A DNA stretch of 64,000 nt from an uncultured beta proteobacterium (GTDB lineage Bacteria; Pseudomonadota; Gammaproteobacteria; Burkholderiales; Rhodocyclaceae), in assembly GCA_903908065.1 (NCBI GenBank), contig CAIVQO010000066.1, positions 1-64,000 on the forward strand. The letters run 5' to 3'. Positions 1 to 64,000 of this stretch are shown here, in pieces. Numbering within the stretch: position 1 is the stretch's first letter; every line of letters starts with the position of its first letter. The position numbers and the translations under genes are program-made. The notes under the pieces are model-generated. The model saw only the letters and a list, made by a program, of their open reading frames with translations. It was not told the origin of the DNA and searched no databases.

Positions 1-1011
1 GCGCTCTACGAAAAGGACGAGGCGACGCGCATTCGGTTGGCGGAATTGCTGCCGCATCTGGAAGCTCTGGATGACTTGTATCGTCAGTTGGCGAAAGAGC
101 GAGCGAAGCGTGGCGCGATCGATTTCGAAACCGTCGAAACGCGGATGATCTTCGACGACCACGGTAAGATCCAGCGTATCGAGCCCTACGAACGCAATGA
201 TGCCCACCGCCTGATCGAGGAGTGCATGCTTGCCGCCAACGTATGCGCTTCCGAGTTTCTGCGCGACCGCGAACATCCGGTCCTGTATCGCGTGCATCAG
301 GGCCCGACCTCGGAGCGCCTGGTCAAGTTGCGCGACTTCCTTGGTACCTTCGGTTTTCAGCTGGGGGGCGGTGATACGCCCAAGGCCAAGGACTACGCCC
401 GCTTGCTGGAACAGATCGGGCAACGGCCGGATCGGCAACTGCTGCAGACAGTGATGTTGCGCTCCTTGCGGCAGGCGATTTACAGCCCGGACAACGTTGG
501 CCACTTTGGCCTGGCGTACGAAAGCTACACGCATTTCACCTCGCCGATTCGCCGCTATCCGGATCTGCTGGTGCATCGGGCAATAAAGTCGGCGCTGGCG
601 GCACGGCGCTACGAGCCCGCCGGTGGGGAGAACGCGTGGGAAGAAATCGGCTTGCACTGTTCCATGACCGAGCGTCGCGCAGACGAGGCCACCCGCGATG
701 TCGAGGATTGGCTGAAATGCTTCTACATGAAGGACCGAGTCGGTGAAATCTTCGAGGGCAGCATTTCCTCGGTCGTGCCCTTCGGTATCTTCATTGCGCT
801 CGATGGCGTGTTCGTCGAAGGACTGGTCCATGTCTCCGAACTCGGACAGGACTACTTTCACTTCGATGCCACCGCTCACGCGATGGTGGGTGAGCGCAGC
901 GGAAAGCGTTTTCGCCTGGCCGATCGCGTGCGCGTTCAACTGGCGCGCGTGGATATGGAGAGCAACCGCATCGACTTCCGGCTTGCCGCTGCGCCCTCAG
1001 CCCGTCGCTAG
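1..1011 (+). CDS. rnr: Ribonuclease R, C-terminal part (5' end outside window)
   Basis: The reading frame is open from base 1, so this is the 3' part of a larger gene. It shows the end of the RNB catalytic domain, with the family's conserved stretch around SYTHFTSPIRRYPDLLVHR about 175 codons in, followed by an S1 RNA-binding domain (roughly GEIFEGSISSVVPFGIFI to the end). RNase R is a processive 3'-5' hydrolytic exoribonuclease that degrades structured RNA. The protein ends a few residues after S1 (APSARR), so it lacks the long lysine-rich tail of the E. coli enzyme. RNase II is the alternative, but the S1 context and tail fit RNase R better. A terminator follows about 34 nt later. Confidence 0.93.
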   Translation, partial: ALYEKDEATRIRLAELLPHLEALDDLYRQLAKERAKRGAIDFETVETRMIFDDHGKIQRIEPYERNDAHRLIEECMLAANVCASEFLRDREHPVLYRVHQGPTSERLVKLRDFLGTFGFQLGGGDTPKAKDYARLLEQIGQRPDRQLLQTVMLRSLRQAIYSPDNVGHFGLAYESYTHFTSPIRRYPDLLVHRAIKSALAARRYEPAGGENAWEEIGLHCSMTERRADEATRDVEDWLKCFYMKDRVGEIFEGSISSVVPFGIFIALDGVFVEGLVHVSELGQDYFHFDATAHAMVGERSGKRFRLADRVRVQLARVDMESNRIDFRLAAAPSARR

Positions 1012-1044
1012 AAGCTGGACGAACTGCAGTAGAACGCAGCAAAC

Positions 1045-1070
1045 AAAAAACCCGCCGCAGCGGGTTTTTT
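1045..1070. terminator. Bidirectional intrinsic terminator between rnr and rpmG
   Basis: An A-run, the stem CCCGC/GCGGG with a short CGCA-type loop, and a T-run give a hairpin that works from either strand. It sits between the convergent ends of rnr and rpmG. Confidence 0.85.
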
Positions 1071-1088
1071 GATGAAAGCGCGAAGGCC

Positions 1089-1256
1089 TTACTTGAGCTT
1101 GACTTCCTTGTAGGCGACGTGTTTGCGCGCCTTCGGGTCGTATTTCAGGAACTCCAGCTTTTCCGGCGTGGTTTTCTTGTTCTTGGTGGTGGTGTAGAAA
1201 TGCCCCGTACCCGCGGTGGATTCCAGCTTGATTTTTTCGCGTCCGCCCTTGGCCAT
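1089..1256 (-). CDS. rpmG: 50S ribosomal protein L33
   Basis: A 55-residue protein beginning [18 protein letters not shown] and ending YKEVKLK, matching bacterial L33 in length and pattern. L33 is a small basic protein of the large ribosomal subunit near the E site. It has no CxxC pairs, so it is the zinc-independent form. It lies 15 nt downstream of rpmB in the usual rpmB-rpmG order, followed by a terminator. The start is the ATG at 1256. Confidence 0.95.
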
Positions 1257-1271
1257 GATCCTGTCTCCTGA

Positions 1272-1508
1272 TTAAACGCGCTCGCCGCGCTCACGCAGCT
1301 CAGCGAGGACAACGTCGATACCTTTCTTGTCGATGGTGCGCAGACCAGCGTTGGATACACGCAGGCTGACCCAGCGGTTCTCGGATTCGATCCAGAAGCG
1401 GCGGCTGTGCAGGTTCGGCAGAAAGCGACGCTTGGTCTTGTTGTTGGCGTGGGAAACATTGTTCCCGACCATCGGGGCCTTGCCCGTCACTTGACAAACG
1501 CGAGACAT
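1272..1508 (-). CDS. rpmB: 50S ribosomal protein L28
   Basis: A 78-residue protein starting [12 protein letters not shown] and carrying the L28 signature with [12 protein letters not shown] and FLPNLH. L28 is a large-subunit protein needed for 70S assembly. Length matches the family. It is the first gene of the rpmB-rpmG pair. Its promoter should lie in the AT-rich 70 nt to the right (1509-1580), where I see no clear consensus. A GGAG-type ribosome binding site precedes the ATG. Confidence 0.96.
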
Positions 1509-1580
1509 GAATTGCTCCTGAATGCAGATTTTGCAAAGCTCGCTAGTCTAACAAAAAAATCAGGAAAAACCCATAACTTT

Positions 1581-2261
1581 TTACAGCAGGCCGCGTTCGG
1601 CAAACGAAGGCGGCTGTGCGCTGCCGGCGACGATGAAGTGGTCCAACAGCTTAACGTCGATCATTGCCAGCGCCTGTTTCAGCGTCGAAGTGAGTACTTC
1701 GTCGGCGCGGGAGGGTTCGGCCAGCCCCGAGGGATGGTTATGGGCCAGGATCACCGCACCCGCGTTGTGCGCAAGCGCACGCTTGACAACCTCGCGCGGA
1801 TACACGCTGGTCTGGGTCAACGTGCCGCCGAACAATTCTTCGCTGGCGATCAGGCGATTCTGCGCATCTAGCCACAAGGCCAGAAATACCTCGTGTGGGG
1901 TTTGCCCAAGGGCGAGGCGCAACCAGTCGCGGACCGCTTCGGGCGAAGCCAGGGTGTCCCGGGCTTTCATCGGCACTGCCAGCGCACGTCGCGCAAGTTC
2001 CAGCGCCGCCGCAAGTTGCGCCGCCTTGGCCGGACCGATGCCACGCAGGCTTGCTAGCTGTTTGACACTGGCGTGGGCCAGGCTCGCCAAGTCGCCGCCA
2101 AAGGTGTTGAGCAATTCGCGCGCGAGGTCGACCGCACTTTTTCCGGGCAGGCCTACGCGCAGGAATATCGCCAGCAGTTCCGCGTCGGAAAGCGCTGTCG
2201 CTCCCTGTCGCGCAAGCCTTTCGCGAGGCCGTTCGGCCTCCGGCCAATCGCGTATGGCCAT
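1581..2261 (-). CDS. radC: RadC family JAMM-domain protein
   Basis: 226 residues. The N-terminal helix-hairpin-helix region has LRGIGPAKA near residues 72-80. The C-terminal JAMM/MPN+ domain carries the metal motif HNHPSG at 174-179 with the partner Asp at 187 in the SRAD segment. The RadC/YicR family was once linked to DNA repair; the fold suggests a zinc peptidase or isopeptidase, and the true role is unsettled. It is divergent from coaBC with only 45 nt between starts, the classical radC-coaBC arrangement of proteobacteria. Confidence 0.92.
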
Positions 2262-2306
2262 GGTTTAGAATCCCCGCTGGTCGCCGTTTGGCGGGATTTT
2301 AATGTC

Positions 2307-3509
2307 ATGAGCGAATTTCAGGGTCGGCGAATCGTTCTCGGCGTCACTGGCGGCGTCGCTGCCTACAAGGCCGCGGAATTGGTGCGACTGATGGTCAAGG
2401 CCGGTGCAGAGGTCGATGTCGTGCTGACCGCCGCGGGTGCCCAGTTTGTCGGCCCAGCGACCTTCCAGGCGCTCACCGGTCGCCAGGTGTGGCAGGCCCT
2501 GTGGGACGAGCGTATGGACAATGGCATGGCCCACATCGATCTGACCCGTGGGGCGGCCGCCTTGCTGGTGGCGCCCGCCACCGCCGATTTCATGGCCAAG
2601 CTGGCGCATGGCTTTGCCGATGACCTGCTTTCCACGCTTTGCCTGGCGCGCGATTGTCCTCTGCTGGTGGCGCCGGCGATGAATCGACAGATGTGGGAGA
2701 ACCCGGCGACACGGCGCAACGTGGCACAGCTGCGTGCCGATACGGTGGGCATTCTCGGACCCGCCCATGGCGAACAGGCCTGCGGCGAGGTGGGCGAAGG
2801 TCGCATGCTGGAAGCAGCGGAGTTGTACGACGAGTTGCTCGCCTCCCTGCAAGAAAAGCTGTTGCGGGGCAAACGCATCTTGATGACCGCAGGCCCGACA
2901 TTTGAAGCACTTGACCCGGTACGTGGCTTGACCAACCTGAGTTCCGGCAAGATGGGGTTTGCCTTGGCCCGCGCCTTTGCTGCGGCCGGGGCGGAGGTGA
3001 CGTTGGTCAGCGGTCCGGTGACGCTTCCCACGCCGCGTGGCGCGCATCGAATCGACGTGCGATCTGCCGCCCAGATGCGTGATGCGGTATTGGCAGAATT
3101 GCCCGGGCAGCATGTATTCATCGGTGTTGCGGCCGTCGCCGACTACCGGCCGCGCGAATTATCCGAACACAAGATCAAGAAGGGAAGCGGCGGTATCACG
3201 CTGGAACTGGAGCCGAATCCCGACATCCTTGCCGAAGTGGCGGCCCGCGCCGATGCGCCTTTCTGCGTTGGCTTCGCTGCCGAAAGCCGCGATCTGGCGA
3301 AGTATGCCGAAGGTAAACGGGTTGCCAAGAAGCTCGGCATGGTCGTCGGCAACTTGGTCCAGGACGGGCTCGGCGGCGACAGCAATGCCGTCACCTTGTT
3401 CGACGCTACGGGGGCGCATCCCTTGCCGCTGGCGGCCAAGGCCGAGGTGGCACGAGGCATCGTCAGCCATCTTGCGAAACTGCTGGAGGCACCCCGTGGC
3501 CACGATTGA
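2307..3509 (+). CDS. coaBC: Bifunctional phosphopantothenoylcysteine decarboxylase / phosphopantothenate-cysteine ligase
   Basis: 400 residues from the ATG at 2307 ([16 protein letters not shown]). The N-terminal CoaC flavoprotein domain shows the FMN-binding [10 protein letters not shown] loop, the catalytic His76 in [14 protein letters not shown] at 123-130 and the active-site Cys159 in [10 protein letters not shown]. The C-terminal CoaB ligase domain starts near [14 protein letters not shown] and ends with the KIKK-containing segment. The enzyme makes 4'-phosphopantetheine for coenzyme A. The last 14 nt overlap dut, so the two are probably translationally coupled. An open frame reaches further upstream, but it overlaps radC and has no family similarity. 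Confidence 0.96.
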
Positions 3510-3951
3510 CCTAAAAATCCTCGATGCGCGACTCAAGGATGAGCGCTACCTGCCGGCCTATGCAACCTCAGGCTCTGCCGGCGTCGATCTGCGCGCCTGC
3601 ATAGACGTTGCGATCAAGATCCATCCAGGCGAAACCATCCTGGTTCCCACCGGCATGGCCGTGCATCTTGCGGATCCCGGCTATGCGGCCATGATCCTGC
3701 CGAGGTCGGGCCTGGGGCACAAGCATGGCATCGTGCTCGGCAATTTGGTGGGTTTGATCGATTCGGATTACCAGGGCGAGATCTTCGTTTCGACATGGAA
3801 TCGCGGCCACGATACCTTCACCCTGAATCCGCTGGATCGACTGGCCCAATTGGTGGTCGTTCCGGTCGTGCAGGTCAAGTTCAACCTCGTCGATGAGTTC
3901 CCGGCGAGTGAACGTGGGGCCGGCGGCTTCGGCAGTACTGGGCACAAGTAG
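3496..3951 (+). CDS. dut: Deoxyuridine 5'-triphosphate nucleotidohydrolase
   Basis: 151 residues from a GTG start inside the end of coaBC. The five dUTPase motifs are visible: SAGVDLRA (27-34), [10 protein letters not shown] (69-78), [10 protein letters not shown] (about 85-94), DRLAQLV, and the C-terminal [11 protein letters not shown] that closes over the active site. It hydrolyses dUTP to dUMP and PPi, keeping uracil out of DNA and feeding thymidylate synthesis. GTG is chosen because [10 protein letters not shown] aligns with the family start and no ATG exists nearby. coaBC-dut is a common gammaproteobacterial and betaproteobacterial pair. Confidence 0.96.
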
Positions 3952-3978
3952 GCCGCCTTTTGCCTTTGTTCGCATCAT

Positions 3979-4014
3979 AAAAAACAAACCCTGCCGAAGC
4001 AGGGTTTGTTTTTT
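3979..4014. terminator. Bidirectional terminator between dut and the fcc operon
   Basis: AAACAAACCCTGC, a CGAA loop and GCAGGGTTTG, then a T-run, with A-rich sequence on the other side. The stem is perfect and serves both the + strand coaBC-dut transcript and the minus-strand cytochrome operon. Confidence 0.9.
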
Positions 4015-4029
4015 GGTGCGACGACAGGC

Positions 4030-5310
4030 TCAGGTCGACATTTCGGTGAGGATGTTCTTCAGCCAGCTCTCGGCGTAGATCGCTTCCATCTTCGCGGCCG
4101 AAAAGTCCGCCGGGGAGACGCCACCGGAGTTCGGTACGGCGATGATCTTGCCTTCCTTGACCGCATATACAGCCGCAACGCTGACCGCTTCCTTGTCGGT
4201 GATGTAGCTGTAGCAGGTGTTGATGCCGGACATTTCGGTGGTTTCCTTGCCGTTCATCAGCGCGACGATGTTCGTTGCACAGATCTTGGCTTCGGAGTTC
4301 GCCGAGTAGCCCGACTTCGGCATCGCGCCGGCGACGCAGGCGTCACCAATGACATGGATGCCGGCCTGCTTGGTCGATTCGAAGGTGGTCGGATTGACCG
4401 GGCACCAGTTCTTGTCCTCTCCCACCAGGCCGGCAGCGACGGCGATCTGCCCGGCGCGCTGCGGGGGAATCACGTTGATGACATCGCCCTTGACATCTTC
4501 CAGGCCCTCGATCAGCACCGTCATCTTGCCGGGCTCGACTTCGGTAACCTTCTTTGCCGGGCGGTAATCGATGATGCCTTCGTAGTTGTCCTTCCAGCCC
4601 TTCTTGAACAGGCCGCCCTTGGAGGTGATGTCCGGATTGGCGTCGAGCACCACGAGCTTCGACTTCGGCTTGTTCTTCTTCAGGTAATGGGCCACCATGC
4701 TGGCGCGCTCGTAAGGTCCGGGCGGGCAGCGGTAGGGAGCCAGCGGCACGGTCATGACCATGGTGCCGCCGTCCTTCATGGCCTCGAGCTGCTTGCGCAG
4801 CAGGACGGTCTGCGGACCTGCCTTCCAGGCGTGGGGCATGATCTCCATGGCCGCCGCGTCATAGCCCTTCATCTCCTCCAGCCGGAAATCGACGCCGGGC
4901 GAGAGCACCAGGCGGTCATAGCTGACGGTACCCTTGCTGGTGGTCACCACCTTGCCGGCGGGGTCGATGCCGGTGACTTCGGCCTGCACCACCTTGACGC
5001 CATGATTGGCGGCGAGCTTGTCGAACTTGATGGTCAGCGGATTCAGATCCTTGATCACGCCGCCGATGTAGAGGTTGCTGAACGGGCAGGAAACAAAATG
5101 ATCATTGCGCTCGATCAGCACCACCTCGATGCTCTTGTCCATCATGCGGATGTACTTGGCGGCGATGGTGCCGCCGTAGCCGCCGCCAACCACCACCACG
5201 CGCTTGGCGCCCTTGGGCATCAGTTCGGCCGCACGGCCGATCATCGGCAGGCCTGCGGCGCCAACGCCGGCGCCGGCGAGCTTGAGAAAACTTCTGCGAT
5301 CCAGTGTCAT
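4030..5310 (-). CDS. fccB: Flavocytochrome c sulfide dehydrogenase, flavoprotein subunit (FccB/SoxF type)
   Basis: 426 residues. A Tat signal (DRRSFLKLAG at 4-13) precedes an FAD-binding GGGYGG at 42-47. Cys75 in HFVSCPF matches the Cys that covalently holds FAD in Allochromatium FccB. Cys195 (YRCPPGP) and Cys366 (INTCYSY) lie at the spacings of the redox disulfide Cys161-Cys337, so all three catalytic cysteines are kept. The family oxidises sulfide in the periplasm and passes electrons to a partner diheme cytochrome. It is the last gene of a three-gene operon, 13 nt after that cytochrome. Sulfide as substrate is inferred from the family; another thiol or sulfur compound is possible. Confidence 0.85.
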   Translation of the reverse strand: MTLDRRSFLKLAGAGVGAAGLPMIGRAAELMPKGAKRVVVVGGGYGGTIAAKYIRMMDKSIEVVLIERNDHFVSCPFSNLYIGGVIKDLNPLTIKFDKLAANHGVKVVQAEVTGIDPAGKVVTTSKGTVSYDRLVLSPGVDFRLEEMKGYDAAAMEIMPHAWKAGPQTVLLRKQLEAMKDGGTMVMTVPLAPYRCPPGPYERASMVAHYLKKNKPKSKLVVLDANPDITSKGGLFKKGWKDNYEGIIDYRPAKKVTEVEPGKMTVLIEGLEDVKGDVINVIPPQRAGQIAVAAGLVGEDKNWCPVNPTTFESTKQAGIHVIGDACVAGAMPKSGYSANSEAKICATNIVALMNGKETTEMSGINTCYSYITDKEAVSVAAVYAVKEGKIIAVPNSGGVSPADFSAAKMEAIYAESWLKNILTEMST

Positions 5311-5323
5311 GTTCCCGTCCCCC

Positions 5324-5902
5324 TTATTTCACGCTGGCGTAGAAGTGCAGCAGCGCATCGATGTCTTCCTTGGACAGCGGCTTGACCTTCTCCGCCATCT
5401 TTTCCGGCATCTTGCGTTTGCCGGACTGATACAGCTCCATCTGCATCTGCAGGTAGGGCAGCCACTGGCTTGCCATGACCGGCGTGTCGTCCTTGCCGTC
5501 CTTGCCATCGTCGAGATGGCAGCGCGAACAGTTGGCTTCCTGCAGGTCGGAACCCTTCTTCACCTTGGCGGCATCGACGGCCTGGCTGGTGGCGTGGAAT
5601 TTCTGTTTCGAGAAGTAGTCGCCCATCGCCTCGATTTCAGCATCGCTATAGCCCTTGGCCAGGCGACCCATGACGGTGGAGGGACGCTCGCCGCTCTTGA
5701 ACTTCTTCATCGCGTCGACAATGGCGGTCTTCGACTGGCTCGCCAGACTGGGCATGCTCGGCCCGGCGCTGCCGCCATTCGTGCCGTGGCATCCGGCACA
5801 CGCGTTCGACAGCATCGCGGCCGACGGCGGCGCGGCTTGCGCGATCGCCGATACAGCCAGGACGCTGGTGGCCAGCGCCCACTTCTTCCACTTCATCGCC
5901 AT
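5324..5902 (-). CDS. Diheme cytochrome c (c4/FccA-like), partner of FccB
   Basis: 192 residues with a Sec signal peptide (about 1-23, cutting after IAQA). Two c-type heme motifs are present, CAGCH at 35-39 and CSRCH at 125-129, giving two cytochrome c domains as in cytochrome c4 and FccA. The ATG at 5902 is favoured by a strong GGAGGAG upstream. It sits between the hexaheme fusion gene (49 nt) and fccB (13 nt), so it is very likely the electron acceptor of the flavoprotein in the periplasm. It could equally be called a class I c4; context decides for an FccA role. Confidence 0.85.
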   Translation of the reverse strand: MAMKWKKWALATSVLAVSAIAQAAPPSAAMLSNACAGCHGTNGGSAGPSMPSLASQSKTAIVDAMKKFKSGERPSTVMGRLAKGYSDAEIEAMGDYFSKQKFHATSQAVDAAKVKKGSDLQEANCSRCHLDDGKDGKDDTPVMASQWLPYLQMQMELYQSGKRKMPEKMAEKVKPLSKEDIDALLHFYASVK

Positions 5903-5951
5903 TATTTCTCCTCCTTGGATTTAAAAAGTACTGCCTGCAACTCCATGCTGC

Positions 5952-7706
5952 TTACTGCTTCTGGATGTCAATGTAGTTTTTTACGCCCGGATTGGCCTTG
6001 TCGAGACCGAACTGATAGCCCAGCGAGACATAGTGGAATCGGGCATTGGTGAAGTCTTCGTGAATCGCGAAGCCAAAGTTATACACCTTATCCGTGCCAA
6101 TGACATGGTCGCCCTTGCCGCCGCCGGCCAGCGCGCGCTCGAAGATGACAACCCACTTGTTGCCTTCCTTCTTGCCTTCCGCCTTCAACTGGCTCTTGCC
6201 ACCGGACATATGCCTTTCGCTATCTACCCAGCCGTCGGCCGGTCCCTGACCCTTGCCGCTGCGGAACTGGATCAGGTCCATGAATTTGCCGCTGGCGAGG
6301 TCGGCCCCCGTGATGTATTTGGTCTTCTTGTCGTCCTTGGCATCCTTCATGGTGCGCAGGTCGGTATGGCAGGTACCCCAGCATCCGTTCAGTTCGCTGC
6401 CTTCGACCGTGCCGCCGCCATCGAACATCATGGTCAGCTTGACTTCGTTTTTCGGGTCGAGCTTTTTGTCGCCGTTCTTCGGCGGTACCCATTCGAAGCG
6501 GAAGAAGATCTTGTCGCCATCGTGGGTGGCCTGGAAGGTGACCGGAATGAAGCCGACCTTGCCCGCGGGCGGATTGGGTTCCAGCACCGTCTTCGACGCG
6601 CCCACCGGCTTGCCGGCAACGATGGCCGCGCCCACCTCGTTGGCATCGCCTTCGTGACAGCGGGCGCATGCGCGTTTCTTTTCGAGGATGTCGGATGCCG
6701 AGGAATGGTCGGGTTTGTTCATCACCCATTCCAGAGCGGCTTGCCCTGGGTAGAACACCTTGATGGTGCGCGTCGGAACTTTGCTCCAGTCCATGGCCTT
6801 GACGCTGCCACCGGCGCCAGCGGCAGTCTCACCGCTCTCGGCCTTTTCCTTCTTGGCTGGTTTGGCTCCATCCGTCCCGGCGGTCATGGCCTGCGTCGCG
6901 GCGGTCATCACGTTGGCCGCTGCTGCGGCCGTCGTGGTCGCGGCCGCAGCGGTCGCCTTCGCGGCACCGGCAACGGGTTCTGAGGGGGCCGTGGCTGGAG
7001 CAGCGGCGGGCGTGGGTGCCGGAGCGGCGGCAGGGGCACTTGGCGTGGCTGCCGGGGGCGCGGCGGAAGCCGCAGCATCCGCAGCCTTGCCATCCTTTTC
7101 CAACAGGTGGTGCACCGGCTTGTGGGCGATGCCCTTGTGACAGTCGATACAGGTCTTGCCGTCCTCAACGGCGCCCTCGTGCTTGGCCACCGAACGATCT
7201 TTCTGCTTGGTGGTATCCATCTTGTCGAACTTGTGGCAATTGCGACATTCCTTGGAATCCGATTCCTTCATGTGTGCCCAGACCCTTTTTGCCATGGTCA
7301 GTCGATAGGCTTCAAACTTTTCCGGTGTGTCGATGGTGCCGAGGATCTGACCGATCACGTCCTTGGACGCGAACACCTTCTGCGTGAGCTTGCGGGCGTA
7401 GTCGAAGGGTTCCTTGCTGCTGGCGACGTGGCAATCCGCACAGCCGACGCTGGTGCCGGTGCGATTGCTGTAATGCACCGTTTTCTTGAGTTCTTCATAA
7501 GGGGTGCGCATCGTGTGGCATGAAAGGCAGAACTCGGTGCGGTTGGTGAACTCCATTCCCGTGTTGAGGCCACCCCAGATCAGGATGCCGCCCAGTACGC
7601 CAATCACGATCATGCGTGCCATCGAGCACTGCGGCGGACGTTTCAGCCAACGGAACAGGCCTTTTCCGGTTTCAGGTGAGGAGGCGTCAGTCGAGTTCTC
7701 AGTCAT
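5952..7706 (-). CDS. NapC/NirT-type multiheme cytochrome c fused to an ethylbenzene-dehydrogenase-like heme domain
   Basis: 584 residues from the ATG at 7706, preceded by GGAA at proper spacing. A membrane anchor (31-47) is followed by a NapC/NirT-like tetraheme domain with CLSCH (60), CADCH (89), CRNCH (154) and CIDCH (186). Next comes a long Ala/Pro/Thr linker (about 203-320), then a C-terminal domain like the heme-binding ethylbenzene dehydrogenase subunit family. That domain has CARCH at 347 and an unusual CWGTCH at 442 with three residues between the cysteines. NapC proteins move electrons between the quinone pool and periplasmic partners. As first gene of the fcc operon it may connect FccAB to quinones; that link is inference. 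Confidence 0.8.
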   Translation of the reverse strand: MTENSTDASSPETGKGLFRWLKRPPQCSMARMIVIGVLGGILIWGGLNTGMEFTNRTEFCLSCHTMRTPYEELKKTVHYSNRTGTSVGCADCHVASSKEPFDYARKLTQKVFASKDVIGQILGTIDTPEKFEAYRLTMAKRVWAHMKESDSKECRNCHKFDKMDTTKQKDRSVAKHEGAVEDGKTCIDCHKGIAHKPVHHLLEKDGKAADAAASAAPPAATPSAPAAAPAPTPAAAPATAPSEPVAGAAKATAAAATTTAAAAANVMTAATQAMTAGTDGAKPAKKEKAESGETAAGAGGSVKAMDWSKVPTRTIKVFYPGQAALEWVMNKPDHSSASDILEKKRACARCHEGDANEVGAAIVAGKPVGASKTVLEPNPPAGKVGFIPVTFQATHDGDKIFFRFEWVPPKNGDKKLDPKNEVKLTMMFDGGGTVEGSELNGCWGTCHTDLRTMKDAKDDKKTKYITGADLASGKFMDLIQFRSGKGQGPADGWVDSERHMSGGKSQLKAEGKKEGNKWVVIFERALAGGGKGDHVIGTDKVYNFGFAIHEDFTNARFHYVSLGYQFGLDKANPGVKNYIDIQKQ

Positions 7707-8000
7707 GTTCATGCATTCCAATGGCCAAGTTGATGTATTGCGTGCCCGCGATATCGAAAATCGAATTGCTGCAATCGCCAAACGCCTACCCGGCACATCC
7801 GTTGGCGGATCGTGCCGATTCGGCGACTGGCGCTGCTGGGGGGGGAACTCCCTTGCTTCTTTTAGTTATGTTTCTGGTTTTTTGCAGATTATTGCAGGGG
7901 CTCCAGATGGCGTAAAAGAGATTGTTGTGATCAGGGGATCAAGCAGACTTCTATAAGAGTTCGCTAATTTTGTCGCGTGGGCTTTTCGAGGTCGTGTCGC

Positions 8001-8040
8001 CAAAAAACAACGGCGCCCGGATCGTTCCGGGCGCCGTTGT
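8001..8040 (-). terminator. Intrinsic terminator of aceB
   Basis: A long GC stem (ACAACGGCGCCCGG pairing with CCGGGCGCCGTTGT around a six-base loop) is followed on the minus strand by a run of six T. It lies about 55 nt beyond the aceB stop. Confidence 0.88.
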
Positions 8041-8051
8041 CTTTGGCTGAA

Positions 8052-8077
8052 TCGCCGTGTCGCGAGCGCCGACTTTC
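8052..8077 (+). repeat. Dispersed 26-nt repeat, copy 1
   Basis: CGCCGTGT followed by GCGCCGACTTTC after a five-base spacer. It differs from the 48195 copy at one of 26 positions. It lies downstream of aceB. The 3' part forms a small hairpin GCCGAC-N6-GTCGGC (8068-8085). Confidence 0.7.
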
Positions 8078-8095
8078 CCGTCGGCGAACTGTCTT

Positions 8096-9688
8096 TTATT
8101 CCATCGCTTCGTACAGCGGCAGGGTAAGGAATTCCGGATATTCCGGGGTCAGGCTCATCTTGTCGAAAATCACCGCCGCCTGATCGTAGGTATCGGTCTT
8201 TTCTCCCTGGGCCGTGACCACAGCCTTCACCTTGGCCAGTTCTTCGCCGATCATGCCACGCACCATTTCGGCGGTGACCTTGCGGCCGTCGTCGAGCTTG
8301 CCCTTGGGCGAGACCACCCACTGCCAGACCTGCGAGCGGGAGATCTCAGCCGTGGCGGCATCTTCCATCAGGTTGTGGATCGGCACGCAGCCGTTGCCGG
8401 CCAACCAGGAACCGAGGTAGTGGATGCCGACGTTGATGTTGTTGCGCACGCCGGCCTCGGTGATGGGTTGCTCGGGTTGGAAATTCATCCAATCCTTGGG
8501 CCCGAAGGTGTCGGTGCGCTGCTTTTCCCACTGGTTGGGCTTGTCGCCGAGCACCTTGACGAATTCCTCCATGGCGATCGGCACCAGGCCCGGGTGGGCC
8601 ACCCAGCCGCCGTCGTAGCCGTCGTTGGCGTCGCGGGTCTTGTCGTGGCGGATGCCGGCGAGCGCTTTTTCGTTGGCGACCGGATCGTTCTTGATCGGGA
8701 TCAGCGCGCTCATGCCGCCCATGGCCGGGGCGCCGCGCTTGTGGCAGGCCTTGACCAGCGCCAGCGCATAGCTGCGCATGAAGGGCACTTCCATGGTGAT
8801 CGCGCCGCGGTTGGCCAGGCAAAAATCCTTGTTCTTCTTGAATTTCTTGATGCAGGAGAAGATGTAGTCCCAACGGCCGGCATTGAGGCCGGCGCTGTGC
8901 TCGCGCAGCTCATAAAGGATTTCTTCCATCTCGAAGGTGGCGAGGATGGTTTCCACCAGCACGGTGGCCTTGATGGTGCCGCGCGCCATGCCGATGTGGT
9001 CCTGGGCCATGCAGAAGATTTCGTTCCACAGACGGGCTTCGAGGTGGGACTCCATCTTCGGCAGGTAGTAGAAGGGGCCGTCACCGCGTGCAACCTGTTC
9101 CTTGGCGTTGTGGAAGAACACCAGAGCAAAGTCGAAGATGCCACCGGAGACGCGCTGGCCGTCGATCAGCACGTGCTTCTCGTCGAGGTGCCATCCGCGC
9201 GGGCGAATCTGCAGCGTGGCGATCTTGTCGTTGAGCTTGTATTCCTTGCCGGCCTCGTTCTTGAAGCTCAACTGGCGGCGGATGGCCTTGTACAGATTGA
9301 CCTGGCCCTGGATCTGGTTGTCCCACTTCGGGCTGTTGGAGTCCTCGAAGTCGGTCATGTAGGAATCCGCGCCCGAGTTGTAGGCGTTGATGATCATCTT
9401 GGCTTCGACCGGGCCGGTAATCTCGACGCGGCGGCATTCCAGTGCCTTGGGCAGCGGCGCGATCTTCCAGTCGCCTTCACGGATGTGCTTGGTCTCGGGC
9501 AGGAAGTCCGGCATCTCGCCGGCGTCGATACGGGCCTGGCGTTCGATGCGCTTCTTCAGCAGTTCCTGGCGACGCGGCTCGAAGGCGCGATGCAGCTTGG
9601 CGACCAGTTCCAGCGCCTCGGGCGTCAGGATGGTGGCGTATTCGGCGGAAACGGGGGCGTTGATCTGGACGCCGGCGGGCAGGGCCAT
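8096..9688 (-). CDS. aceB: Malate synthase A
   Basis: 530 residues from the ATG at about 9688, the usual AceB length, with AAGGAG six bases upstream deciding the start over an upstream TTG. Characteristic segments include DFEDSNSPKW, RPRGWHLDEKH and ARGTIKATVLVETI, where the glyoxylate and Mg2+ binding residues lie, and WQWVVSPKGKL near the C-terminus. It condenses acetyl-CoA with glyoxylate to malate in the glyoxylate bypass. A LysR gene is divergent, about 100 nt away, and aceA lies 2 kb further right on the same strand but is separately terminated. It is expected to be induced on acetate or fatty acids. Confidence 0.96.
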   Translation of the reverse strand: MALPAGVQINAPVSAEYATILTPEALELVAKLHRAFEPRRQELLKKRIERQARIDAGEMPDFLPETKHIREGDWKIAPLPKALECRRVEITGPVEAKMIINAYNSGADSYMTDFEDSNSPKWDNQIQGQVNLYKAIRRQLSFKNEAGKEYKLNDKIATLQIRPRGWHLDEKHVLIDGQRVSGGIFDFALVFFHNAKEQVARGDGPFYYLPKMESHLEARLWNEIFCMAQDHIGMARGTIKATVLVETILATFEMEEILYELREHSAGLNAGRWDYIFSCIKKFKKNKDFCLANRGAITMEVPFMRSYALALVKACHKRGAPAMGGMSALIPIKNDPVANEKALAGIRHDKTRDANDGYDGGWVAHPGLVPIAMEEFVKVLGDKPNQWEKQRTDTFGPKDWMNFQPEQPITEAGVRNNINVGIHYLGSWLAGNGCVPIHNLMEDAATAEISRSQVWQWVVSPKGKLDDGRKVTAEMVRGMIGEELAKVKAVVTAQGEKTDTYDQAAVIFDKMSLTPEYPEFLTLPLYEAME

Positions 9689-9755
9689 GGGGAACTCCTT
9701 GGTTGGGTTACTGGAATGGTCGAATTCTATTCTTGCCAAATTGGATATAGAAGCT

Positions 9756-9794
9756 ACTATTCGATCAAATTATTCGTGACAAATAGTATCGAAT
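9756..9794. promoter_or_regulatory. Nested inverted repeats in the aceB-lysR divergent region (candidate operator)
   Basis: ACTATT (9756-9761) pairs with AATAGT (9782-9787), and ATTCGAT (9759-9765) pairs with ATCGAAT (9788-9794). The arms flank an AT-rich centre immediately before the LysR start. This is the layout expected for autoregulation by a LysR protein, but the exact T-N11-A box is not decided. Confidence 0.45.
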
Positions 9795-10695
9795 GGATCA
9801 ATTCAAGCAAATCTCAGCCTTTGTAAATGTCGCAAGCCGCGGCAGCTTGTCGGCGGCGGCGCGTACCGAGGGGGTGACGCCGGCCATCATCGGACGTCGG
9901 CTCGATGCCCTTGAAGAGCGACTCGGGGCCAAGTTGCTGCTGCGCACGACACGGCGCATCTCATTGACCTTCGAGGGCGCGGCCTTCCTCGAAGACTGCC
10001 AGCGCATCCTGCGCGAACTGGCCGACGCCGAGGGCGCCGTCAGTCTCGGCGGCATTCGGCCGGGCGGGCATTTGAAGGTGTCGGCGCCGGCCGGCTTCGG
10101 CCGGCGCCATGTCGGGCCCCTGGTGATGGACTTCATGGCGGAAAACCCGGAGGTCACCGTCAGCCTCGATTTGTCGGACCGCGTGGTCGACCTGGTCGAA
10201 GAGAACGTGGACTGCGCGATACGCATCGGCGACCTGGCCGATTCCAGCCTGATCAGCATCCGCCTTGGTGAAATGCGCCGGGTGGTGGTCGCCAGTCCGG
10301 CCTATGTCACCAAATTCGGCGTACCGTCAGCGCCGACTTTCCTCGCCGAGCACAACTGCCTGTCGCTGCGCCAGCAGCGCGGCTGGACTTTGCGGAGTGA
10401 CGGCGAAGTGCGCGTCGTCAAAGTGAGCGGTGGCTTTGAATGCAACGATGGTGCCGTGCTTCATGACTGGGTGGTGGCCGGCAAGGGCCTAGCCTGGCGT
10501 TCCCTGTGGGAGGTGGGGGCAGATATCAAGGCCGGGCGACTGGTGACCGTGCTCGACGAGTTTGCGGCACCGCCGGTCGGCATTCATGCCGTGGTGCCGC
10601 AGCGCCGTCATCTGCCACTGCGGGTGCGACTGTTCATCGACCTGCTCAAGCTGCGCTGGCGCGATGCGGCTTACTGGACCGCCGGGGATGCCTGA
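9793..10695 (+). CDS. LysR family transcriptional regulator, divergent from aceB
   Basis: 300 residues. An N-terminal winged helix-turn-helix (SLSAAARTEGVTPAIIGRRLDALE at about 18-41) is followed by a LysR effector-binding domain from about residue 90. Divergent orientation with malate synthase suggests it controls aceB and perhaps itself; the effector is unknown. The ATG at 9793 gives the usual N-terminus (MDQFKQISAFVNVA) although no good Shine-Dalgarno is visible. The last 25 nt overlap the convergent hydrolase gene. Closely related Rhodocyclaceae regulators next to aceB would support the link, but I could not search. Confidence 0.88.
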   Translation: MDQFKQISAFVNVASRGSLSAAARTEGVTPAIIGRRLDALEERLGAKLLLRTTRRISLTFEGAAFLEDCQRILRELADAEGAVSLGGIRPGGHLKVSAPAGFGRRHVGPLVMDFMAENPEVTVSLDLSDRVVDLVEENVDCAIRIGDLADSSLISIRLGEMRRVVVASPAYVTKFGVPSAPTFLAEHNCLSLRQQRGWTLRSDGEVRVVKVSGGFECNDGAVLHDWVVAGKGLAWRSLWEVGADIKAGRLVTVLDEFAAPPVGIHAVVPQRRHLPLRVRLFIDLLKLRWRDAAYWTAGDA

Positions 10696-11561
10696 GCGGC
10701 TGGCCGACCGAAGGCCGGGCGCAGGAAGTTGTCGAGCCCGCGGATCCACGCTTCGCGACTGAAGACAAAGCCTTCATTGTGGCCGCCCTCGATTTCGAGG
10801 AAGCGCTTGGGTGGCCTGGCCGCCGCAAACAACTGCTCGCCGTGGGCAAAAGGAATGATGTCGTCGCTTCGGCTATGGATCACCAGCACCGGTGACGTGA
10901 TCGATGCCATGCGCTCGCGCGTGTCATAACGGATGCGGGCGAGCAGGCGTACCGGCAGCCACGGATAAATCTGTGAGCCGAGGTCCGGCACCGAGGTGAA
11001 GGTCGAGGCCATGACCAGCGCTGCCGGCCGCTGGACGGCGGCCAGTTGCGCCGCCACCGCGCCGCCCAGTGATTCGCCAAACAGGGCGATCCGGGCGGGC
11101 GGGTAGCCGAGGGCTTGCGTGCCATGACGCCATGCGGCGGCCGCATCGCGGTAGGTGCCGTCTTCCGACGGCTGGCCGCTACTGCGACCATAGCCGCGGT
11201 AGTCGAAGATCAGGCTGGCGTAGCCGAGCTCATGGAACATGCGCAGGTAATCCAGGCGATGGCCGATGTTTCCGGCATTGCCATGAAAGATCAGGATCAG
11301 GCCGTGCGCAGTCTTGCCGGCCTGGGCTGGGACATGCCAGGCGTCCAGCGTTTCGCCGTCGTCAGTGGTGAGTGTCAGCGCATCGAAGCGCAGGCCAATG
11401 GCCGCCGGTGTCGCCGGATAGCCGCGATCCATCGCTGCCTGGAATACCAGCGCGTCCTGCTTGAAATAAATCAGGGCGGCCAATCCTAGGTAAACCAGGA
11501 AAGCGATCTGCAGCGCCGACCAGAGCATCGACTTCCCATTCTGTTTGCGTCCGCGTTCCAT
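10671..11561 (-). CDS. Alpha/beta hydrolase, membrane-anchored (YfhR/BEM46-like)
   Basis: 296 residues. One N-terminal membrane helix (about 12-32) precedes an alpha/beta-hydrolase domain with the oxyanion segment FHGNAGN, the nucleophile elbow GESLGG, the acid in SRSDDIIP and the catalytic His in EGGHNEG. The domain probably faces the periplasm, as for YfhR/BEM46 proteins, whose substrates are unknown. A second possible start is the internal ATG 11 codons in. The 3' end overlaps the LysR gene. No operon partner is evident. Confidence 0.85.
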   Translation of the reverse strand: MERGRKQNGKSMLWSALQIAFLVYLGLAALIYFKQDALVFQAAMDRGYPATPAAIGLRFDALTLTTDDGETLDAWHVPAQAGKTAHGLILIFHGNAGNIGHRLDYLRMFHELGYASLIFDYRGYGRSSGQPSEDGTYRDAAAAWRHGTQALGYPPARIALFGESLGGAVAAQLAAVQRPAALVMASTFTSVPDLGSQIYPWLPVRLLARIRYDTRERMASITSPVLVIHSRSDDIIPFAHGEQLFAAARPPKRFLEIEGGHNEGFVFSREAWIRGLDNFLRPAFGRPAAQASPAVQ

Positions 11562-11608
11562 GACTTGCCCAGCCTAGCCCCGGTATCTGCCGATGACTTT
11601 AACGCAAA

Positions 11609-11640
11609 CAAAAAGGCCGCAACGGTATTCCGTTGCGGCC
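11609..11640 (-). terminator. Intrinsic terminator of aceA
   Basis: GGCCGCAACG and CGTTGCGGCC form a perfect ten-base stem around GTATTC, followed on the minus strand by a T-run. It lies about 27 nt after the aceA stop. Confidence 0.9.
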
Positions 11641-11666
11641 CTGGATGGAGCGATGTGGCGTAAGGC

Positions 11667-12977
11667 TTAGTGGAACTGTTCTTCCTCGGTCGAGCCGTGC
11701 AGCGCGGTCACCGACGAGGCACCGCCCTGGATCACGGTGGTGACGTCGTCGAAGTAGCCGACGCCGACTTCCTGCTGGTGCGAGACGAAGGTGTAACCCT
11801 TGTCGCGCGCGGCGAACTCGGGCTCCTGCACCATGTCGACATAGTGCTTCATGCCTTCGCCGCGGGCATAGGCGTGGGCGAACTGGAAGGTCTGGAACCA
11901 GTTGATGTGGATGCCGGCCAGGGTGATGAACTGGTACTTGTAGCCCATCGCGGCGAGCTCGTCCTGGAACTTGGCGATGGTCTTGTCGTCGAGGTTCTTC
12001 TTCCAGTTGAAGGACGGCGAGCAGTTGTACGACAGCAGCTTGCCGGGCGAGGCCGCCTGCACGGCCTGGGCGAATTCGCGGGCGAAGCCGAGGTCGGGCT
12101 TGCCGGTTTCGCACCACACCAGGTCGGCGTAGGGGGCGTAGGCGACGCCGCGGCTGATCGACTGCTCAAGGCCGTTCTTGACGCGGTAGAAGCCTTCCGG
12201 GGTGCGCTCGCCGGTGACGAAGGGCTTGTCGTTGGCGTCGTGGTCGGAGGTCAGCAGGTTGGCGGCTTCGGCATCGGTGCGGGCCAGGATGATGGTCGGC
12301 ACGCCCATGGTGTCGGCGGCGAAGCGCGCGGCGATCAACTTCTCCACAGCCTCGTTGGTCGGCACCAGCACCTTGCCACCCATGTGGCCGCACTTCTTCA
12401 CGGCCGCCAGCTGGTCTTCGAAATGCACGCCGGCAGCGCCGGCGGTGATCATGTTCTTCATCAGTTCGAAGGCGTTCAGCACGCCGCCGAAGCCGGCTTC
12501 TGCGTCTGCAACGATGGGCAGGAAGTAGTCGATGTATTCCTTGCTTTCCGGATCAATGCCGCGCGACCACTGGATCTCGTCGGCACGCTTGAAGGTGTTG
12601 TTGATGCGGCGGACCATGGTCGGCACTGAGTCGTACGCGTACAGCGACTGGTCCGGATACATGGTCTCGGAGGTGTTGCCGTCGGCGGCAACCTGCCAGC
12701 CCGAGAGATAAACGGCTTCGAGGCCGGCTTTGGCCTGCTGCATGGCCTGGCCCGCGCTGATGGCGCCGAAGGCATTGACGTAACCCTTCTTGGCGGTGCC
12801 ATTGACCAGCGACCAGAGCTTTTCGGCGCCGCGCTTGGCGACGGTGTACTCGATCGGGAAGGTGCCGCGCAGGCGCACGACGTCGTCGGCGCTGTAACCA
12901 CGCTTGATGCCTTTCCAGCGGGGGTTTTCGGCCCAGTCCTTGGCCAGGGCGGCGGCTTGTGCTTTGCGATCAGTCAT
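11667..12977 (-). CDS. aceA: Isocitrate lyase
   Basis: 436 residues, the length of E. coli AceA. The catalytic signature KKCGHMGGK has its Cys at 196. Substrate and Mg2+ binding segments such as [11 protein letters not shown] and [10 protein letters not shown] are present. It splits isocitrate to glyoxylate and succinate, opening the glyoxylate bypass with aceB about 2 kb away. The start is supported by AAAGAGG eight bases upstream. An unusually AT-rich leader of about 200 nt, in contrast to the GC-rich surroundings, precedes it and probably carries the promoter and regulator sites. Confidence 0.97.
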
Positions 12978-13126
12978 GTTGAATCCTCTTTAAGGGGTTG
13001 TCGAAGGGGGTGCTCTTGTGAGGAGCGACGACGCCAGTATAAAGAGGATTTTGCGTTGCAGCAACGGTCTTATATAAGAGTTATCAAAATATTATTCTTA
13101 TTTTAAACAATCGGATAAGCTAATAA

Positions 13127-13160
13127 TTTCTCATTGCGAAATCGATTCCGCAATGAGAAA
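13127..13160. terminator. Perfect 12-bp inverted repeat between rraA and aceA
   Basis: TTTCTCATTGCG pairs exactly with CGCAATGAGAAA around a ten-base loop. On the minus strand it follows the rraA stop by about 25 nt and is followed by TTATTAGCTTAT, a poor T-run. It may terminate the clpS-clpA-rraA transcript or act as an operator upstream of aceA. Confidence 0.55.
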
Positions 13161-13184
13161 TAGGAAACCTGACAGATATATGTC

Positions 13185-13679
13185 TTATAGAGGACTTGTA
13201 TCGTGCAGTGCCGAACTGCTCACGATCACACCATCCTCGTCGGCATACAGCCACTCGCCGGGAAGGAAGCTGACCCCGCCGAAACTGACCGGGATCTCGG
13301 CTTCGCCAACGTTCCGTTTCACGGTCTTCATCGGATGCGTGTCAATGGCAAAGACACCCAGATCCATTTCACCGATCGCGCGCGAATCGCGAATGCAGCC
13401 ATACACGAGGATGCCGGCCCAGCCGTTCTTGACCGCAAGTTCGGCGAGCTGGTCGCCCACCAGTGCCCTGCGCAAGCTTCCGCCGCCATCGATTACCAAT
13501 ACGCGTCCTTCGCCGGGAGTCGCCAGTGTCGAGCGAACCAGCGAATTGTCTTCAAACAGCTTCAGCGTGGCGATGCGCCCAAAAAAGGCCTCTCGCCCGC
13601 CAAAACTGCTGAACATGGGCTCGACGACGCGAACCTTGTCTTCATGGGCATCGCAAAGATCGGTAGTCAGGAAATCCAT
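13185..13679 (-). CDS. rraA: RraA family protein (RNase E inhibitor or HMG/CHA aldolase type)
   Basis: 164 residues from the ATG at 13679. An upstream in-frame TTG overlaps the clpA stop but is less likely. The family core [23 protein letters not shown] and the [19 protein letters not shown] segment, with its Arg-Asp pair, match RraA. In E. coli RraA binds RNase E and inhibits it; many homologues are instead class II aldolases acting on 4-hydroxy-4-methyl-2-oxoglutarate, and sequence alone cannot separate the two. It follows clpA directly and is probably in the same transcript. Confidence 0.85.
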
Positions 13680-13684
13680 CGTTC

Positions 13685-15964
13685 TCAATCGATTGGGGTG
13701 GTGATCGGTGGGGTGGTCGACGTCAGTTCTTCGAACGCCAGCAGGATCTTTTCGTGTTCGTCGAGGTCGATGGTTACGCGCCCGCCGTGGATCAGTCGGC
13801 CGAACAGCAGTTCGTCGGCCAGGGCCGAGCGAATCGTGTCCTGAATCAACCTTGCCATGGGCCGCGCACCCATCAGCGGATCGAAGCCCTTTTCGGCCAG
13901 CCAGGCACGCAGGGCATCGGTGAAAATCGCTTCGACTTTCTTTTCGTGCAACTGCCCCTCGAGTTGCATCAGGAACTTGTCGACCACGCGCAGAATGATT
14001 TCGGCGTCGAGCGCGCGGAAGGAAATAATCGCGTCAAGGCGATTGCGGAATTCCGGCGTGAACATCCGCTTGATGTCGGCCATTTCGTCGCCCGGGCCTT
14101 TGCTGGTAGTGAAGCCGATGCTGGTCTTCTGAAGCGCCTCGGCGCCGGCATTGGTGGTCATCACGATCACGACATTGCGGAAATCGGCCTTGCGCCCATT
14201 GTTGTCGGTAAGCGTGCCGTGATCCATCACCTGCAACAGGATATTAAACACCTCGGGATGGGCCTTCTCGATTTCGTCCAGAAGCAACACGGCGTGCGGC
14301 TTTTTGGTGACGGCCTCGGTCAGCAGGCCGCCCTGGTCGAAACCGACATAGCCGGGTGGGGCGCCGATCAGACGGCTGACAGCATGCCGTTCCATGTACT
14401 CCGACATGTCGAAACGGATCAGTTCGATGCCCATGCCATACGCGAGCTGGCGGGCGACTTCGGTCTTGCCGACACCTGTTGGGCCGGAGAACAGGAAGCA
14501 GCCGATCGGCTTTTGCGGGTCGCCGAGGCCGGAACGCGACATCTTGATCGCCTTGGCCAGCGCATCGATGGCGGCATCCTGTCCGAACACCATGTTCTTC
14601 AAGTCGCGGTCGAGATTCTTGAGCGCCGAGCGATCGTCCGCCGAGACATGCTGCGGGGGAATGCGCGCAATCTTGGCGACGATGTCTTCGATCTCGAGCT
14701 TGCCAATGGTCTTCTTCTGCTTCGACTTCGGCAAGATCCGCTGGGCCGCCCCGGCTTCGTCGATCACGTCGATCGCCTTGTCGGGCAGGTGCCGGTCATT
14801 GATGTACTTGGCGGACAACTCGGCGGCGCTGGAAATCGCCGCCGACGAGTACTTGACGCCGTGATGTTCCTCGAAGCGCGACTTGAGCCCGCGCAGGATG
14901 GACACCGTTTCATTGACCGAAGGTTCGTTGACATCGACTTTCTGGAAGCGACGGGACAACGCGTGATCCTTTTCGAACACGCCGCGGAACTCTGTGTAGG
15001 TCGTTGCGCCAATGCACTTCAGGGCACCCGACGACAGGGCCGGTTTGAGCAGGTTGGAGGCATCCATGGTTCCGCCCGAGGCAGCACCGGCGCCGATTAG
15101 GGTATGGATTTCGTCGATGAACAATATGGCATTGGGATTGTCGGCCAGCTGCTTGAGGACGCCTTTCAGGCGTTGCTCGAAATCGCCCCGATACTTGGTG
15201 CCCGCCAGCAGGGCACCCATGTCCAGGCAATACACGGTCGCGTTGGCCAGGATTTCAGGTACCCGGCCTTCGACGATGTGCCGTGCGAGACCCTCGGCAA
15301 TCGCTGTTTTGCCGACCCCTGCCTCGCCAACCAGCAGGGGGTTGTTCTTGCGCCGCCGGCAAAGCGTCTGAATGACGCGTTCCAGTTCCTTGTCGCGCCC
15401 GATCAGGGGGTCAATCTTGCCGGTGAGTGCCTGCTGATTCAGATTCTGGGTAAAGCTCTCCAGCGCACCGCCCTTCTCCTGGGTTTCGGTTTCGGTTTCG
15501 TTGGCTTCTTCCTTATTGGGACGCGCCTGCGGCGTCTTGGTGATGCCGTGTGATATGAAATTCACGACATCGAGACGCGATACGTTCTGGCGCTGCAGGA
15601 AGAAAACGGCGTGCGAATCCTTTTCGCCAAATATCGCCACCAGTACATTGGCTCCCGTGACTTCCTTCTTTCCAGAGGACTGCACATGGAGGATCGCTCG
15701 CTGGATGACGCGCTGGAAGCCAAGCGTCGGTTGGGTGTCTATCTCCTCGCTGCCAGCAACGGTAGGCGTGTGTTCGTTGATGAAGGTGAGCAGTTCCTTG
15801 CGCAGGGCTTCGATGTCGGCTGCACAAGCACGCAGGACCTCGGCGGCGGATGGATTGTCGAGGAGCGCCAGAAGCAGGTGCTCGACGGTTATGAATTCGT
15901 GCCGTTTTTGACGCGCCTCCACAAATGCCATGTGCAGACTGACTTCGAGTTCCTGGGCAATCAT
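13685..15964 (-). CDS. clpA: ATP-dependent Clp protease ATP-binding subunit ClpA
   Basis: 759 residues from the ATG at 15964, with GGAGG seven bases upstream and an ATGA overlap with the clpS stop. The Clp N domain (1-145) is followed by AAA+ module D1 (Walker A GEAGVGKT at 213-220, LFIDEIH Walker B) and D2 (GPTGVGKT at 494-501). ClpA unfolds substrates for ClpP; ClpS next door directs N-end-rule substrates to it. An Asp/Glu/Thr-rich segment (about 150-165) links N and D1. Overlap with clpS and tight spacing to rraA point to one operon. Confidence 0.97.
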
Positions 15965-16284
15965 CAGTTTTCCTCCATTACGCATGCCAGCGGATGCTGG
16001 TGTTTGCGCGAATATTCGCTGACCTGCTGAACCTTGGTGGCGGCTACGTCGTAGGGATAGACGCCGCATGCCCCCTTGCCTTCGCGATGAACCTTGAGCA
16101 TTACCTGGGTTGACTGTTCCCGTGAAAGCCCGAAAAACCTTTCCAGCACGATGACGACGAAATCCATGGGAGTGAAGTCGTCATTGAGTAGCAGTACCTT
16201 GTACATGGGGGGCGGCTTGGTCCTGCTTTGTTCCGGGGCCAGGGCCGCGCTGCCATCGAATTCAACTTGCTTGCGTGTCGCCAT
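15964..16284 (-). CDS. clpS: ClpS adaptor protein
   Basis: 106 residues. After an unstructured N-terminus the core shows [17 protein letters not shown], the Asn-Asp that binds N-degrons, [14 protein letters not shown] and the C-terminal PLACVMEEN. ClpS delivers proteins with destabilising N-terminal residues to ClpAP. Its TGA stop overlaps the clpA ATG, the standard clpS-clpA arrangement and a sign of translational coupling. Confidence 0.97.
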
Positions 16285-16647
16285 TGGCCGATTGTAATTT
16301 GATTCCGATTCAGTTCAACACTACGAAAAAGAGGGGATTCGCGCCGCGCCCGAAGCTTATCTTGGTACGAAAACGGCAATCGCAAGATCGGAATGTCTGT
16401 GCAATGCAACATCGAAAGTTCTTGACGCTGCTTGACAATATGCGTAAAACGCGAACCGTGTTTGGCTCAAATTCCCCGCAGTGACCTACGGTCTTCTCAA
16501 AGCCTGTTTTCCAGCAGTTCCTCTGAATCGCCGCTTGGCCCCCTCTGCCTCTCCGAAATTGAACCAATACATGCCCCGGCCGGGGTGCGGTGTCTTGCAG
16601 CCCGCAACGGTGGCCGATTTGTTCGTTTTTGATTAAGGAAAAGTTAC
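16285..16647. other. Divergent clpS / cold-shock gene intergenic region with long leader
   Basis: No gene. It holds the promoters of clpS (minus) and the cold-shock gene (plus). The predicted + strand promoter at 16422-16450 leaves a leader of about 190 nt before the cold-shock ATG, comparable to the structured 5' UTR of E. coli cspA. A CCCCGGCCGGGG palindrome occurs near 16575. Confidence 0.6.
16422..16450 (+). promoter_or_regulatory. Predicted sigma-70 promoter of the cold-shock gene
   Basis: TTGACG at 16422-16427 and TAAAAC at 16445-16450 with a 17-bp spacer. Transcription would begin near 16457. Confidence 0.5.
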
Positions 16648-16851
16648 ATGGCAACTGGTACTGTTAAGTGGTTCAACGACGCCAAGGGTTTCGGCTTCAT
16701 TACTCCCGATGACGGCAGCGAGGATTTGTTCGCGCATTTCTCCGCGATCAACATGTCCGGCTTCAAGTCGCTGAAGGAAGGTGAAAAGGTTTCCTTCGAC
16801 GTCGTGCAAGGGCCGAAGGGCAAGCAGGCGTCTAATATTCAGAAGGCTTGA
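16648..16851 (+). CDS. Cold-shock domain protein (CspA family)
   Basis: 67 residues forming a single cold-shock domain. [18 protein letters not shown] contains RNP1 (KGFGFI) and DLFAHF is RNP2. It binds single-stranded RNA and DNA and acts as an RNA chaperone. The start has AAGGA at ideal spacing. The long leader suggests post-transcriptional, temperature-dependent control. Which Csp paralogue it corresponds to cannot be told from one copy. A terminator shared with icd follows. Confidence 0.96.
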
Positions 16852-16893
16852 TCTTTCCGTTTCGGTTTCTGGCCCTACCAGTTCCGAAAAACA

Positions 16894-16920
16894 AAGCCCG
16901 CCGAAAGGCGGGCTTTTTTT
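16894..16920. terminator. Bidirectional terminator between the csp gene and icd
   Basis: AAGCCCGCC, GAAA loop, GGCGGGCTT and a seven-T run. Stable on both strands, between convergent genes. Confidence 0.92.
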
Positions 16921-16937
16921 ATTTCAGGTCGCAGTGA

Positions 16938-18167
16938 TTACATGCGGTCGATCATTGCCTGACCAAAGGCGGAGCATTTGACTTCGGTTGCACCTTCCAT
17001 CAAGCGCGCAAAGTCATAGGTAACCACCTTGTCGCCGATGGCCGCTTCCATTGACTTGATGATCAGATCGGCGGCTTCGACCCAACCCAGGTGGCGCAAC
17101 ATCATCTCGGCCGAAAGAATCAGCGAGCCCGGATTGACATAGTCCTTGCCTGCATATTTCGGTGCGGTGCCGTGGGTGGCCTCAAAGCAGGCGTACAGGT
17201 CCGAGATATTGGCCCCCGGTGCAATTCCGATGCCGCCAACCTGTGCTGCCAAGGCGTCGGAGATGTAATCCCCGTTAAGGTTCAGGGTGGCTATCACATC
17301 GTATTCGGCGGGTCGCAAGAGGATCTGCTGTAGGAACGCATCTGCAATCGCATCCTTGACGACAATGCCGTTCGGCAATTTGAGCCAAGGGCCGCCATCG
17401 ATCTCCACACCTCCGAACTCGTTCTTGGCCAGGGCATAGCCCCAGTCGCGGAATGCGCCCTCGGTGTACTTCATGATGTTGCCTTTATGCACGAGGGTCA
17501 CGGACTTGCGCTTGTTCGTGATGGCGTACTTGATCGCGGCACGAACCAAGCGCTCGGTGCCCTCTCTTGAAACGGGCTTGATACCGATTCCCGAGGTGGC
17601 GGGGAAGCGAATCTTCTTGACCCCCATCTGGTTCTGCAGGAAGTCGATTACCTTGCGGCAGTTGTCGGTTTCGGCAGCCCACTCGATCCCGGCATAGATG
17701 TCCTCGGTGTTTTCCCGGTAGATCACCATGTCGGTCTTAGACGGATCCTTGAGTGGAGAAGGAACGCCCTTGAAGTAGCGCACCGGACGCACGCACTGGT
17801 AGAGGTCCATCTCCTGGCGCAAGGCGACATTCAGGGAGCGGATGCCCCCCCCGACCGGCGTGGTCATGGGGCCCTTGATCGACACCGAGTACTCCTTGCA
17901 GGCGGCGATCGTTTCTGCGGGTAGCCAGATGTCCGGGCCGTAAAGGCGGGTCGCCTTTTCCCCGGCGAAAACTTCCATCCACGAAATCTTGCGCTTTCCG
18001 CCGTAGGCCTTTTCAACCGCGGCGTCGACCACCTTTTTCATCACCGGAGTGATATCGACCCCGATCCCATCTCCCTCGATGAACGGGATGATCGGGTTAT
18101 CCGGTATCGGCTGGCCCGGGACGATTTTCTGGCCTTGGGCGGGAATCTTGATCAGTGACGCGCTCAT
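16938..18167 (-). CDS. icd: Isocitrate dehydrogenase, NADP-dependent, dimeric type
   Basis: 409 residues, close to E. coli Icd. The substrate loop [13 protein letters not shown] carries Ser111, the residue phosphorylated by AceK in E. coli, followed by the RxxxDLY segment. [32 protein letters not shown] and HGTAPKYAG form the remaining active site and coenzyme site. It converts isocitrate to 2-oxoglutarate in the TCA cycle. The adjacent monomeric isozyme and the nearby aceK suggest flux control at the isocitrate branch point. Confidence 0.96.
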
Positions 18168-18273
18168 GTCTGCTCCGTATCATTGTTTTGGAAAAATCGA
18201 GTCCTCCGATAACCATGACTGTGATCATGGCTACCCGGTCGATTATCTACCAAGATTGGACTGGCGCGCTGCG

Positions 18274-18298
18274 CCCGACGGGGGCGAGCCCCGTCGGG
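18274..18298. other. GC-rich hairpin between icd and the monomeric IDH gene
   Basis: CCCGACGGGG pairs with CCCCGTCGGG around GCGAG, ten perfect base pairs. There is no T-run on the minus strand, so it is at best a partial terminator or processing site for the upstream icd2 transcript. A second small repeat, CCATGA-N6-TCATGG at 18213-18230, lies closer to the icd start and may be an operator. Confidence 0.55.
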
Positions 18299-18310
18299 GT
18301 GAAAACGAAG

Positions 18311-20557
18311 TCAGGCTGTTCTTGCGGCTGCGAGAATTGCGTTCAGGCTTGCGCTGGGACGCATCACGGCCTTGACCTTGTCCGGGTCGACCTTGTAATA
18401 GCCACCAATATCCACCCGTTGCCCTTGGACAGCCTTGAATTCGCCGACGATCTTTTCTTCATTTTCGGCAAACTTCTTCGCCAGAGGGGCGAAATGTGCG
18501 GCAAGGTCCTTGTCCTCGCTTTGGGCGGCAAGTTCCTGTGCCCAATACATGGCGAGGTAGAACTGGCTGCCACGGTTGTCCAGATCGCCGGTTTTGGGCG
18601 AAGGCGATTTGCGGTTATCGAGCAATTTTCCCGTTGCCGAATCAAGCGTTTTGGCCAATACGGTCGCCTTCTTGTTGCCGGTGTTGGTTCCCAGATCTTC
18701 CAGCGAAACCGCAAGTGCCAGAAACTCGCCCAGCGAATCCCAGCGTAGGTGGTTTTCTTCGACGAGTTGCTGGACATGCTTCGGAGCGGAACCGCCAGCC
18801 CCTGTTTCGTACATGCCGCCGCCATTCATCAGCGGCACGATGGAGAGCATCTTGGCTGAGGTGCCCAACTCCATGATCGGGAACAGGTCGGTCAGGTAGT
18901 CGCGCAAAATGTTTCCGGTGGCAGAAATGGTGTCCAATCCGCGGACCACCCGCTCCAGCGTGTAACGCATGGCGCGGACCTGCGACATGATCTGGATTTC
19001 GAGGCCATTCGTGTCGTGATCCTTGAGGTAGGTACGCACCTTCTTGATCATTTCGTTTTCGTGGGGACGGTACGGGTCGAGCCAGAAGATCACCGGCACG
19101 CCTGACTGGCGCGCACGGGTGACCGCGAGCTTCACCCAGTCGCGGATCGCGGCGTCTTTTACCTGGCACATGCGGAAGATGTCGCCTTGCTCGACGTTCT
19201 GCGAGAGCAATACTTCGCCGGTGGCGAGATCAACGATATTGGCGACGCCATCCTCGGAAATCTCGAAGGTCTTGTCGTGCGAGCCGTATTCCTCGGCCTG
19301 CTGGGCCATCAGGCCGACGTTGGGCACGGTGCCCATGGTCTTCGGGTCGAAGTTGCCGTGCCACTTGCAGAAGTTGATCATCTCCTGGTAGATGCGGGCG
19401 AAAGTCGATTCCGGCATTACCGCCTTGCAGTCGTAGGGTTTGCCGTCGGCGCCCCACATCTTGCCACCGCCGCGGATCATCGCCGGCATCGAGGCATCGA
19501 CGATGACGTCGTTGGGCGAATGAAAGTTGGTGATGCCCTTGGCCGAGTCGACCATCGCCAGACGCGGGCGGTGCTCCTGGCAAGCGTGCAGATCGCGCTC
19601 GATCTCGTCGCGCTTGGATTCGGGCAGGGTCTTGATCTTCTCGTAAAGATTCACCATGCCGTTGTTGACGTTGATGCCCAGCTCTTCGAACAGCTTTGCG
19701 TGTTTCTCGAAGGCGTCCTTGTAATAGATCTTGACGCAATGCCCGAAGACGATCGGGTGTGAAACCTTCATCATCGTCGCCTTGACGTGCAAGGAGAACA
19801 GGATTCCGGCCTGGCGGCAGTCCTCCAATTCGCGTTCATAGAAGTCGCAAAGCGCCTTCTTGCTCATGAACATGCTGTCAATGATCTCGCCCGCCTGCAG
19901 GCTGATCTTTGGCTTTAGCACGATCGTCTTGCCGCCCTTGGTGACCAGCTCCATCCTGACGTCGCGCGCCTTGTCCAGCGTCATCGACTTTTCGCCATGG
20001 TAGAAGTCGCCGTGGTGCATGTGCGAGACATGTGTTTGTGACCACTGTTTCCATTCGCCCATCGAGTGCGGATTCTTTTTCGCGTACTCCTTGACTGCCT
20101 TGGGTGCGCGTCGGTCGGAGTTGCCTTCGCGAAGCACGGGATTGACCGCACTGCCAATGCACTTCGAGTAGCGGGCCCGGATGGCCTTCTCTTCTTCGGT
20201 CTTGGGGTCTTCGGGGTAGTCCGGAATCTTGTATCCCTTGGCCTGCAATTCGCGAACACAGGCGACAAGCTGTGCCACCGAGGCGCTGATATTGGGTAAC
20301 TTGATTATGTTGGTCTCGGGCAGCAGGGTGCGACGGCCGAGGTCGGCCAAGGTATCCGGCATCTTTTGCGCATCGGTGAGGAACTCGGGAAACTCGGCCA
20401 GTACGCGTGCGGAAACCGAAATGTCGGCTTTTTCAATTTCGATTCCAGCCGGCGCGGCGAATGTCCGGATCACCGGCAGGAAGGCGCAGGTTGCCAAAAG
20501 CGGCGCTTCGTCGGTCAAGGTGTAGGTGATTCTCGGTTTCCCAGTGCTCATTGCCAT
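18311..20557 (-). CDS. icd2: Isocitrate dehydrogenase, NADP-dependent, monomeric type
   Basis: 748 residues, the size of the monomeric IDH-II family, unrelated in size to the dimeric enzyme. Typical segments are [23 protein letters not shown] near residue 145, [17 protein letters not shown], and [20 protein letters not shown]. It catalyses the same NADP-linked decarboxylation. It lacks the AceK target loop, so it would escape that phosphorylation. The ATG at 20557 or the one two codons on could be used. It lies upstream of icd with a 143-nt gap, possibly cotranscribed. Confidence 0.96.
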
Positions 20558-20771
20558 GCCTCGCGTATATTATTGATTTGTAATTAAAAGAAGTGATCGC
20601 GGCGGTAGCCGGACTGGCGAGTATCCTTGACCGGAGGGCTACAGTCAATAAGTCGGGCAAATAGGGCCATCGATGCATGTTGGTGGTGGCACGGCTACGG
20701 AATTCCGGGTTCGGGCGCATTTTGTCCACTGCTAGAATCGATTCCGCACATCTGCTCACTCCTTTCCTGCC

Positions 20772-22544
20772 ATGAGCCAGCCTGTCGACCTGGAAAGTTC
20801 TTCGCATCGGATCGCCCAGACCATGGTGCGAGGCTTCGACAAGCACTACCGGTTGTTTCGCGAATGTTCTGCCAGTGCCAAGGGACGCTTCGAGCGCGCG
20901 GAGTGGATCGAAGGCCAGCAGGCGATGCGCGAACGCATACAGTTCTACGACGATCGCGTCAGGGAAACGGTCGAGTTCCTGCAATCCGAATTCGATACCG
21001 CAGGACTCGACGAGACGGTTTGGCAACAAGCCAAGCTGCTTTATATCGGGTTGCTGACCGACCACAAGCAACCGGAGCTGGCCGAGACCTTTTTCAATTC
21101 GGTGTTCTGCCAAATGATGCACCGAACCTACTTTCACAACGACTTCATCTTCGTTCGCCCTGTCATTTCAACGGAGTACATCGAATCCGACCCTCCGATC
21201 TATCGTTGTTACTACCCCAATGAATCGGGTTTCCGTTCGTCGATTGCTCAATTGTTCCGCGACTTTAGTTGGAATCGAGAATTTGAGAATCTCGATCGTG
21301 ATGTCGAATACATACTGAGGGGCATTCGCGAGCACCTTGATGTGCTGCCCGGGCGTGAGGCCAATTTGCAGATTCAGGTGCTGAATTCGGCGTTCTATCG
21401 CAACAAGGGGGCCTATGTGATCGGCAAGGCCGTGAATGGCGCGCAGGAGTATCCATTCACGGTCCCGGTACTGCACTCGCCGGAGGGCAGGCTATACCTT
21501 GACACCATCATCCTTGATGCATGGCGAATCAGCGTATTGTTTTCCTTGTCGCGCGCGTACTTCATGGTCGACATGGAGGTTCCGTCCGGCTACGTCCAGT
21601 TTCTACGCTCGATCATGCCCAACAAGCCCCGGTCGGAGCTTTACACGATGTTGGGCCTGGGCAAGCAGGGCAAGACCATGTTCTTCCGCGACCTGATCTT
21701 TCACCTGCACCATTCCGCCGATCAGTTCATCGTTGCCCCCGGCATCCGTGGCCTGGTCATGATGGTTTTTACCCTGCCGTCGTATCCCTACGTGTTCAAG
21801 GTCATCAAGGATGTTTTTGGCAGCTCCAAGGAGGTCGATCACGAGACGGTGCGACGCAAGTATCAGCTGGTGAAGCAGGTCGATCGTGTGGGCCGCATGG
21901 CAGATACGCTGGAGTTTTCGAAGGTCGCGCTGCCGCGCAATCGCTTCTCTCAGGTGCTGATTGACGAGCTGTATCGGGAGATTCCTTCATTGATCGAGGA
22001 GGACGGCGAGGACCTGATCATCAAACATTTGTATATCGAGCGACGCATGGAGCCATTGAACATGTATCTCGAAAAGGCGGAAAAGGCCGGCCGGGATGAC
22101 CTCGTCGATCAGGCGGTACGGGAGTACGGAAATGCGATTCGCGAACTCGCAATCGCGAACATTTTTCCTGGCGACATGCTGTGGAAAAATTTCGGCGTAA
22201 CGCGATATGGGCGCGTGGTGTTCTATGACTACGACGAAATCGAGCACATGACGGACTGCAAATTTCGTCGCATTCCGCCCGCGCCGGACTTCGAAACTGA
22301 AATGTCCGGGGAGGTCTGGTATTCCGTTTCGCGCCAGGATGTTTTCCCCGAGGAGTTCGAGACCTTCCTGCTGGTGTCGGACAGGATACGAGAGGCGTTC
22401 ATGCGGCATCATTCCGATTTGTTCGATGTTGCGTTTTGGCATGACGCGCAGGAGCAGATTCGCCTCGGCAAGGTTCAGGATTTCTTTCCCTACCCCGAGG
22501 CCCAGCGTTTTTGCAACTGCTATGCGAGTGGCGTGCCGAATTGA
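20772..22544 (+). CDS. aceK: Isocitrate dehydrogenase kinase/phosphatase
   Basis: 590 residues, full length. Features of the AceK fold: nucleotide loop APGIRG at 322-327 with Lys343 beyond it, Asp378 in ADTLEF, the kinase-like catalytic Asp468 and Asn473 in [11 protein letters not shown] and metal-binding Asp486 in YDYDE. It phosphorylates and inactivates dimeric Icd, sending isocitrate to the glyoxylate shunt. It is divergent from icd2 across 214 nt rather than in an aceBAK operon. The next gene overlaps its stop. Confidence 0.97.
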
Positions 22545-23185
22545 GCAGGCTGCTGCTGTTCAACAAGCCCTACGGGGTATTGACCCAATTCACGCCAGTA
22601 GCGGGACGGGAAACCTTGGCGAATTTCATTCCAGTTCCGGGTGTCTATCCGGCCGGACGGTTGGATGCGGATTCGGAAGGCCTGCTGTTGCTTACCGACG
22701 ATGGGACGCTTCAGGCCAGGATCGCCGACCCGCGCCACAAGCTACCCAAGCGCTATCTGGTACAGGTTGAAGGTGTGCCGACCGACGTGACGCTGCAGAC
22801 CCTGGCAAACGGAGTTCCATTGGCCGACTTTGTCACCAAGCCATGCCAGGCGCGTTTGATTGACGAGCCAGGGGGCCTTTGGTCGAGAGTTCCTCCTATT
22901 CGTTATCGCAAGGCGATTCCGACTGCCTGGATCGAATTGATCTTGAGGGAGGGCAAGAACCGCCAGGTTCGGCGCATGACTGCGCATGTCGGATTTCCGA
23001 CACTTCGGCTGGTCCGCTGGGCAATCGGTGACTGGACGCTCGATGGGTTGGCACCGGGACAATGGCGAGAGTTGTCCATTTCGCGTCAACCTGCGCGACA
23101 ACCGCGCGTTATTGGCCCTAACGCCTCGAAGAATCGTGGTGTTAGTTTCAATCCACCTATATCCAATCGAAAGGAAACACCATGA
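22541..23185 (+). CDS. rluE: 23S rRNA pseudouridine synthase (RluE/RsuA family)
   Basis: 214 residues from a TTG that overlaps the aceK stop (TTGA). [16 protein letters not shown] opens the domain. The catalytic Asp is in [18 protein letters not shown], and the [25 protein letters not shown] block closes it. No S4 domain precedes it, as in RluE, which modifies U2457 of 23S rRNA; the exact site here is inferred. A 25-residue Lys/Arg-containing tail extends past the usual end. Its stop overlaps the next ATG, so aceK, rluE and the small gene may be translated in sequence. Confidence 0.88.
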
Positions 23186-23436
23186 CCAAGCTTTTCGTCG
23201 CTCTGGCTGCTGGCCTGATCGCCACCTCCGCTTTCGCCGCTGACGCTCCCAAGGCCGCCGCTCCGGCTGCTGCTCCCGCCGCCGCCGCTCCGGCTGCTGC
23301 TCCTGCTGCTGCGCCGGCTCCGAAGGGCATGGCTGGCATGTCCGGCATGGACGCCAAGGGCATGGCCGGCATGGAAGGCAAGGCCAAGAAGGCCAAGAAG
23401 GCCAAGAAGGCCAAGAAGGCTGACGCCGCCAAGTAA
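23182..23436 (+). CDS. Small exported low-complexity protein (Ala/Pro, Met/Gly and Lys repeats)
   Basis: 84 residues, function unknown. A clear Sec signal peptide (1-19, ending AFAA) is followed by an Ala/Pro repeat (about 25-47), a Met/Gly segment with repeated MAGM (49-65) and a lysine tail of KKA repeats (67-80). The mature protein is very basic and disordered. AGGAAA upstream and the ATGA overlap with rluE support translation. A strong terminator follows. Metal, polyanion or envelope binding are guesses. Confidence 0.7.
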
Positions 23437-23450
23437 TTCGCGGCTTCACG

Positions 23451-23480
23451 AAAAATGGCAGGGGAACCTGCCATTTTTTT
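23451..23480 (+). terminator. Intrinsic terminator after the small exported protein
   Basis: AAAAATGGCAGG, GGAA loop, CCTGCCATTTTTTT. Perfect stem with a seven-T run, ending the aceK-rluE unit. Confidence 0.93.
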
Positions 23481-23610
23481 CGCCTGAAGCTTTCCTTTCA
23501 GGCCCGTTGTCTTCGAGATTGCGCCGTTCAGCGAGAAGAGCCTCCAGTGCGTTCGCACTGAATCTCAGGCTTGCCGGATAATCCGGTAGCCATTCAACCG
23601 AAAGTCAGAA

Positions 23611-24057
23611 ATGCGTTTGCCAGCCTTGCTTGCCATGCTTTTCCTTGCCAGTCCCCTATCGGCTTCAGCCCAACAGGGCCAGTTACCCTTGGTGGAGCTT
23701 TTTGCAGGGATGCATCGAATCGAGGCGGAGGTAGCCTCGCATCCGGAAAGCCGTCAAATTGGGCTGATGCAGCGCAGTTTCATGGCGCCGCAGCGTGGGA
23801 TGCTGTTCGTTTTTCCAGACCTTGCCAAGCATTGCATGTGGATGCGCAACACCCTGCTTCCACTTTCCGTGGCCTTTCTGGATGAGAAAGGCGTCGTCAT
23901 CAACATCGAGGACATGCAGCCAAAGACAGAGGTGAATCACTGTGCATCGCGGCCTGCACGCTATGCCCTGGAAATGAACCTCGGCTGGTTCCGCAGTCGG
24001 GGATTTGCCTCCGGAATTGCAATCAGTGGCGTCGAGAAGGCGGGCCCCCCGCGCTGA
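23611..24057 (+). CDS. DUF192 family exported protein
   Basis: 148 residues with a signal peptide (about 1-20, ASA cleavage). DUF192 core: EVASHPESRQIGLMQR, the RGMLFVFPD segment and MRNTLLPLSVAFLD. The family is a small beta-barrel of unknown role, usually periplasmic or membrane-anchored. No operon partner is apparent; the preceding terminator separates it from the rluE unit. Confidence 0.85.
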   Translation: MRLPALLAMLFLASPLSASAQQGQLPLVELFAGMHRIEAEVASHPESRQIGLMQRSFMAPQRGMLFVFPDLAKHCMWMRNTLLPLSVAFLDEKGVVINIEDMQPKTEVNHCASRPARYALEMNLGWFRSRGFASGIAISGVEKAGPPR

Positions 24058-24090
24058 TCCCGAGGGTTTCCTGCCTTCAACCGCCGTGCG

Positions 24091-24291
24091 TCAGTAGTGC
24101 GGTGGAATGTCGTCGCGCAGATTGCGCCGTTCACCAATCGATTCCGCCTGGGCCAGCTGATAGAGCTCGCGCAGCTGCGCCTGAAGCAGCTCAAGCTGTT
24201 GCTGCTGGCGAAATACCGTTCGATTCAATTCCTCGATATGGTCTTCGCAGTGGCTCAGCTTGATTTCCAACTCGGTGATTTTCGATTCCAT
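24091..24291 (-). CDS. slyX: SlyX family protein
   Basis: 66 residues from the ATG at 24291, preceded by AGGAAC. It is an almost continuous amphipathic coiled coil (ITELEIKLSHCEDHIEELNRT region) and ends in the family-typical PPHY. SlyX has no defined function. It lies downstream of sodB and is separated from it by a hairpin. Confidence 0.85.
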   Translation of the reverse strand: MESKITELEIKLSHCEDHIEELNRTVFRQQQQLELLQAQLRELYQLAQAESIGERRNLRDDIPPHY

Positions 24292-24309
24292 GGATGTTCC
24301 TGAAAGCAC

Positions 24310-24332
24310 AAGGGCGCCCCGTCGGCGCCCTT
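24310..24332 (-). terminator. Hairpin between sodB and slyX, possible terminator
   Basis: AAGGGCGCC pairs with GGCGCCCTT around a five-base loop. The T-run beyond it on the minus strand is interrupted, so termination may be partial. Confidence 0.5.
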
Positions 24333-24354
24333 GATTTCGGCTGGCAAGTTGCCG

Positions 24355-24939
24355 TCAGGCAAAGTTCTTCGCGGCGAAATCCCAGTTGGCCAGCGAAGCG
24401 AGGAAGGTCTCGACGAACTTCGGCCGCGCATTGCGGTAGTCGATGTAGTAAGCGTGTTCCCATACGTCGATGGTCAGCAGGGCCTTGTTTTCGGTGTTCA
24501 AGGGCGTACCGGCGCCCGAGGTATTGACGATATCGACGGAGCCATCCGGTTTCTTCACCAGCCAAGTCCAGCCGGAGCCGAAATTTCCCACGGCGGAGGC
24601 CTGGAAAGCCTTCTTGAATTCGTCGAAGCTTCCCCATTTCTTGCTGATGGCATCGGCAAGCGCGCCGCTCGGCGTGCCACCACCGCCGACTTTCATGCTG
24701 TTCCAGAAGAAACTGTGATTCCACACCTGTGCGGAGTTGTTGAAAATTGCGCCGGCAGGCGCTTTTTTGATGATCGATTCGAGATCGAGGTTCTCGTACT
24801 CGGTGCCCTTGATCAAGTTGTTCAGATTGGTCGCATAGGCCTGATGATGCTTGCCGTAGTGGTATTCAAAGGTCTCTTTCGAGATATGCGGTGCCAGCGC
24901 ATCCATCGCATAGGGCAGGGGCGGAAGTGTATGTTCCAT
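24355..24939 (-). CDS. sodB: Superoxide dismutase, iron type
   Basis: 194 residues. Metal ligands His27, His75, Asp158 and His162 are all present in the [18 protein letters not shown] and [11 protein letters not shown] contexts. Gln71 placed before the NH motif is the pattern of Fe-SODs. No signal peptide, so cytoplasmic. It removes superoxide. A good GGAG-like site precedes the ATG. Confidence 0.96.
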
Positions 24940-25013
24940 TCGAATTCTCCTGTGATCTGAGTAGGGGTTTTAAAGTTGACTATTGTAGTCGGGAATTTTG
25001 TCCGGTGCAAGAA

Positions 25014-26345
25014 TTAGCCGGGGCGGACGGCAAGAATGCTGGCGTCGATAGTGCCGTGGGCAAACTGGACTGTGACCGCCTGGCCCCTTGACAGCGTCTT
25101 GGCATCGAGAATCACGGCGCCATTGGAGTCACGTGCGACCGCGTATCCGCGGGCGAGGGTGTGCGCCGGGTTCAAATGCTGCAGCGACTTTTCCAATTGA
25201 TAGACATGGCCCAAGCGCTCGGCATGCCGCTGTTGCGCTGAAGCCAGCAGCCTCTGGGCAAGCAATTTGATTCGGCCGGATGCCGCAGCTGTGCGGGGCG
25301 CGGCGCGTCCGAGGGCGAGGGTCGCCTGATTCAGCCGCGATTGCGTATGACGCAACATTTCGGGAAGCGTACTTTTCATGCGCGACGCCAGCAGGTCGAG
25401 TGCGGTTCGCAGCTGCTCCAGCCGGGTCGACGGATGAACCAGGTGCCATGCCAGCTGATCGATGGCGTACTGGGCCTGATCGAGCGTTCTGCGACAAGAA
25501 CGTAGCAGCGAACTCTCCTGCTCAACGAGGTGCTGCCTGGCGGCAAACCAGTGCTGGGTCGCGAGTTCTGCGGCGGCGGTTGGCGTTGCCGCCCTCATGT
25601 CCGCCACGAAATCGGCAATGGTGTGATCCGTCTCGTGGCCGATGCCGCTGACCACCGGCAAGGGGCTTGTGGCGATCGCTCGAGCAACGCATTCCTCATT
25701 GAATGCCCAGAGATCCTCGATGCTGCCGCCGCCGCGCACCACCAACAGCACATCACACTCCATGCGCGCGCCGGCAACGGCAATGGCATCGGCAATCCGT
25801 TCGCCTGCGCCTTCGCCCTGGACCAGACTGGGGTAGAGGACCACACCCAGGTGAGGGGCGCGGCGCCGGAGTGCGGCGAGTACGTCGCGCAGGGCGGCAG
25901 CCTGGGTCGAAGCGATGACGCCTATCGTTCGCGGAAAGGTAGGTAGCGGACGCTTGCGGTCACCGGCAAACATGCCCTCGGCTTCCAGGCGCTCCTTGAG
26001 GCGGGCAAAGGCTTCGAACAATCGTCCCAGCCCGGCGCGACGAAGGCTCTCTACGCCCAATTGGAAGTCGCCACGCGGCTCATAGAGCGTGACCAAGGCG
26101 CGGGCTTCCACCTGCTGTCCGTTTTCCAGGCGCCAGGGAATGGCCTGGGCGCGCGAGCGGAACATTACGCAACGTGCCTGCGCGGATTCATCCTTGAGCG
26201 AAAAATAAACATGCCCCGAGGCCGCGCGAGTCAGATTGGAGATTTCGCCGGCAATCCATTGCAACGGAAACTCGCCTTCGAGTGCCGAGCGAACGCGTCG
26301 ATTCAACTCACTGACCGGAATGACTGCATTTGCGTCAGTCGACAT
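25014..26345 (-). CDS. xseA: Exodeoxyribonuclease VII large subunit
   Basis: 443 residues. An N-terminal OB-fold (LQWIAGEISNLTRAASGHVYFSLKDE) is followed by the catalytic region RTIGVIAS, RGGGSIEDLWAFNEE and PVVSGIGHETDHTIADFVAD, then a long coiled coil with Arg-rich repeats. It degrades single-stranded DNA to oligonucleotides in complex with XseB, which is not in this window. It stands alone, divergent from the DnaA-box region and exbB. Confidence 0.96.
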   Translation of the reverse strand: MSTDANAVIPVSELNRRVRSALEGEFPLQWIAGEISNLTRAASGHVYFSLKDESAQARCVMFRSRAQAIPWRLENGQQVEARALVTLYEPRGDFQLGVESLRRAGLGRLFEAFARLKERLEAEGMFAGDRKRPLPTFPRTIGVIASTQAAALRDVLAALRRRAPHLGVVLYPSLVQGEGAGERIADAIAVAGARMECDVLLVVRGGGSIEDLWAFNEECVARAIATSPLPVVSGIGHETDHTIADFVADMRAATPTAAAELATQHWFAARQHLVEQESSLLRSCRRTLDQAQYAIDQLAWHLVHPSTRLEQLRTALDLLASRMKSTLPEMLRHTQSRLNQATLALGRAAPRTAAASGRIKLLAQRLLASAQQRHAERLGHVYQLEKSLQHLNPAHTLARGYAVARDSNGAVILDAKTLSRGQAVTVQFAHGTIDASILAVRPG

Positions 26346-26702
26346 CGGGATTGCGGCACGCGGCAGGAAATGGCATGAAAAAATTTTAGCTCAGAACCCG
26401 GCGAGCATTGGTGTCCTAACTCGACACCCGGCCCTATCAGGGGATTACCTGCGTGCGATTTGGCAAGGCGATGATTGCAAAGCATTTCCGGTGTTCAAAT
26501 TCTGTGCGGCGGGTAGGCGTACCGGACGGCAAGGGGGATTCCATCGATTACTTGGTATCGATCCACAGGCTTATCCACAGACAATGTGGATAAACCGTCG
26601 ACTGGAGTTTGTGTCGAGGAATCGAAACTGACGAGGTCCGGATGTTGCTGAATCGATCCAGTCCGGATAAAGTGCGGCCTTTCCCGAATCTCGGAGTTCC
26701 CT
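26346..26702. other. Divergent xseA / exbB intergenic region
   Basis: 357 nt without a credible gene. Its main feature is a cluster of DnaA-box-like sites at 26561-26593. It must also hold the promoters of xseA and of the exbB operon, which I cannot place with confidence. Confidence 0.6.
26571..26593. promoter_or_regulatory. Inverted pair of consensus DnaA boxes
   Basis: TTATCCACA (26571-26579) and TGTGGATAA (26585-26593) are perfect R1-type DnaA boxes facing each other across five bases. A partial box, ATCCACA, lies just left at about 26561. No origin gene is nearby. Confidence 0.7.
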
Positions 26703-27308
26703 GTGTTTTCGATCATTCAGGCGGCCGGTTGGCCCATCTGGCCATTGCTCTTGGCATCGGTTATCGCAGTTGCCCTGATCATCGAACGTTCGGCCGCTTT
26801 GCGCCGCGCAAAAATTCTTCCCCCCGGCTTGCTGCAGAGTTCGATCGCCAACTATCGCCAGCATGGGATCACGGATGAGCAACTCGCGCGCCTTGAAGCC
26901 GGGTCGCCGTTGGGTCGCGTACTGGCGGCGGGCATGCGCAATGCAGGAAGCTCGCGCGAGATCATGAAAGAAGCGATCGAGGAGTCAGGGCGCGCGGCTG
27001 CCCACGAGATGGAACGTTTCCTGACCTCCCTCGGCACCATTGCTTCGATTGCACCCCTGATGGGGTTGTTCGGCACGGTGGTCGGCATGATCGAAATCTT
27101 CGGTTCGCCGACATCCTCCGGCAACAATCCACAAGCCCTTGCCCATGGTATTTCGGTGGCGCTCTACAACACCGGTTTCGGCTTGATCATCGCCATTCCC
27201 GCGATGATTTTCTACCGCCATTTTCGGGCGCTGGTCGACGGCTTTCTGGTCGAAATGGAGCAGGAAGCCGTCAAGCTGGTGGAAACCATGCAGGGCCAGC
27301 GCAAATAA
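26703..27308 (+). CDS. exbB: ExbB/TolQ/MotA family proton channel protein
   Basis: 201 residues from a GTG start. Three membrane helices are visible: near 5-26, and the pair around TSLGTIASIAPLMGLFGTVVGMI and GFGLIIAIPAMIFYRHF. This is the ExbB/TolQ topology. With ExbD it uses the proton motive force to energise TonB or a related envelope process. No tonB is adjacent; the pair is instead followed by lpxK, an arrangement seen in other proteobacteria. Confidence 0.9.
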   Translation: MFSIIQAAGWPIWPLLLASVIAVALIIERSAALRRAKILPPGLLQSSIANYRQHGITDEQLARLEAGSPLGRVLAAGMRNAGSSREIMKEAIEESGRAAAHEMERFLTSLGTIASIAPLMGLFGTVVGMIEIFGSPTSSGNNPQALAHGISVALYNTGFGLIIAIPAMIFYRHFRALVDGFLVEMEQEAVKLVETMQGQRK

Positions 27309-27317
27309 GGTTCGACC

Positions 27318-27737
27318 ATGAATTTTCAGCGCGGGCGCCATCGTGAGGAACTCGAGATCAACCTGATCCCGATGATCGATGTATTGCTGGTGATCCTGAT
27401 CTTCCTGATGATCACCACCACCTATTCCAAATTTTCCGGCCTGGAAATCAACCTGCCGACGGCGGATGCACCGCAGAACAAGGAGCAGCCGAACGAGATC
27501 AACGTCGTGGTCACGGCCGCCGGCGACGTCCTGGTCAACAAGTCGCCGCTTGGAACGCGGGATATCGCGTCCATTGCCGCCGCCATGAAGCGCGTATCGG
27601 GCAGTGGCAAGGAACCGGTGGTGATCATCAATGCCGACGCCAAGGCTGCACACCAAAGCGTCATCGATGTAATGCAGGCCGCGCAGCAGGCCGGGCTGTC
27701 GCATATCTCCTTTGCCACGCAACAGGCCCAGCGCTGA
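27318..27737 (+). CDS. exbD: ExbD/TolR family biopolymer transport protein
   Basis: 139 residues with a single N-terminal helix (about 17-37). The essential membrane Asp is in LIPMIDVLLVILIFLMIT. The periplasmic domain (40-139) has the KEPVVIINADAKA segment typical of ExbD. It lies nine bases after exbB and works with it. lpxK starts within a few bases of its end. Confidence 0.92.
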   Translation: MNFQRGRHREELEINLIPMIDVLLVILIFLMITTTYSKFSGLEINLPTADAPQNKEQPNEINVVVTAAGDVLVNKSPLGTRDIASIAAAMKRVSGSGKEPVVIINADAKAAHQSVIDVMQAAQQAGLSHISFATQQAQR

Positions 27738-27744
27738 CCGCGGC

Positions 27745-28734
27745 TTGGCCGCCGTCTGGCGGCAGCGCGGTCCGATGGCTTGTTTGTTGTATCCAATATC
27801 CCTGGTGTTTCGCGGCCTTTCCGCAGTGCGCCGTGCGGCGTATCGACACGGAGTGCTGCATACGTGCCGCTTGTCGGTACCGGTTGTGGTGGTGGGCAAC
27901 ATCACGGTGGGCGGTAGCGGCAAGACGCCGCTGGTCGTGCATTTGGCACGTGCTCTAAAAGGCAAGGGCCGCCGTCCGGGAGTAATTACCCGTGGCTACC
28001 GGGGCAGCGCAACGCATTCGCTGCAAGTGCCCGTGGCGGGGGCGCCGGAGATTTTTGGCGACGAGGCGCTGCTACTGGCGCGCAGCTGCGAGTGTCCGGT
28101 GTTTGTCGGCAGGGATCGCGCGGCAGCCGGCCGCGCCCTGCTTGCAGCCCATCCGGAGTGCGACGTGATCCTAGCCGACGATGGCTTGCAACATTACCGG
28201 CTGGCGCGCGATGTCGAACTCGTGGTGTTCGATTCACGCGGCCTGTGGAATGGCTGGTGCCTGCCCGCCGGACCGCTGCGCGAGCCGGTCTCGCGCCTGG
28301 CTTCGGTCGATGCCCTGATTCTCAATGATGCCGCCGTGCTGCCAGCGCCGACTTTTGGTCAAGCCTCGTTCCGCATGACGCTGGAGGGGTGCGAGTTTCG
28401 TTCCCTGGATCAAATGCACGTGCAGACGGTCGCCGGGCTGGCTGGCCTCAAATTGCATGCGGTGGCCGGCATCGGCGCTCCCGAACGGTTTTTCGCGCAC
28501 CTGCGGGCGATTGGCATCGAGTTCGCCGAACATGCCTTCCCCGACCATCACTGGTATGAGCCGGATGATCTCGATTTCGGTGGTGATGCAATTCTGACCA
28601 CCGAAAAGGATGCCGTAAAATTGGCGACGCTCAAATTATCCTTGCCGGTGTGGGTGCTGCCCGTCACTGCTCGCGTAAGCCCCGATCTTGGCGAATTCGT
28701 ACTGGAGAAGCTGAATGGATGTCCGCCTGCTTGA
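27745..28734 (+). CDS. lpxK: Tetraacyldisaccharide 4'-kinase
   Basis: 329 residues from a TTG eight bases after exbD; an ATG ten codons later is the alternative. [18 protein letters not shown] aligns with the N-terminal membrane segment of LpxK. The P-loop is [29 protein letters not shown] and the C-terminal TTEKDAVKL are family signatures. It phosphorylates the lipid A disaccharide at the inner membrane. The early TTG is chosen because it keeps the conserved Trp. It overlaps the next gene by 20 nt. Confidence 0.92.
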
Positions 28735-28891
28735 AATACTGGTCTGCCCTGTCTGCAAGGGGCCATTGGAAAATCGCGCATCGGCTGCGGAACTGGTGTG
28801 CAAGGGCTGCAAGCTGGCCTATCCGGTCAAGGACGACATTCCGGTGATGCTCGAGGACGAAGCGCGTCCGCTCGCCGCCGAAGAGGCCTGA
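28715..28891 (+). CDS. ycaR: Trm112/YcaR family small zinc-binding protein
   Basis: 58 residues. Two Cys pairs, CPVC at 11-14 and CKGC at 29-32, could hold zinc. The family ending [17 protein letters not shown] is present. YcaR proteins sit between lpxK and kdsB in many proteobacteria, as here. Function is unknown; the archaeal and eukaryotic homologue Trm112 activates methyltransferases. The stop overlaps the kdsB start (TGATG). Confidence 0.9.
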
Positions 28892-29664
28892 TGTCCTATC
28901 GGATCGTCATTCCGGCGCGCTATGCATCAACCCGGCTGCCCGGAAAGCCGCTCGCGGATATCGGCGGCAAGCCGATGATCGTGCGCGTCGTCGAGGCGGC
29001 GATGCGCTCGCAGGCCGCCAGCGTCTGCGTCGCGACCGACGACGAGCGAGTGGCCGCGGCGGTGCGCGCGTCGGGCTACGACGTTGTCTTGACGCGAGCC
29101 GACCATCCCAGCGGCACCGACCGGATTGCCGAGGTTGCGCAAACGCTGGGCTGGAACGGCGACGACATCGTGGTCAATGTCCAGGGCGACGAGCCCCTGC
29201 TGGATCCCGCCTTGATCGATGCCGTGGCATTCGCCCTGGAGGCGGATGGGAATGCTGCAATGTCCACTGCATCCCACGCCCTGCAATCGGCGGAGGAATT
29301 CTTCAATCCGAATGTCGTGAAGGTGGTCTGTGACGCGAGCGGCCGTGCCATGTACTTCAGTCGCGCACCGATTCCCTGGGATCGCGACGGATTTTCCTCG
29401 CAACGGACCGGATTGCCTGAACGTCTCGGTGCGCAGCGGCACATTGGACTGTATGCCTACCGGGTCGGGTTCTTGCGCGACTACGGGTCCTTGGCGGTGT
29501 CGCCCCTCGAGCAGATCGAGTCTCTGGAGCAGCTGCGCGCCTTGTGGCATGGCTACGTGATCACCGTGGTCGCGTCTGCTCGGGCGCCGGCGCCGGGCGT
29601 CGATACCGCGGAGGATCTGGAGCGTGTGCGGCGTATTTTTGACGCCGCGAAGGAATCGGCGTAA
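28891..29664 (+). CDS. kdsB: 3-deoxy-manno-octulosonate cytidylyltransferase
   Basis: 257 residues. The nucleotide-binding [22 protein letters not shown] is followed by the metal Asp in NVQGDEPL and a C-terminal CMP-Kdo segment. It makes CMP-Kdo for the LPS inner core, using Kdo and CTP. The start is fixed by the TGATG overlap with ycaR. lpxK-ycaR-kdsB is a classical LPS cluster. Confidence 0.96.
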
Positions 29665-29701
29665 GTTGCTTGAAAGATTTATAAGCCATTGTGATGCATA
29701 A

Positions 29702-30373
<672 letters not shown>

Positions 30374-30409
30374 GGTCTTCCGCTTTCCGCAAACGACAAA
30401 GGAGGGGTC

Positions 30410-31519
30410 ATGGCCAGTCACATTCGACGCATTGCGGTTTGTACTGGCGGCGGCGACGCCCCTGGCCTGAATGCGGTGATCCGCTCCGTGGTGATCGCTG
30501 CCGCGAATCGCGGTTGGGAATGCTATGGCATTCGCGACGGGTTCAACGGCATCATGTTCCCGGAGCGCTATCCCGAAGGCGGCGTGTATCGGCTGACCCG
30601 CGAGCGGGTGCGGGGCATTGGCCATCTGGGCGGCACCATACTGGGTACCACCAACAAGGGAAACCCGCTGCATTTCCCGATGAAAATGCCCGACGGCACG
30701 ATGCGCGACACCGATCGTTCCGACGAGATCCTCGAGTTCTTTGCGCGCAAGGAGCTTGACGCGCTGGTGTCGATCGGGGGCGACGGTTCGCTGACCATCG
30801 CCAACGCGCTGCATCAGAAAGGCCTGCGCGTGGTCGGCGTGCCGAAGACCATTGACAACGATCTGGACAAGACCTTCACCACCTTCGGCTTCGACACGGC
30901 GGTTGCCTTCGCCACCGAATGCCTCGACCGCCTGCACAGCACCGCGGAAAGCCACCAGCGGGTCATGGTGGTCGAGGTCATGGGGCGTTATGCCGGATGG
31001 ATCGCCTTGCACGCCGGGATTTCCGGCAGCGCCCATGCGATCCTGATTCCCGAAATCCCCTTCGACATCGACAAGGTGGCGGCCAAGATCCGTGCCCGCG
31101 ACAACGAGGGGCGCATGTATTCGCTGGTAATGGTGGCCGAGGGCGCCGAGCCCATCCATGGCCATCGCGAGATACTCGAAGCCGCCGAAATCGGGCACGC
31201 CGAGCGGCTCGGCGGTGTGGGCGAGCGTGTCGCGCGCGTGCTGGCCGAGAAGACCGGAAAGGATGTGCGTACCGTGGTGCTCGGTCACCTGCTGCGCGGC
31301 GGCAGTCCGACCTCCTTCGACCGGCTGGCGGCGATGCGCTTCGGCAGCGCGGCGGTGAGGGCGCTGGACGAAGGTCAGTCGGGCGTCATGGTCGCGCTGG
31401 GCTTCCCCAACGTGAATTATGTTGCACTTGAAGAGGTCGCCGGGCGCATGAAGGGCGTGCCGCTGGATAGCGACACGCTGCAAACCGGGCGCGACATCGG
31501 CATCAGCTTCGGCGACTGA
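30410..31519 (+). CDS. pfkA: 6-phosphofructokinase, G-K (mixed) type
   Basis: 369 residues. CTGGGDAPGLNAVIR opens the phosphate loop. IGGDGS at 122-127 has Gly in the position that favours ATP, while PKTIDND at 145-151 has the Lys typical of PPi-using and group III enzymes. GRYAGWIALH and GHLLRGGSPTSFDR complete the fold. It phosphorylates fructose 6-phosphate. It converges on a second, clearly PPi-type phosphofructokinase. The phosphoryl donor is best called ATP by the Gly rule, but this needs an assay. Confidence 0.85.
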   Translation: MASHIRRIAVCTGGGDAPGLNAVIRSVVIAAANRGWECYGIRDGFNGIMFPERYPEGGVYRLTRERVRGIGHLGGTILGTTNKGNPLHFPMKMPDGTMRDTDRSDEILEFFARKELDALVSIGGDGSLTIANALHQKGLRVVGVPKTIDNDLDKTFTTFGFDTAVAFATECLDRLHSTAESHQRVMVVEVMGRYAGWIALHAGISGSAHAILIPEIPFDIDKVAAKIRARDNEGRMYSLVMVAEGAEPIHGHREILEAAEIGHAERLGGVGERVARVLAEKTGKDVRTVVLGHLLRGGSPTSFDRLAAMRFGSAAVRALDEGQSGVMVALGFPNVNYVALEEVAGRMKGVPLDSDTLQTGRDIGISFGD

Positions 31520-31536
31520 GTCGCCCGCATCGCGCC

Positions 31537-32757
31537 TCAGGAATCCTGCTTCAGGATCTTGGCGACCTTGTTGAGGCGCAGCCGGTAGGCGTCCGGCATG
31601 CCGGAGCCGAGCAGCGGGCGCAGATAGAGGCGGAAGGCGTCGGTGACATCGGTGCCGCTGGCGGCGATGAACTCGTCTTCCATCACCCGCGTCTTGCCGG
31701 CAACGGATTCCAGCGGAACCAGCTGGTAGTCGACGGAATAGAAGCCGGTGCGCTTGATCGCGACCGAGCCGTCCTTGTCACCCCACATTGCGTACTGGAC
31801 GGCCTTTTCCCCGACTTCCCGCGCTTCGCGCTGATCGACGTCGGAAACACAGCCCATGAAAGACCGTTGCAAATAACCGAAGGTATCGCCGCGTACGCGC
31901 TTGATCTTGAGCTTCTCCTTGATCTGGTCGCACAGCAGGTCGGCCAGCGCGCCGGTGCCCGAGAGCTGCACGTTGCCGTGGGCATCATGCTCCACCTGGG
32001 ATGCGAGCTGCGTAATGATCGGCGTGCCCTTTTCGTCGTGGATGCCTTCAGAGGCGGCAATCACGCAGCGCCCGTATTTCTCATACGCAGCCTTTACGTC
32101 GCCAAGGAACTTGTCGACGCTGAACGTTCGTTCCGGCAGGTAGATCAAATGCGGGCCGTCGTCCGGGAACTTTTTGCCGAGGGCCGATGCCGCGGTGAGG
32201 AACCCGGCATGCCGGCCCATCACCACGGCAAGGTAGACCCCGGGCAAGGAGGCATTGTCGAGGTTGGCGCCCATTAAGGCCTGCGAGACGAAGCGCGCGG
32301 CCGAGGGAAAGCCGGGGGTGTGGTCGTTGCCGACCAGATCGTTGTCGATCGTCTTCGGGATGTGTATGCAGCGCAGGGGATATCCGGCGCGGCGCGCCTC
32401 CTCGCTGACGATGCGCACGGTATCTGAGGAATCATTACCGCCGATGTAAAAGAAGTATCCGATGCCATGCGCCTTGAGGACCTTGAATATCTCCTGGCAA
32501 TACTTGAGATCGGGCTTGTCGCGGGTCGAGCCCAGCGCCGAGGATGGGGTGCAGGCCACCATCTCGATGTTGTGGCTGGTTTCCTGGGTCAGGTCGAGAA
32601 ACTCTTCTTCGACGATGCCGCGTACGCCGTGGTAAGCGCCGTAGACCAGCTCGACATTGCGGAATTTGCGTGCCTCGAGCACCACGCCGGCCATCGACTG
32701 ATTGATCACGGCGGTTGGTCCTCCACCCTGGGCGACCAGTACTTTTCCCTGTGGCAT
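31537..32757 (-). CDS. pfp: Pyrophosphate-dependent phosphofructokinase
   Basis: 406 residues. The loop is GGGPTAVINQS; IGGNDSSDT at 105-113 places Asp109 where ATP enzymes have Gly, and PKTIDNDL at 134-141 supplies Lys135. Both are hallmarks of PPi-PFK. VVMGRHAGFLTAAS and the large insertions match the Pfp subfamily. The enzyme is reversible: in the gluconeogenic direction it makes PPi. Its start is 273 nt from the divergent hppA, which uses PPi. The two likely share a regulatory region. Confidence 0.93.
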   Translation of the reverse strand: MPQGKVLVAQGGGPTAVINQSMAGVVLEARKFRNVELVYGAYHGVRGIVEEEFLDLTQETSHNIEMVACTPSSALGSTRDKPDLKYCQEIFKVLKAHGIGYFFYIGGNDSSDTVRIVSEEARRAGYPLRCIHIPKTIDNDLVGNDHTPGFPSAARFVSQALMGANLDNASLPGVYLAVVMGRHAGFLTAASALGKKFPDDGPHLIYLPERTFSVDKFLGDVKAAYEKYGRCVIAASEGIHDEKGTPIITQLASQVEHDAHGNVQLSGTGALADLLCDQIKEKLKIKRVRGDTFGYLQRSFMGCVSDVDQREAREVGEKAVQYAMWGDKDGSVAIKRTGFYSVDYQLVPLESVAGKTRVMEDEFIAASGTDVTDAFRLYLRPLLGSGMPDAYRLRLNKVAKILKQDS

Positions 32758-32966
32758 CGGCGTTTTCCTTTCCCTGATTCACGATCACGGCGTCGCTTCG
32801 CACGGCACCGTCCAAAGTCGGACTATAGCCGTGTATTACGGTCCGACGCATGCAGCCCGCCGATTCAGCTATCAGACAATCTTAATCTGCCGGCGAGTGC
32901 CTTGAAGATGCGCAAGGAACCGCCGAATCCCATTAGATTTCAAGCAACAAAACCCGGCTCTGGCTA

Positions 32967-32994
32967 TTGTCCGGTCTCGATGTGGTGATAAAAT
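32967..32994 (+). promoter_or_regulatory. Predicted promoter of hppA
   Basis: TTGTCC (32967-32972) and TAAAAT (32989-32994) with a 16-bp spacer, 37 nt before the hppA ATG. The -35 is imperfect. Confidence 0.5.
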
Positions 32995-33030
32995 TATGTG
33001 TTTAGTCCATCAATTCCAAGGGGGAGACAT

Positions 33031-35132
<2,102 letters not shown>

Positions 35133-35136
<4 letters not shown>

Positions 35137-36884
35137 TCTCCGACCTACTCGGCATAGCAACGGGCAGCCTTCGGGCTGCCCGTTTTTTATTGGCTTTCGC
35201 GCTATGGCCAGTTGCCGCGATGAGCCAGACGCCGCAACCGGAGGCCGCCAGTGGCTTTTTGCCGCGGCCGGCGGCTAGCGGCAAGGCTTACATGGCCGTC
35301 ACGGCCAATCGCCATGCCACGGAAGCGGCAGTCGAAATCCTCGAACTCGGCGGCACTGCCCTGGATGCCGCGATTGCGGCGCAGTGGGTCCTGAATTTGG
35401 TGGAGCCCCAGTCCTCGGGCATTGGCGGCGGAGGTTTCCTGCTGCATTGGGATGCGGCACGACGAAAGCTCGGCGCCTGGGACGGGCGCGAAACAGCGCC
35501 ACGTTCGCTGCCTCCCGAGTTTGGCCGCCGTGGCGATGGCAGCCCGGTGCCTTTCCTCGAACTGCTTGCCGTTGGCGATGCCGTTGGCGTGCCCGGTCTC
35601 GTCGCCATGCTGGAGGCTTCCCATCACCGCCATGGCAAGCTGAGGTGGAAACGCTTGCTCGGACCCGCGATTCGCCTCGCGGAAAATGGCTTCCCGATTT
35701 CGCCACGTCTGCATTCCCTGTTGCGCGACGATCCGCTGCTGCGCCGGGACCCTGCAGCACGAGCCTTGTATTACGAGGCCGATGGCCAGCCTCTGGCGAT
35801 TGGGAGCATGCTGCGCAATCCTGAGCTGGCGGCGGTTCTGCGTCGGCTGGCAACTGACGGCAGTCAGGTGCTGCATCGCGGTCCGCTCGCCGAGCACATT
35901 GTTGCGGAGGTTGGCAAGCGCGGCGGCCGCCTGACGCTCGACGATCTGCGTGATTACCGGCCGCGAGAACGCGAGGCCGTCTGCGGCGCGTATCGCCGAT
36001 GGCGCATTTGCGGCATGCCGCCGCCGTCGTCGGGGGGCATCACCGTGCTGCAGATACTTGGCCTTGTCGAACGCAGCGGTCTGCCGCCGGGAGTTCCAGA
36101 TCGTACGGCGGCTATCCACCATTTTGCCGAAGCCGGACGCCTTGCCTTTGCCGACCGCGCCAGATACCTCGGTGACCCCGATTTCGTTGATGTACCCGTG
36201 AGGCAACTTCTGGCGCCTGATTACCTTGGTCGCCGTGCCCGCTTGATTCAAGCGGGCACGGCGATGGACAAGGCGCAACCGGGCGAACTGGCATCCGTGG
36301 CGCGGCAGGAAGACGACGATGCGCCGGAGCTGCCCGCCACGACGCATTTGTCCATCGTCGATCCGGCGGGCAATGCAGTTGCGCTCACCAGTTCGATCGA
36401 GGCGGCGTTCGGCAGTCGAATCCAGGTCGAGGGTTTCCTGCTCAACAACCAGCTCACCGATTTTTCCCTGGCTCGCGAAAGCCGGGGACTGCCGGTTGCG
36501 AATCGTGCCGAACCTGGCAAACGCCCTCTGTCGTCGATGTCCCCAACCTTGGTGTTCGATGCCTCGGGGAAATTGTTTGCCGTGCTCGGATCTCCCGGTG
36601 GCAGCCGCATCATCAATTATGTGGCGCGCAGCCTGATGGCGTTGCTCGACGGCAATATGGACGTGGCGGAGGCACTGCAACTCGGGCATGTCGGAAATCG
36701 CAACGGTGCAACCGAGATCGAACTCGGTCGTGTTGACGCAATGACGCGACGCGAGCTCGAGGCGCTTGGCCATCGGCTGCAGGTGCTGGACATGACCAGC
36801 GGACTGCACGTGATCGTGCGTCGCAATGGTGCCTGGATTGGTGGCGCCGATCCGCGACGGGAAGGGCAGGCGCGGGGCGGCTGA
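35133..36884 (+). CDS. ggt: Gamma-glutamyltransferase
   Basis: 583 residues from a GTG overlapping the hppA stop. This start gives a complete signal peptide with Arg residues (SLRAAR) before the hydrophobic [12 protein letters not shown]; a later TTG (35190) would lose the charged part. Catalytic nucleophile Thr403 is in PATTHLS, the autocleavage site between the large and small subunits. LSSMSPT and GSPGGSRI form the substrate loop. It acts in the periplasm on glutathione and related gamma-glutamyl compounds. An intrinsic-terminator hairpin lies inside the signal-peptide coding part. Confidence 0.87.
35158..35189 (+). terminator. Intrinsic terminator after hppA, inside the 5' end of ggt
   Basis: AACGGGCAGCC, TTCG loop, GGCTGCCCG and a six-T run. 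It sits 20 nt after the hppA stop but within the frame of ggt if the GTG start is used, so it could limit readthrough into ggt. Confidence 0.88.
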
Positions 36885-38420
36885 TCATGCAGTGCGGCGT
36901 CTGAAATCGCGCAGCCGGAAACCGAGCAGCCAGAGCGTGGCGAAATAGGCGAGGATGCCGCCGGTGACGACACCACCCAGATGCATTGCCCGTTGTGCGC
37001 CGTTTTTCGTTAGCCAGGATGCATCGGTTCCCGCGGAAAACCACAGCACGCCGCCGAGGACCAGCAGCGCGAGCAGCAAGCGCAATGCAAAGCCGCCCCA
37101 GCCGGCCTGGGGCAAATAACTGCCGCTGCGGCGCAGGCCGCGCCATAGCATGAAGGCGTTGATGCAGGAGGCCAATCCGATGGAGAGCGCCAGACCGGCA
37201 TGCTGGAGCCAGCCGATGAAGGCAAGGTTCATCGCCTGGGTCAGCAGCAAGGTAAAGATCGCGATCCGCACCGGGGTGCGGATGTCCTGGCGTGCGTAGA
37301 AACCCGGGGCCAGCACCTTGACCAGTATCAGTCCGGCCAGTCCGACCGAGTAGGCTACCAGCGCCTCGCGTGTGCGTAGCACGTCATCGGCAGAAAAGGC
37401 GCCGTACTGGAACAGGGTGGACAGCAGGGGCACGGCAAGTATCGCCAATGCGAGCGCGGCCGGCAGGGTCAGCATCAGGGTCAGGCGCAGGCCCCAGTCG
37501 AGCAGTGCCGAAAATTCCGCGCTATCGCCGCTGGCGTGCGTCTTGGCCAGACTCGGCAACAGGATCGTACCGAGGGCCGCACCCAGCAGTCCGGCAGGAA
37601 ACTCCATCAATCGATCGGCATAGTAGAGCCAGGACACGCTGCCGCTGACCAGGAAGGAAGCGAACACGGTATTGATCAGCAAGCTGATCTGGGACACCGA
37701 AACGCCCAGCACCGCCGGCGCCATTAGCTTGAGGATGCGCTGCACGCCTTCATCGCGCCAGTTCGGATCGAAGCGGGGCAACATGCCTATTCTGGCCAGC
37801 GCGGGAAGCTGTATTGCCAGTTGCAAGGCGCCGCCGATGAAAACGGCCCAGGCCAGCGCCATGATGGGCGGATCGAACCAGGGCGCGGCAAACAGGGCCA
37901 TGCCGATGAAGGCGAGGTTGAGCAGCACCGGCGTGAACGCGGGCAGGGCAAAGCGGCTCCAGGTGTTGAGTATGCCGGCGGCCACGGCGACCAGGGACAT
38001 GAAAAGGATGTAGGGAAAGGTGACCCGGGTCATTTCCACCGTCAACGCGAATTTCCCGGCGTCAGCGCTGAAGCCGGGTGCCGTGACGGCGATCAGCAAG
38101 GGAGCTCCGGCCATGCCCAGGGCACTGACGCCAATCAGGATCAGGAACAGCACGCTGCTGACGCGGTCGATCAGTGTCTTGGTTTCGGCTTCGCCGCGAC
38201 GATGGCGATAGTCGGCCAGCACCGGGACGAATGCCTGCGAAAATGCGCCTTCGGCAAACAGGCGGCGCAGCAGGTTGGGCAGGCGAAAGGCGACAAAAAA
38301 GGCGTCGGTCATCATGCCGGCGCCGAACACCCGGGCGATGATGAAATCGCGGACGAAACCGAGAATTCGTGACAGCAGGGTCATCCCGCTGACGGTAGCC
38401 AGGGCGCGAAGCAGGTTCAT
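36885..38420 (-). CDS. murJ: Lipid II flippase MurJ
   Basis: 511 residues, about 14 membrane helices. [25 protein letters not shown] is the typical start, with the essential Arg in [33 protein letters not shown] is the family signature. It moves lipid II across the inner membrane for peptidoglycan synthesis. Its stop abuts that of ggt. It is divergent from rpsT, a common betaproteobacterial arrangement. Confidence 0.96.
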
Positions 38421-38458
38421 GCGGCTATGGTAGTCGGCTTGCGGCGAGCAAAAGCCGC

Positions 38459-38487
38459 TTGCAATGGGTGAAAAGCCCTTTTATAAT
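38459..38487 (+). promoter_or_regulatory. Sigma-70 promoter of rpsT
   Basis: TTGCAA (38459-38464) and a consensus TATAAT (38482-38487) with 17 bp between. It starts 36 nt before the rpsT ATG. Confidence 0.85.
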
Positions 38488-38522
38488 CTCGCTCCTTTCC
38501 CAGATCTACCGGATTACCAAAC

Positions 38523-38783
38523 ATGGCGAATACCGCCCAAGCCCGCAAGCGTGCCCGTCAAGCGACCAAGCAGCGCGCCCACAACATGAGCCAGCGCTCC
38601 ACGCTGCGTACGGCAATCAAGAAGGTTCGCAAGGCCATCGAGGCCGGCGACAAGGCCGCTGCACAGGCCGTGTTCAAGGAATCGCAAAGCGTGATCGATT
38701 CGATCGCGGACAAGAACATCGTGCACAAGAATCTGGCGGCTCGCCAGAAGAGCCGTCTTTCGGCCGCGATCAAGGGACTCTGA
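38523..38783 (+). CDS. rpsT: 30S ribosomal protein S20
   Basis: 86 residues, very basic, [21 protein letters not shown] start and [15 protein letters not shown] end as in S20. It is a helical bundle protein that binds 16S rRNA early in 30S assembly. A strong promoter precedes it and an intrinsic terminator follows, so it is a single-gene unit. Confidence 0.97.
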
Positions 38784-38809
38784 TCCTCCCGCGCGTTGGC
38801 GCGGTTCCC

Positions 38810-38837
38810 AAAAAGGCTGCCTGGTGCAGCCTTTTTT
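38810..38837 (+). terminator. Intrinsic terminator of rpsT
   Basis: AAAAAGGCTGC, a short CTGGT loop, GCAGCCTTTTTT. Perfect stem and T-run 27 nt after the stop. Confidence 0.9.
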
Positions 38838-38919
38838 GTTTTCGGCCTCAGTCATGCCGTATCGGTTGCGAAACTGGCATATGAGCCGGAAAAAATGCTC
38901 ACCAAATTAGATAAATAGC

Positions 38920-38948
38920 TTGAATTTGGCGAATTCACTGCATATACT
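38920..38948 (+). promoter_or_regulatory. Sigma-70 promoter of the small gene at 38980
   Basis: TTGAAT (38920-38925) and TATACT (38943-38948) with a 17-bp spacer, 31 nt before the ATG. The surrounding sequence is more AT-rich than its neighbours. Confidence 0.75.
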
Positions 38949-38979
38949 CGGATAACTTCATTGAAGTGAAAGGGTTTTT

Positions 38980-39201
38980 ATGCATTCCCACCAGTTCGTC
39001 AAATATGCATTTCGTATTAAAACGCGGATGGGCGTAATCGTGGATAACCTGATGATCCACGGCCGCGACGAGCATGAGGCCCAGCGTAAACTCCGCCAGA
39101 TGTACCACGGTTGCCAGATCATGGATTGCGTCTGCCATCATGGCAGCGTCCGCATTCCGGTCGCCAGCTTCGAGGAAGTCGCGAACATCATCGTTCGCTG
39201 A
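38980..39201 (+). CDS. Hypothetical protein, 73 residues
   Basis: I do not recognise this protein. It is basic at the N-terminus (MHSHQFVKYAFRIKTRMG), has a central DNLMIHGRDEHEAQRKLRQMY helix and two closely spaced Cys/His groups (GCQIMDCVCHHG) that could bind a metal. The fold might be a small alpha/beta unit. A good promoter and terminated upstream neighbour show it is an independent transcript. Its 3' end is 27 nt from the convergent ParA gene. Confidence 0.7.
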   Translation: MHSHQFVKYAFRIKTRMGVIVDNLMIHGRDEHEAQRKLRQMYHGCQIMDCVCHHGSVRIPVASFEEVANIIVR

Positions 39202-39228
39202 ACGCGTAATAGCGGTTCCCTGCGGCGC

Positions 39229-39990
39229 CTATAGGAAGCCCGCAGCCAGCAGCTCCTCCATCAATTGCAGGTAATCCAGCGCGCCGCGGCTGCTTGCGCT
39301 GTGCGCAAAAATGTCGCGGTTCATGGCCGGTGCCTCGGCTACCGCGACGTTCTCCGATATCGCCGTCTCGCACAACTCTGCGCCGAACTGCTGGCGCAAG
39401 CGTTCCTGCACTTCGAAACTCATCTTGCGCCGGCGATCGAAGCGCGTCAGCAGGTAGCGGCGCTCGATACGGCGCTTGAGTACCGGCTCCAGCGCTTTCA
39501 GCGTGTGCTCGATTTGCAGCGCGCCGCGCAGGCTGAGGAAATCCGACGACACCGGGACCAGAATGCGATCCGCGGCAAAAATCGCGTTCAGCGACAGTAC
39601 TCCCAGGAAAGGGCAGCAGTCGATGATCACGGACTCCTCGGCCTCGCTGTCCTCGTAGGCTTCCAGTCCGGCGTTGAGCCGGTTCAGGATGGTCGGCCCC
39701 TTGCCGAACACCGAGTCGACCTTGATCAACTCGGGATGCGCCGGGATCAGGCGGCCGATGCCCTCCCAGGCGATCGCGATATCCACTAACGGCCGGTTAT
39801 CCTGATAGAGGGCAAACACACTGCGCTGCGCCTCGCTCGGGGCCTCGCCATGGATCGAACTCAGGTGCGCCTGCGGGTCGAGGTCGACCATCAGTGCCGG
39901 CTTGGTCGCGCGTGCCAGCGCGGCCGCCAGGTTGAGCGCCGTGGTGGTCTTGCCGACTCCGCCTTTCTGGTTGAAAACCGCGACCCGCAC
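39229..39990 (-). CDS. ParA/Soj family ATPase (orphan)
   Basis: 253 residues. The deviant Walker A is KGGVGKTT at 9-16, with switch DLDPQAHLSS and IIDCCPFLG motifs. This is a ParA/MinD-type ATPase. No parB, parS or DNA-binding partner is adjacent, so it is not a classical partition pair; such orphans often position cellular machines such as chemoreceptor arrays. An inverted repeat GTCCCTG-N7-CAGGGAC (40005-40025) lies in its promoter region and may be an operator. Function not assigned further. Confidence 0.8.
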   Translation of the reverse strand: MRVAVFNQKGGVGKTTTALNLAAALARATKPALMVDLDPQAHLSSIHGEAPSEAQRSVFALYQDNRPLVDIAIAWEGIGRLIPAHPELIKVDSVFGKGPTILNRLNAGLEAYEDSEAEESVIIDCCPFLGVLSLNAIFAADRILVPVSSDFLSLRGALQIEHTLKALEPVLKRRIERRYLLTRFDRRRKMSFEVQERLRQQFGAELCETAISENVAVAEAPAMNRDIFAHSASSRGALDYLQLMEELLAAGFL

Positions 39991-40124
39991 AGTCGTCCCT
40001 CCATGTCCCTGCTCTGTACAGGGACGGTGTTTTCACTTAGTATAGGGGCGTTTCCAAGCACGGCGGCCGCGTTGCTCCTCGGCCGCCGTATGTTTTTGTG
40101 TGGGGCTTTTGGCGGAGTGCTTTC

Positions 40125-41297
40125 ATGCCGCATCTGATGAACACCTACGGGCGGCTGCCGGTCGCCTTCACCCACGGCGAAGGCTGTCGCCTGGTCGACG
40201 AGCAGGGCAAGTCCTACCTCGACGCGCTTGGCGGAATCGCCGTGAATACCCTGGGCCACAATCATCCGCGCCTGGTGCAGGCACTTGCGGCGCAGGTCGG
40301 GCGACTGATCCATGTGTCGAACATCTACCGGGTTGCCGAAGCCGAAGCCGCGTCCGATCGCCTCGCCGCGCTGTCGCGCATGGACGAGGTCTTCTTCTGC
40401 AATTCCGGTTGCGAGGCCAACGAGGCTGCCATCAAGCTGGCCCGCATGTACGGCCATCAGCAGGGCGTCGACCAGCCAGCGATCATCGTCATGGAGCACG
40501 CCTTTCACGGCCGCACCCTCGCCACGCTGTCGGCCACCGGCAACCGCAAGGTACAGGCTGGTTTTGAGCCGCTGGTGGCGGGTTTCGTGCGCGTTCCTTT
40601 CGACGATTTCGCCGCCATCGAACAGGTCGCGGCGCATAACCCGAACATCGTTGCCGTGCTGTTCGAGCCGATCCAGGGCGAGGGCGGCATCAACATTGCC
40701 CACCAGGATTACCTGCGTGCATTGCGCAAGCTGTGCGACGAGCGCAAATGGCTGTTCATGGTCGACGAGGTGCAATGCGGCATCGGCCGCACCGGTACCT
40801 GGTTTGCGCATCAGCATGCCGGCATCGTTCCCGATGTGATGACCCTGGCCAAGGGACTCGGCTCCGGCGTGCCGATCGGTGCCTGCCTCGCGGCGGGGCG
40901 TGCCACCGGTGTGTTCAAGCCGGGTAACCACGGTTCCACCTTCGGCGGCAATCCGCTGGCTTGCGTTGCGGCCCTGACCACGCTGGACGTCATCGAGTCC
41001 GACGGCCTGATGGCGCGCGCGGTCGCGCTCGGCGATGCCATCCGCGGCGGGCTGCGCCAGGCACTCGCCGGCAATCCCGGTGTGGTCGACATTCGCGGCG
41101 ACGGCCTGATGATCGGTGTCGAACTCGATCGCCCCTGCGGTGAACTGGTCAAGCAGGCGCTGGCGGCCGGGTTGCTGATCAACGTCACCGCCGACAAGGT
41201 GGTGCGCCTGTTGCCGCCGCTGGTGATGAGCGACGCCGAGGCGGCGGAACTGGTGGCCAGCCTGGGCAAACTGATCAAAGACTTCCTCGGAGCCTGA
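40125..41297 (+). CDS. argD: Acetylornithine aminotransferase
   Basis: 390 residues from the ATG at 40125. A class III PLP aminotransferase: GHNHPRLVQAL, the cofactor-phosphate CNSGCEANEAAIKLAR, FEPIQGEGG, the Asp of VDEVQCG, and the PLP Lys in TLAKGLGSG. It makes N-acetylornithine in arginine synthesis (and may act in lysine synthesis). It is followed two bases later by argF and then argG, so argDFG form an operon. Confidence 0.93.
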   Translation: MPHLMNTYGRLPVAFTHGEGCRLVDEQGKSYLDALGGIAVNTLGHNHPRLVQALAAQVGRLIHVSNIYRVAEAEAASDRLAALSRMDEVFFCNSGCEANEAAIKLARMYGHQQGVDQPAIIVMEHAFHGRTLATLSATGNRKVQAGFEPLVAGFVRVPFDDFAAIEQVAAHNPNIVAVLFEPIQGEGGINIAHQDYLRALRKLCDERKWLFMVDEVQCGIGRTGTWFAHQHAGIVPDVMTLAKGLGSGVPIGACLAAGRATGVFKPGNHGSTFGGNPLACVAALTTLDVIESDGLMARAVALGDAIRGGLRQALAGNPGVVDIRGDGLMIGVELDRPCGELVKQALAAGLLINVTADKVVRLLPPLVMSDAEAAELVASLGKLIKDFLGA

Positions 41298-41299
41298 TC

Positions 41300-42223
41300 A
41301 TGGCGGCGCCGCGGCATTTCCTCCAGCTCAAGGATTTTTCGCGCGAAGAGCTTGATTACGTTTTCGAGCGCTCGCGCATCATCAAGGCCCGCTTCAAGGC
41401 CTACCAGCGCCATTGGCCGCTGCAGGACCGCACGCTGGTGATGATCTTCGAGAAGGCCAGCACGCGCACTCGCCTTTCCTTCGAGGCCGGCATGCACCAG
41501 CTCGGCGGTTCGGCGATCTACCTCAATACGCGCGATTCGCAGCTCGGGCGCGGCGAGCCGGTGGAGGATGCTGCCGAGGTGATCTCGCGCATGAGTGACA
41601 TCGTCATGATTCGCACCTACGAGCAGGCGATCATCGATCGCTTTGCCAGTCATTCGCGGGTGCCGGTAATCAACGGCCTGACCAACGAATACCACCCCTG
41701 CCAGATCCTCGCCGACATCTTCACCTTCATCGAGCACCGCGGCCCGATCCAGGGCCGGACGGTGGCCTGGATCGGCGATTCGAACAATGTTTGCAACACC
41801 TGGCTGCAGGCCGCCGAGGTGTTCGACTTCAAGGTGCGTGTCTCGACGCCGCCCGGTTACGAAGTCGAAGCCGAGCGCGCCGGACTGCACGGCACGGCCC
41901 ACTTCGAGCAGTTTGCCGATCCGATGGAAGCCGTGCGCGGCGCCGATCTGGTGACCACGGACGTCTGGACCTCGATGGGTTTCGAGGCCGAGAACGAGGA
42001 ACGCCTGCGCGACTTCGCCGACTGGCAGGTCGATGCGGACATGATGCGCGCGGCGAAGCCGGATGCGCTGTTCATGCATTGCCTGCCGGCCCATCGCGGC
42101 GAGGAAGTCGCGGCGGAAGTGATCGACGGCCCGCACAGCGTGGTCTGGGACGAGGCGGAAAATCGCCTGCACACGCAAAAGGCATTGATGGAATTCCTGC
42201 TCCTGGGCAGGGTGACTGACTGA
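41300..42223 (+). CDS. argF: Ornithine carbamoyltransferase
   Basis: 307 residues. The carbamoyl-phosphate motif STRTRLSFE is near residue 53. [14 protein letters not shown] and the ornithine motif [11 protein letters not shown] complete the active site. It converts ornithine and carbamoyl phosphate to citrulline. It lies between argD and argG in the same transcript, with two bases to argD and 25 to argG. Confidence 0.97.
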
Positions 42224-42248
42224 CGAATTTGCACGACGGGAAAACGAA

Positions 42249-43493
<1,245 letters not shown>

Positions 43494-43516
43494 GCGGACG
43501 GGCAGGGTGAGCAACG

Positions 43517-43726
43517 ATGTTCGGCTTTTCCGAGGAGCAGCTGGCGGAATTCGGCATGACCTTCGGCCTCGGGGCCTTCATGCTCTACATGCTGTTCATC
43601 ATCGGCGAGCTGGCCTGGAGCTCCAAGGCCGGCAAGCTCGGCACCTTCGTCCTCTTCTTCGTCCTCTCCTTCGGCATGCTCGGCTTCATTGCCAAATTCA
43701 TCATCCAGAAAATTTGGGGAATCTAA
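43517..43726 (+). CDS. DUF2788 family small membrane protein
   Basis: 69 residues with two membrane helices (about 13-33 and 41-63), negative N-terminus, lysine between the helices. This matches DUF2788, a small family seen in betaproteobacteria and gammaproteobacteria and of unknown function. Its stop is directly followed by the next ATG, so it is coupled to ppnP. Confidence 0.8.
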   Translation: MFGFSEEQLAEFGMTFGLGAFMLYMLFIIGELAWSSKAGKLGTFVLFFVLSFGMLGFIAKFIIQKIWGI

Positions 43727-44050
43727 ATGACAGTGTTGAAAAATGAGTTCGATAACGTCTCCGTGGTCAAGAAGGCCAATGTCTATTTCGACGGCAAGTG
43801 CGTCAGCCATACCGTCCAGTTCGCCGACGGCACCAAGAAGAGCGTCGGCGTGATCCTGCCGGCGACGCTGACCTTCAACACCGGAGCGCCAGAGATCATG
43901 GAAACCGTGGCCGGCGCCTGCCGCTACAAGCTCAAGGGTGAAGACTGGAAGAGCTGCCCGGCCGGAGAGTCGTTCAAGGTGCCGGGCAACTCCAGCTTCG
44001 AGATTGAGGTGACGGGCGAGCCCTACCACTACGTCTGCCACTTCGGTTAA
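43727..44050 (+). CDS. ppnP: Pyrimidine/purine nucleoside phosphorylase (PpnP/YaiE)
   Basis: 107 residues forming one cupin-like domain. [34 protein letters not shown] and [10 protein letters not shown] are the DUF1255/PpnP pattern. In E. coli PpnP phosphorolyses many nucleosides. It starts directly after DUF2788 and ends 14 nt before yajQ; the three genes follow argG in one direction. Confidence 0.9.
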
Positions 44051-44064
44051 GCACGGAGCCCGCC

Positions 44065-44559
44065 ATGCCATCCTTCGACATTTCCTCGGAAGCCGACCTA
44101 GTTGCGCTGAAGAATGCGGTGGACGTCGCCGGGCGCCACATCGGCAATCGCTACGACTTCAAGGGCACCTCGGCCAAGGTCGAGTTGAACGAGAAGGACA
44201 AGACCATCACCCTCCACGGCGATTCCGAATTCCAGCTCGGCCAGATCAAGGACATCCTGTTCCCCGAAATGGAAAAGAAGGAGCGCGAATCGACCAAGCG
44301 CCTCGAGCATGGGGCGGTGCAGACGGTGGGCGGCAACAAGGCCAAGCAGGAACTCAAGATCAAGGTCGGCATCGAGCAGGAACTGGCCAAGACCATCGTC
44401 AAGCTGGTCAAGGACAGCAAGCTCAAGGTGCAGGCCAGCATCCAAGGCGACTCCGTGCGCGTCACCGGGGCCAAGCGCGACCTGCTGCAGGAAGCGATTG
44501 CCCTGGTGAAGAAGTCGGTCACCGACTTTCCCCTGCAGTTCGGCAATTTCCGCGACTGA
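44065..44559 (+). CDS. yajQ: YajQ family nucleotide-binding protein
   Basis: 164 residues of two similar alpha/beta repeats. MPSFDISSEADLVALKNAVD, RYDFKGTSAKVEL and SVRVTGAKRDLLQ are the family signatures. YajQ proteins bind cyclic di-GMP or nucleic acid in some species; the role here is not known. It is last in the argDFG-DUF2788-ppnP-yajQ run. Confidence 0.92.
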   Translation: MPSFDISSEADLVALKNAVDVAGRHIGNRYDFKGTSAKVELNEKDKTITLHGDSEFQLGQIKDILFPEMEKKERESTKRLEHGAVQTVGGNKAKQELKIKVGIEQELAKTIVKLVKDSKLKVQASIQGDSVRVTGAKRDLLQEAIALVKKSVTDFPLQFGNFRD

Positions 44560-44646
44560 AACGCCGTACCGCCATCCGCAGCGGCGAGAAGAGCGCTTTT
44601 TGCTCGACCGCCCTGCTGCGCAGGGGCTTCTTCAGCGCCGACTTTC

Positions 44647-45348
44647 TCAGGCTTTGAGGCCGCGGGTCCAGCGTGCGTAAAGCCGGTCTGCCACGGCGCG
44701 CATTGCAGCGATGCGGCCGTCCATTCCCGCTTGCATTTCCGCCGGCGTCTGCACCGAGGCCGAGGCCGGCACGCCCTCCGCGGCCCAGTGGCCGCACCAG
44801 CTCTCGATCATGGTCGGCGTCATCTCCACGTGGCACTGCATCGCCAGGTGCGGGCCGCGCAGGAAGGCCTGGTTGGTGCAGTGCTCGCTGCCGAGGATGC
44901 GCGTCGCCCCGGGCGGCAGGCTGAAGGTTTCGCCGTGCCAGTGGAAGGCCTCGAAACGGCGGGTGTCGCCCAGCCAGTCGGCCGCTTCGGCTGCGCCAGT
45001 GGCGGCGACTTCGCCCCAGCCGATCTCCTTTACAGGGTTGCGGCCGACCGTACCGCCGAAGGCTTTCGCCATCAGCTGGCCGCCCAGGCAATGGCCGATC
45101 ACCGGAATGCCCGCCGCGTCGGCGGCGCGGATCAGCGCCAGTGCCGCAGGAATCCAGGGCAGCTCATCGTTCACGCTCATCGGCCCGCCCATGAAGCAGA
45201 GCCCGGAAAACTCGGCCGGCGAGGCCGGCGGAAATTCGCCCTCATCGACCTTGAACAGCCGCCAGGGCAGGGATTCGCGGTCGAGGAATGTGGCAAAATA
45301 GCCCGGCCCCTCGCCGGGGCTATGACGAAAGATTGCGATCGGTTTCAT
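44647..45348 (-). CDS. Type 1 glutamine amidotransferase-like protein
   Basis: 233 residues from the ATG at 45348. Class I amidotransferase triad: Cys in GHCLGGQ, His and Glu in CHVEMTPTMIE. FRHSPGEGPGYF starts the fold. The stand-alone type (GuaA-like, YfeJ group) often has unknown substrates. A long open frame upstream is a shadow of the Nudix gene. Its start codon overlaps that of the divergent Nudix gene by two bases. Confidence 0.85.
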   Translation of the reverse strand: MKPIAIFRHSPGEGPGYFATFLDRESLPWRLFKVDEGEFPPASPAEFSGLCFMGGPMSVNDELPWIPAALALIRAADAAGIPVIGHCLGGQLMAKAFGGTVGRNPVKEIGWGEVAATGAAEAADWLGDTRRFEAFHWHGETFSLPPGATRILGSEHCTNQAFLRGPHLAMQCHVEMTPTMIESWCGHWAAEGVPASASVQTPAEMQAGMDGRIAAMRAVADRLYARWTRGLKA

Positions 45349-45976
45349 GCCGGAGTCACTGGAAAACGCAGCCCCGGATTCTAACGGCGGACTAGTGCAG
45401 CTGATGCGACGTCGATTCAGCGAAGGCGTCGTCGCGGGCCCGGTGAGCGAAACTTCGCTGCGCGACGATGGTCGTGCCCTGACGCCCGCCGCGGTGCTGG
45501 TTCCCGTGGTGCAACGACCTACCGGCGCCACCGTGTTGCTGACCCAGCGCACCGCCCACCTGCGCGACCATGCCGGCCAGGTCAGCTTTCCCGGCGGCCG
45601 TTGCGAGGACGACGACGCCTCGCCCGAGGCCACCGCCCTGCGCGAAGCGGAAGAGGAGGTCGGGCTCGACCCGGCGCAGGTCGAGATCCTCGGTCGCCTG
45701 CCCGAGTACCGCACCGGCACCGGCTTCGTCATCACCCCGGTGGTCGGCCTGGTCAAGCCGCCGCTCAACCTCAAGCTCGACGATTTCGAAGTCGCCGAGG
45801 TGTTCGAGCCGCCGCTGGAATTCCTCCTCGACCGCGCCAACCACCAGCGCCAGAGCATCGAAGTGCGCGGCGAGCGCCACGAGTTCTGGGCCATGCCCTG
45901 GCAGGGCTATTTCATCTGGGGCGCCACCGCCGGCATGCTGGTGACCCTGCAACGCTTCCTCGAACCCGGGGTCTGA
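45347..45976 (+). CDS. Nudix hydrolase, CoA pyrophosphatase type (NudL-like)
   Basis: 209 residues. The UPF0035 pattern LTQRTAHLRDHAGQVSFPGG and the Nudix box core TALREAEEEVGL match CoA pyrophosphatases, which cleave CoA to phosphopantetheine and ADP. The first ATG (45347) makes its start overlap the divergent gene; an internal ATG at 45404 is a possible alternative. A GTG-started CobD-like gene begins five bases after it. Confidence 0.88.
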   Translation: MPESLENAAPDSNGGLVQLMRRRFSEGVVAGPVSETSLRDDGRALTPAAVLVPVVQRPTGATVLLTQRTAHLRDHAGQVSFPGGRCEDDDASPEATALREAEEEVGLDPAQVEILGRLPEYRTGTGFVITPVVGLVKPPLNLKLDDFEVAEVFEPPLEFLLDRANHQRQSIEVRGERHEFWAMPWQGYFIWGATAGMLVTLQRFLEPGV

Positions 45977-45980
45977 AACC

Positions 45981-46916
45981 GTGACCTTGTTTGCGATCAT
46001 CGTCGCGCTGGTCCTCGAGCAAATCCATGCGCTGCCGATCGACAGCGCGGTGCGCCGCCCGATCGCGCGCCTGGCGGCGGTGCTGGAAGAAAAGTTCAAC
46101 GACGGCGGGCGCCACCATGGCGCTCTGGCCTGGGGGCTGGGCGCCGCGCTGCCGGCGACGCTGCTGTCGCTCGCCCATGCCCTGCTGTGGCATTTCCAGC
46201 CGCTCGCCGCGCTCCTTTTGGGGATAGCCACGCTCTACCTGACGGTGGGCTTCCGCCAGTTCAGCCATTTCTTCACCGGCATCCATCTCGCCCTTCGCCA
46301 GGGCGAACTCGACGAAGCGCGGCGCCTGCTCGCCGAATGGCGCGGCCGTTCTGGCGACCGCCTGAGCAGCGGCGACATCGCCCGCCTGGCGATCGAGCAG
46401 GCGCTACTCGATTCGCATCGCCATGTCTTTGCGCCGCTGCTGTGGTTTGCCGTGCTGGGGCCGGCCGGGGCCTTGTTCTATCGCCTGGCCCACGGGCTCG
46501 ACCAGCACTGGGGCCGGCGCAGCGAGGCCGAGTTCGGCGAATTCGGGCTGTTTGCCCGCCAGGCCTTCCATTTCATCGACTGGGTGCCGATCCGCGTCAC
46601 TGCCGCCTCATTCGCCGTGGTCGGCGATTTCGAGGGCGCGGCCCATTGCTGGCGGACGCAGGCTGTAAGCTGGCCGGAAGCTGGCTCCGGTATACTGCTG
46701 GCCAGTGGCGCCGGGGCACTCGGCGTGCGCCTGGGCATGCCGGTGCACGATTCGGTTCTCGAGACGGGTGAGCATTCTGATCGCCCCGAGCTGGGGTTGG
46801 GTGAAGATGCCGACCCCGATTTCATGCAGAGCACGATAGGCCTCGTCTGGCGCAGTCTGGTGCTCGGTTTGCTGGTGCTGGCCCTGATCTGGGTTTCCGG
46901 ATGGGTTGGCGGTTGA
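45981..46916 (+). CDS. CobD/CbiB family membrane protein
   Basis: 311 residues from a GTG. Four or more membrane helices, cytosolic loops rich in Arg, and the FHFIDWVPIRVTAASFAVVGDFEGA segment like the CobD signature DWIPARLTA. CobD/CbiB is adenosylcobinamide-phosphate synthase; however, this short form without other cob genes is common in betaproteobacteria and its activity is not proven. The Nudix gene upstream is tightly spaced. Confidence 0.8.
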   Translation: MTLFAIIVALVLEQIHALPIDSAVRRPIARLAAVLEEKFNDGGRHHGALAWGLGAALPATLLSLAHALLWHFQPLAALLLGIATLYLTVGFRQFSHFFTGIHLALRQGELDEARRLLAEWRGRSGDRLSSGDIARLAIEQALLDSHRHVFAPLLWFAVLGPAGALFYRLAHGLDQHWGRRSEAEFGEFGLFARQAFHFIDWVPIRVTAASFAVVGDFEGAAHCWRTQAVSWPEAGSGILLASGAGALGVRLGMPVHDSVLETGEHSDRPELGLGEDADPDFMQSTIGLVWRSLVLGLLVLALIWVSGWVGG

Positions 46917-46941
46917 TACTTGAAAACAGGAGTTTTACGTA

Positions 46942-48129
46942 ATGGCTGACAAGAGAGAAGTCGTAGTACTGAGCGCCGCGCGTTCCGCGGTTGGCACCTT
47001 CGGCGGCACGCTCGCCGGCATGGAACCGGCCGATCTGGGCGGCTTGGTGATCAAGGAGGCCATCGCCCGTTCCGGCGTCGACCCCAAGGCCATCACCTTC
47101 GCCACCGTCGGCAACGTGATCCCCACCGAATCGCGCTATGCCTACGTGGCGCGCAACGCCACCATCCAGGGCGGCATGACCATGGATTCCGTCACCTTCG
47201 CGGTGAACCGCCTGTGCGGCTCGGCCCAGCAGGCCGTGGTCAGCTCGGCGCAGGCCATCCTGCTCGGCGATGCCGATTTCGCCATCGGCGGCGGCGTCGA
47301 GTCCATGTCGCGCGGCGCCTACCTGTCCCCCGCGATGCGTTCTGGCGCGCGCATGGGCGACACCAAGATGATCGACGCCATGGTCGCGGCGCTGACCGAC
47401 CCCTTCGGCGTTGGCCACATGGGCATCACCGCCGAGAACCTGGCCAAGAAGCACGGCTTCACGCGTGAGCAGCAGGATGAGTTCGCCTGCGAATCGCAGC
47501 GCCGCGCCGCCGCCGCCATCGCCGCCGGCTACTTCAAGGAACAGATCGTCCCGATCACCATCAAGGGCCGCAAGGGCGACGTGGTGTTCGACACCGACGA
47601 GCACGTCAAGGCCAACACCACCATGGAAACCCTGGCCAAGATGAAGCCCGCCTTCGACAAGGCCGGTACCGTCACCGCCGGCAATGCTTCCGGCATTAAC
47701 GACGGCGCTGCCTTCCTGGTGCTGGCCGACGCCGCCAAGGCCGCTGCCGGCGGCCACAAGGCGATGGCCCGCCTGGTTGCCTACGGCATTGGCGGCGTGC
47801 CCAACGACGTCATGGGCGAAGGCCCGATCCCCTCCACGCGCATCGCGCTGGCCAAAGCCGGCCTGAAGATCGAGGACATCGGCGTGGTCGAGTCCAACGA
47901 AGCCTTCGCCGCCCAGTCGCTGTCCGTCGCCAAGGTGCTCGGCCTCGATCCGGCCAAGACCAACCCGAACGGCGGCGCCATCGCCATCGGCCACCCGATC
48001 GGTGCTTCCGGCGGCGTGATCATCACCAAGGCTCTCTACGAAGCCAAGCGCGTCGGCAGCAAGTACTGCCTCGCCACCATGTGCATCGGCGGCGGCCAGG
48101 GCATCACCACGATCTGGGAAATGATCTAA
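46942..48129 (+). CDS. Acetyl-CoA acetyltransferase (thiolase)
   Basis: 395 residues. Active-site Cys92 in NRLCGSA, His351 in GHPIGASG and Cys381 in CIGGGQG. Biosynthetic-type loop lengths suggest acetyl-CoA C-acetyltransferase (PhaA-like) condensing two acetyl-CoA, but degradation is possible. It is alone, with its own GGAGT site and a strong terminator, away from the catabolic operon at 55-64 kb. Confidence 0.93.
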
Positions 48130-48150
48130 GCAGCGCCTTCCCGCATCGAC

Positions 48151-48177
48151 AAAAAGCCCGGCTTCGGCCGGGCTTTT
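48151..48177 (+). terminator. Intrinsic terminator after the thiolase
   Basis: AAAAAGCCCGGC, TTCG, GCCGGGCTTTTT. Perfect stem, A-run and T-run make it bidirectional. Confidence 0.92.
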
Positions 48178-48194
48178 TGCTTTTGGGCGTTGCC

Positions 48195-48220
48195 TCGCCG
48201 TGTCGCCAGCGCCGACTTTC
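48195..48220 (+). repeat. Dispersed 26-nt repeat, copy 2
   Basis: Used as reference copy: CGCCGTGT, CGCCA, GCGCCGACTTTC. It ends in the stop codon of the aldo/keto reductase. Confidence 0.75.
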
Positions 48221-49124
48221 AGAACCCCGCCATACGCGCCAGCGCCTTCTGTTCGGCGAGGTCGGGCAGGGGGCCGATGCCCGCCGCCATGTTGTCTTCC
48301 AGGTGCTCGAGCTTGCTGCTCGCCGGAATAGCGCAGGTCACCGCCGGATGAGCGAGTATCCAGCGCAGGAACAGTTGCGCCCAGCTGCGGCAGCCGTGGT
48401 TCGCCGCCTCGGCCGGCAGCGTCCGGCCCTTGACGCGGCCGAACAGCGCGCCCTCGGCAAACGGCCGGTTGGCGATCACCGCCACGCCGCGCTCGGCCGC
48501 CAGCGGCAACAGGCGTTGCGCCGCCTCTTGTTCCAGCAGCGAGTAGTTGATCTGCAGGAAGTCGAGCCGTTCCCTGCGCAGCACGGCCTCGACCTCGGCA
48601 TGGGCGCTCGCCGCGTAGTGGGAAATGCCGATGTAGCGGATGCGTCCCTCGGCCTGCCACGCGCGCAGCGCGGGCAGGTGCGTGCGCCAGTCGACCAGGT
48701 TGTGGATCTGCATCAGCTCGATGCGCGGCGTCTGCAGCCGGCGCAGCGATTCGGCCATCTGTGCCAGGCCCTCGGCGCGGCCCTGGGTCCATACCTTGGT
48801 GGCGAGGAACAGGCGTTCGCGCATGCCTTGCCCCGCCGCCAGGCCACCCAGCACCGACTCGGCGCGGCCATACATCGGGCTGCTGTCGACCACCGTTCCG
48901 CCCAGCTGCGCAAAGCGCGCCAGGACGCGACCGAGCGCGCCGCGCGCCGCGTCGTCGGCGCCGACATCGAAGGTTTGCCAGGTGCCGAGGCCGATCACCG
49001 GCAGGCGCCGTCCGTCGGCCGGGATCGGCCGATGCGCCGGTGTCGCGCCGGAGCGGGCGGAAGGCATCACGGCCAGCGCAGGCAGTGCGAGGGCAGCGGC
49101 AAGGAAGTGGCGACGGATGGGCAC
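48219..49124 (-). CDS. Exported aldo/keto reductase (Tat signal)
   Basis: 301 residues from a GTG that overlaps the MAPEG stop (TAGTG). The N-terminus (PIRRHFLAAALALPALA) looks like a twin-arginine signal. Aldo/keto reductase tetrad: Asp and Tyr in VVDSSPMYGRAES, Lys in ATKVW, His in MQIHNL. It is an NADPH-dependent reductase of carbonyls; if exported via Tat, cofactor would be carried folded. Substrate unknown. A fragment of a related gene exists at 51675. Confidence 0.85.
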   Translation of the reverse strand: MPIRRHFLAAALALPALAVMPSARSGATPAHRPIPADGRRLPVIGLGTWQTFDVGADDAARGALGRVLARFAQLGGTVVDSSPMYGRAESVLGGLAAGQGMRERLFLATKVWTQGRAEGLAQMAESLRRLQTPRIELMQIHNLVDWRTHLPALRAWQAEGRIRYIGISHYAASAHAEVEAVLRRERLDFLQINYSLLEQEAAQRLLPLAAERGVAVIANRPFAEGALFGRVKGRTLPAEAANHGCRSWAQLFLRWILAHPAVTCAIPASSKLEHLEDNMAAGIGPLPDLAEQKALARMAGF

Positions 49125-49531
49125 TAGGAACGGATCAGCGCCACCGCCCAGTGGATGCCGATGCCGACCTGGATGGCAAAGGCGGCAAACCGCAGGGTCA
49201 CGGCGCGCTCCGCAAGCGATGCCATATGAATCGCCGACTGGATCACGCGGGCGCCGAGCAGGACGGGGGCCAGCGGATCGGTGATTGCCGCGCGATCGGC
49301 AAGCACCGCGACCAGCATCAGTCCGCCAAAAATCGGCAGGCCCTCCAGGCAGTTGGCGTGCGCCCGGGCGAGCCGCTGCATGAAGGGCGAGAGATTGCCG
49401 TTGTCCGGCTGGAAGCCGTTGGCGGGAACGGTGCCGGTCAGCACCAGCCAGGAACGGATCAGCTCCATCAGGACCAGGAGGGACAAGGTCCAGGCGATGA
49501 ATCCGAGTAGGGACGTCAGCGTGGCGTTCAT
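49124..49531 (-). CDS. MAPEG family membrane protein
   Basis: 135 residues, four membrane helices. RAHANCLEGLPIF and GARVIQSAIHMAS are the MAPEG signature with the Arg and Asn. The family includes glutathione transferases and unknown bacterial proteins. Its stop overlaps the reductase start, so the two are cotranscribed. Confidence 0.87.
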   Translation of the reverse strand: MNATLTSLLGFIAWTLSLLVLMELIRSWLVLTGTVPANGFQPDNGNLSPFMQRLARAHANCLEGLPIFGGLMLVAVLADRAAITDPLAPVLLGARVIQSAIHMASLAERAVTLRFAAFAIQVGIGIHWAVALIRS

Positions 49532-49694
49532 GCAATCCTCCTGCGGGTGATCGAGCGAGGGCAGTGTTCCGGCGCGCTGCGCGGCGGCAGGCCGGGACCG
49601 ACATTATCGCGCAGGGTGGCGCGGGGCCGGCGAGGATCGGGTTCGCCCGCGCGACGTAATTGACTCGGCTCCGGCAGCCGTCGATACTCCCGCT

Positions 49695-49720
49695 TCGCCG
49701 TGCCGTCGGCACCGACTTTT
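49695..49720 (+). repeat. Dispersed 26-nt repeat, copy 3
   Basis: 21 of 26 positions match copy 2, with the ends CGCCGTG and CCGACTTT conserved. It precedes the CBS gene. Copy 4, in opposite orientation, follows that gene. Confidence 0.6.
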
Positions 49721-49755
49721 GGGCGCGGCGCTTGACCGTCGAGGAGCGGGTAAAT

Positions 49756-50946
49756 ATGGATACCAACGACAAGCCGATTTCGGAATTGATGACGCGCACG
49801 GTGTGCGAAGTGCCGACCGACTGGTCGGCGGAGCAGATCCTCGAAAAGATGCAAGCGATGTCGGTCAGCTCGGTGCTGGTCGTGGAGGAACGGCTGACCC
49901 TGGGCATCATCACCGAGCGCGACGTGGTGCGCAACCTGCACCGCAAGGGCGGCCTGAAAGGCCTGGGTTGCACCGACCTGATGCAGGCACCGGTGGTCAC
50001 CGTGGAGCAGACCGAAAACTGCCTCGACGTGTATCACCTGATGGACGGCCGACGCATCCGCCACGTTGCGGTGACCGATGCCGAGGGCCTGCTGGTCGGC
50101 ATCGTCAGCGAGAGCGACATCCTGCGCGATTTCGGCGTCGAGCATTACATGCGCTTCAAGGACGTCGGCGGCGCCATGTCGGTGGACGTGATCCTGCTGC
50201 CGGAGACGGCCACCGTGGGCGAGGCCGTGGCCCTGATGGACGAGCGGCGCCAGAGCTGCGTGTTCGCCGTCGATGCCGGGCGCCGTCCGCTGGGCGTGCT
50301 TACCGAGCGCGACATTGTTCGCCTGTGTCATCTGCACGACGATCCGCAGGGGCTGACCCTGGCCACGACCATGCACAGCCCGGTGCGCACCACGCATCGC
50401 GATGCCCTGCTGCACGATGTGGTGCAATCGATGGATGCCGCGCACATCCGCCGCCTGGCCGTGGTGGACAGCGAGGGCGGCGTGTGCGGCGTGCTGACCC
50501 ATCACGAGGTGGTGCACGGCCTCGAAGGCCAGTATGTGAGCTACCTCAAGGACATGATCCAGGAGCAGGAAAAGGTGCTCGAAAGCCGCCAGGTGGCGGT
50601 CAGCGAAAAGCGCCTGCTGGAGAACATCCTGCGTTCCGCGGTGGGGACGGCGGTGATCGCCGCCGACCTCGATGGCCGCGTCAGCTATTGCAGCCCGGCG
50701 GTGGCGGCAATGGACAAGCTGCAGGTCTTTGCCGCGCCGGACTGCGACCTGCGCCAGGCCTTGGCGACGCTGGGCTGGCCCGAGGCCAGCGAACTGCTGA
50801 CGCCGCAGGCCCTCGCCAACGGGCGCCTGCACGTGCAACTGCTGGCATGGATGGCCGAGGGCAAATCGGCCCATGCCGAGCTGCAGGTTTCGCTGCTGGT
50901 GGACGACAAGAACCAGGCCCAGGGCTACCTGCTGCTGGTGCGCTGA
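49756..50946 (+). CDS. Multi-CBS domain protein with PAS-like C-terminus
   Basis: 396 residues from the ATG at 49756 (AGGAG upstream). Four CBS repeats in two Bateman pairs cover about 1-265: the repeat wording SELMTRTVCEVPTDWSAEQI, TDLMQAPVVTVE, AMSVDVILLPETATV and MHSPVRTTHRDALL marks each unit. A helical segment (VSYLKDMIQEQEKVLESRQ) links to a PAS-like C-terminus. CBS domains bind adenosine nucleotides. No output catalytic domain; a sensory role is likely but the target is unknown. Confidence 0.85.
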   Translation: MDTNDKPISELMTRTVCEVPTDWSAEQILEKMQAMSVSSVLVVEERLTLGIITERDVVRNLHRKGGLKGLGCTDLMQAPVVTVEQTENCLDVYHLMDGRRIRHVAVTDAEGLLVGIVSESDILRDFGVEHYMRFKDVGGAMSVDVILLPETATVGEAVALMDERRQSCVFAVDAGRRPLGVLTERDIVRLCHLHDDPQGLTLATTMHSPVRTTHRDALLHDVVQSMDAAHIRRLAVVDSEGGVCGVLTHHEVVHGLEGQYVSYLKDMIQEQEKVLESRQVAVSEKRLLENILRSAVGTAVIAADLDGRVSYCSPAVAAMDKLQVFAAPDCDLRQALATLGWPEASELLTPQALANGRLHVQLLAWMAEGKSAHAELQVSLLVDDKNQAQGYLLLVR

Positions 50947-50956
50947 AACCCGCGCC

Positions 50957-50982
50957 GAAAGTCGGCGCCGGGCACACGGCGA
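50957..50982 (-). repeat. Dispersed 26-nt repeat, copy 4
   Basis: Minus-strand copy, 23 of 26 matching copy 2. It lies ten bases after the CBS stop. Confidence 0.65.
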
Positions 50983-51075
50983 ATCAACTAATTCCTGGAG
51001 ATCGGCAAAGTCATCGGGCCTCGATGAATTGCGCCCGGTGCCACACCGTTCGCGCAGGCCCGCTGGGCGGCCATG

Positions 51076-51582
51076 TCAGCCCGTGGCCTGGAATGCCGGA
51101 TGGAACTGCACATTGCCGCGGGCCGAGGACGCACCAAGGGCCAACGAGAGCACGTACTCCTGGGGTACGCCCTCAAGCACGAGCGCCGGGTTGCTGGCAA
51201 ACCCGAAGCGGCTGTAGAACGAAGGATCACCGACGAGAACACAGCCCTTCGCGCCCAGGCTGCGCAGTTCGGCGAGTCCCCTCTCCATAAGCGCGCGGCC
51301 AACGCCACGCCGCTGGCATTTGGGCTCGACGGAGATGGGGCCCAGCCCATACCAGCCAGCGGCACCATCGCTGATGCCTACCGGCGAAAGGGCGATATGC
51401 CCGATGACGCGGCCGTCCTCTTCGGCAACCAGGGAAACCGAGAGCGCATGATCCGCCCGCAGGGCGCGAATGATGAACTGCTCGGTCTGCTGGCTGTAAG
51501 GGTGGGACAGGAAGGCGCGGCGCGTGAGCTGCTCGATTGGGTCTTCGTCAGAAGGTGCTTCGGGGCGGATCGTGGTGGGCAT
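51076..51582 (-). CDS. GNAT family N-acetyltransferase
   Basis: 168 residues from the ATG at 51582; an ATG eight codons upstream is the other choice. Acetyl-CoA motif A is in GLGPISVEPKCQRRGVGRALM, motif B in YSRFGFASNPALV. The N-terminal IRPEAPSDEDPIEQLTRRAF fits YhbS-like acetyltransferases. Substrate unknown. The longer upstream frame runs into an aldo/keto reductase remnant and is not part of the gene. Confidence 0.85.
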   Translation of the reverse strand: MPTTIRPEAPSDEDPIEQLTRRAFLSHPYSQQTEQFIIRALRADHALSVSLVAEEDGRVIGHIALSPVGISDGAAGWYGLGPISVEPKCQRRGVGRALMERGLAELRSLGAKGCVLVGDPSFYSRFGFASNPALVLEGVPQEYVLSLALGASSARGNVQFHPAFQATG

Positions 51583-51674
51583 GGGGTAGCGGGCCAAGGT
51601 ATGCATTTGCTCTACTATGCCCCCAAGACGCATAGGCGTCCAGCCATGCGCCAGGAGGCCGAACCTGGAGCTGG

Positions 51675-51715
51675 CCGACTCGGTGCGGCCGTACATCGGG
51701 CGGCTGTCGACCACC
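51675..51715 (-). pseudogene. 41-nt remnant of an aldo/keto reductase gene
   Basis: 41 bases match 48854-48894 of the aldo/keto reductase with three mismatches, in the same strand. They encode the VVDSxPMYGRxES motif, the most conserved part of the enzyme. Similarity stops on both sides, so it is a fragment, not a gene. Confidence 0.6.
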
Positions 51716-51772
51716 CGTGTGAAGCGAATGTAATATCAATCGCCAACGGCAAACCCCGAACCGGAAACGCCC

Positions 51773-51877
51773 ATGAACCGCCAGCAACCCTTCGACAAGC
51801 GCCCCGGCGCCAACTCCCGGCACCATGCCACACGGCCCATGCCGCCGGCGCCGGCGGCCAGAGGAGGCAACCCGTGA
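51773..51877 (+). CDS. Possible 34-residue peptide upstream of the membrane protein
   Basis: Short frame starting MNRQQPFDKRPG, rich in Pro and Arg, whose TGA overlaps the GTG of the next gene. It might be a leader peptide or chance. A weak GGAAA precedes its ATG. Confidence 0.25.
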   Translation: MNRQQPFDKRPGANSRHHATRPMPPAPAARGGNP

Positions 51878-52470
51878 TAAAGCTGCCGTCCCCGCTCGCG
51901 TCCAGCGTGCTGCTCGTGTTCGTCATCCTGATGGGATACATCGGCTTCGACATCAGCCGCCAACTGACGTGGGCCGTGCAGTTGGCACTGAGCCTTGCGC
52001 TGCTGCTTGACGTGGCCGCGTTTTACCTGGCGGTGCGGGGCCGCCGCTGGGCCGCGCAGGCCTGCGTGGGCGGGGTTGTGCTGTTGCTGGCGGGACTGCA
52101 TGCCTGGGACCGGTGGCGACTCAATCAGGAACGCATGGAGACCGCCGCCAGGATCCCGGGCGAGAATGAAAACCTGCTGTTGCATGCCGAGGCGCGTGCG
52201 CCCTGCGGCAATGGCGACATTGCCACCTTGCAGCGGCGCAGGATGATGGACGGCACGGTGGCGATGACCATCGATATCGTGCCGGCAGACCGCAGGCAAC
52301 GCGGCGAAACGATCGCCTTCGCCAATGGCCGGGGCAATCCCGAATCCGACCGCGGCATCCGCTACTACCGCAACAAGAGCGACACCGATTGCCGCAGCGC
52401 CGACTACTCCTCGCTCGACGCCATGCTCGTCCGCGTGCAGGCGCACGACGCGGCGGCGCGTTCGCGATAA
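51874..52470 (+). CDS. Hypothetical membrane protein
   Basis: 198 residues from a GTG with an excellent AGAGGAGG, so translation is likely. Two or three membrane helices in the N-terminal third (10-26, 32-50, 57-76) are followed by a charged extramembrane domain with four Cys-poor stretches and RGIRYYRNKSDTDCRSADYSSLD near the end. I do not recognise the family. It lies in an accessory-looking stretch next to GNAT and an esterase. Confidence 0.65.
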   Translation: MIKLPSPLASSVLLVFVILMGYIGFDISRQLTWAVQLALSLALLLDVAAFYLAVRGRRWAAQACVGGVVLLLAGLHAWDRWRLNQERMETAARIPGENENLLLHAEARAPCGNGDIATLQRRRMMDGTVAMTIDIVPADRRQRGETIAFANGRGNPESDRGIRYYRNKSDTDCRSADYSSLDAMLVRVQAHDAAARSR

Positions 52471-52497
52471 GCGATGTCCATCACGGTTGCCGCCCGG

Positions 52498-53343
52498 TCA
52501 GCGCGGCGGCAGCTCGCCGTTGCGGATCCAGTGCAGCATGCCGCGCACCGCCTCGCGTTCCACGCCGACAAAACCGTGCGCGGTGTAGGCCTCGCAGGCG
52601 CCCCCGCGTCCCGGCCCGCCGCCGCGCAGGGTCAGCAGGGGCTTGCCTGACTTCGCGGCAAAGTCCTGCGCGTCGCGGTAGGCGGTATAGCGGCAGGGGT
52701 CGTCTTCGTGGTGCACCCACAGCGTGGCCGCCGGCAGCGCCGCAAGCTCGACGCCGGATAGCCCGGGGCCGTTGCGCGAAGGGCTGAACACCGAGGCCGT
52801 CAGGATCAGGCGCCGCGCCAACGCCGGGTTCATCCGCGCCGCGTGGAAGGCGCTGATCGAGCCCTCGCTGGTGCCGACGAAGCTCCAGTCCGCCACCTTG
52901 TAGCGGGCCCCAATGTCGGTCAGCAGCGCCGCCACATCGGCCCCATAGCGCGGCGTCTCGCGCCACTGCTGGCTGAAACTGGCCCACTGGTCGGAAGGCG
53001 CATCCACCACCGCCACCAGAATGTCCTCATCCAGCCACTGCCGCCGCGAACGCACCAGGAAATTGCCGCGCAGGTCGAAGCGCACGGCCCCGTCCTCCTC
53101 GCGCAGCTTGAGGATGCCGGGATGCCCGGCGAACAAGGCCACGCCGTGGCGAAAGGCCTGCGGCGTGCCGTGGTGGGTAACCAGCGCCGAGATCGTGTAA
53201 CCCTCGCGCGCCACGGTATGCATCCGGGTGGGGAATTCGAGGTTGGGGTCGTTCGCTGCCGTGCTGCTCGTTTGCGCCAGTGACGGAAGCGCTGGCAGGA
53301 ACAGCGCCGCTAACAGCAGCAGGGCATTGCTTAGTTGGCGCAT
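52498..53343 (-). CDS. Exported alpha/beta hydrolase-like protein
   Basis: 281 residues from the ATG at 53343. A clear signal peptide (MRQLSNALLLLAALFLPALPSLAQ). The nucleophile is in VGTSEGS, the acid candidate is in HHEDDPC and the His in TAHGFVG. This resembles dienelactone hydrolase-like and esterase-like proteins of the periplasm. Substrate not known. The frame extends further upstream but lacks a signal there. Confidence 0.78.
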   Translation of the reverse strand: MRQLSNALLLLAALFLPALPSLAQTSSTAANDPNLEFPTRMHTVAREGYTISALVTHHGTPQAFRHGVALFAGHPGILKLREEDGAVRFDLRGNFLVRSRRQWLDEDILVAVVDAPSDQWASFSQQWRETPRYGADVAALLTDIGARYKVADWSFVGTSEGSISAFHAARMNPALARRLILTASVFSPSRNGPGLSGVELAALPAATLWVHHEDDPCRYTAYRDAQDFAAKSGKPLLTLRGGGPGRGGACEAYTAHGFVGVEREAVRGMLHWIRNGELPPR

Positions 53344-53685
53344 CGAGTGTGGCTTGGGCACGATCTGGTGTTGGAGGCCAGGTAAAGCAATGGCACGGAA
53401 GCTTGGATAGGGTTGTTGGGTCAAAGCGCCGAACGTCTGAATTCACCGGCCTGCGCGGCTTTTCGCGCAGGTCCGGTGGAATGATGGGTTAGCCATTTGG
53501 ATTCCCCGCGCTTTGTTGATTGTCCAGGGTGAGAGGCTTCAATTCAACTTCTGTTAAGGCCGGCAATTGAATTGCTTCGAAGATGATGTTTGGGAATCGA
53601 GTGAAGGTATCCCAATTTTCGCGGATGTCTTTGTTTTCGGCGTGCCCCTGCACCAGAGCACGATGTGTATTACTGAGGAGGCCGG

Positions 53686-54769
53686 CAAATAGTGCGTGAT
53701 TTTGATCAGGCCGCATAGCGGACATGCTTTTCCTGAAACAGATTCCGGATGACGTGAGGCTGCTTCTGCCGGCGATGGAGATGGCTGCGCAGACCGGCAA
53801 CCATCTCCGCCTTGTTGGTGGGGCGACTCTTGCCCAAGGCGTTGGTCTTGACATCCTGGTTGAGCAACTCGTCGGGGTTCAGTTCGGGACAATAGCCAGG
53901 CAGACGAATCAGCCGCAGGCGTTCGGTGTTGTCGGCGGCGAACTTCTTCGCCGCAGCCGACCGATGCACCGGATGTCCATCCACGATCAGGTAGAGCTTG
54001 CCTTTGGCTTGCTTGAGCAAGCGCCGCATGAATTCGATGAACACCGGGTTCTGGAACTTGCCCTCGAACACCATGAAGGCGAGATTGCCGCGATTGGTTA
54101 TCGCCGAGATCATGTTGCAACCGAAGCGCTGCCCGGTGGCTCGCACCACGGGCGTTTGTCCCATCGGCGCAAAGCAAGTGCCGCTGACATGATCGCTGCG
54201 CAAACCCATCTCGTCGCCCCAATAGATCGTCGCCTTCTCGCGTTTTGCGTCATTGACGATGGCCGGGTAGTCTTCCTCCAGCCAGCGCGCAATCGCCGCA
54301 TCGTTCCGTTCGTATGCCCGACACACTGGCTTCTGCGCGCTCATGCCCCACGCTTTGAGGTAGCGTCCCACCGTCGTCGGCGACACCGTGATGCCATACT
54401 CCCGTTCGATGAGGTGCGCCACGGCCTCCCGTGTCCAAAGGTAGAAGGGCAATTTCAACTGATCGGGCATCTTGCCCACGACAAGTGCACGAATGCGCGT
54501 TGCCTGCGTCGCGTTCAGCCGCCCGCCACCCGGGCGGCGACCACGCTTGCCCGGCTTGAGCGCCTTCAACCCTCCATCGCGGGCGAGCTTCATCCACTTG
54601 CTCACCGCGCGCAGGCTGACACCGTAGATCGTTGCTGCTTCAACTTGCCTCACTCCGCCACGCACCGCCTTGACCACCAGCTTCCGCAGGTGCGCTTGCG
54701 TGGCCCCATCCAACTTCCGTGCATCGGTCTTCGTACCCATGCTTCCAGTAACGCATCACGCACTATTTG
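53686..54769. mobile_element. IS630-family insertion sequence
   Basis: About 1.08 kb. Terminal 15-base inverted repeats CAAATAGTGCGTGAT (53686-53700) and ATCACGCACTATTTG (54755-54769) bound one transposase gene. The TA dinucleotides inside the repeats are the likely target duplication, in which case the element proper is GTGCGTGAT to ATCACGCAC. Confidence 0.88.
53706..54740 (-). CDS. IS630-family transposase
   Basis: 344 residues. An N-terminal helix-turn-helix (VEAATIYGVSLRAVSKWMK) is followed by a winged helix and a DDE domain: Asp in IYWGDEMGL, Asp in LIVDGHPVH and Glu in LPGYCPELNPDELLN. The frame is intact, so the element may be active. It transposes by cut and paste at TA. Confidence 0.94.
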   Translation of the reverse strand: MGTKTDARKLDGATQAHLRKLVVKAVRGGVRQVEAATIYGVSLRAVSKWMKLARDGGLKALKPGKRGRRPGGGRLNATQATRIRALVVGKMPDQLKLPFYLWTREAVAHLIEREYGITVSPTTVGRYLKAWGMSAQKPVCRAYERNDAAIARWLEEDYPAIVNDAKREKATIYWGDEMGLRSDHVSGTCFAPMGQTPVVRATGQRFGCNMISAITNRGNLAFMVFEGKFQNPVFIEFMRRLLKQAKGKLYLIVDGHPVHRSAAAKKFAADNTERLRLIRLPGYCPELNPDELLNQDVKTNALGKSRPTNKAEMVAGLRSHLHRRQKQPHVIRNLFQEKHVRYAA

Positions 54770-55252
54770 GTGCACACGTCAGTAACTGCCGAGTAGGCAG
54801 CGACGAAGGCTTCACGAACTTTTGGTTCTAGGTAGAGGCAATTTCTCTCCCACCAAGACTGACACTTCATCACCACTTTCCCGATTCCATCTGTGTGGGC
54901 GGCCTCAAGTAACTCGCGCCAAAGTTCAAAAGCTTCTTGATGAGCCTGTAGCCGGCGATCAAGCGCAGCCATTCGAAGTTGATGCTTAGCCTTAAGCTGC
55001 TCTATCAGAAAGGCATACTCGGAGCGGACGTGCTCTATTTCGTAGGTGATCGCCGCAATGTCTTCTCGGGTGGCAAGGTTCTCAGCCTTCTTCGCTAGAT
55101 ATGAGGGGATGAACGATTTAATCAGCGAGAAGACCACGCCCCCTGCCACTAGGCCGCCGATACCAAAGGCGCCTGCGAGGCTTAGAAGTTGTTTGAGTTC
55201 GTCGATGGACATGGGGAAAAATGGCTAACGTAACTTGTGGCACCCAATGATC

Positions 55253-55284
55253 GGAACGTTATCCATCATGACGGATAACGTTCC
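55253..55284. repeat. Perfect 12-bp inverted repeat
   Basis: GGAACGTTATCC and GGATAACGTTCC around eight bases. There is no T-run, so it is not a terminator. It lies 41 bases upstream of the interrupted gene's start, a suitable place for an operator. Confidence 0.65.
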
Positions 55285-55469
55285 ACCAAATGGGATGCAT
55301 AAAATTCCTGCCATCATGGCGTTCTCTCTTGTAATCAGCTAATTAGGTATTTTTAGTACATCATGGCTCAGCAGGGTTGCCTCAGGTGCGAGATGACGTG
55401 CCAATGACTGCGAAGAGAATACGCCAACGGCAATTTCCCGTCCAGCATAGGGCTGTGGTAGCCCTCCCG

Positions 55470-55495
55470 TCGCCGTGTTGCCAGCGCCGACTTTT
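55470..55495 (+). repeat. Dispersed 26-nt repeat, copy 5
   Basis: 24 of 26 positions match copy 2. It lies 114 nt downstream of the acyl-CoA synthetase stop. Confidence 0.7.
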
Positions 55496-55608
55496 GTTTC
55501 GGGGGTGGGTAAGGGCTGCTTAGGCCGCAGGGCAACGGGGGCGCCTGCGGCGGATTCGGGGCGGGCTGCGGCATTCGCCGCCGCACAGCCCCTGGCTTCC
55601 GTGAGGTC

Positions 55609-57276
55609 TTAGCCCTTGGCGCCTTCCTTTTCCTGCAGTGCGCGCCACATCACCTTGCCCGTGGCGGACTTGGGGAGGGTGTCGACGAACTCGACGATGC
55701 GCGGCGATTTGTAGGCGGCCATGTTGGCGTGGGCCCAGTCGATGATGTCCTGCTCGCTTACGCTGCCGCGCTGCGCTTCCTTGATTACCACGATGGCCTT
55801 GACGGTCTCGCCCCGATGCGGGTCTCGGGCGCCGATCACGCAGGCTTCCTGGATCGCCGGGTGCTGGTACATCAGGGCTTCGACTTCGGCCGGCCAGACC
55901 TTGAAGCCGGAGGCGTTGATCATGCGCTTGAGGCGGTCGACCATGAAGAAGTAGCCGTCGGCGTCCACGTAGGCCAGGTCGCCGGTGCGGAACCAGCTCT
56001 TGCCGTCGATCTCGACGAAGGCGTTGCGCGTGGCCTCGGGATTGTTCCAATAGCCCTTGAAGACCTGCGGGCCGCGGGTGAGGATTTCGCCCACTTCGCC
56101 GGCCGGCAGTTCCTTGAAGTCGTTGGGGTCAGCCACCATCGATTCGACGTCGAAGATCGGGATGCCCAGGCACTGCTTGCGGGCGCGGTCGGGCGGGTTG
56201 ATGTGCGAGGGCGCGATGGTTTCCGACAAACCGTAACCCTCGACATAGGTGATGCCCATGTCGAGCAACTTTTGTGCAATGGCCTCGGGCATGGCGGCGC
56301 CGCCGCCGCTCATGCGCGTGATCGAGCTGAGGTCGTAGTTGCCCAGGTTGGGGTTCATCAGGAAGTCGATGATCATGGTCGGGATCGCGGTCCATGAGGT
56401 GACGCCGTAGCGCGCAATGCATTGCGCGGCGGCTTCGCGGTCCCAGCGCGGCAGCAGCACCACGGTGGCGCCGGATTGCAGCGGCCCGCTCATGCTGCCC
56501 TGCATCCCGGTGACATGGAAGAAGGGCAGCACGGCGAGATACACCGCGTCCTGCTGGATGCCGAACCACTGGTAGCCGGCCATCAGGGTGTGCATCACCG
56601 TGCGGTGGGTGTGCATGCAGCCCTTGGGGTGGCCGGTGGTGCCCGAGGTGTAGGGCATCACGCAGAGGTCGTCGGGGCCGACCTCGATAGTGCCGGGGCG
56701 GGCGTCGGCCGCCAGCATGTCGGCCCAGAGCGTGGCGCCGGGGGCGGCGATGGGCTGGCGCGGCGCCTTGACGAAATCGGGCACCTTGAGGTCGGTGGGC
56801 GCCTTGAGGTAATCCGAGTAGGCCGCAACGAGGATGTGCTCGAGGCCCTGCTCGGGCCCGCTGCCGAGCAGGGGCTGCATCTGCGGGTAGATGTCCTGCG
56901 CGACGATGGCCACCCGGGCGCCGGCGTCCTTGACGTAGTGGCGCAGCTCGGTGGTCATGTTCATCGGGTTTACAGGCACCACCACGGCATTGGCGCGCAG
57001 GATGCCGTAGTAGGCCAGCACGAACTGCGGGCTGTTCTGCATGTACAGCAGTACGCGGTCGCCCTTCTTCACGCCTTGACCCTGCAGCCAGCCGGCGATG
57101 CGCTCGGCTTCCTGCTTGAACTCGGCGTAGCTGATCTGGGTGTCGTAGAACACCAGGAAGGGCTTGGCCGGGTAGCGCCGCGCCGAGACCTCGACGTTGT
57201 AGAACAGGTCGGTCTCGGGTATCGTCATGTGGCGCGGCAGGCCCTTGGGCCAGTGCGCGAAGTGGCGTGTAGACAT
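55609..57276 (-). CDS. Acyl-CoA synthetase (AMP-forming, class I adenylate-forming)
   Basis: 555 residues. The phosphate loop YTSGTTGHPKG is at 209-219, the adenine motif EGYGLSET, and FRTGDLAY, with the catalytic Lys in KSATGKVMWRAL near the C-terminus. It activates a carboxylic acid to its CoA thioester through an acyl-adenylate. It is the last gene of the long minus-strand acyl-CoA operon. Chain length or branching of the substrate cannot be read from the sequence. Confidence 0.92.
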   Translation of the reverse strand: MSTRHFAHWPKGLPRHMTIPETDLFYNVEVSARRYPAKPFLVFYDTQISYAEFKQEAERIAGWLQGQGVKKGDRVLLYMQNSPQFVLAYYGILRANAVVVPVNPMNMTTELRHYVKDAGARVAIVAQDIYPQMQPLLGSGPEQGLEHILVAAYSDYLKAPTDLKVPDFVKAPRQPIAAPGATLWADMLAADARPGTIEVGPDDLCVMPYTSGTTGHPKGCMHTHRTVMHTLMAGYQWFGIQQDAVYLAVLPFFHVTGMQGSMSGPLQSGATVVLLPRWDREAAAQCIARYGVTSWTAIPTMIIDFLMNPNLGNYDLSSITRMSGGGAAMPEAIAQKLLDMGITYVEGYGLSETIAPSHINPPDRARKQCLGIPIFDVESMVADPNDFKELPAGEVGEILTRGPQVFKGYWNNPEATRNAFVEIDGKSWFRTGDLAYVDADGYFFMVDRLKRMINASGFKVWPAEVEALMYQHPAIQEACVIGARDPHRGETVKAIVVIKEAQRGSVSEQDIIDWAHANMAAYKSPRIVEFVDTLPKSATGKVMWRALQEKEGAKG

Positions 57277-57297
57277 CGTGGGCCTTCCTTGCCGGAC

Positions 57298-58524
<1,227 letters not shown>

Positions 58525-58687
58525 GTTGTGTCCTTAACGTGAAATAACTTGATCGGAGCCGCGAGTAACAATCGAGCGCAGCGAGCCAAACAATAGCCTC
58601 CCCGCGAGGGGAGGATGGGAGGGGCGGGCCTTCAATTTGCTTTTCGCGTGCTTCATTGTCAGAGGGTGGCGCTCGCTGCCGCGAGCG
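58525..58687. other. Gap with two hairpins between ACAD-like and kinase genes
   Basis: CCTCCCC-GCGA-GGGGAGG (58597-58614) and CGCTCGC-TGCC-GCGAGCG (58670-58687). Neither has a T-run. They may process or attenuate the operon transcript between the two genes, which is the longest gap in the operon. Confidence 0.55.
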
Positions 58688-59755
58688 TTAAGGGTTGGCG
58701 AGCAGGCGTTCGACCTGGCGCCAGGCTTCTTCGGCCAGCGGCCGGGCGCGCTTGCCGGTTTCGATGGCTTCGGCGCTCGACGCATTGCCCTGCAGGGCGC
58801 GGGCCATGATGCCCTGCAGGATGCCGGCCAGGCGGAACATGTTGAAGGCCATGCAGAACTCCCAGTCGCGCGGGGCGATGGGCGGGCGGCCGGTGCGCTT
58901 GCAGTAGGCGGCGACGTACTCGGCTTCCGAGGGGATGCCCAGCGCGGCGAGGTCGTTGCCGGCCAGGCCGCGGAACTGCCCCGGCGAGAGGCGCCAGCTC
59001 ATGCAGTGGTAGGCGAAGTCGGCCAGCGGGTGCCCCAGGGTCGAGAGTTCCCAGTCGAGCACCGCCAGGATGCGCGGCTCGGTGGGGTGGAACACGGTGT
59101 TGTCCAGCCGGAAGTCGCCATGCACGACGGAGGTTTCGTCGCCGGCCGGGATGTTCTGCGGCAGCCACTCGATCAGCCGGTCCATGGCCTCGATTTTTTC
59201 CGTCTCGGAGGCGCGGTACTGCTTGCTCCAGCGGTCGATCTGGCGCGCGAAGTAGCTGCCCGGCTTGCCGTAGTCGGCTAGCCCGACAGCCGCGTAGTCG
59301 ACCGTGTGCAGCGCGGCGATGACGCGGTTCATCTCGTCGAAGATGGCGCCGCGCTGGACCGGCGTCATGCCGGGCAGGGCCGGGTCCCAGAGGATGCGGC
59401 CGTCGACACAGTCCATGATGTAGAACATGGTGCCGATCACGCTGTCGTCGGTGCACAGGGCGTAGGTTTTCGCCACCGGCACGTCGGTCTTTGCCAGCGC
59501 CGTGATCACCTTGTATTCGCGGTCCACGGCGTGGGCGCTGGGCAGCAGCTTGCCTGGCGGCTTCCGGCGCATCACGTACTTGCGGCCGCCGGCGCTGAGC
59601 ATGAAGGTGGGATTGGACTGGCCGCCCTTGAACTTCTCGACGTGCAGCTCGCCGGAAAAGCCTTCGACGTTGGCCTTCATCCATTCGGCCAGGCGGCCGA
59701 GGTCGAGGGCGTCTTTGTCGGTGATCGGGCGGGTGCCCGTGTGTGCTTCGCTCAT
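58688..59755 (-). CDS. APH family phosphotransferase (ACAD10/11 kinase-like)
   Basis: 355 residues. Kinase-like APH fold: nucleotide Lys in KYVMRRKPPG, catalytic Asp214 in HGDFRLDN (212-219) and metal Asp234 in LDWELSTLG. It resembles the N-terminal kinase of ACAD11 and LvaA, not antibiotic kinases. It probably phosphorylates the hydroxyl of 4-hydroxyacyl-CoA. The MDR gene ends two bases upstream. Resistance to aminoglycosides is unlikely. Confidence 0.85.
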   Translation of the reverse strand: MSEAHTGTRPITDKDALDLGRLAEWMKANVEGFSGELHVEKFKGGQSNPTFMLSAGGRKYVMRRKPPGKLLPSAHAVDREYKVITALAKTDVPVAKTYALCTDDSVIGTMFYIMDCVDGRILWDPALPGMTPVQRGAIFDEMNRVIAALHTVDYAAVGLADYGKPGSYFARQIDRWSKQYRASETEKIEAMDRLIEWLPQNIPAGDETSVVHGDFRLDNTVFHPTEPRILAVLDWELSTLGHPLADFAYHCMSWRLSPGQFRGLAGNDLAALGIPSEAEYVAAYCKRTGRPPIAPRDWEFCMAFNMFRLAGILQGIMARALQGNASSAEAIETGKRARPLAEEAWRQVERLLANP

Positions 59756-59757
59756 GG

Positions 59758-60753
59758 TCAGGTCAGCTTGACGAGTTGCTTGCCGAAATTGCCGCCCTTC
59801 AGCAGGCTGATGAAGGCGGCGGGTGCGGCGGCGAGGCCGTTGGCCACGGTTTCGCGGTACTTGAGCTTGCCGGTGGCGACCAGGCCGCCGAGTTCCTTCA
59901 GCGCGGGCGGCCAGCGGCTCATGTCATCCGAGACGATGAAGCCCTGCATCTTGATGCGGTTGATTAGCACCGAGCCGATGTTCTGCATCGGGTAGGGCGC
60001 CGAGTTGTACTGCGCGATGAGGCCGCAGACGGCGATGCGGGCAAAGGGGTTCATGCGCCCGAGCAGGGTGTCGAAGATCTCGCCGCCAACGTTCTCGAAC
60101 AGGCAGTCGATGCCCTTGGGCGTGGCGGCCTTGAGGTCGCCGCGCAGGTTGCCGGCCTTGTAGTCGATGCAGGCGTCGAAGCCGAGTTCCTCGACCACGT
60201 AGCGGCATTTCTCGGCACCGCCGGCGATGCCCACGGCGCGCGCGCCCTTGAGCTTGGCTAGTTGGCCGACCACGCTGCCGACCGCGCCCGAGGCGGCGGT
60301 GACCACCACGGTCTCGCCTTCCTTCGGCGCGCAGATGTCATTGAGGCCGACCCAGGCGGTGACGCCGGGCATGCCCACCGGGCCAAGGTAGGCCGAGAGC
60401 GGGATCGCGGAGGCATTGACCTTCTGCAGCGCGGCGCCGTCTGCCACGCCAAACAGTTGCCAGCCGAGGGCGCCGACCACCTTGTCCCCGGGGGCGAACT
60501 TGGGATGCTTCGAGGCCACCACTTCGCCGGCACAGCCGCCGACCATGACTTCGCCGATCTCCACCGACTTGGCGTAGGACTTCGCGTCCGACATGCGGCC
60601 GCGCATGTAGGGGTCGAGCGAGAGCCAGTGGTTCTTCACCAGCACCTGGTTGTCCCCTGGCTGCGGGATCTCGGCTTCCTCGAAGCGGAAGTTGCTTTCT
60701 TCGACCCAGGCCGCGGGGCGGCTGGCGAGGACGATGCGCTGGTTCTTTTCCAT
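59758..60753 (-). CDS. NADP-dependent medium-chain reductase (zinc-free, CurA/LTB4DH type)
   Basis: 331 residues. GVTAWVGLNDICAPKEGETVVV and AASGAVGSVVGQLAK are the leukotriene B4 dehydrogenase/CurA signature, without zinc ligands. YMRGRMSDAKSY is the family N-terminal motif. It reduces the double bond of enones or enoyl thioesters with NADPH. In the operon it may reduce an unsaturated intermediate. Two bases separate it from the kinase gene. Confidence 0.9.
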   Translation of the reverse strand: MEKNQRIVLASRPAAWVEESNFRFEEAEIPQPGDNQVLVKNHWLSLDPYMRGRMSDAKSYAKSVEIGEVMVGGCAGEVVASKHPKFAPGDKVVGALGWQLFGVADGAALQKVNASAIPLSAYLGPVGMPGVTAWVGLNDICAPKEGETVVVTAASGAVGSVVGQLAKLKGARAVGIAGGAEKCRYVVEELGFDACIDYKAGNLRGDLKAATPKGIDCLFENVGGEIFDTLLGRMNPFARIAVCGLIAQYNSAPYPMQNIGSVLINRIKMQGFIVSDDMSRWPPALKELGGLVATGKLKYRETVANGLAAAPAAFISLLKGGNFGKQLVKLT

Positions 60754-60785
60754 GGTGTTTTCCTTGCTGGAGCGGGTTCGGGGTT

Positions 60786-60811
60786 GAAAGTCGGCGCCGG
60801 TGATACGGCGA
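60786..60811 (-). repeat. Dispersed 26-nt repeat, copy 6
   Basis: Minus-strand copy, 23 of 26 matching copy 2. It sits in the 66-nt gap between the thioesterase and MDR genes inside the operon. Confidence 0.65.
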
Positions 60812-60819
60812 TTCTGTGC

Positions 60820-61221
60820 CTAATCCTCGAGACGGCGCAGCTTGAAGGTACCGAGCGACTTGGCGATCAGTTCGCCGCTGGCGTCAAACGCCTCGCCTTC
60901 GCAAAAGTAGAGCGAGCGGCCGCCGCGCAGCACCTTGCCCTCGGCGACGATGCGGCCCTTGGCGGAGCGCAGGAAGTTGAGCGACATGTCCACCGTCATC
61001 ACGCCCGCCGGGTGCTTCTGGTGGCCGCGTGCGGCCACCGCCATGGCGACGTCGAGCATGGTCATGATCACGCCCCCGTGCGAGACCTCGAAGCTGTTCA
61101 GCAGCTCGGGGCGCAAGTCCAGCGAGATGCGCGAGCGGCCGCCCTCGGCCATCTCGGCCTTGACGCCGAGATGCTTGAGGAAGGGAACGGAAAGGCCGAA
61201 GAAATCGGCGGCGTCGCTCAT
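60820..61221 (-). CDS. PaaI-type hotdog thioesterase
   Basis: 133 residues from the ATG at 61221. Single hotdog domain: ELLNSFEVSHGGVIMTMLD contains the catalytic region. It hydrolyses acyl-CoA, probably rescuing CoA from stuck intermediates. SDR ends ten bases upstream, so it is in the operon. Confidence 0.88.
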   Translation of the reverse strand: MSDAADFFGLSVPFLKHLGVKAEMAEGGRSRISLDLRPELLNSFEVSHGGVIMTMLDVAMAVAARGHQKHPAGVMTVDMSLNFLRSAKGRIVAEGKVLRGGRSLYFCEGEAFDASGELIAKSLGTFKLRRLED

Positions 61222-61231
61222 CGCCGCGATT

Positions 61232-62005
61232 TCAGAACGCCATGCTGCCGCCATCGACGGCGATCGCCTGGCCGCTGATGTGGCGCCCGGCTTCCGAGGC
61301 CAGCAGCACCACCAGGCCCTTGAGGTCCTCCGGCCCGCCGATGCGGCCGAGCGGGGTGCCGGCGATGATCTTTTCGCCCAGGGTGTCGATCAGGCCGTTG
61401 GCCATCTTCGAGGGGAAGAAGCCGGGGCAGATGGCGTTCACGTTGATGTTGTGGCGGCCCCATTCGGAAGCCAGGGCGCGCACGAAATTCACGTCGGCGC
61501 CCTTGCTGGCGTTGTAGGCGATGGTGCCCATCTCCGGCGGGTTGCCGCGCAGGCCGGCGATCGAGGCGGTGACGATGATCTTGCCCGACTTCTGCGGGAT
61601 GAAGCAGCGTTTGCCGACTTCGCGCGTGAGGAAGAACATGCCATTCAGGTTGAGGTTGATCACCTTCATCCAGGCGTCGTCGGGGTAGTTCTCGGCGGGC
61701 GATCCCCAGGTGGCGCCGGCATTGCTGACCAGGATATCGAGCTTGCCGTAGTGCTTCAGCACCGCATCGACCAGGCCGGGGATCTGGTCGAATTTCGAGA
61801 GGTCGCTGGCCACGGTGATGGCCTCGATGCCGAGCTTTTCCAGGTGCGCCTTGGCCTCGGCCAGTTCGTCGGCCTTGCGCGCGGTGAGCGCCAGTTTGGC
61901 GCCCATCTCGCCCAGCGCCTCGGCCATCTGCAGGCCCAGGCCGCGCGAGCCGCCGGTGATCAGGGCCACCTTGCCGGTGAGGTCGAACAGCTGCTTGACT
62001 CCCAT
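61232..62005 (-). CDS. Short-chain dehydrogenase/reductase
   Basis: 257 residues. Cofactor motif TGGSRGLG (17-24), NAG at 95-97, catalytic Ser148, Tyr164 and Lys168 in AYNASKG, and C-terminal ISGQAIAVDGG. Classical SDR. In this operon it may oxidise a hydroxyacyl intermediate; substrate is not evident. Thiolase lies 12 bases upstream. Confidence 0.92.
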   Translation of the reverse strand: MGVKQLFDLTGKVALITGGSRGLGLQMAEALGEMGAKLALTARKADELAEAKAHLEKLGIEAITVASDLSKFDQIPGLVDAVLKHYGKLDILVSNAGATWGSPAENYPDDAWMKVINLNLNGMFFLTREVGKRCFIPQKSGKIIVTASIAGLRGNPPEMGTIAYNASKGADVNFVRALASEWGRHNINVNAICPGFFPSKMANGLIDTLGEKIIAGTPLGRIGGPEDLKGLVVLLASEAGRHISGQAIAVDGGSMAF

Positions 62006-62017
62006 GATGGCGCCTCC

Positions 62018-63196
<1,179 letters not shown>

Positions 63197-63224
63197 TTTG
63201 TAATCTCCGGAATTCGGTGCGGGG

Positions 63225-64000
63225 TCAGGCGGCGGCCAGCGGCTTGTTTTCGGCGGCCAGCTTCGCGATCAGCGGCGCCGGCTCCCAAAAGGCGTCGCCC
63301 GAGCTGGCGGCAAATTCCTGCATGCGCCGCGCCACGTTGTAGAGGCCCACTTCGTCGGCGTAGAGCATCGGCCCGCCGCGGAACATGGGGAAGCCGTAGC
63401 CGGTGAGGTAGATCATGTCGATGTCAGAAGCGCGGGCGGCGATGCCTTCCTCGAGGATGCGCGCACCCTCGTTGATCAGCGCGTAGACGCAGCGTTCGAC
63501 GATCTCGGCATCGGAAATCTTGCGCGGCGTGATGCCCAGTTCCTTGCGGTACTCGACCAGCATGGCATCGACTTCGGCGTCGGCGATGGCCTTGCGGTCG
63601 CCAGCCTTGTAGAGGTACCAGCCCTTGCCGGTCTTCTGGCCGAAGCGGCCCTGCTCGCAGAGCTTGTCGGCGAACTTCGCGTACTTGATGTGGGGCTTCT
63701 CGACGTAGCGGCGCTTGCGGATGGCCCAGCCGATGTCGTTGCCGGCGAGGTCGCCCATGCGGAAGGGGCCCATGGCCATGCCCCATTTCTCCAGCGCCTT
63801 GTCGACCTGCGCCGGCGTGGCGCCTTCTTCCAGCAGGAAGCCGGCGACGCGGCCGTAGTGCTCGATCATGCGGTTGCCGATGAAGCCGTCGCAGACACCC
63901 GAGACCACGGCAGTCTTGCGGATCTTCTTGGCGACCTGCATCACGGTGGCCATCACGTCCTTGGCCGTCGCCGCGCCACGCACCACTTCCAGCAGCTTCA
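63225..64000 (-). CDS. 3-hydroxyacyl-CoA dehydrogenase / enoyl-CoA hydratase, C-terminal part
   Basis: The frame continues past base 64000, so this is the 3' part, about 258 codons. It opens in [19 protein letters not shown], typical of FadB/Fad[13 protein letters not shown] follows, then two 3HCDH C-terminal domains with [10 protein letters not shown] and [14 protein letters not shown]. These multifunctional enzymes hydrate enoyl-CoA and oxidise 3-hydroxyacyl-CoA. It is the first operon gene seen here; the start lies outside the window. Confidence 0.92.

What the first reader, a model, noticed from the sequence alone, without database searches (positions are those of the whole stretch)
4030..7706. 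Hexaheme NapC/ethylbenzene-dehydrogenase-like fusion in an operon with FccA and FccB
Seen: one protein with a membrane anchor, four CxxCH motifs of NapC type, a long Ala/Pro linker, and a second domain with CARCH and CWGTCH. It is first in an operon with a diheme cytochrome and an FccB flavoprotein keeping all three catalytic cysteines. Known: FccAB oxidises sulfide; NapC exchanges electrons with quinones; ethylbenzene-dehydrogenase-like domains bind heme. Inferred: a membrane-linked sulfide oxidation module that feeds quinones directly, or runs electrons outward. I know of no described system with this exact trio.
Basis: partly seen in the sequence, partly recalled or inferred. Interest (0 to 1): 0.85.

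Follow-up and report, generated by a model that had tools for sequence, protein, structure and literature searches.

The report
Sulfide dehydrogenase wired to quinone module
A bacterium with sulfur-oxidation genes carries a gene set that seems to plug a known sulfide-oxidising enzyme into the membrane quinone pool, using an electron-carrying arm apparently borrowed from nitrite-respiration machinery and here fused into one protein.

Summary
On the minus strand, 4030-7706 encodes one operon: a NapC/EB_dh fusion (584 aa), a diheme FccA and an FccB. The last EB_dh motif is CX3CH, not CXXCH.

The gene set is conserved. Of 66 loci with this EB_dh type, 62 have FccA and FccB beside it; the other four end too soon to tell. 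NapC and EB_dh are fused in 15 of the 62, separate in 45, cut in two. The fusion arose once in this group.

The NapC + EB_dh pair is known: NapC-NapO/PcrQ-PcrO of Azospira suillum (PMC5845722). Here it also occurs beside NirS and before NapF. Fcc-linked EB_dh copies form one clade among NirS-linked ones.

Best reading: sulfide -> FccB -> FccA -> EB_dh -> NapC -> ubiquinone. The host has no MenD or MqnA/D over cut-off; dsrA is in 11 of 12 carriers against 6 of 49 others. Direction is inferred; characterised relatives run quinol-outward. No structure prediction was accepted. Six literature searches with capped lists showed no description.

Verdict: real, conserved, a new variant of known parts; it makes native ubiquinone reduction by a NapC-type cytochrome directly testable.

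The parts
5952..7706 (-). NapC/EB_dh fusion cytochrome (584 aa)
   Evidence: ORF; Pfam PF03264 5.8e-64 and PF09459 2.3e-27
7113..7625 (-). NapC/NirT tetraheme domain with N-terminal membrane anchor; CXXCH at residues 60, 89, 154, 186
   Evidence: Pfam match residues 28-198; M66, K110, H78, H176, H195 kept in 64/64 cassette NapCs, the window included; anchor read from the sequence
6795..7112 (-). Ala/Thr/Pro-rich linker; stands where unfused EB_dh proteins have a leader peptide of their own
   Evidence: leader judged by eye
6024..6791 (-). EB_dh-type cytochrome domain (NapO/PcrO-like)
6654..6668 (-). CARCH motif (CXXCH), residues 347-351
   Evidence: 67/67 conserved
6366..6383 (-). CWGTCH motif (CX3CH), residues 442-447
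   Evidence: 67/67 conserved for C, C and H
5324..5902 (-). FccA, diheme cytochrome subunit of flavocytochrome c sulfide dehydrogenase
   Evidence: best PDB matches 3vrd_A 3.3e-46 and 1fcd_C 1.3e-43
4030..5310 (-). FccB, flavoprotein subunit with a TAT-type leader; Cys75, Cys195, Cys366
   Evidence: PDB 5n1t_A, 3vrd_B, 1fcd_A; Pfam; TAT leader over cut-off in NCBIfam, under it in Pfam
3979..4014 (-). intrinsic terminator-like hairpin at the end of the operon
   Evidence: -24.1 kcal/mol for 61 nt, z -4.25; not in the list of the pattern scan

Best explanation
The operon encodes a membrane-tethered sulfide:ubiquinone electron route. FccB oxidises sulfide (or polysulfide) in the periplasm and passes electrons through the two FccA hemes to the EB_dh-type diheme domain, which hands them to the NapC tetraheme domain in the same chain, and NapC reduces ubiquinone. 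The fusion replaces free diffusion of a soluble NapO-like cytochrome by a flexible tether. Shown by sequence: domains, motifs, gene order and its conservation, tree positions. Inferred: heme loading, partner contacts, substrate, direction.
For: FccA and FccB beside the EB_dh gene in 62 of 66 loci, the other 4 cut by contig ends; NapC also present in 59 of the 62, the other 3 at contig starts, and all four in the order NapC, EB_dh, FccA, FccB by gene midpoints in 58 of 59 (L088 differs because its mechanical EB_dh frame begins far upstream). FccA and FccB are closest to solved FCSD subunits and keep the three catalytic cysteines. NapC keeps the heme-1 Met, the quinone-site Lys and the distal His residues. 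Cassette NapC and EB_dh are each one clade in subsampled quick trees. NapC also lies beside FccA-FccB without EB_dh in L119 and L120. dsrA in 11 of 12 carriers (10 over the cut-off) against 6 of 49 others; the host has SoxB. The host has no MqnA/D or MenD over cut-off, so ubiquinone is the likely partner; sulfide to quinone is downhill by 100-300 mV (passage of PMC5358917).
Against: The NapC-NapO, PcrQ-PcrO and ImoA results that I saw are all in the quinol-oxidising direction (PMC5845722, PMC9600427). NapC-type hemes are of low potential (ImoA 0 to -400 mV, passage of PMC13390432), so electrons would have to climb from FccA (inference). MenD is enriched among carriers (7 of 12 against 6 of 49), so menaquinone use in relatives is open. 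The host also has an SQR-like gene (301 bits, cut-off 525), so the route may be redundant. The host shows no DsrE over cut-off, although relatives do. The FccB group is not exclusive: four copies inside it (L121-L124) were not seen in a full set. No structure, expression or biochemistry.
Confidence: 0.57

Rival explanations
1. Electrons run from quinol outward: NapC and EB_dh feed FccAB, which works as a reductase of polysulfide, elemental sulfur or another disulfide-like substrate.
For: The relatives of the module with published tests work as quinol oxidases (PMC5845722; PMC9600427); the cassette EB_dh sits among NirS-linked copies that serve a reductase; MenD is enriched in carriers.
Against: The host lacks both menaquinone routes over cut-off, and ubiquinol to sulfur is uphill by the same potentials. 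Carriers mostly have dsrA, with dsrEFH beside it where read.
Confidence: 0.14
2. The NapC-EB_dh part is a two-way junction: FccAB, the quinone pool and periplasmic acceptors such as NirS or oxidase-linked cytochromes share electrons, with direction set by redox state.
For: NapC and NapO relatives are interchangeable between reductases (PMC5845722); the own genome also has a NirS-NapC-EB_dh set (L042); a gene scoring as an FccA-like diheme cytochrome lies on the opposite strand in 14 of the 66 loci, past fccB (Pfam on one of them, L047).
Against: Cassette NapC and EB_dh are clades of their own with fixed partners, which argues for a dedicated task.
Confidence: 0.17
3. FccAB of this clade does not use sulfide but another reduced sulfur or thiol compound; the wiring is as described.
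For: The FccB group is separate from other FccB copies of the family, and several genomes hold further FccB-like genes.
Against: All three FCSD cysteines and both FCSD domains are kept.
Confidence: 0.12

Closest known systems
NapC-NapO and PcrQ-PcrO of Azospira suillum PS (PMC5845722, passages)
   Same: Tetraheme NapC-type protein with an EbdC-related diheme c cytochrome; the napC-EB_dh-napF order was found here in 5 genomes of the host's family.
   Different: There two separate proteins carrying quinol electrons to nitrate or perchlorate reductase; here fused and placed with FccAB.
nirS-linked NapC + EB_dh, including fused forms on plasmids of Azospirillum, Aliiroseovarius and Ruegeria
   Same: Same two domains; fused in the 4 plasmid loci read, of 5 matched records (Pfam on one).
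   Different: Next to cytochrome cd1 nitrite reductase, and in the plasmids a copper-protein gene, not FccAB.
Flavocytochrome c sulfide dehydrogenase (1fcd, 3vrd, 5n1t)
   Same: FccA and FccB are clear members by sequence.
   Different: The classic enzyme is taken to reduce soluble cytochrome c, with no quinone-linked partner gene (recalled).
Sulfide:quinone oxidoreductase
   Same: Proposed net reaction.
   Different: SQR is one flavoprotein that reduces quinone itself; FccB matches SQR chains far more weakly (best 2.5e-12 against 3.9e-124 for FCSD).
ImoA of Sideroxydans lithotrophicus ES-1 (PMC9600427, PMC13390432)
   Same: NapC/NirT protein proposed to reduce quinone in a lithotroph whose genome lacks menaquinone genes.
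   Different: Iron oxidation; in the work seen it was shown in vivo only to oxidise quinol.

Membership tests
Flavocytochrome c sulfide dehydrogenase | FCSD domains in the flavoprotein | tested here: met
   FCSD_central 157.6 bits (cut-off 27), FCSD-flav_bind 68.7 (26)
Flavocytochrome c sulfide dehydrogenase | FAD-linking Cys and redox-active Cys pair | tested here: met
   Cys75, 195, 366 align with cysteines of 1fcd; kept in 63/63, 63/63, 62/62. The roles and numbers of the 1fcd cysteines are recalled
Flavocytochrome c sulfide dehydrogenase | Cytochrome c subunit related to FCSD FccA | tested here: met
   3vrd_A 3.3e-46
Flavocytochrome c sulfide dehydrogenase | Sulfide oxidation activity | not testable with these tools
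   needs bench work
NapC/NirT | Pfam PF03264 over cut-off, four CXXCH, membrane anchor | tested here: met
   215.4 bits against 24.1; motifs and anchor read from the sequence
NapC/NirT | NCBIfam napC_nirT (TIGR02161) curated cut-off | tested here: not met
   235 bits against 310.6: in the Pfam family, outside this subfamily model
NapC/NirT | Heme-1 Met, quinone-site Lys and acidic residue as in NrfH | tested here: met
   M66, K110, D116 align with NrfH M49, K82, D89 in a weak match (E 0.0012; NrfH roles recalled); 64/64 each, while 13 of 15 other NapCs have Glu at 116
NapO/PcrO | EB_dh-type c protein with two heme motifs, encoded with NapC | tested here: met
   related to napF-linked copies
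NapO/PcrO | Direct similarity to the A. suillum proteins | not tested
   their sequences were not fetched
Ethylbenzene dehydrogenase gamma subunit | PF09459 | tested here: met
   97 bits against 33.3; the profile match to 2ivf_C is only E 0.073
Ethylbenzene dehydrogenase gamma subunit | Encoded with molybdenum and iron-sulfur subunits | tested here: not met
   none among the neighbours scanned
Sulfide:quinone oxidoreductase | Flavoprotein is an SQR | tested here: not met
   PDB ranking; SQR_III model 111 bits against 525

The most novel reading that the evidence does not exclude
A quinol-oxidising arm of denitrification (NapC plus a NapO-like cytochrome, as beside NirS) was taken over by a sulfide dehydrogenase and now runs backwards, giving a multi-component sulfide:ubiquinone reductase; in Sulfuritalea-like bacteria its quinone-side parts fused into one protein with six heme motifs. 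It would be a dedicated inward-running NapC system in sulfur oxidation, of which I know no described case.
Probability: 0.5. Interest if true: 0.75.

Novelty: new variant of a known kind. Interest (0 to 1): 0.6.

Why it matters
Flavocytochrome c sulfide dehydrogenase is usually drawn as feeding cytochrome c, which saves less energy than feeding quinone (general knowledge). A fixed quinone-linked partner would change the energy budget predicted for uncultured sulfur oxidisers now annotated simply as fccAB. It also offers a clean case for the open question raised for ImoA: can a NapC/NirT protein natively reduce ubiquinone?

Tried and rejected
Viral contigs: no match. Considered and rejected: a unique oddity (66 loci hold the EB_dh type); a chance ORF (16 further fused loci); several fusions within this group (one search places all 17 fused rows in one 98/96 clade; its one 'split' row, L066, begins at its contig end and was mislabelled); an outer-membrane conduit at the locus (none among the neighbours). 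The class-wide draw (E 1e-30) gave no cassette-type EB_dh in 113 genomes other than the own one (best 47% identity), yet the named scan holds Thiobacillus, Comamonadaceae and Burkholderiaceae MAGs, so that draw misses carriers outside the family. DsrE in the own genome is only a weak hit below cut-off, while the G010 DsrE scores over it; the own dsr contig ends inside dsrB. So dsrEFH is unproven for the host itself; the names dsrM (below cut-off) and dsrL (no such model) in relatives are partly my reading. NapC-EB_dh pairs with neither NirS nor NapF nearby: L173, L175, L180, partner unknown.

Rows dropped before the counts: L024-L030 (same contigs as genome-contig loci), L001-L023 (short versions of other places), L106, L107, L109-L118 (Photobacterium NapC only), L108 (partial EB_dh followed by FccA and FccB). 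Kept although alike: L078, L080, L081; and L049 with L052, two copies from one MAG. Trees used part of the cassette loci and are quick trees without bootstrap. Of 20 further FccB loci, L119 and L120 were picked because hits lay side by side there; the other 18 showed no NapC hit, L121 being cut by its contig end.
Full report
Observation. The minus strand of 4030-7706 encodes a three-gene operon. The first product, 584 residues, has a NapC/NirT domain (residues 28-198) and an EB_dh domain (306-561) by Pfam; the second is a two-domain cytochrome c; the third an FCSD-type flavoprotein. Gaps are 49 and 13 bp, and a terminator-like hairpin follows at 3979-4014. The six motifs are CXXCH at residues 60, 89, 154 and 186, CARCH at 347 and CWGTCH at 442. 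The last is CX3CH. Both EB_dh motifs are kept in 67 of 67 sequences (66 loci and the window).

Identity of the Fcc part. FccA matches best the cytochrome subunits of solved FCSDs (3vrd_A 3.3e-46). FccB matches 5n1t_A, 3vrd_B and 1fcd_A; Cys75, Cys195 and Cys366 fall on 1fcd cysteines and are kept in 63/63, 63/63 and 62/62 rows with a letter there.

Conservation of the set. One scan of named genomes with the fusion protein as query gave 75 loci; fcc genes were not part of the query. FccA and FccB lie within 5 kb on the same strand in 62 of the 66; the other four (L049, L062, L096, L105) end too early to tell. Of the 62, NapC is seen in 59 (L066, L084 and L103 lie at contig starts), and by gene midpoints the order is NapC, EB_dh, FccA, FccB in 58 of 59; the exception, L088, has a mechanical EB_dh frame that starts far upstream. 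NapC and EB_dh are fused in 15 of the 62, separate in 45, and undecided in two cut by contig ends. The split EB_dh proteins have a leader of their own (by eye); in the fused form an Ala/Pro-rich linker of 59-107 residues takes its place (15 of 17 measured). All 17 fused rows fall in one clade (98/96), so the fusion arose once here. By title 60 of the 62 named loci are MAGs; they are assigned to Rhodocyclales, Sterolibacteriaceae, Thiobacillaceae, Comamonadaceae and Burkholderiaceae among others, and include Candidatus Desulfobacillus denitrificans and Candidatus Nitricoxidireducens bremensis. The paper on the first lists fccAB as sulfide dehydrogenase, and the word NapC does not occur in its main text (word counts and passages).

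What the NapC + EB_dh pair is. In the host's family EB_dh proteins 39-50% identical to the window's sit on the same stretch as cytochrome cd1 NirS in 9 of 9 loci L035-L043 (Pfam on 4 loci); NapC is seen in 6 of these 9. Nine further family loci show NirS, NapC and EB_dh together (L147; L174, L176, L177, L182-L186). The own genome has such a set (L042). In 5 further genomes the pair precedes a NapF over its curated cut-off. That is the napC-napO-napF order of Azospira suillum PS, where napC or napO deletion stops growth on nitrate and PcrQ-PcrO can take over (passages of PMC5845722). On alphaproteobacterial plasmids the pair is fused between a cd1-type gene and a copper-protein gene in the 4 loci read, of 5 matched records. 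So the fusion as such is not unique; the coupling to FccAB is the new element. In the EB_dh tree the Fcc-linked rows form one clade (100) that lies with NirS-linked rows under a fork of 95 (quick tree, midpoint root, 19 cassette rows), which suggests recruitment from the nitrite-reduction module. Cassette NapCs are also one clade (97; 25 rows). The FccB picture is less tidy: 36 cassette rows and four others (L121-L124) share a group supported at 99.

Recurrence. L119 has NapC directly upstream of FccA-FccB, and L120 NapC, an ankyrin-repeat gene, FccA, FccB; both lack EB_dh. Their FccBs group together (94), so this may be one further event. Against: the other 18 FccB loci fetched show no NapC hit, one of them cut by its contig end.

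Physiology. Of 61 family genomes, 12 carry the set. dsrA is found in 11 of 12 carriers (10 over the cut-off, one split over two contigs) and 6 of 49 others (Fisher 3e-7, or 5e-6 strict; kinship not corrected). In G010, dsrB, dsrE, dsrF, dsrH, a dsrC-family gene and dsrK follow, over cut-offs; DsrM is below and DsrL is my reading; G038 and G001 have the same genes by similarity. The own dsr contig ends inside dsrB and no DsrE over cut-off was found in the own genome, a point against. The host has SoxB and an SQR-like gene under its cut-off. MqnA/D is over cut-off in 0 of 61 genomes. MenD is over cut-off in 13 of 61: 7 of 12 carriers and 6 of 49 others, not the host. The host is therefore probably ubiquinone-only, while many carriers may also make menaquinone.

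Mechanism. Residues of the NapC quinone site are kept (M66, K110, D116 against NrfH in a weak match), with Asp at 116 in all 64 cassette NapCs where 13 of 15 others have Glu. Sulfide to quinone is favourable by 100-300 mV (passage of PMC5358917). I therefore prefer inward flow, sulfide to ubiquinone. This is inference: ImoA, the nearest case proposed to reduce quinone, was shown in vivo to oxidise quinol (PMC9600427, first of two parts read).

Literature. Six searches combining NapC, NirT, EB_dh and Fcc terms listed no paper that by title and start of abstract treats this gene set; most lists were capped at 15-20, I read passages of a few papers only, and most subscription papers are not held.

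Limits. Structure prediction was never accepted. Heme attachment to CX3CH, partner contacts, substrate and direction are untested.

Noticed in passing
L120 6281-6799: NapC beside FccA-FccB in which the first Cys of the second heme motif is Tyr (YADCH); ankyrin-repeat gene between, a sulfite-oxidase-type molybdoenzyme and a cytochrome with two CXXCH downstream.
   Followed up: partly
G050 loci L056, L121, L122: One genome holds three FccB genes of the cassette group: one in the full set, one (L122) with FccA but no NapC hit, one cut by the contig end.
   Followed up: partly
the 12 carriers among 61 family genomes: MenD is over cut-off in 6 of 7 carriers with split genes but 1 of 5 with the fusion; small numbers.
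   Followed up: no
L137 6346-7980 (own genome): A second FccB-like frame of 544 aa whose flavoprotein part starts about 100 residues later than in FccB (start codon mechanical), with no FccA hit in the stretch.
   Followed up: no
L144 (G050): NapC beside an MtrB/PioB porin and a protein with ten CXXCH, a possible extracellular electron conduit.
   Followed up: no
window 8096-12977: Malate synthase and isocitrate lyase genes next to the operon; malate synthase also lies upstream of the cassette in many relatives.
   Followed up: no
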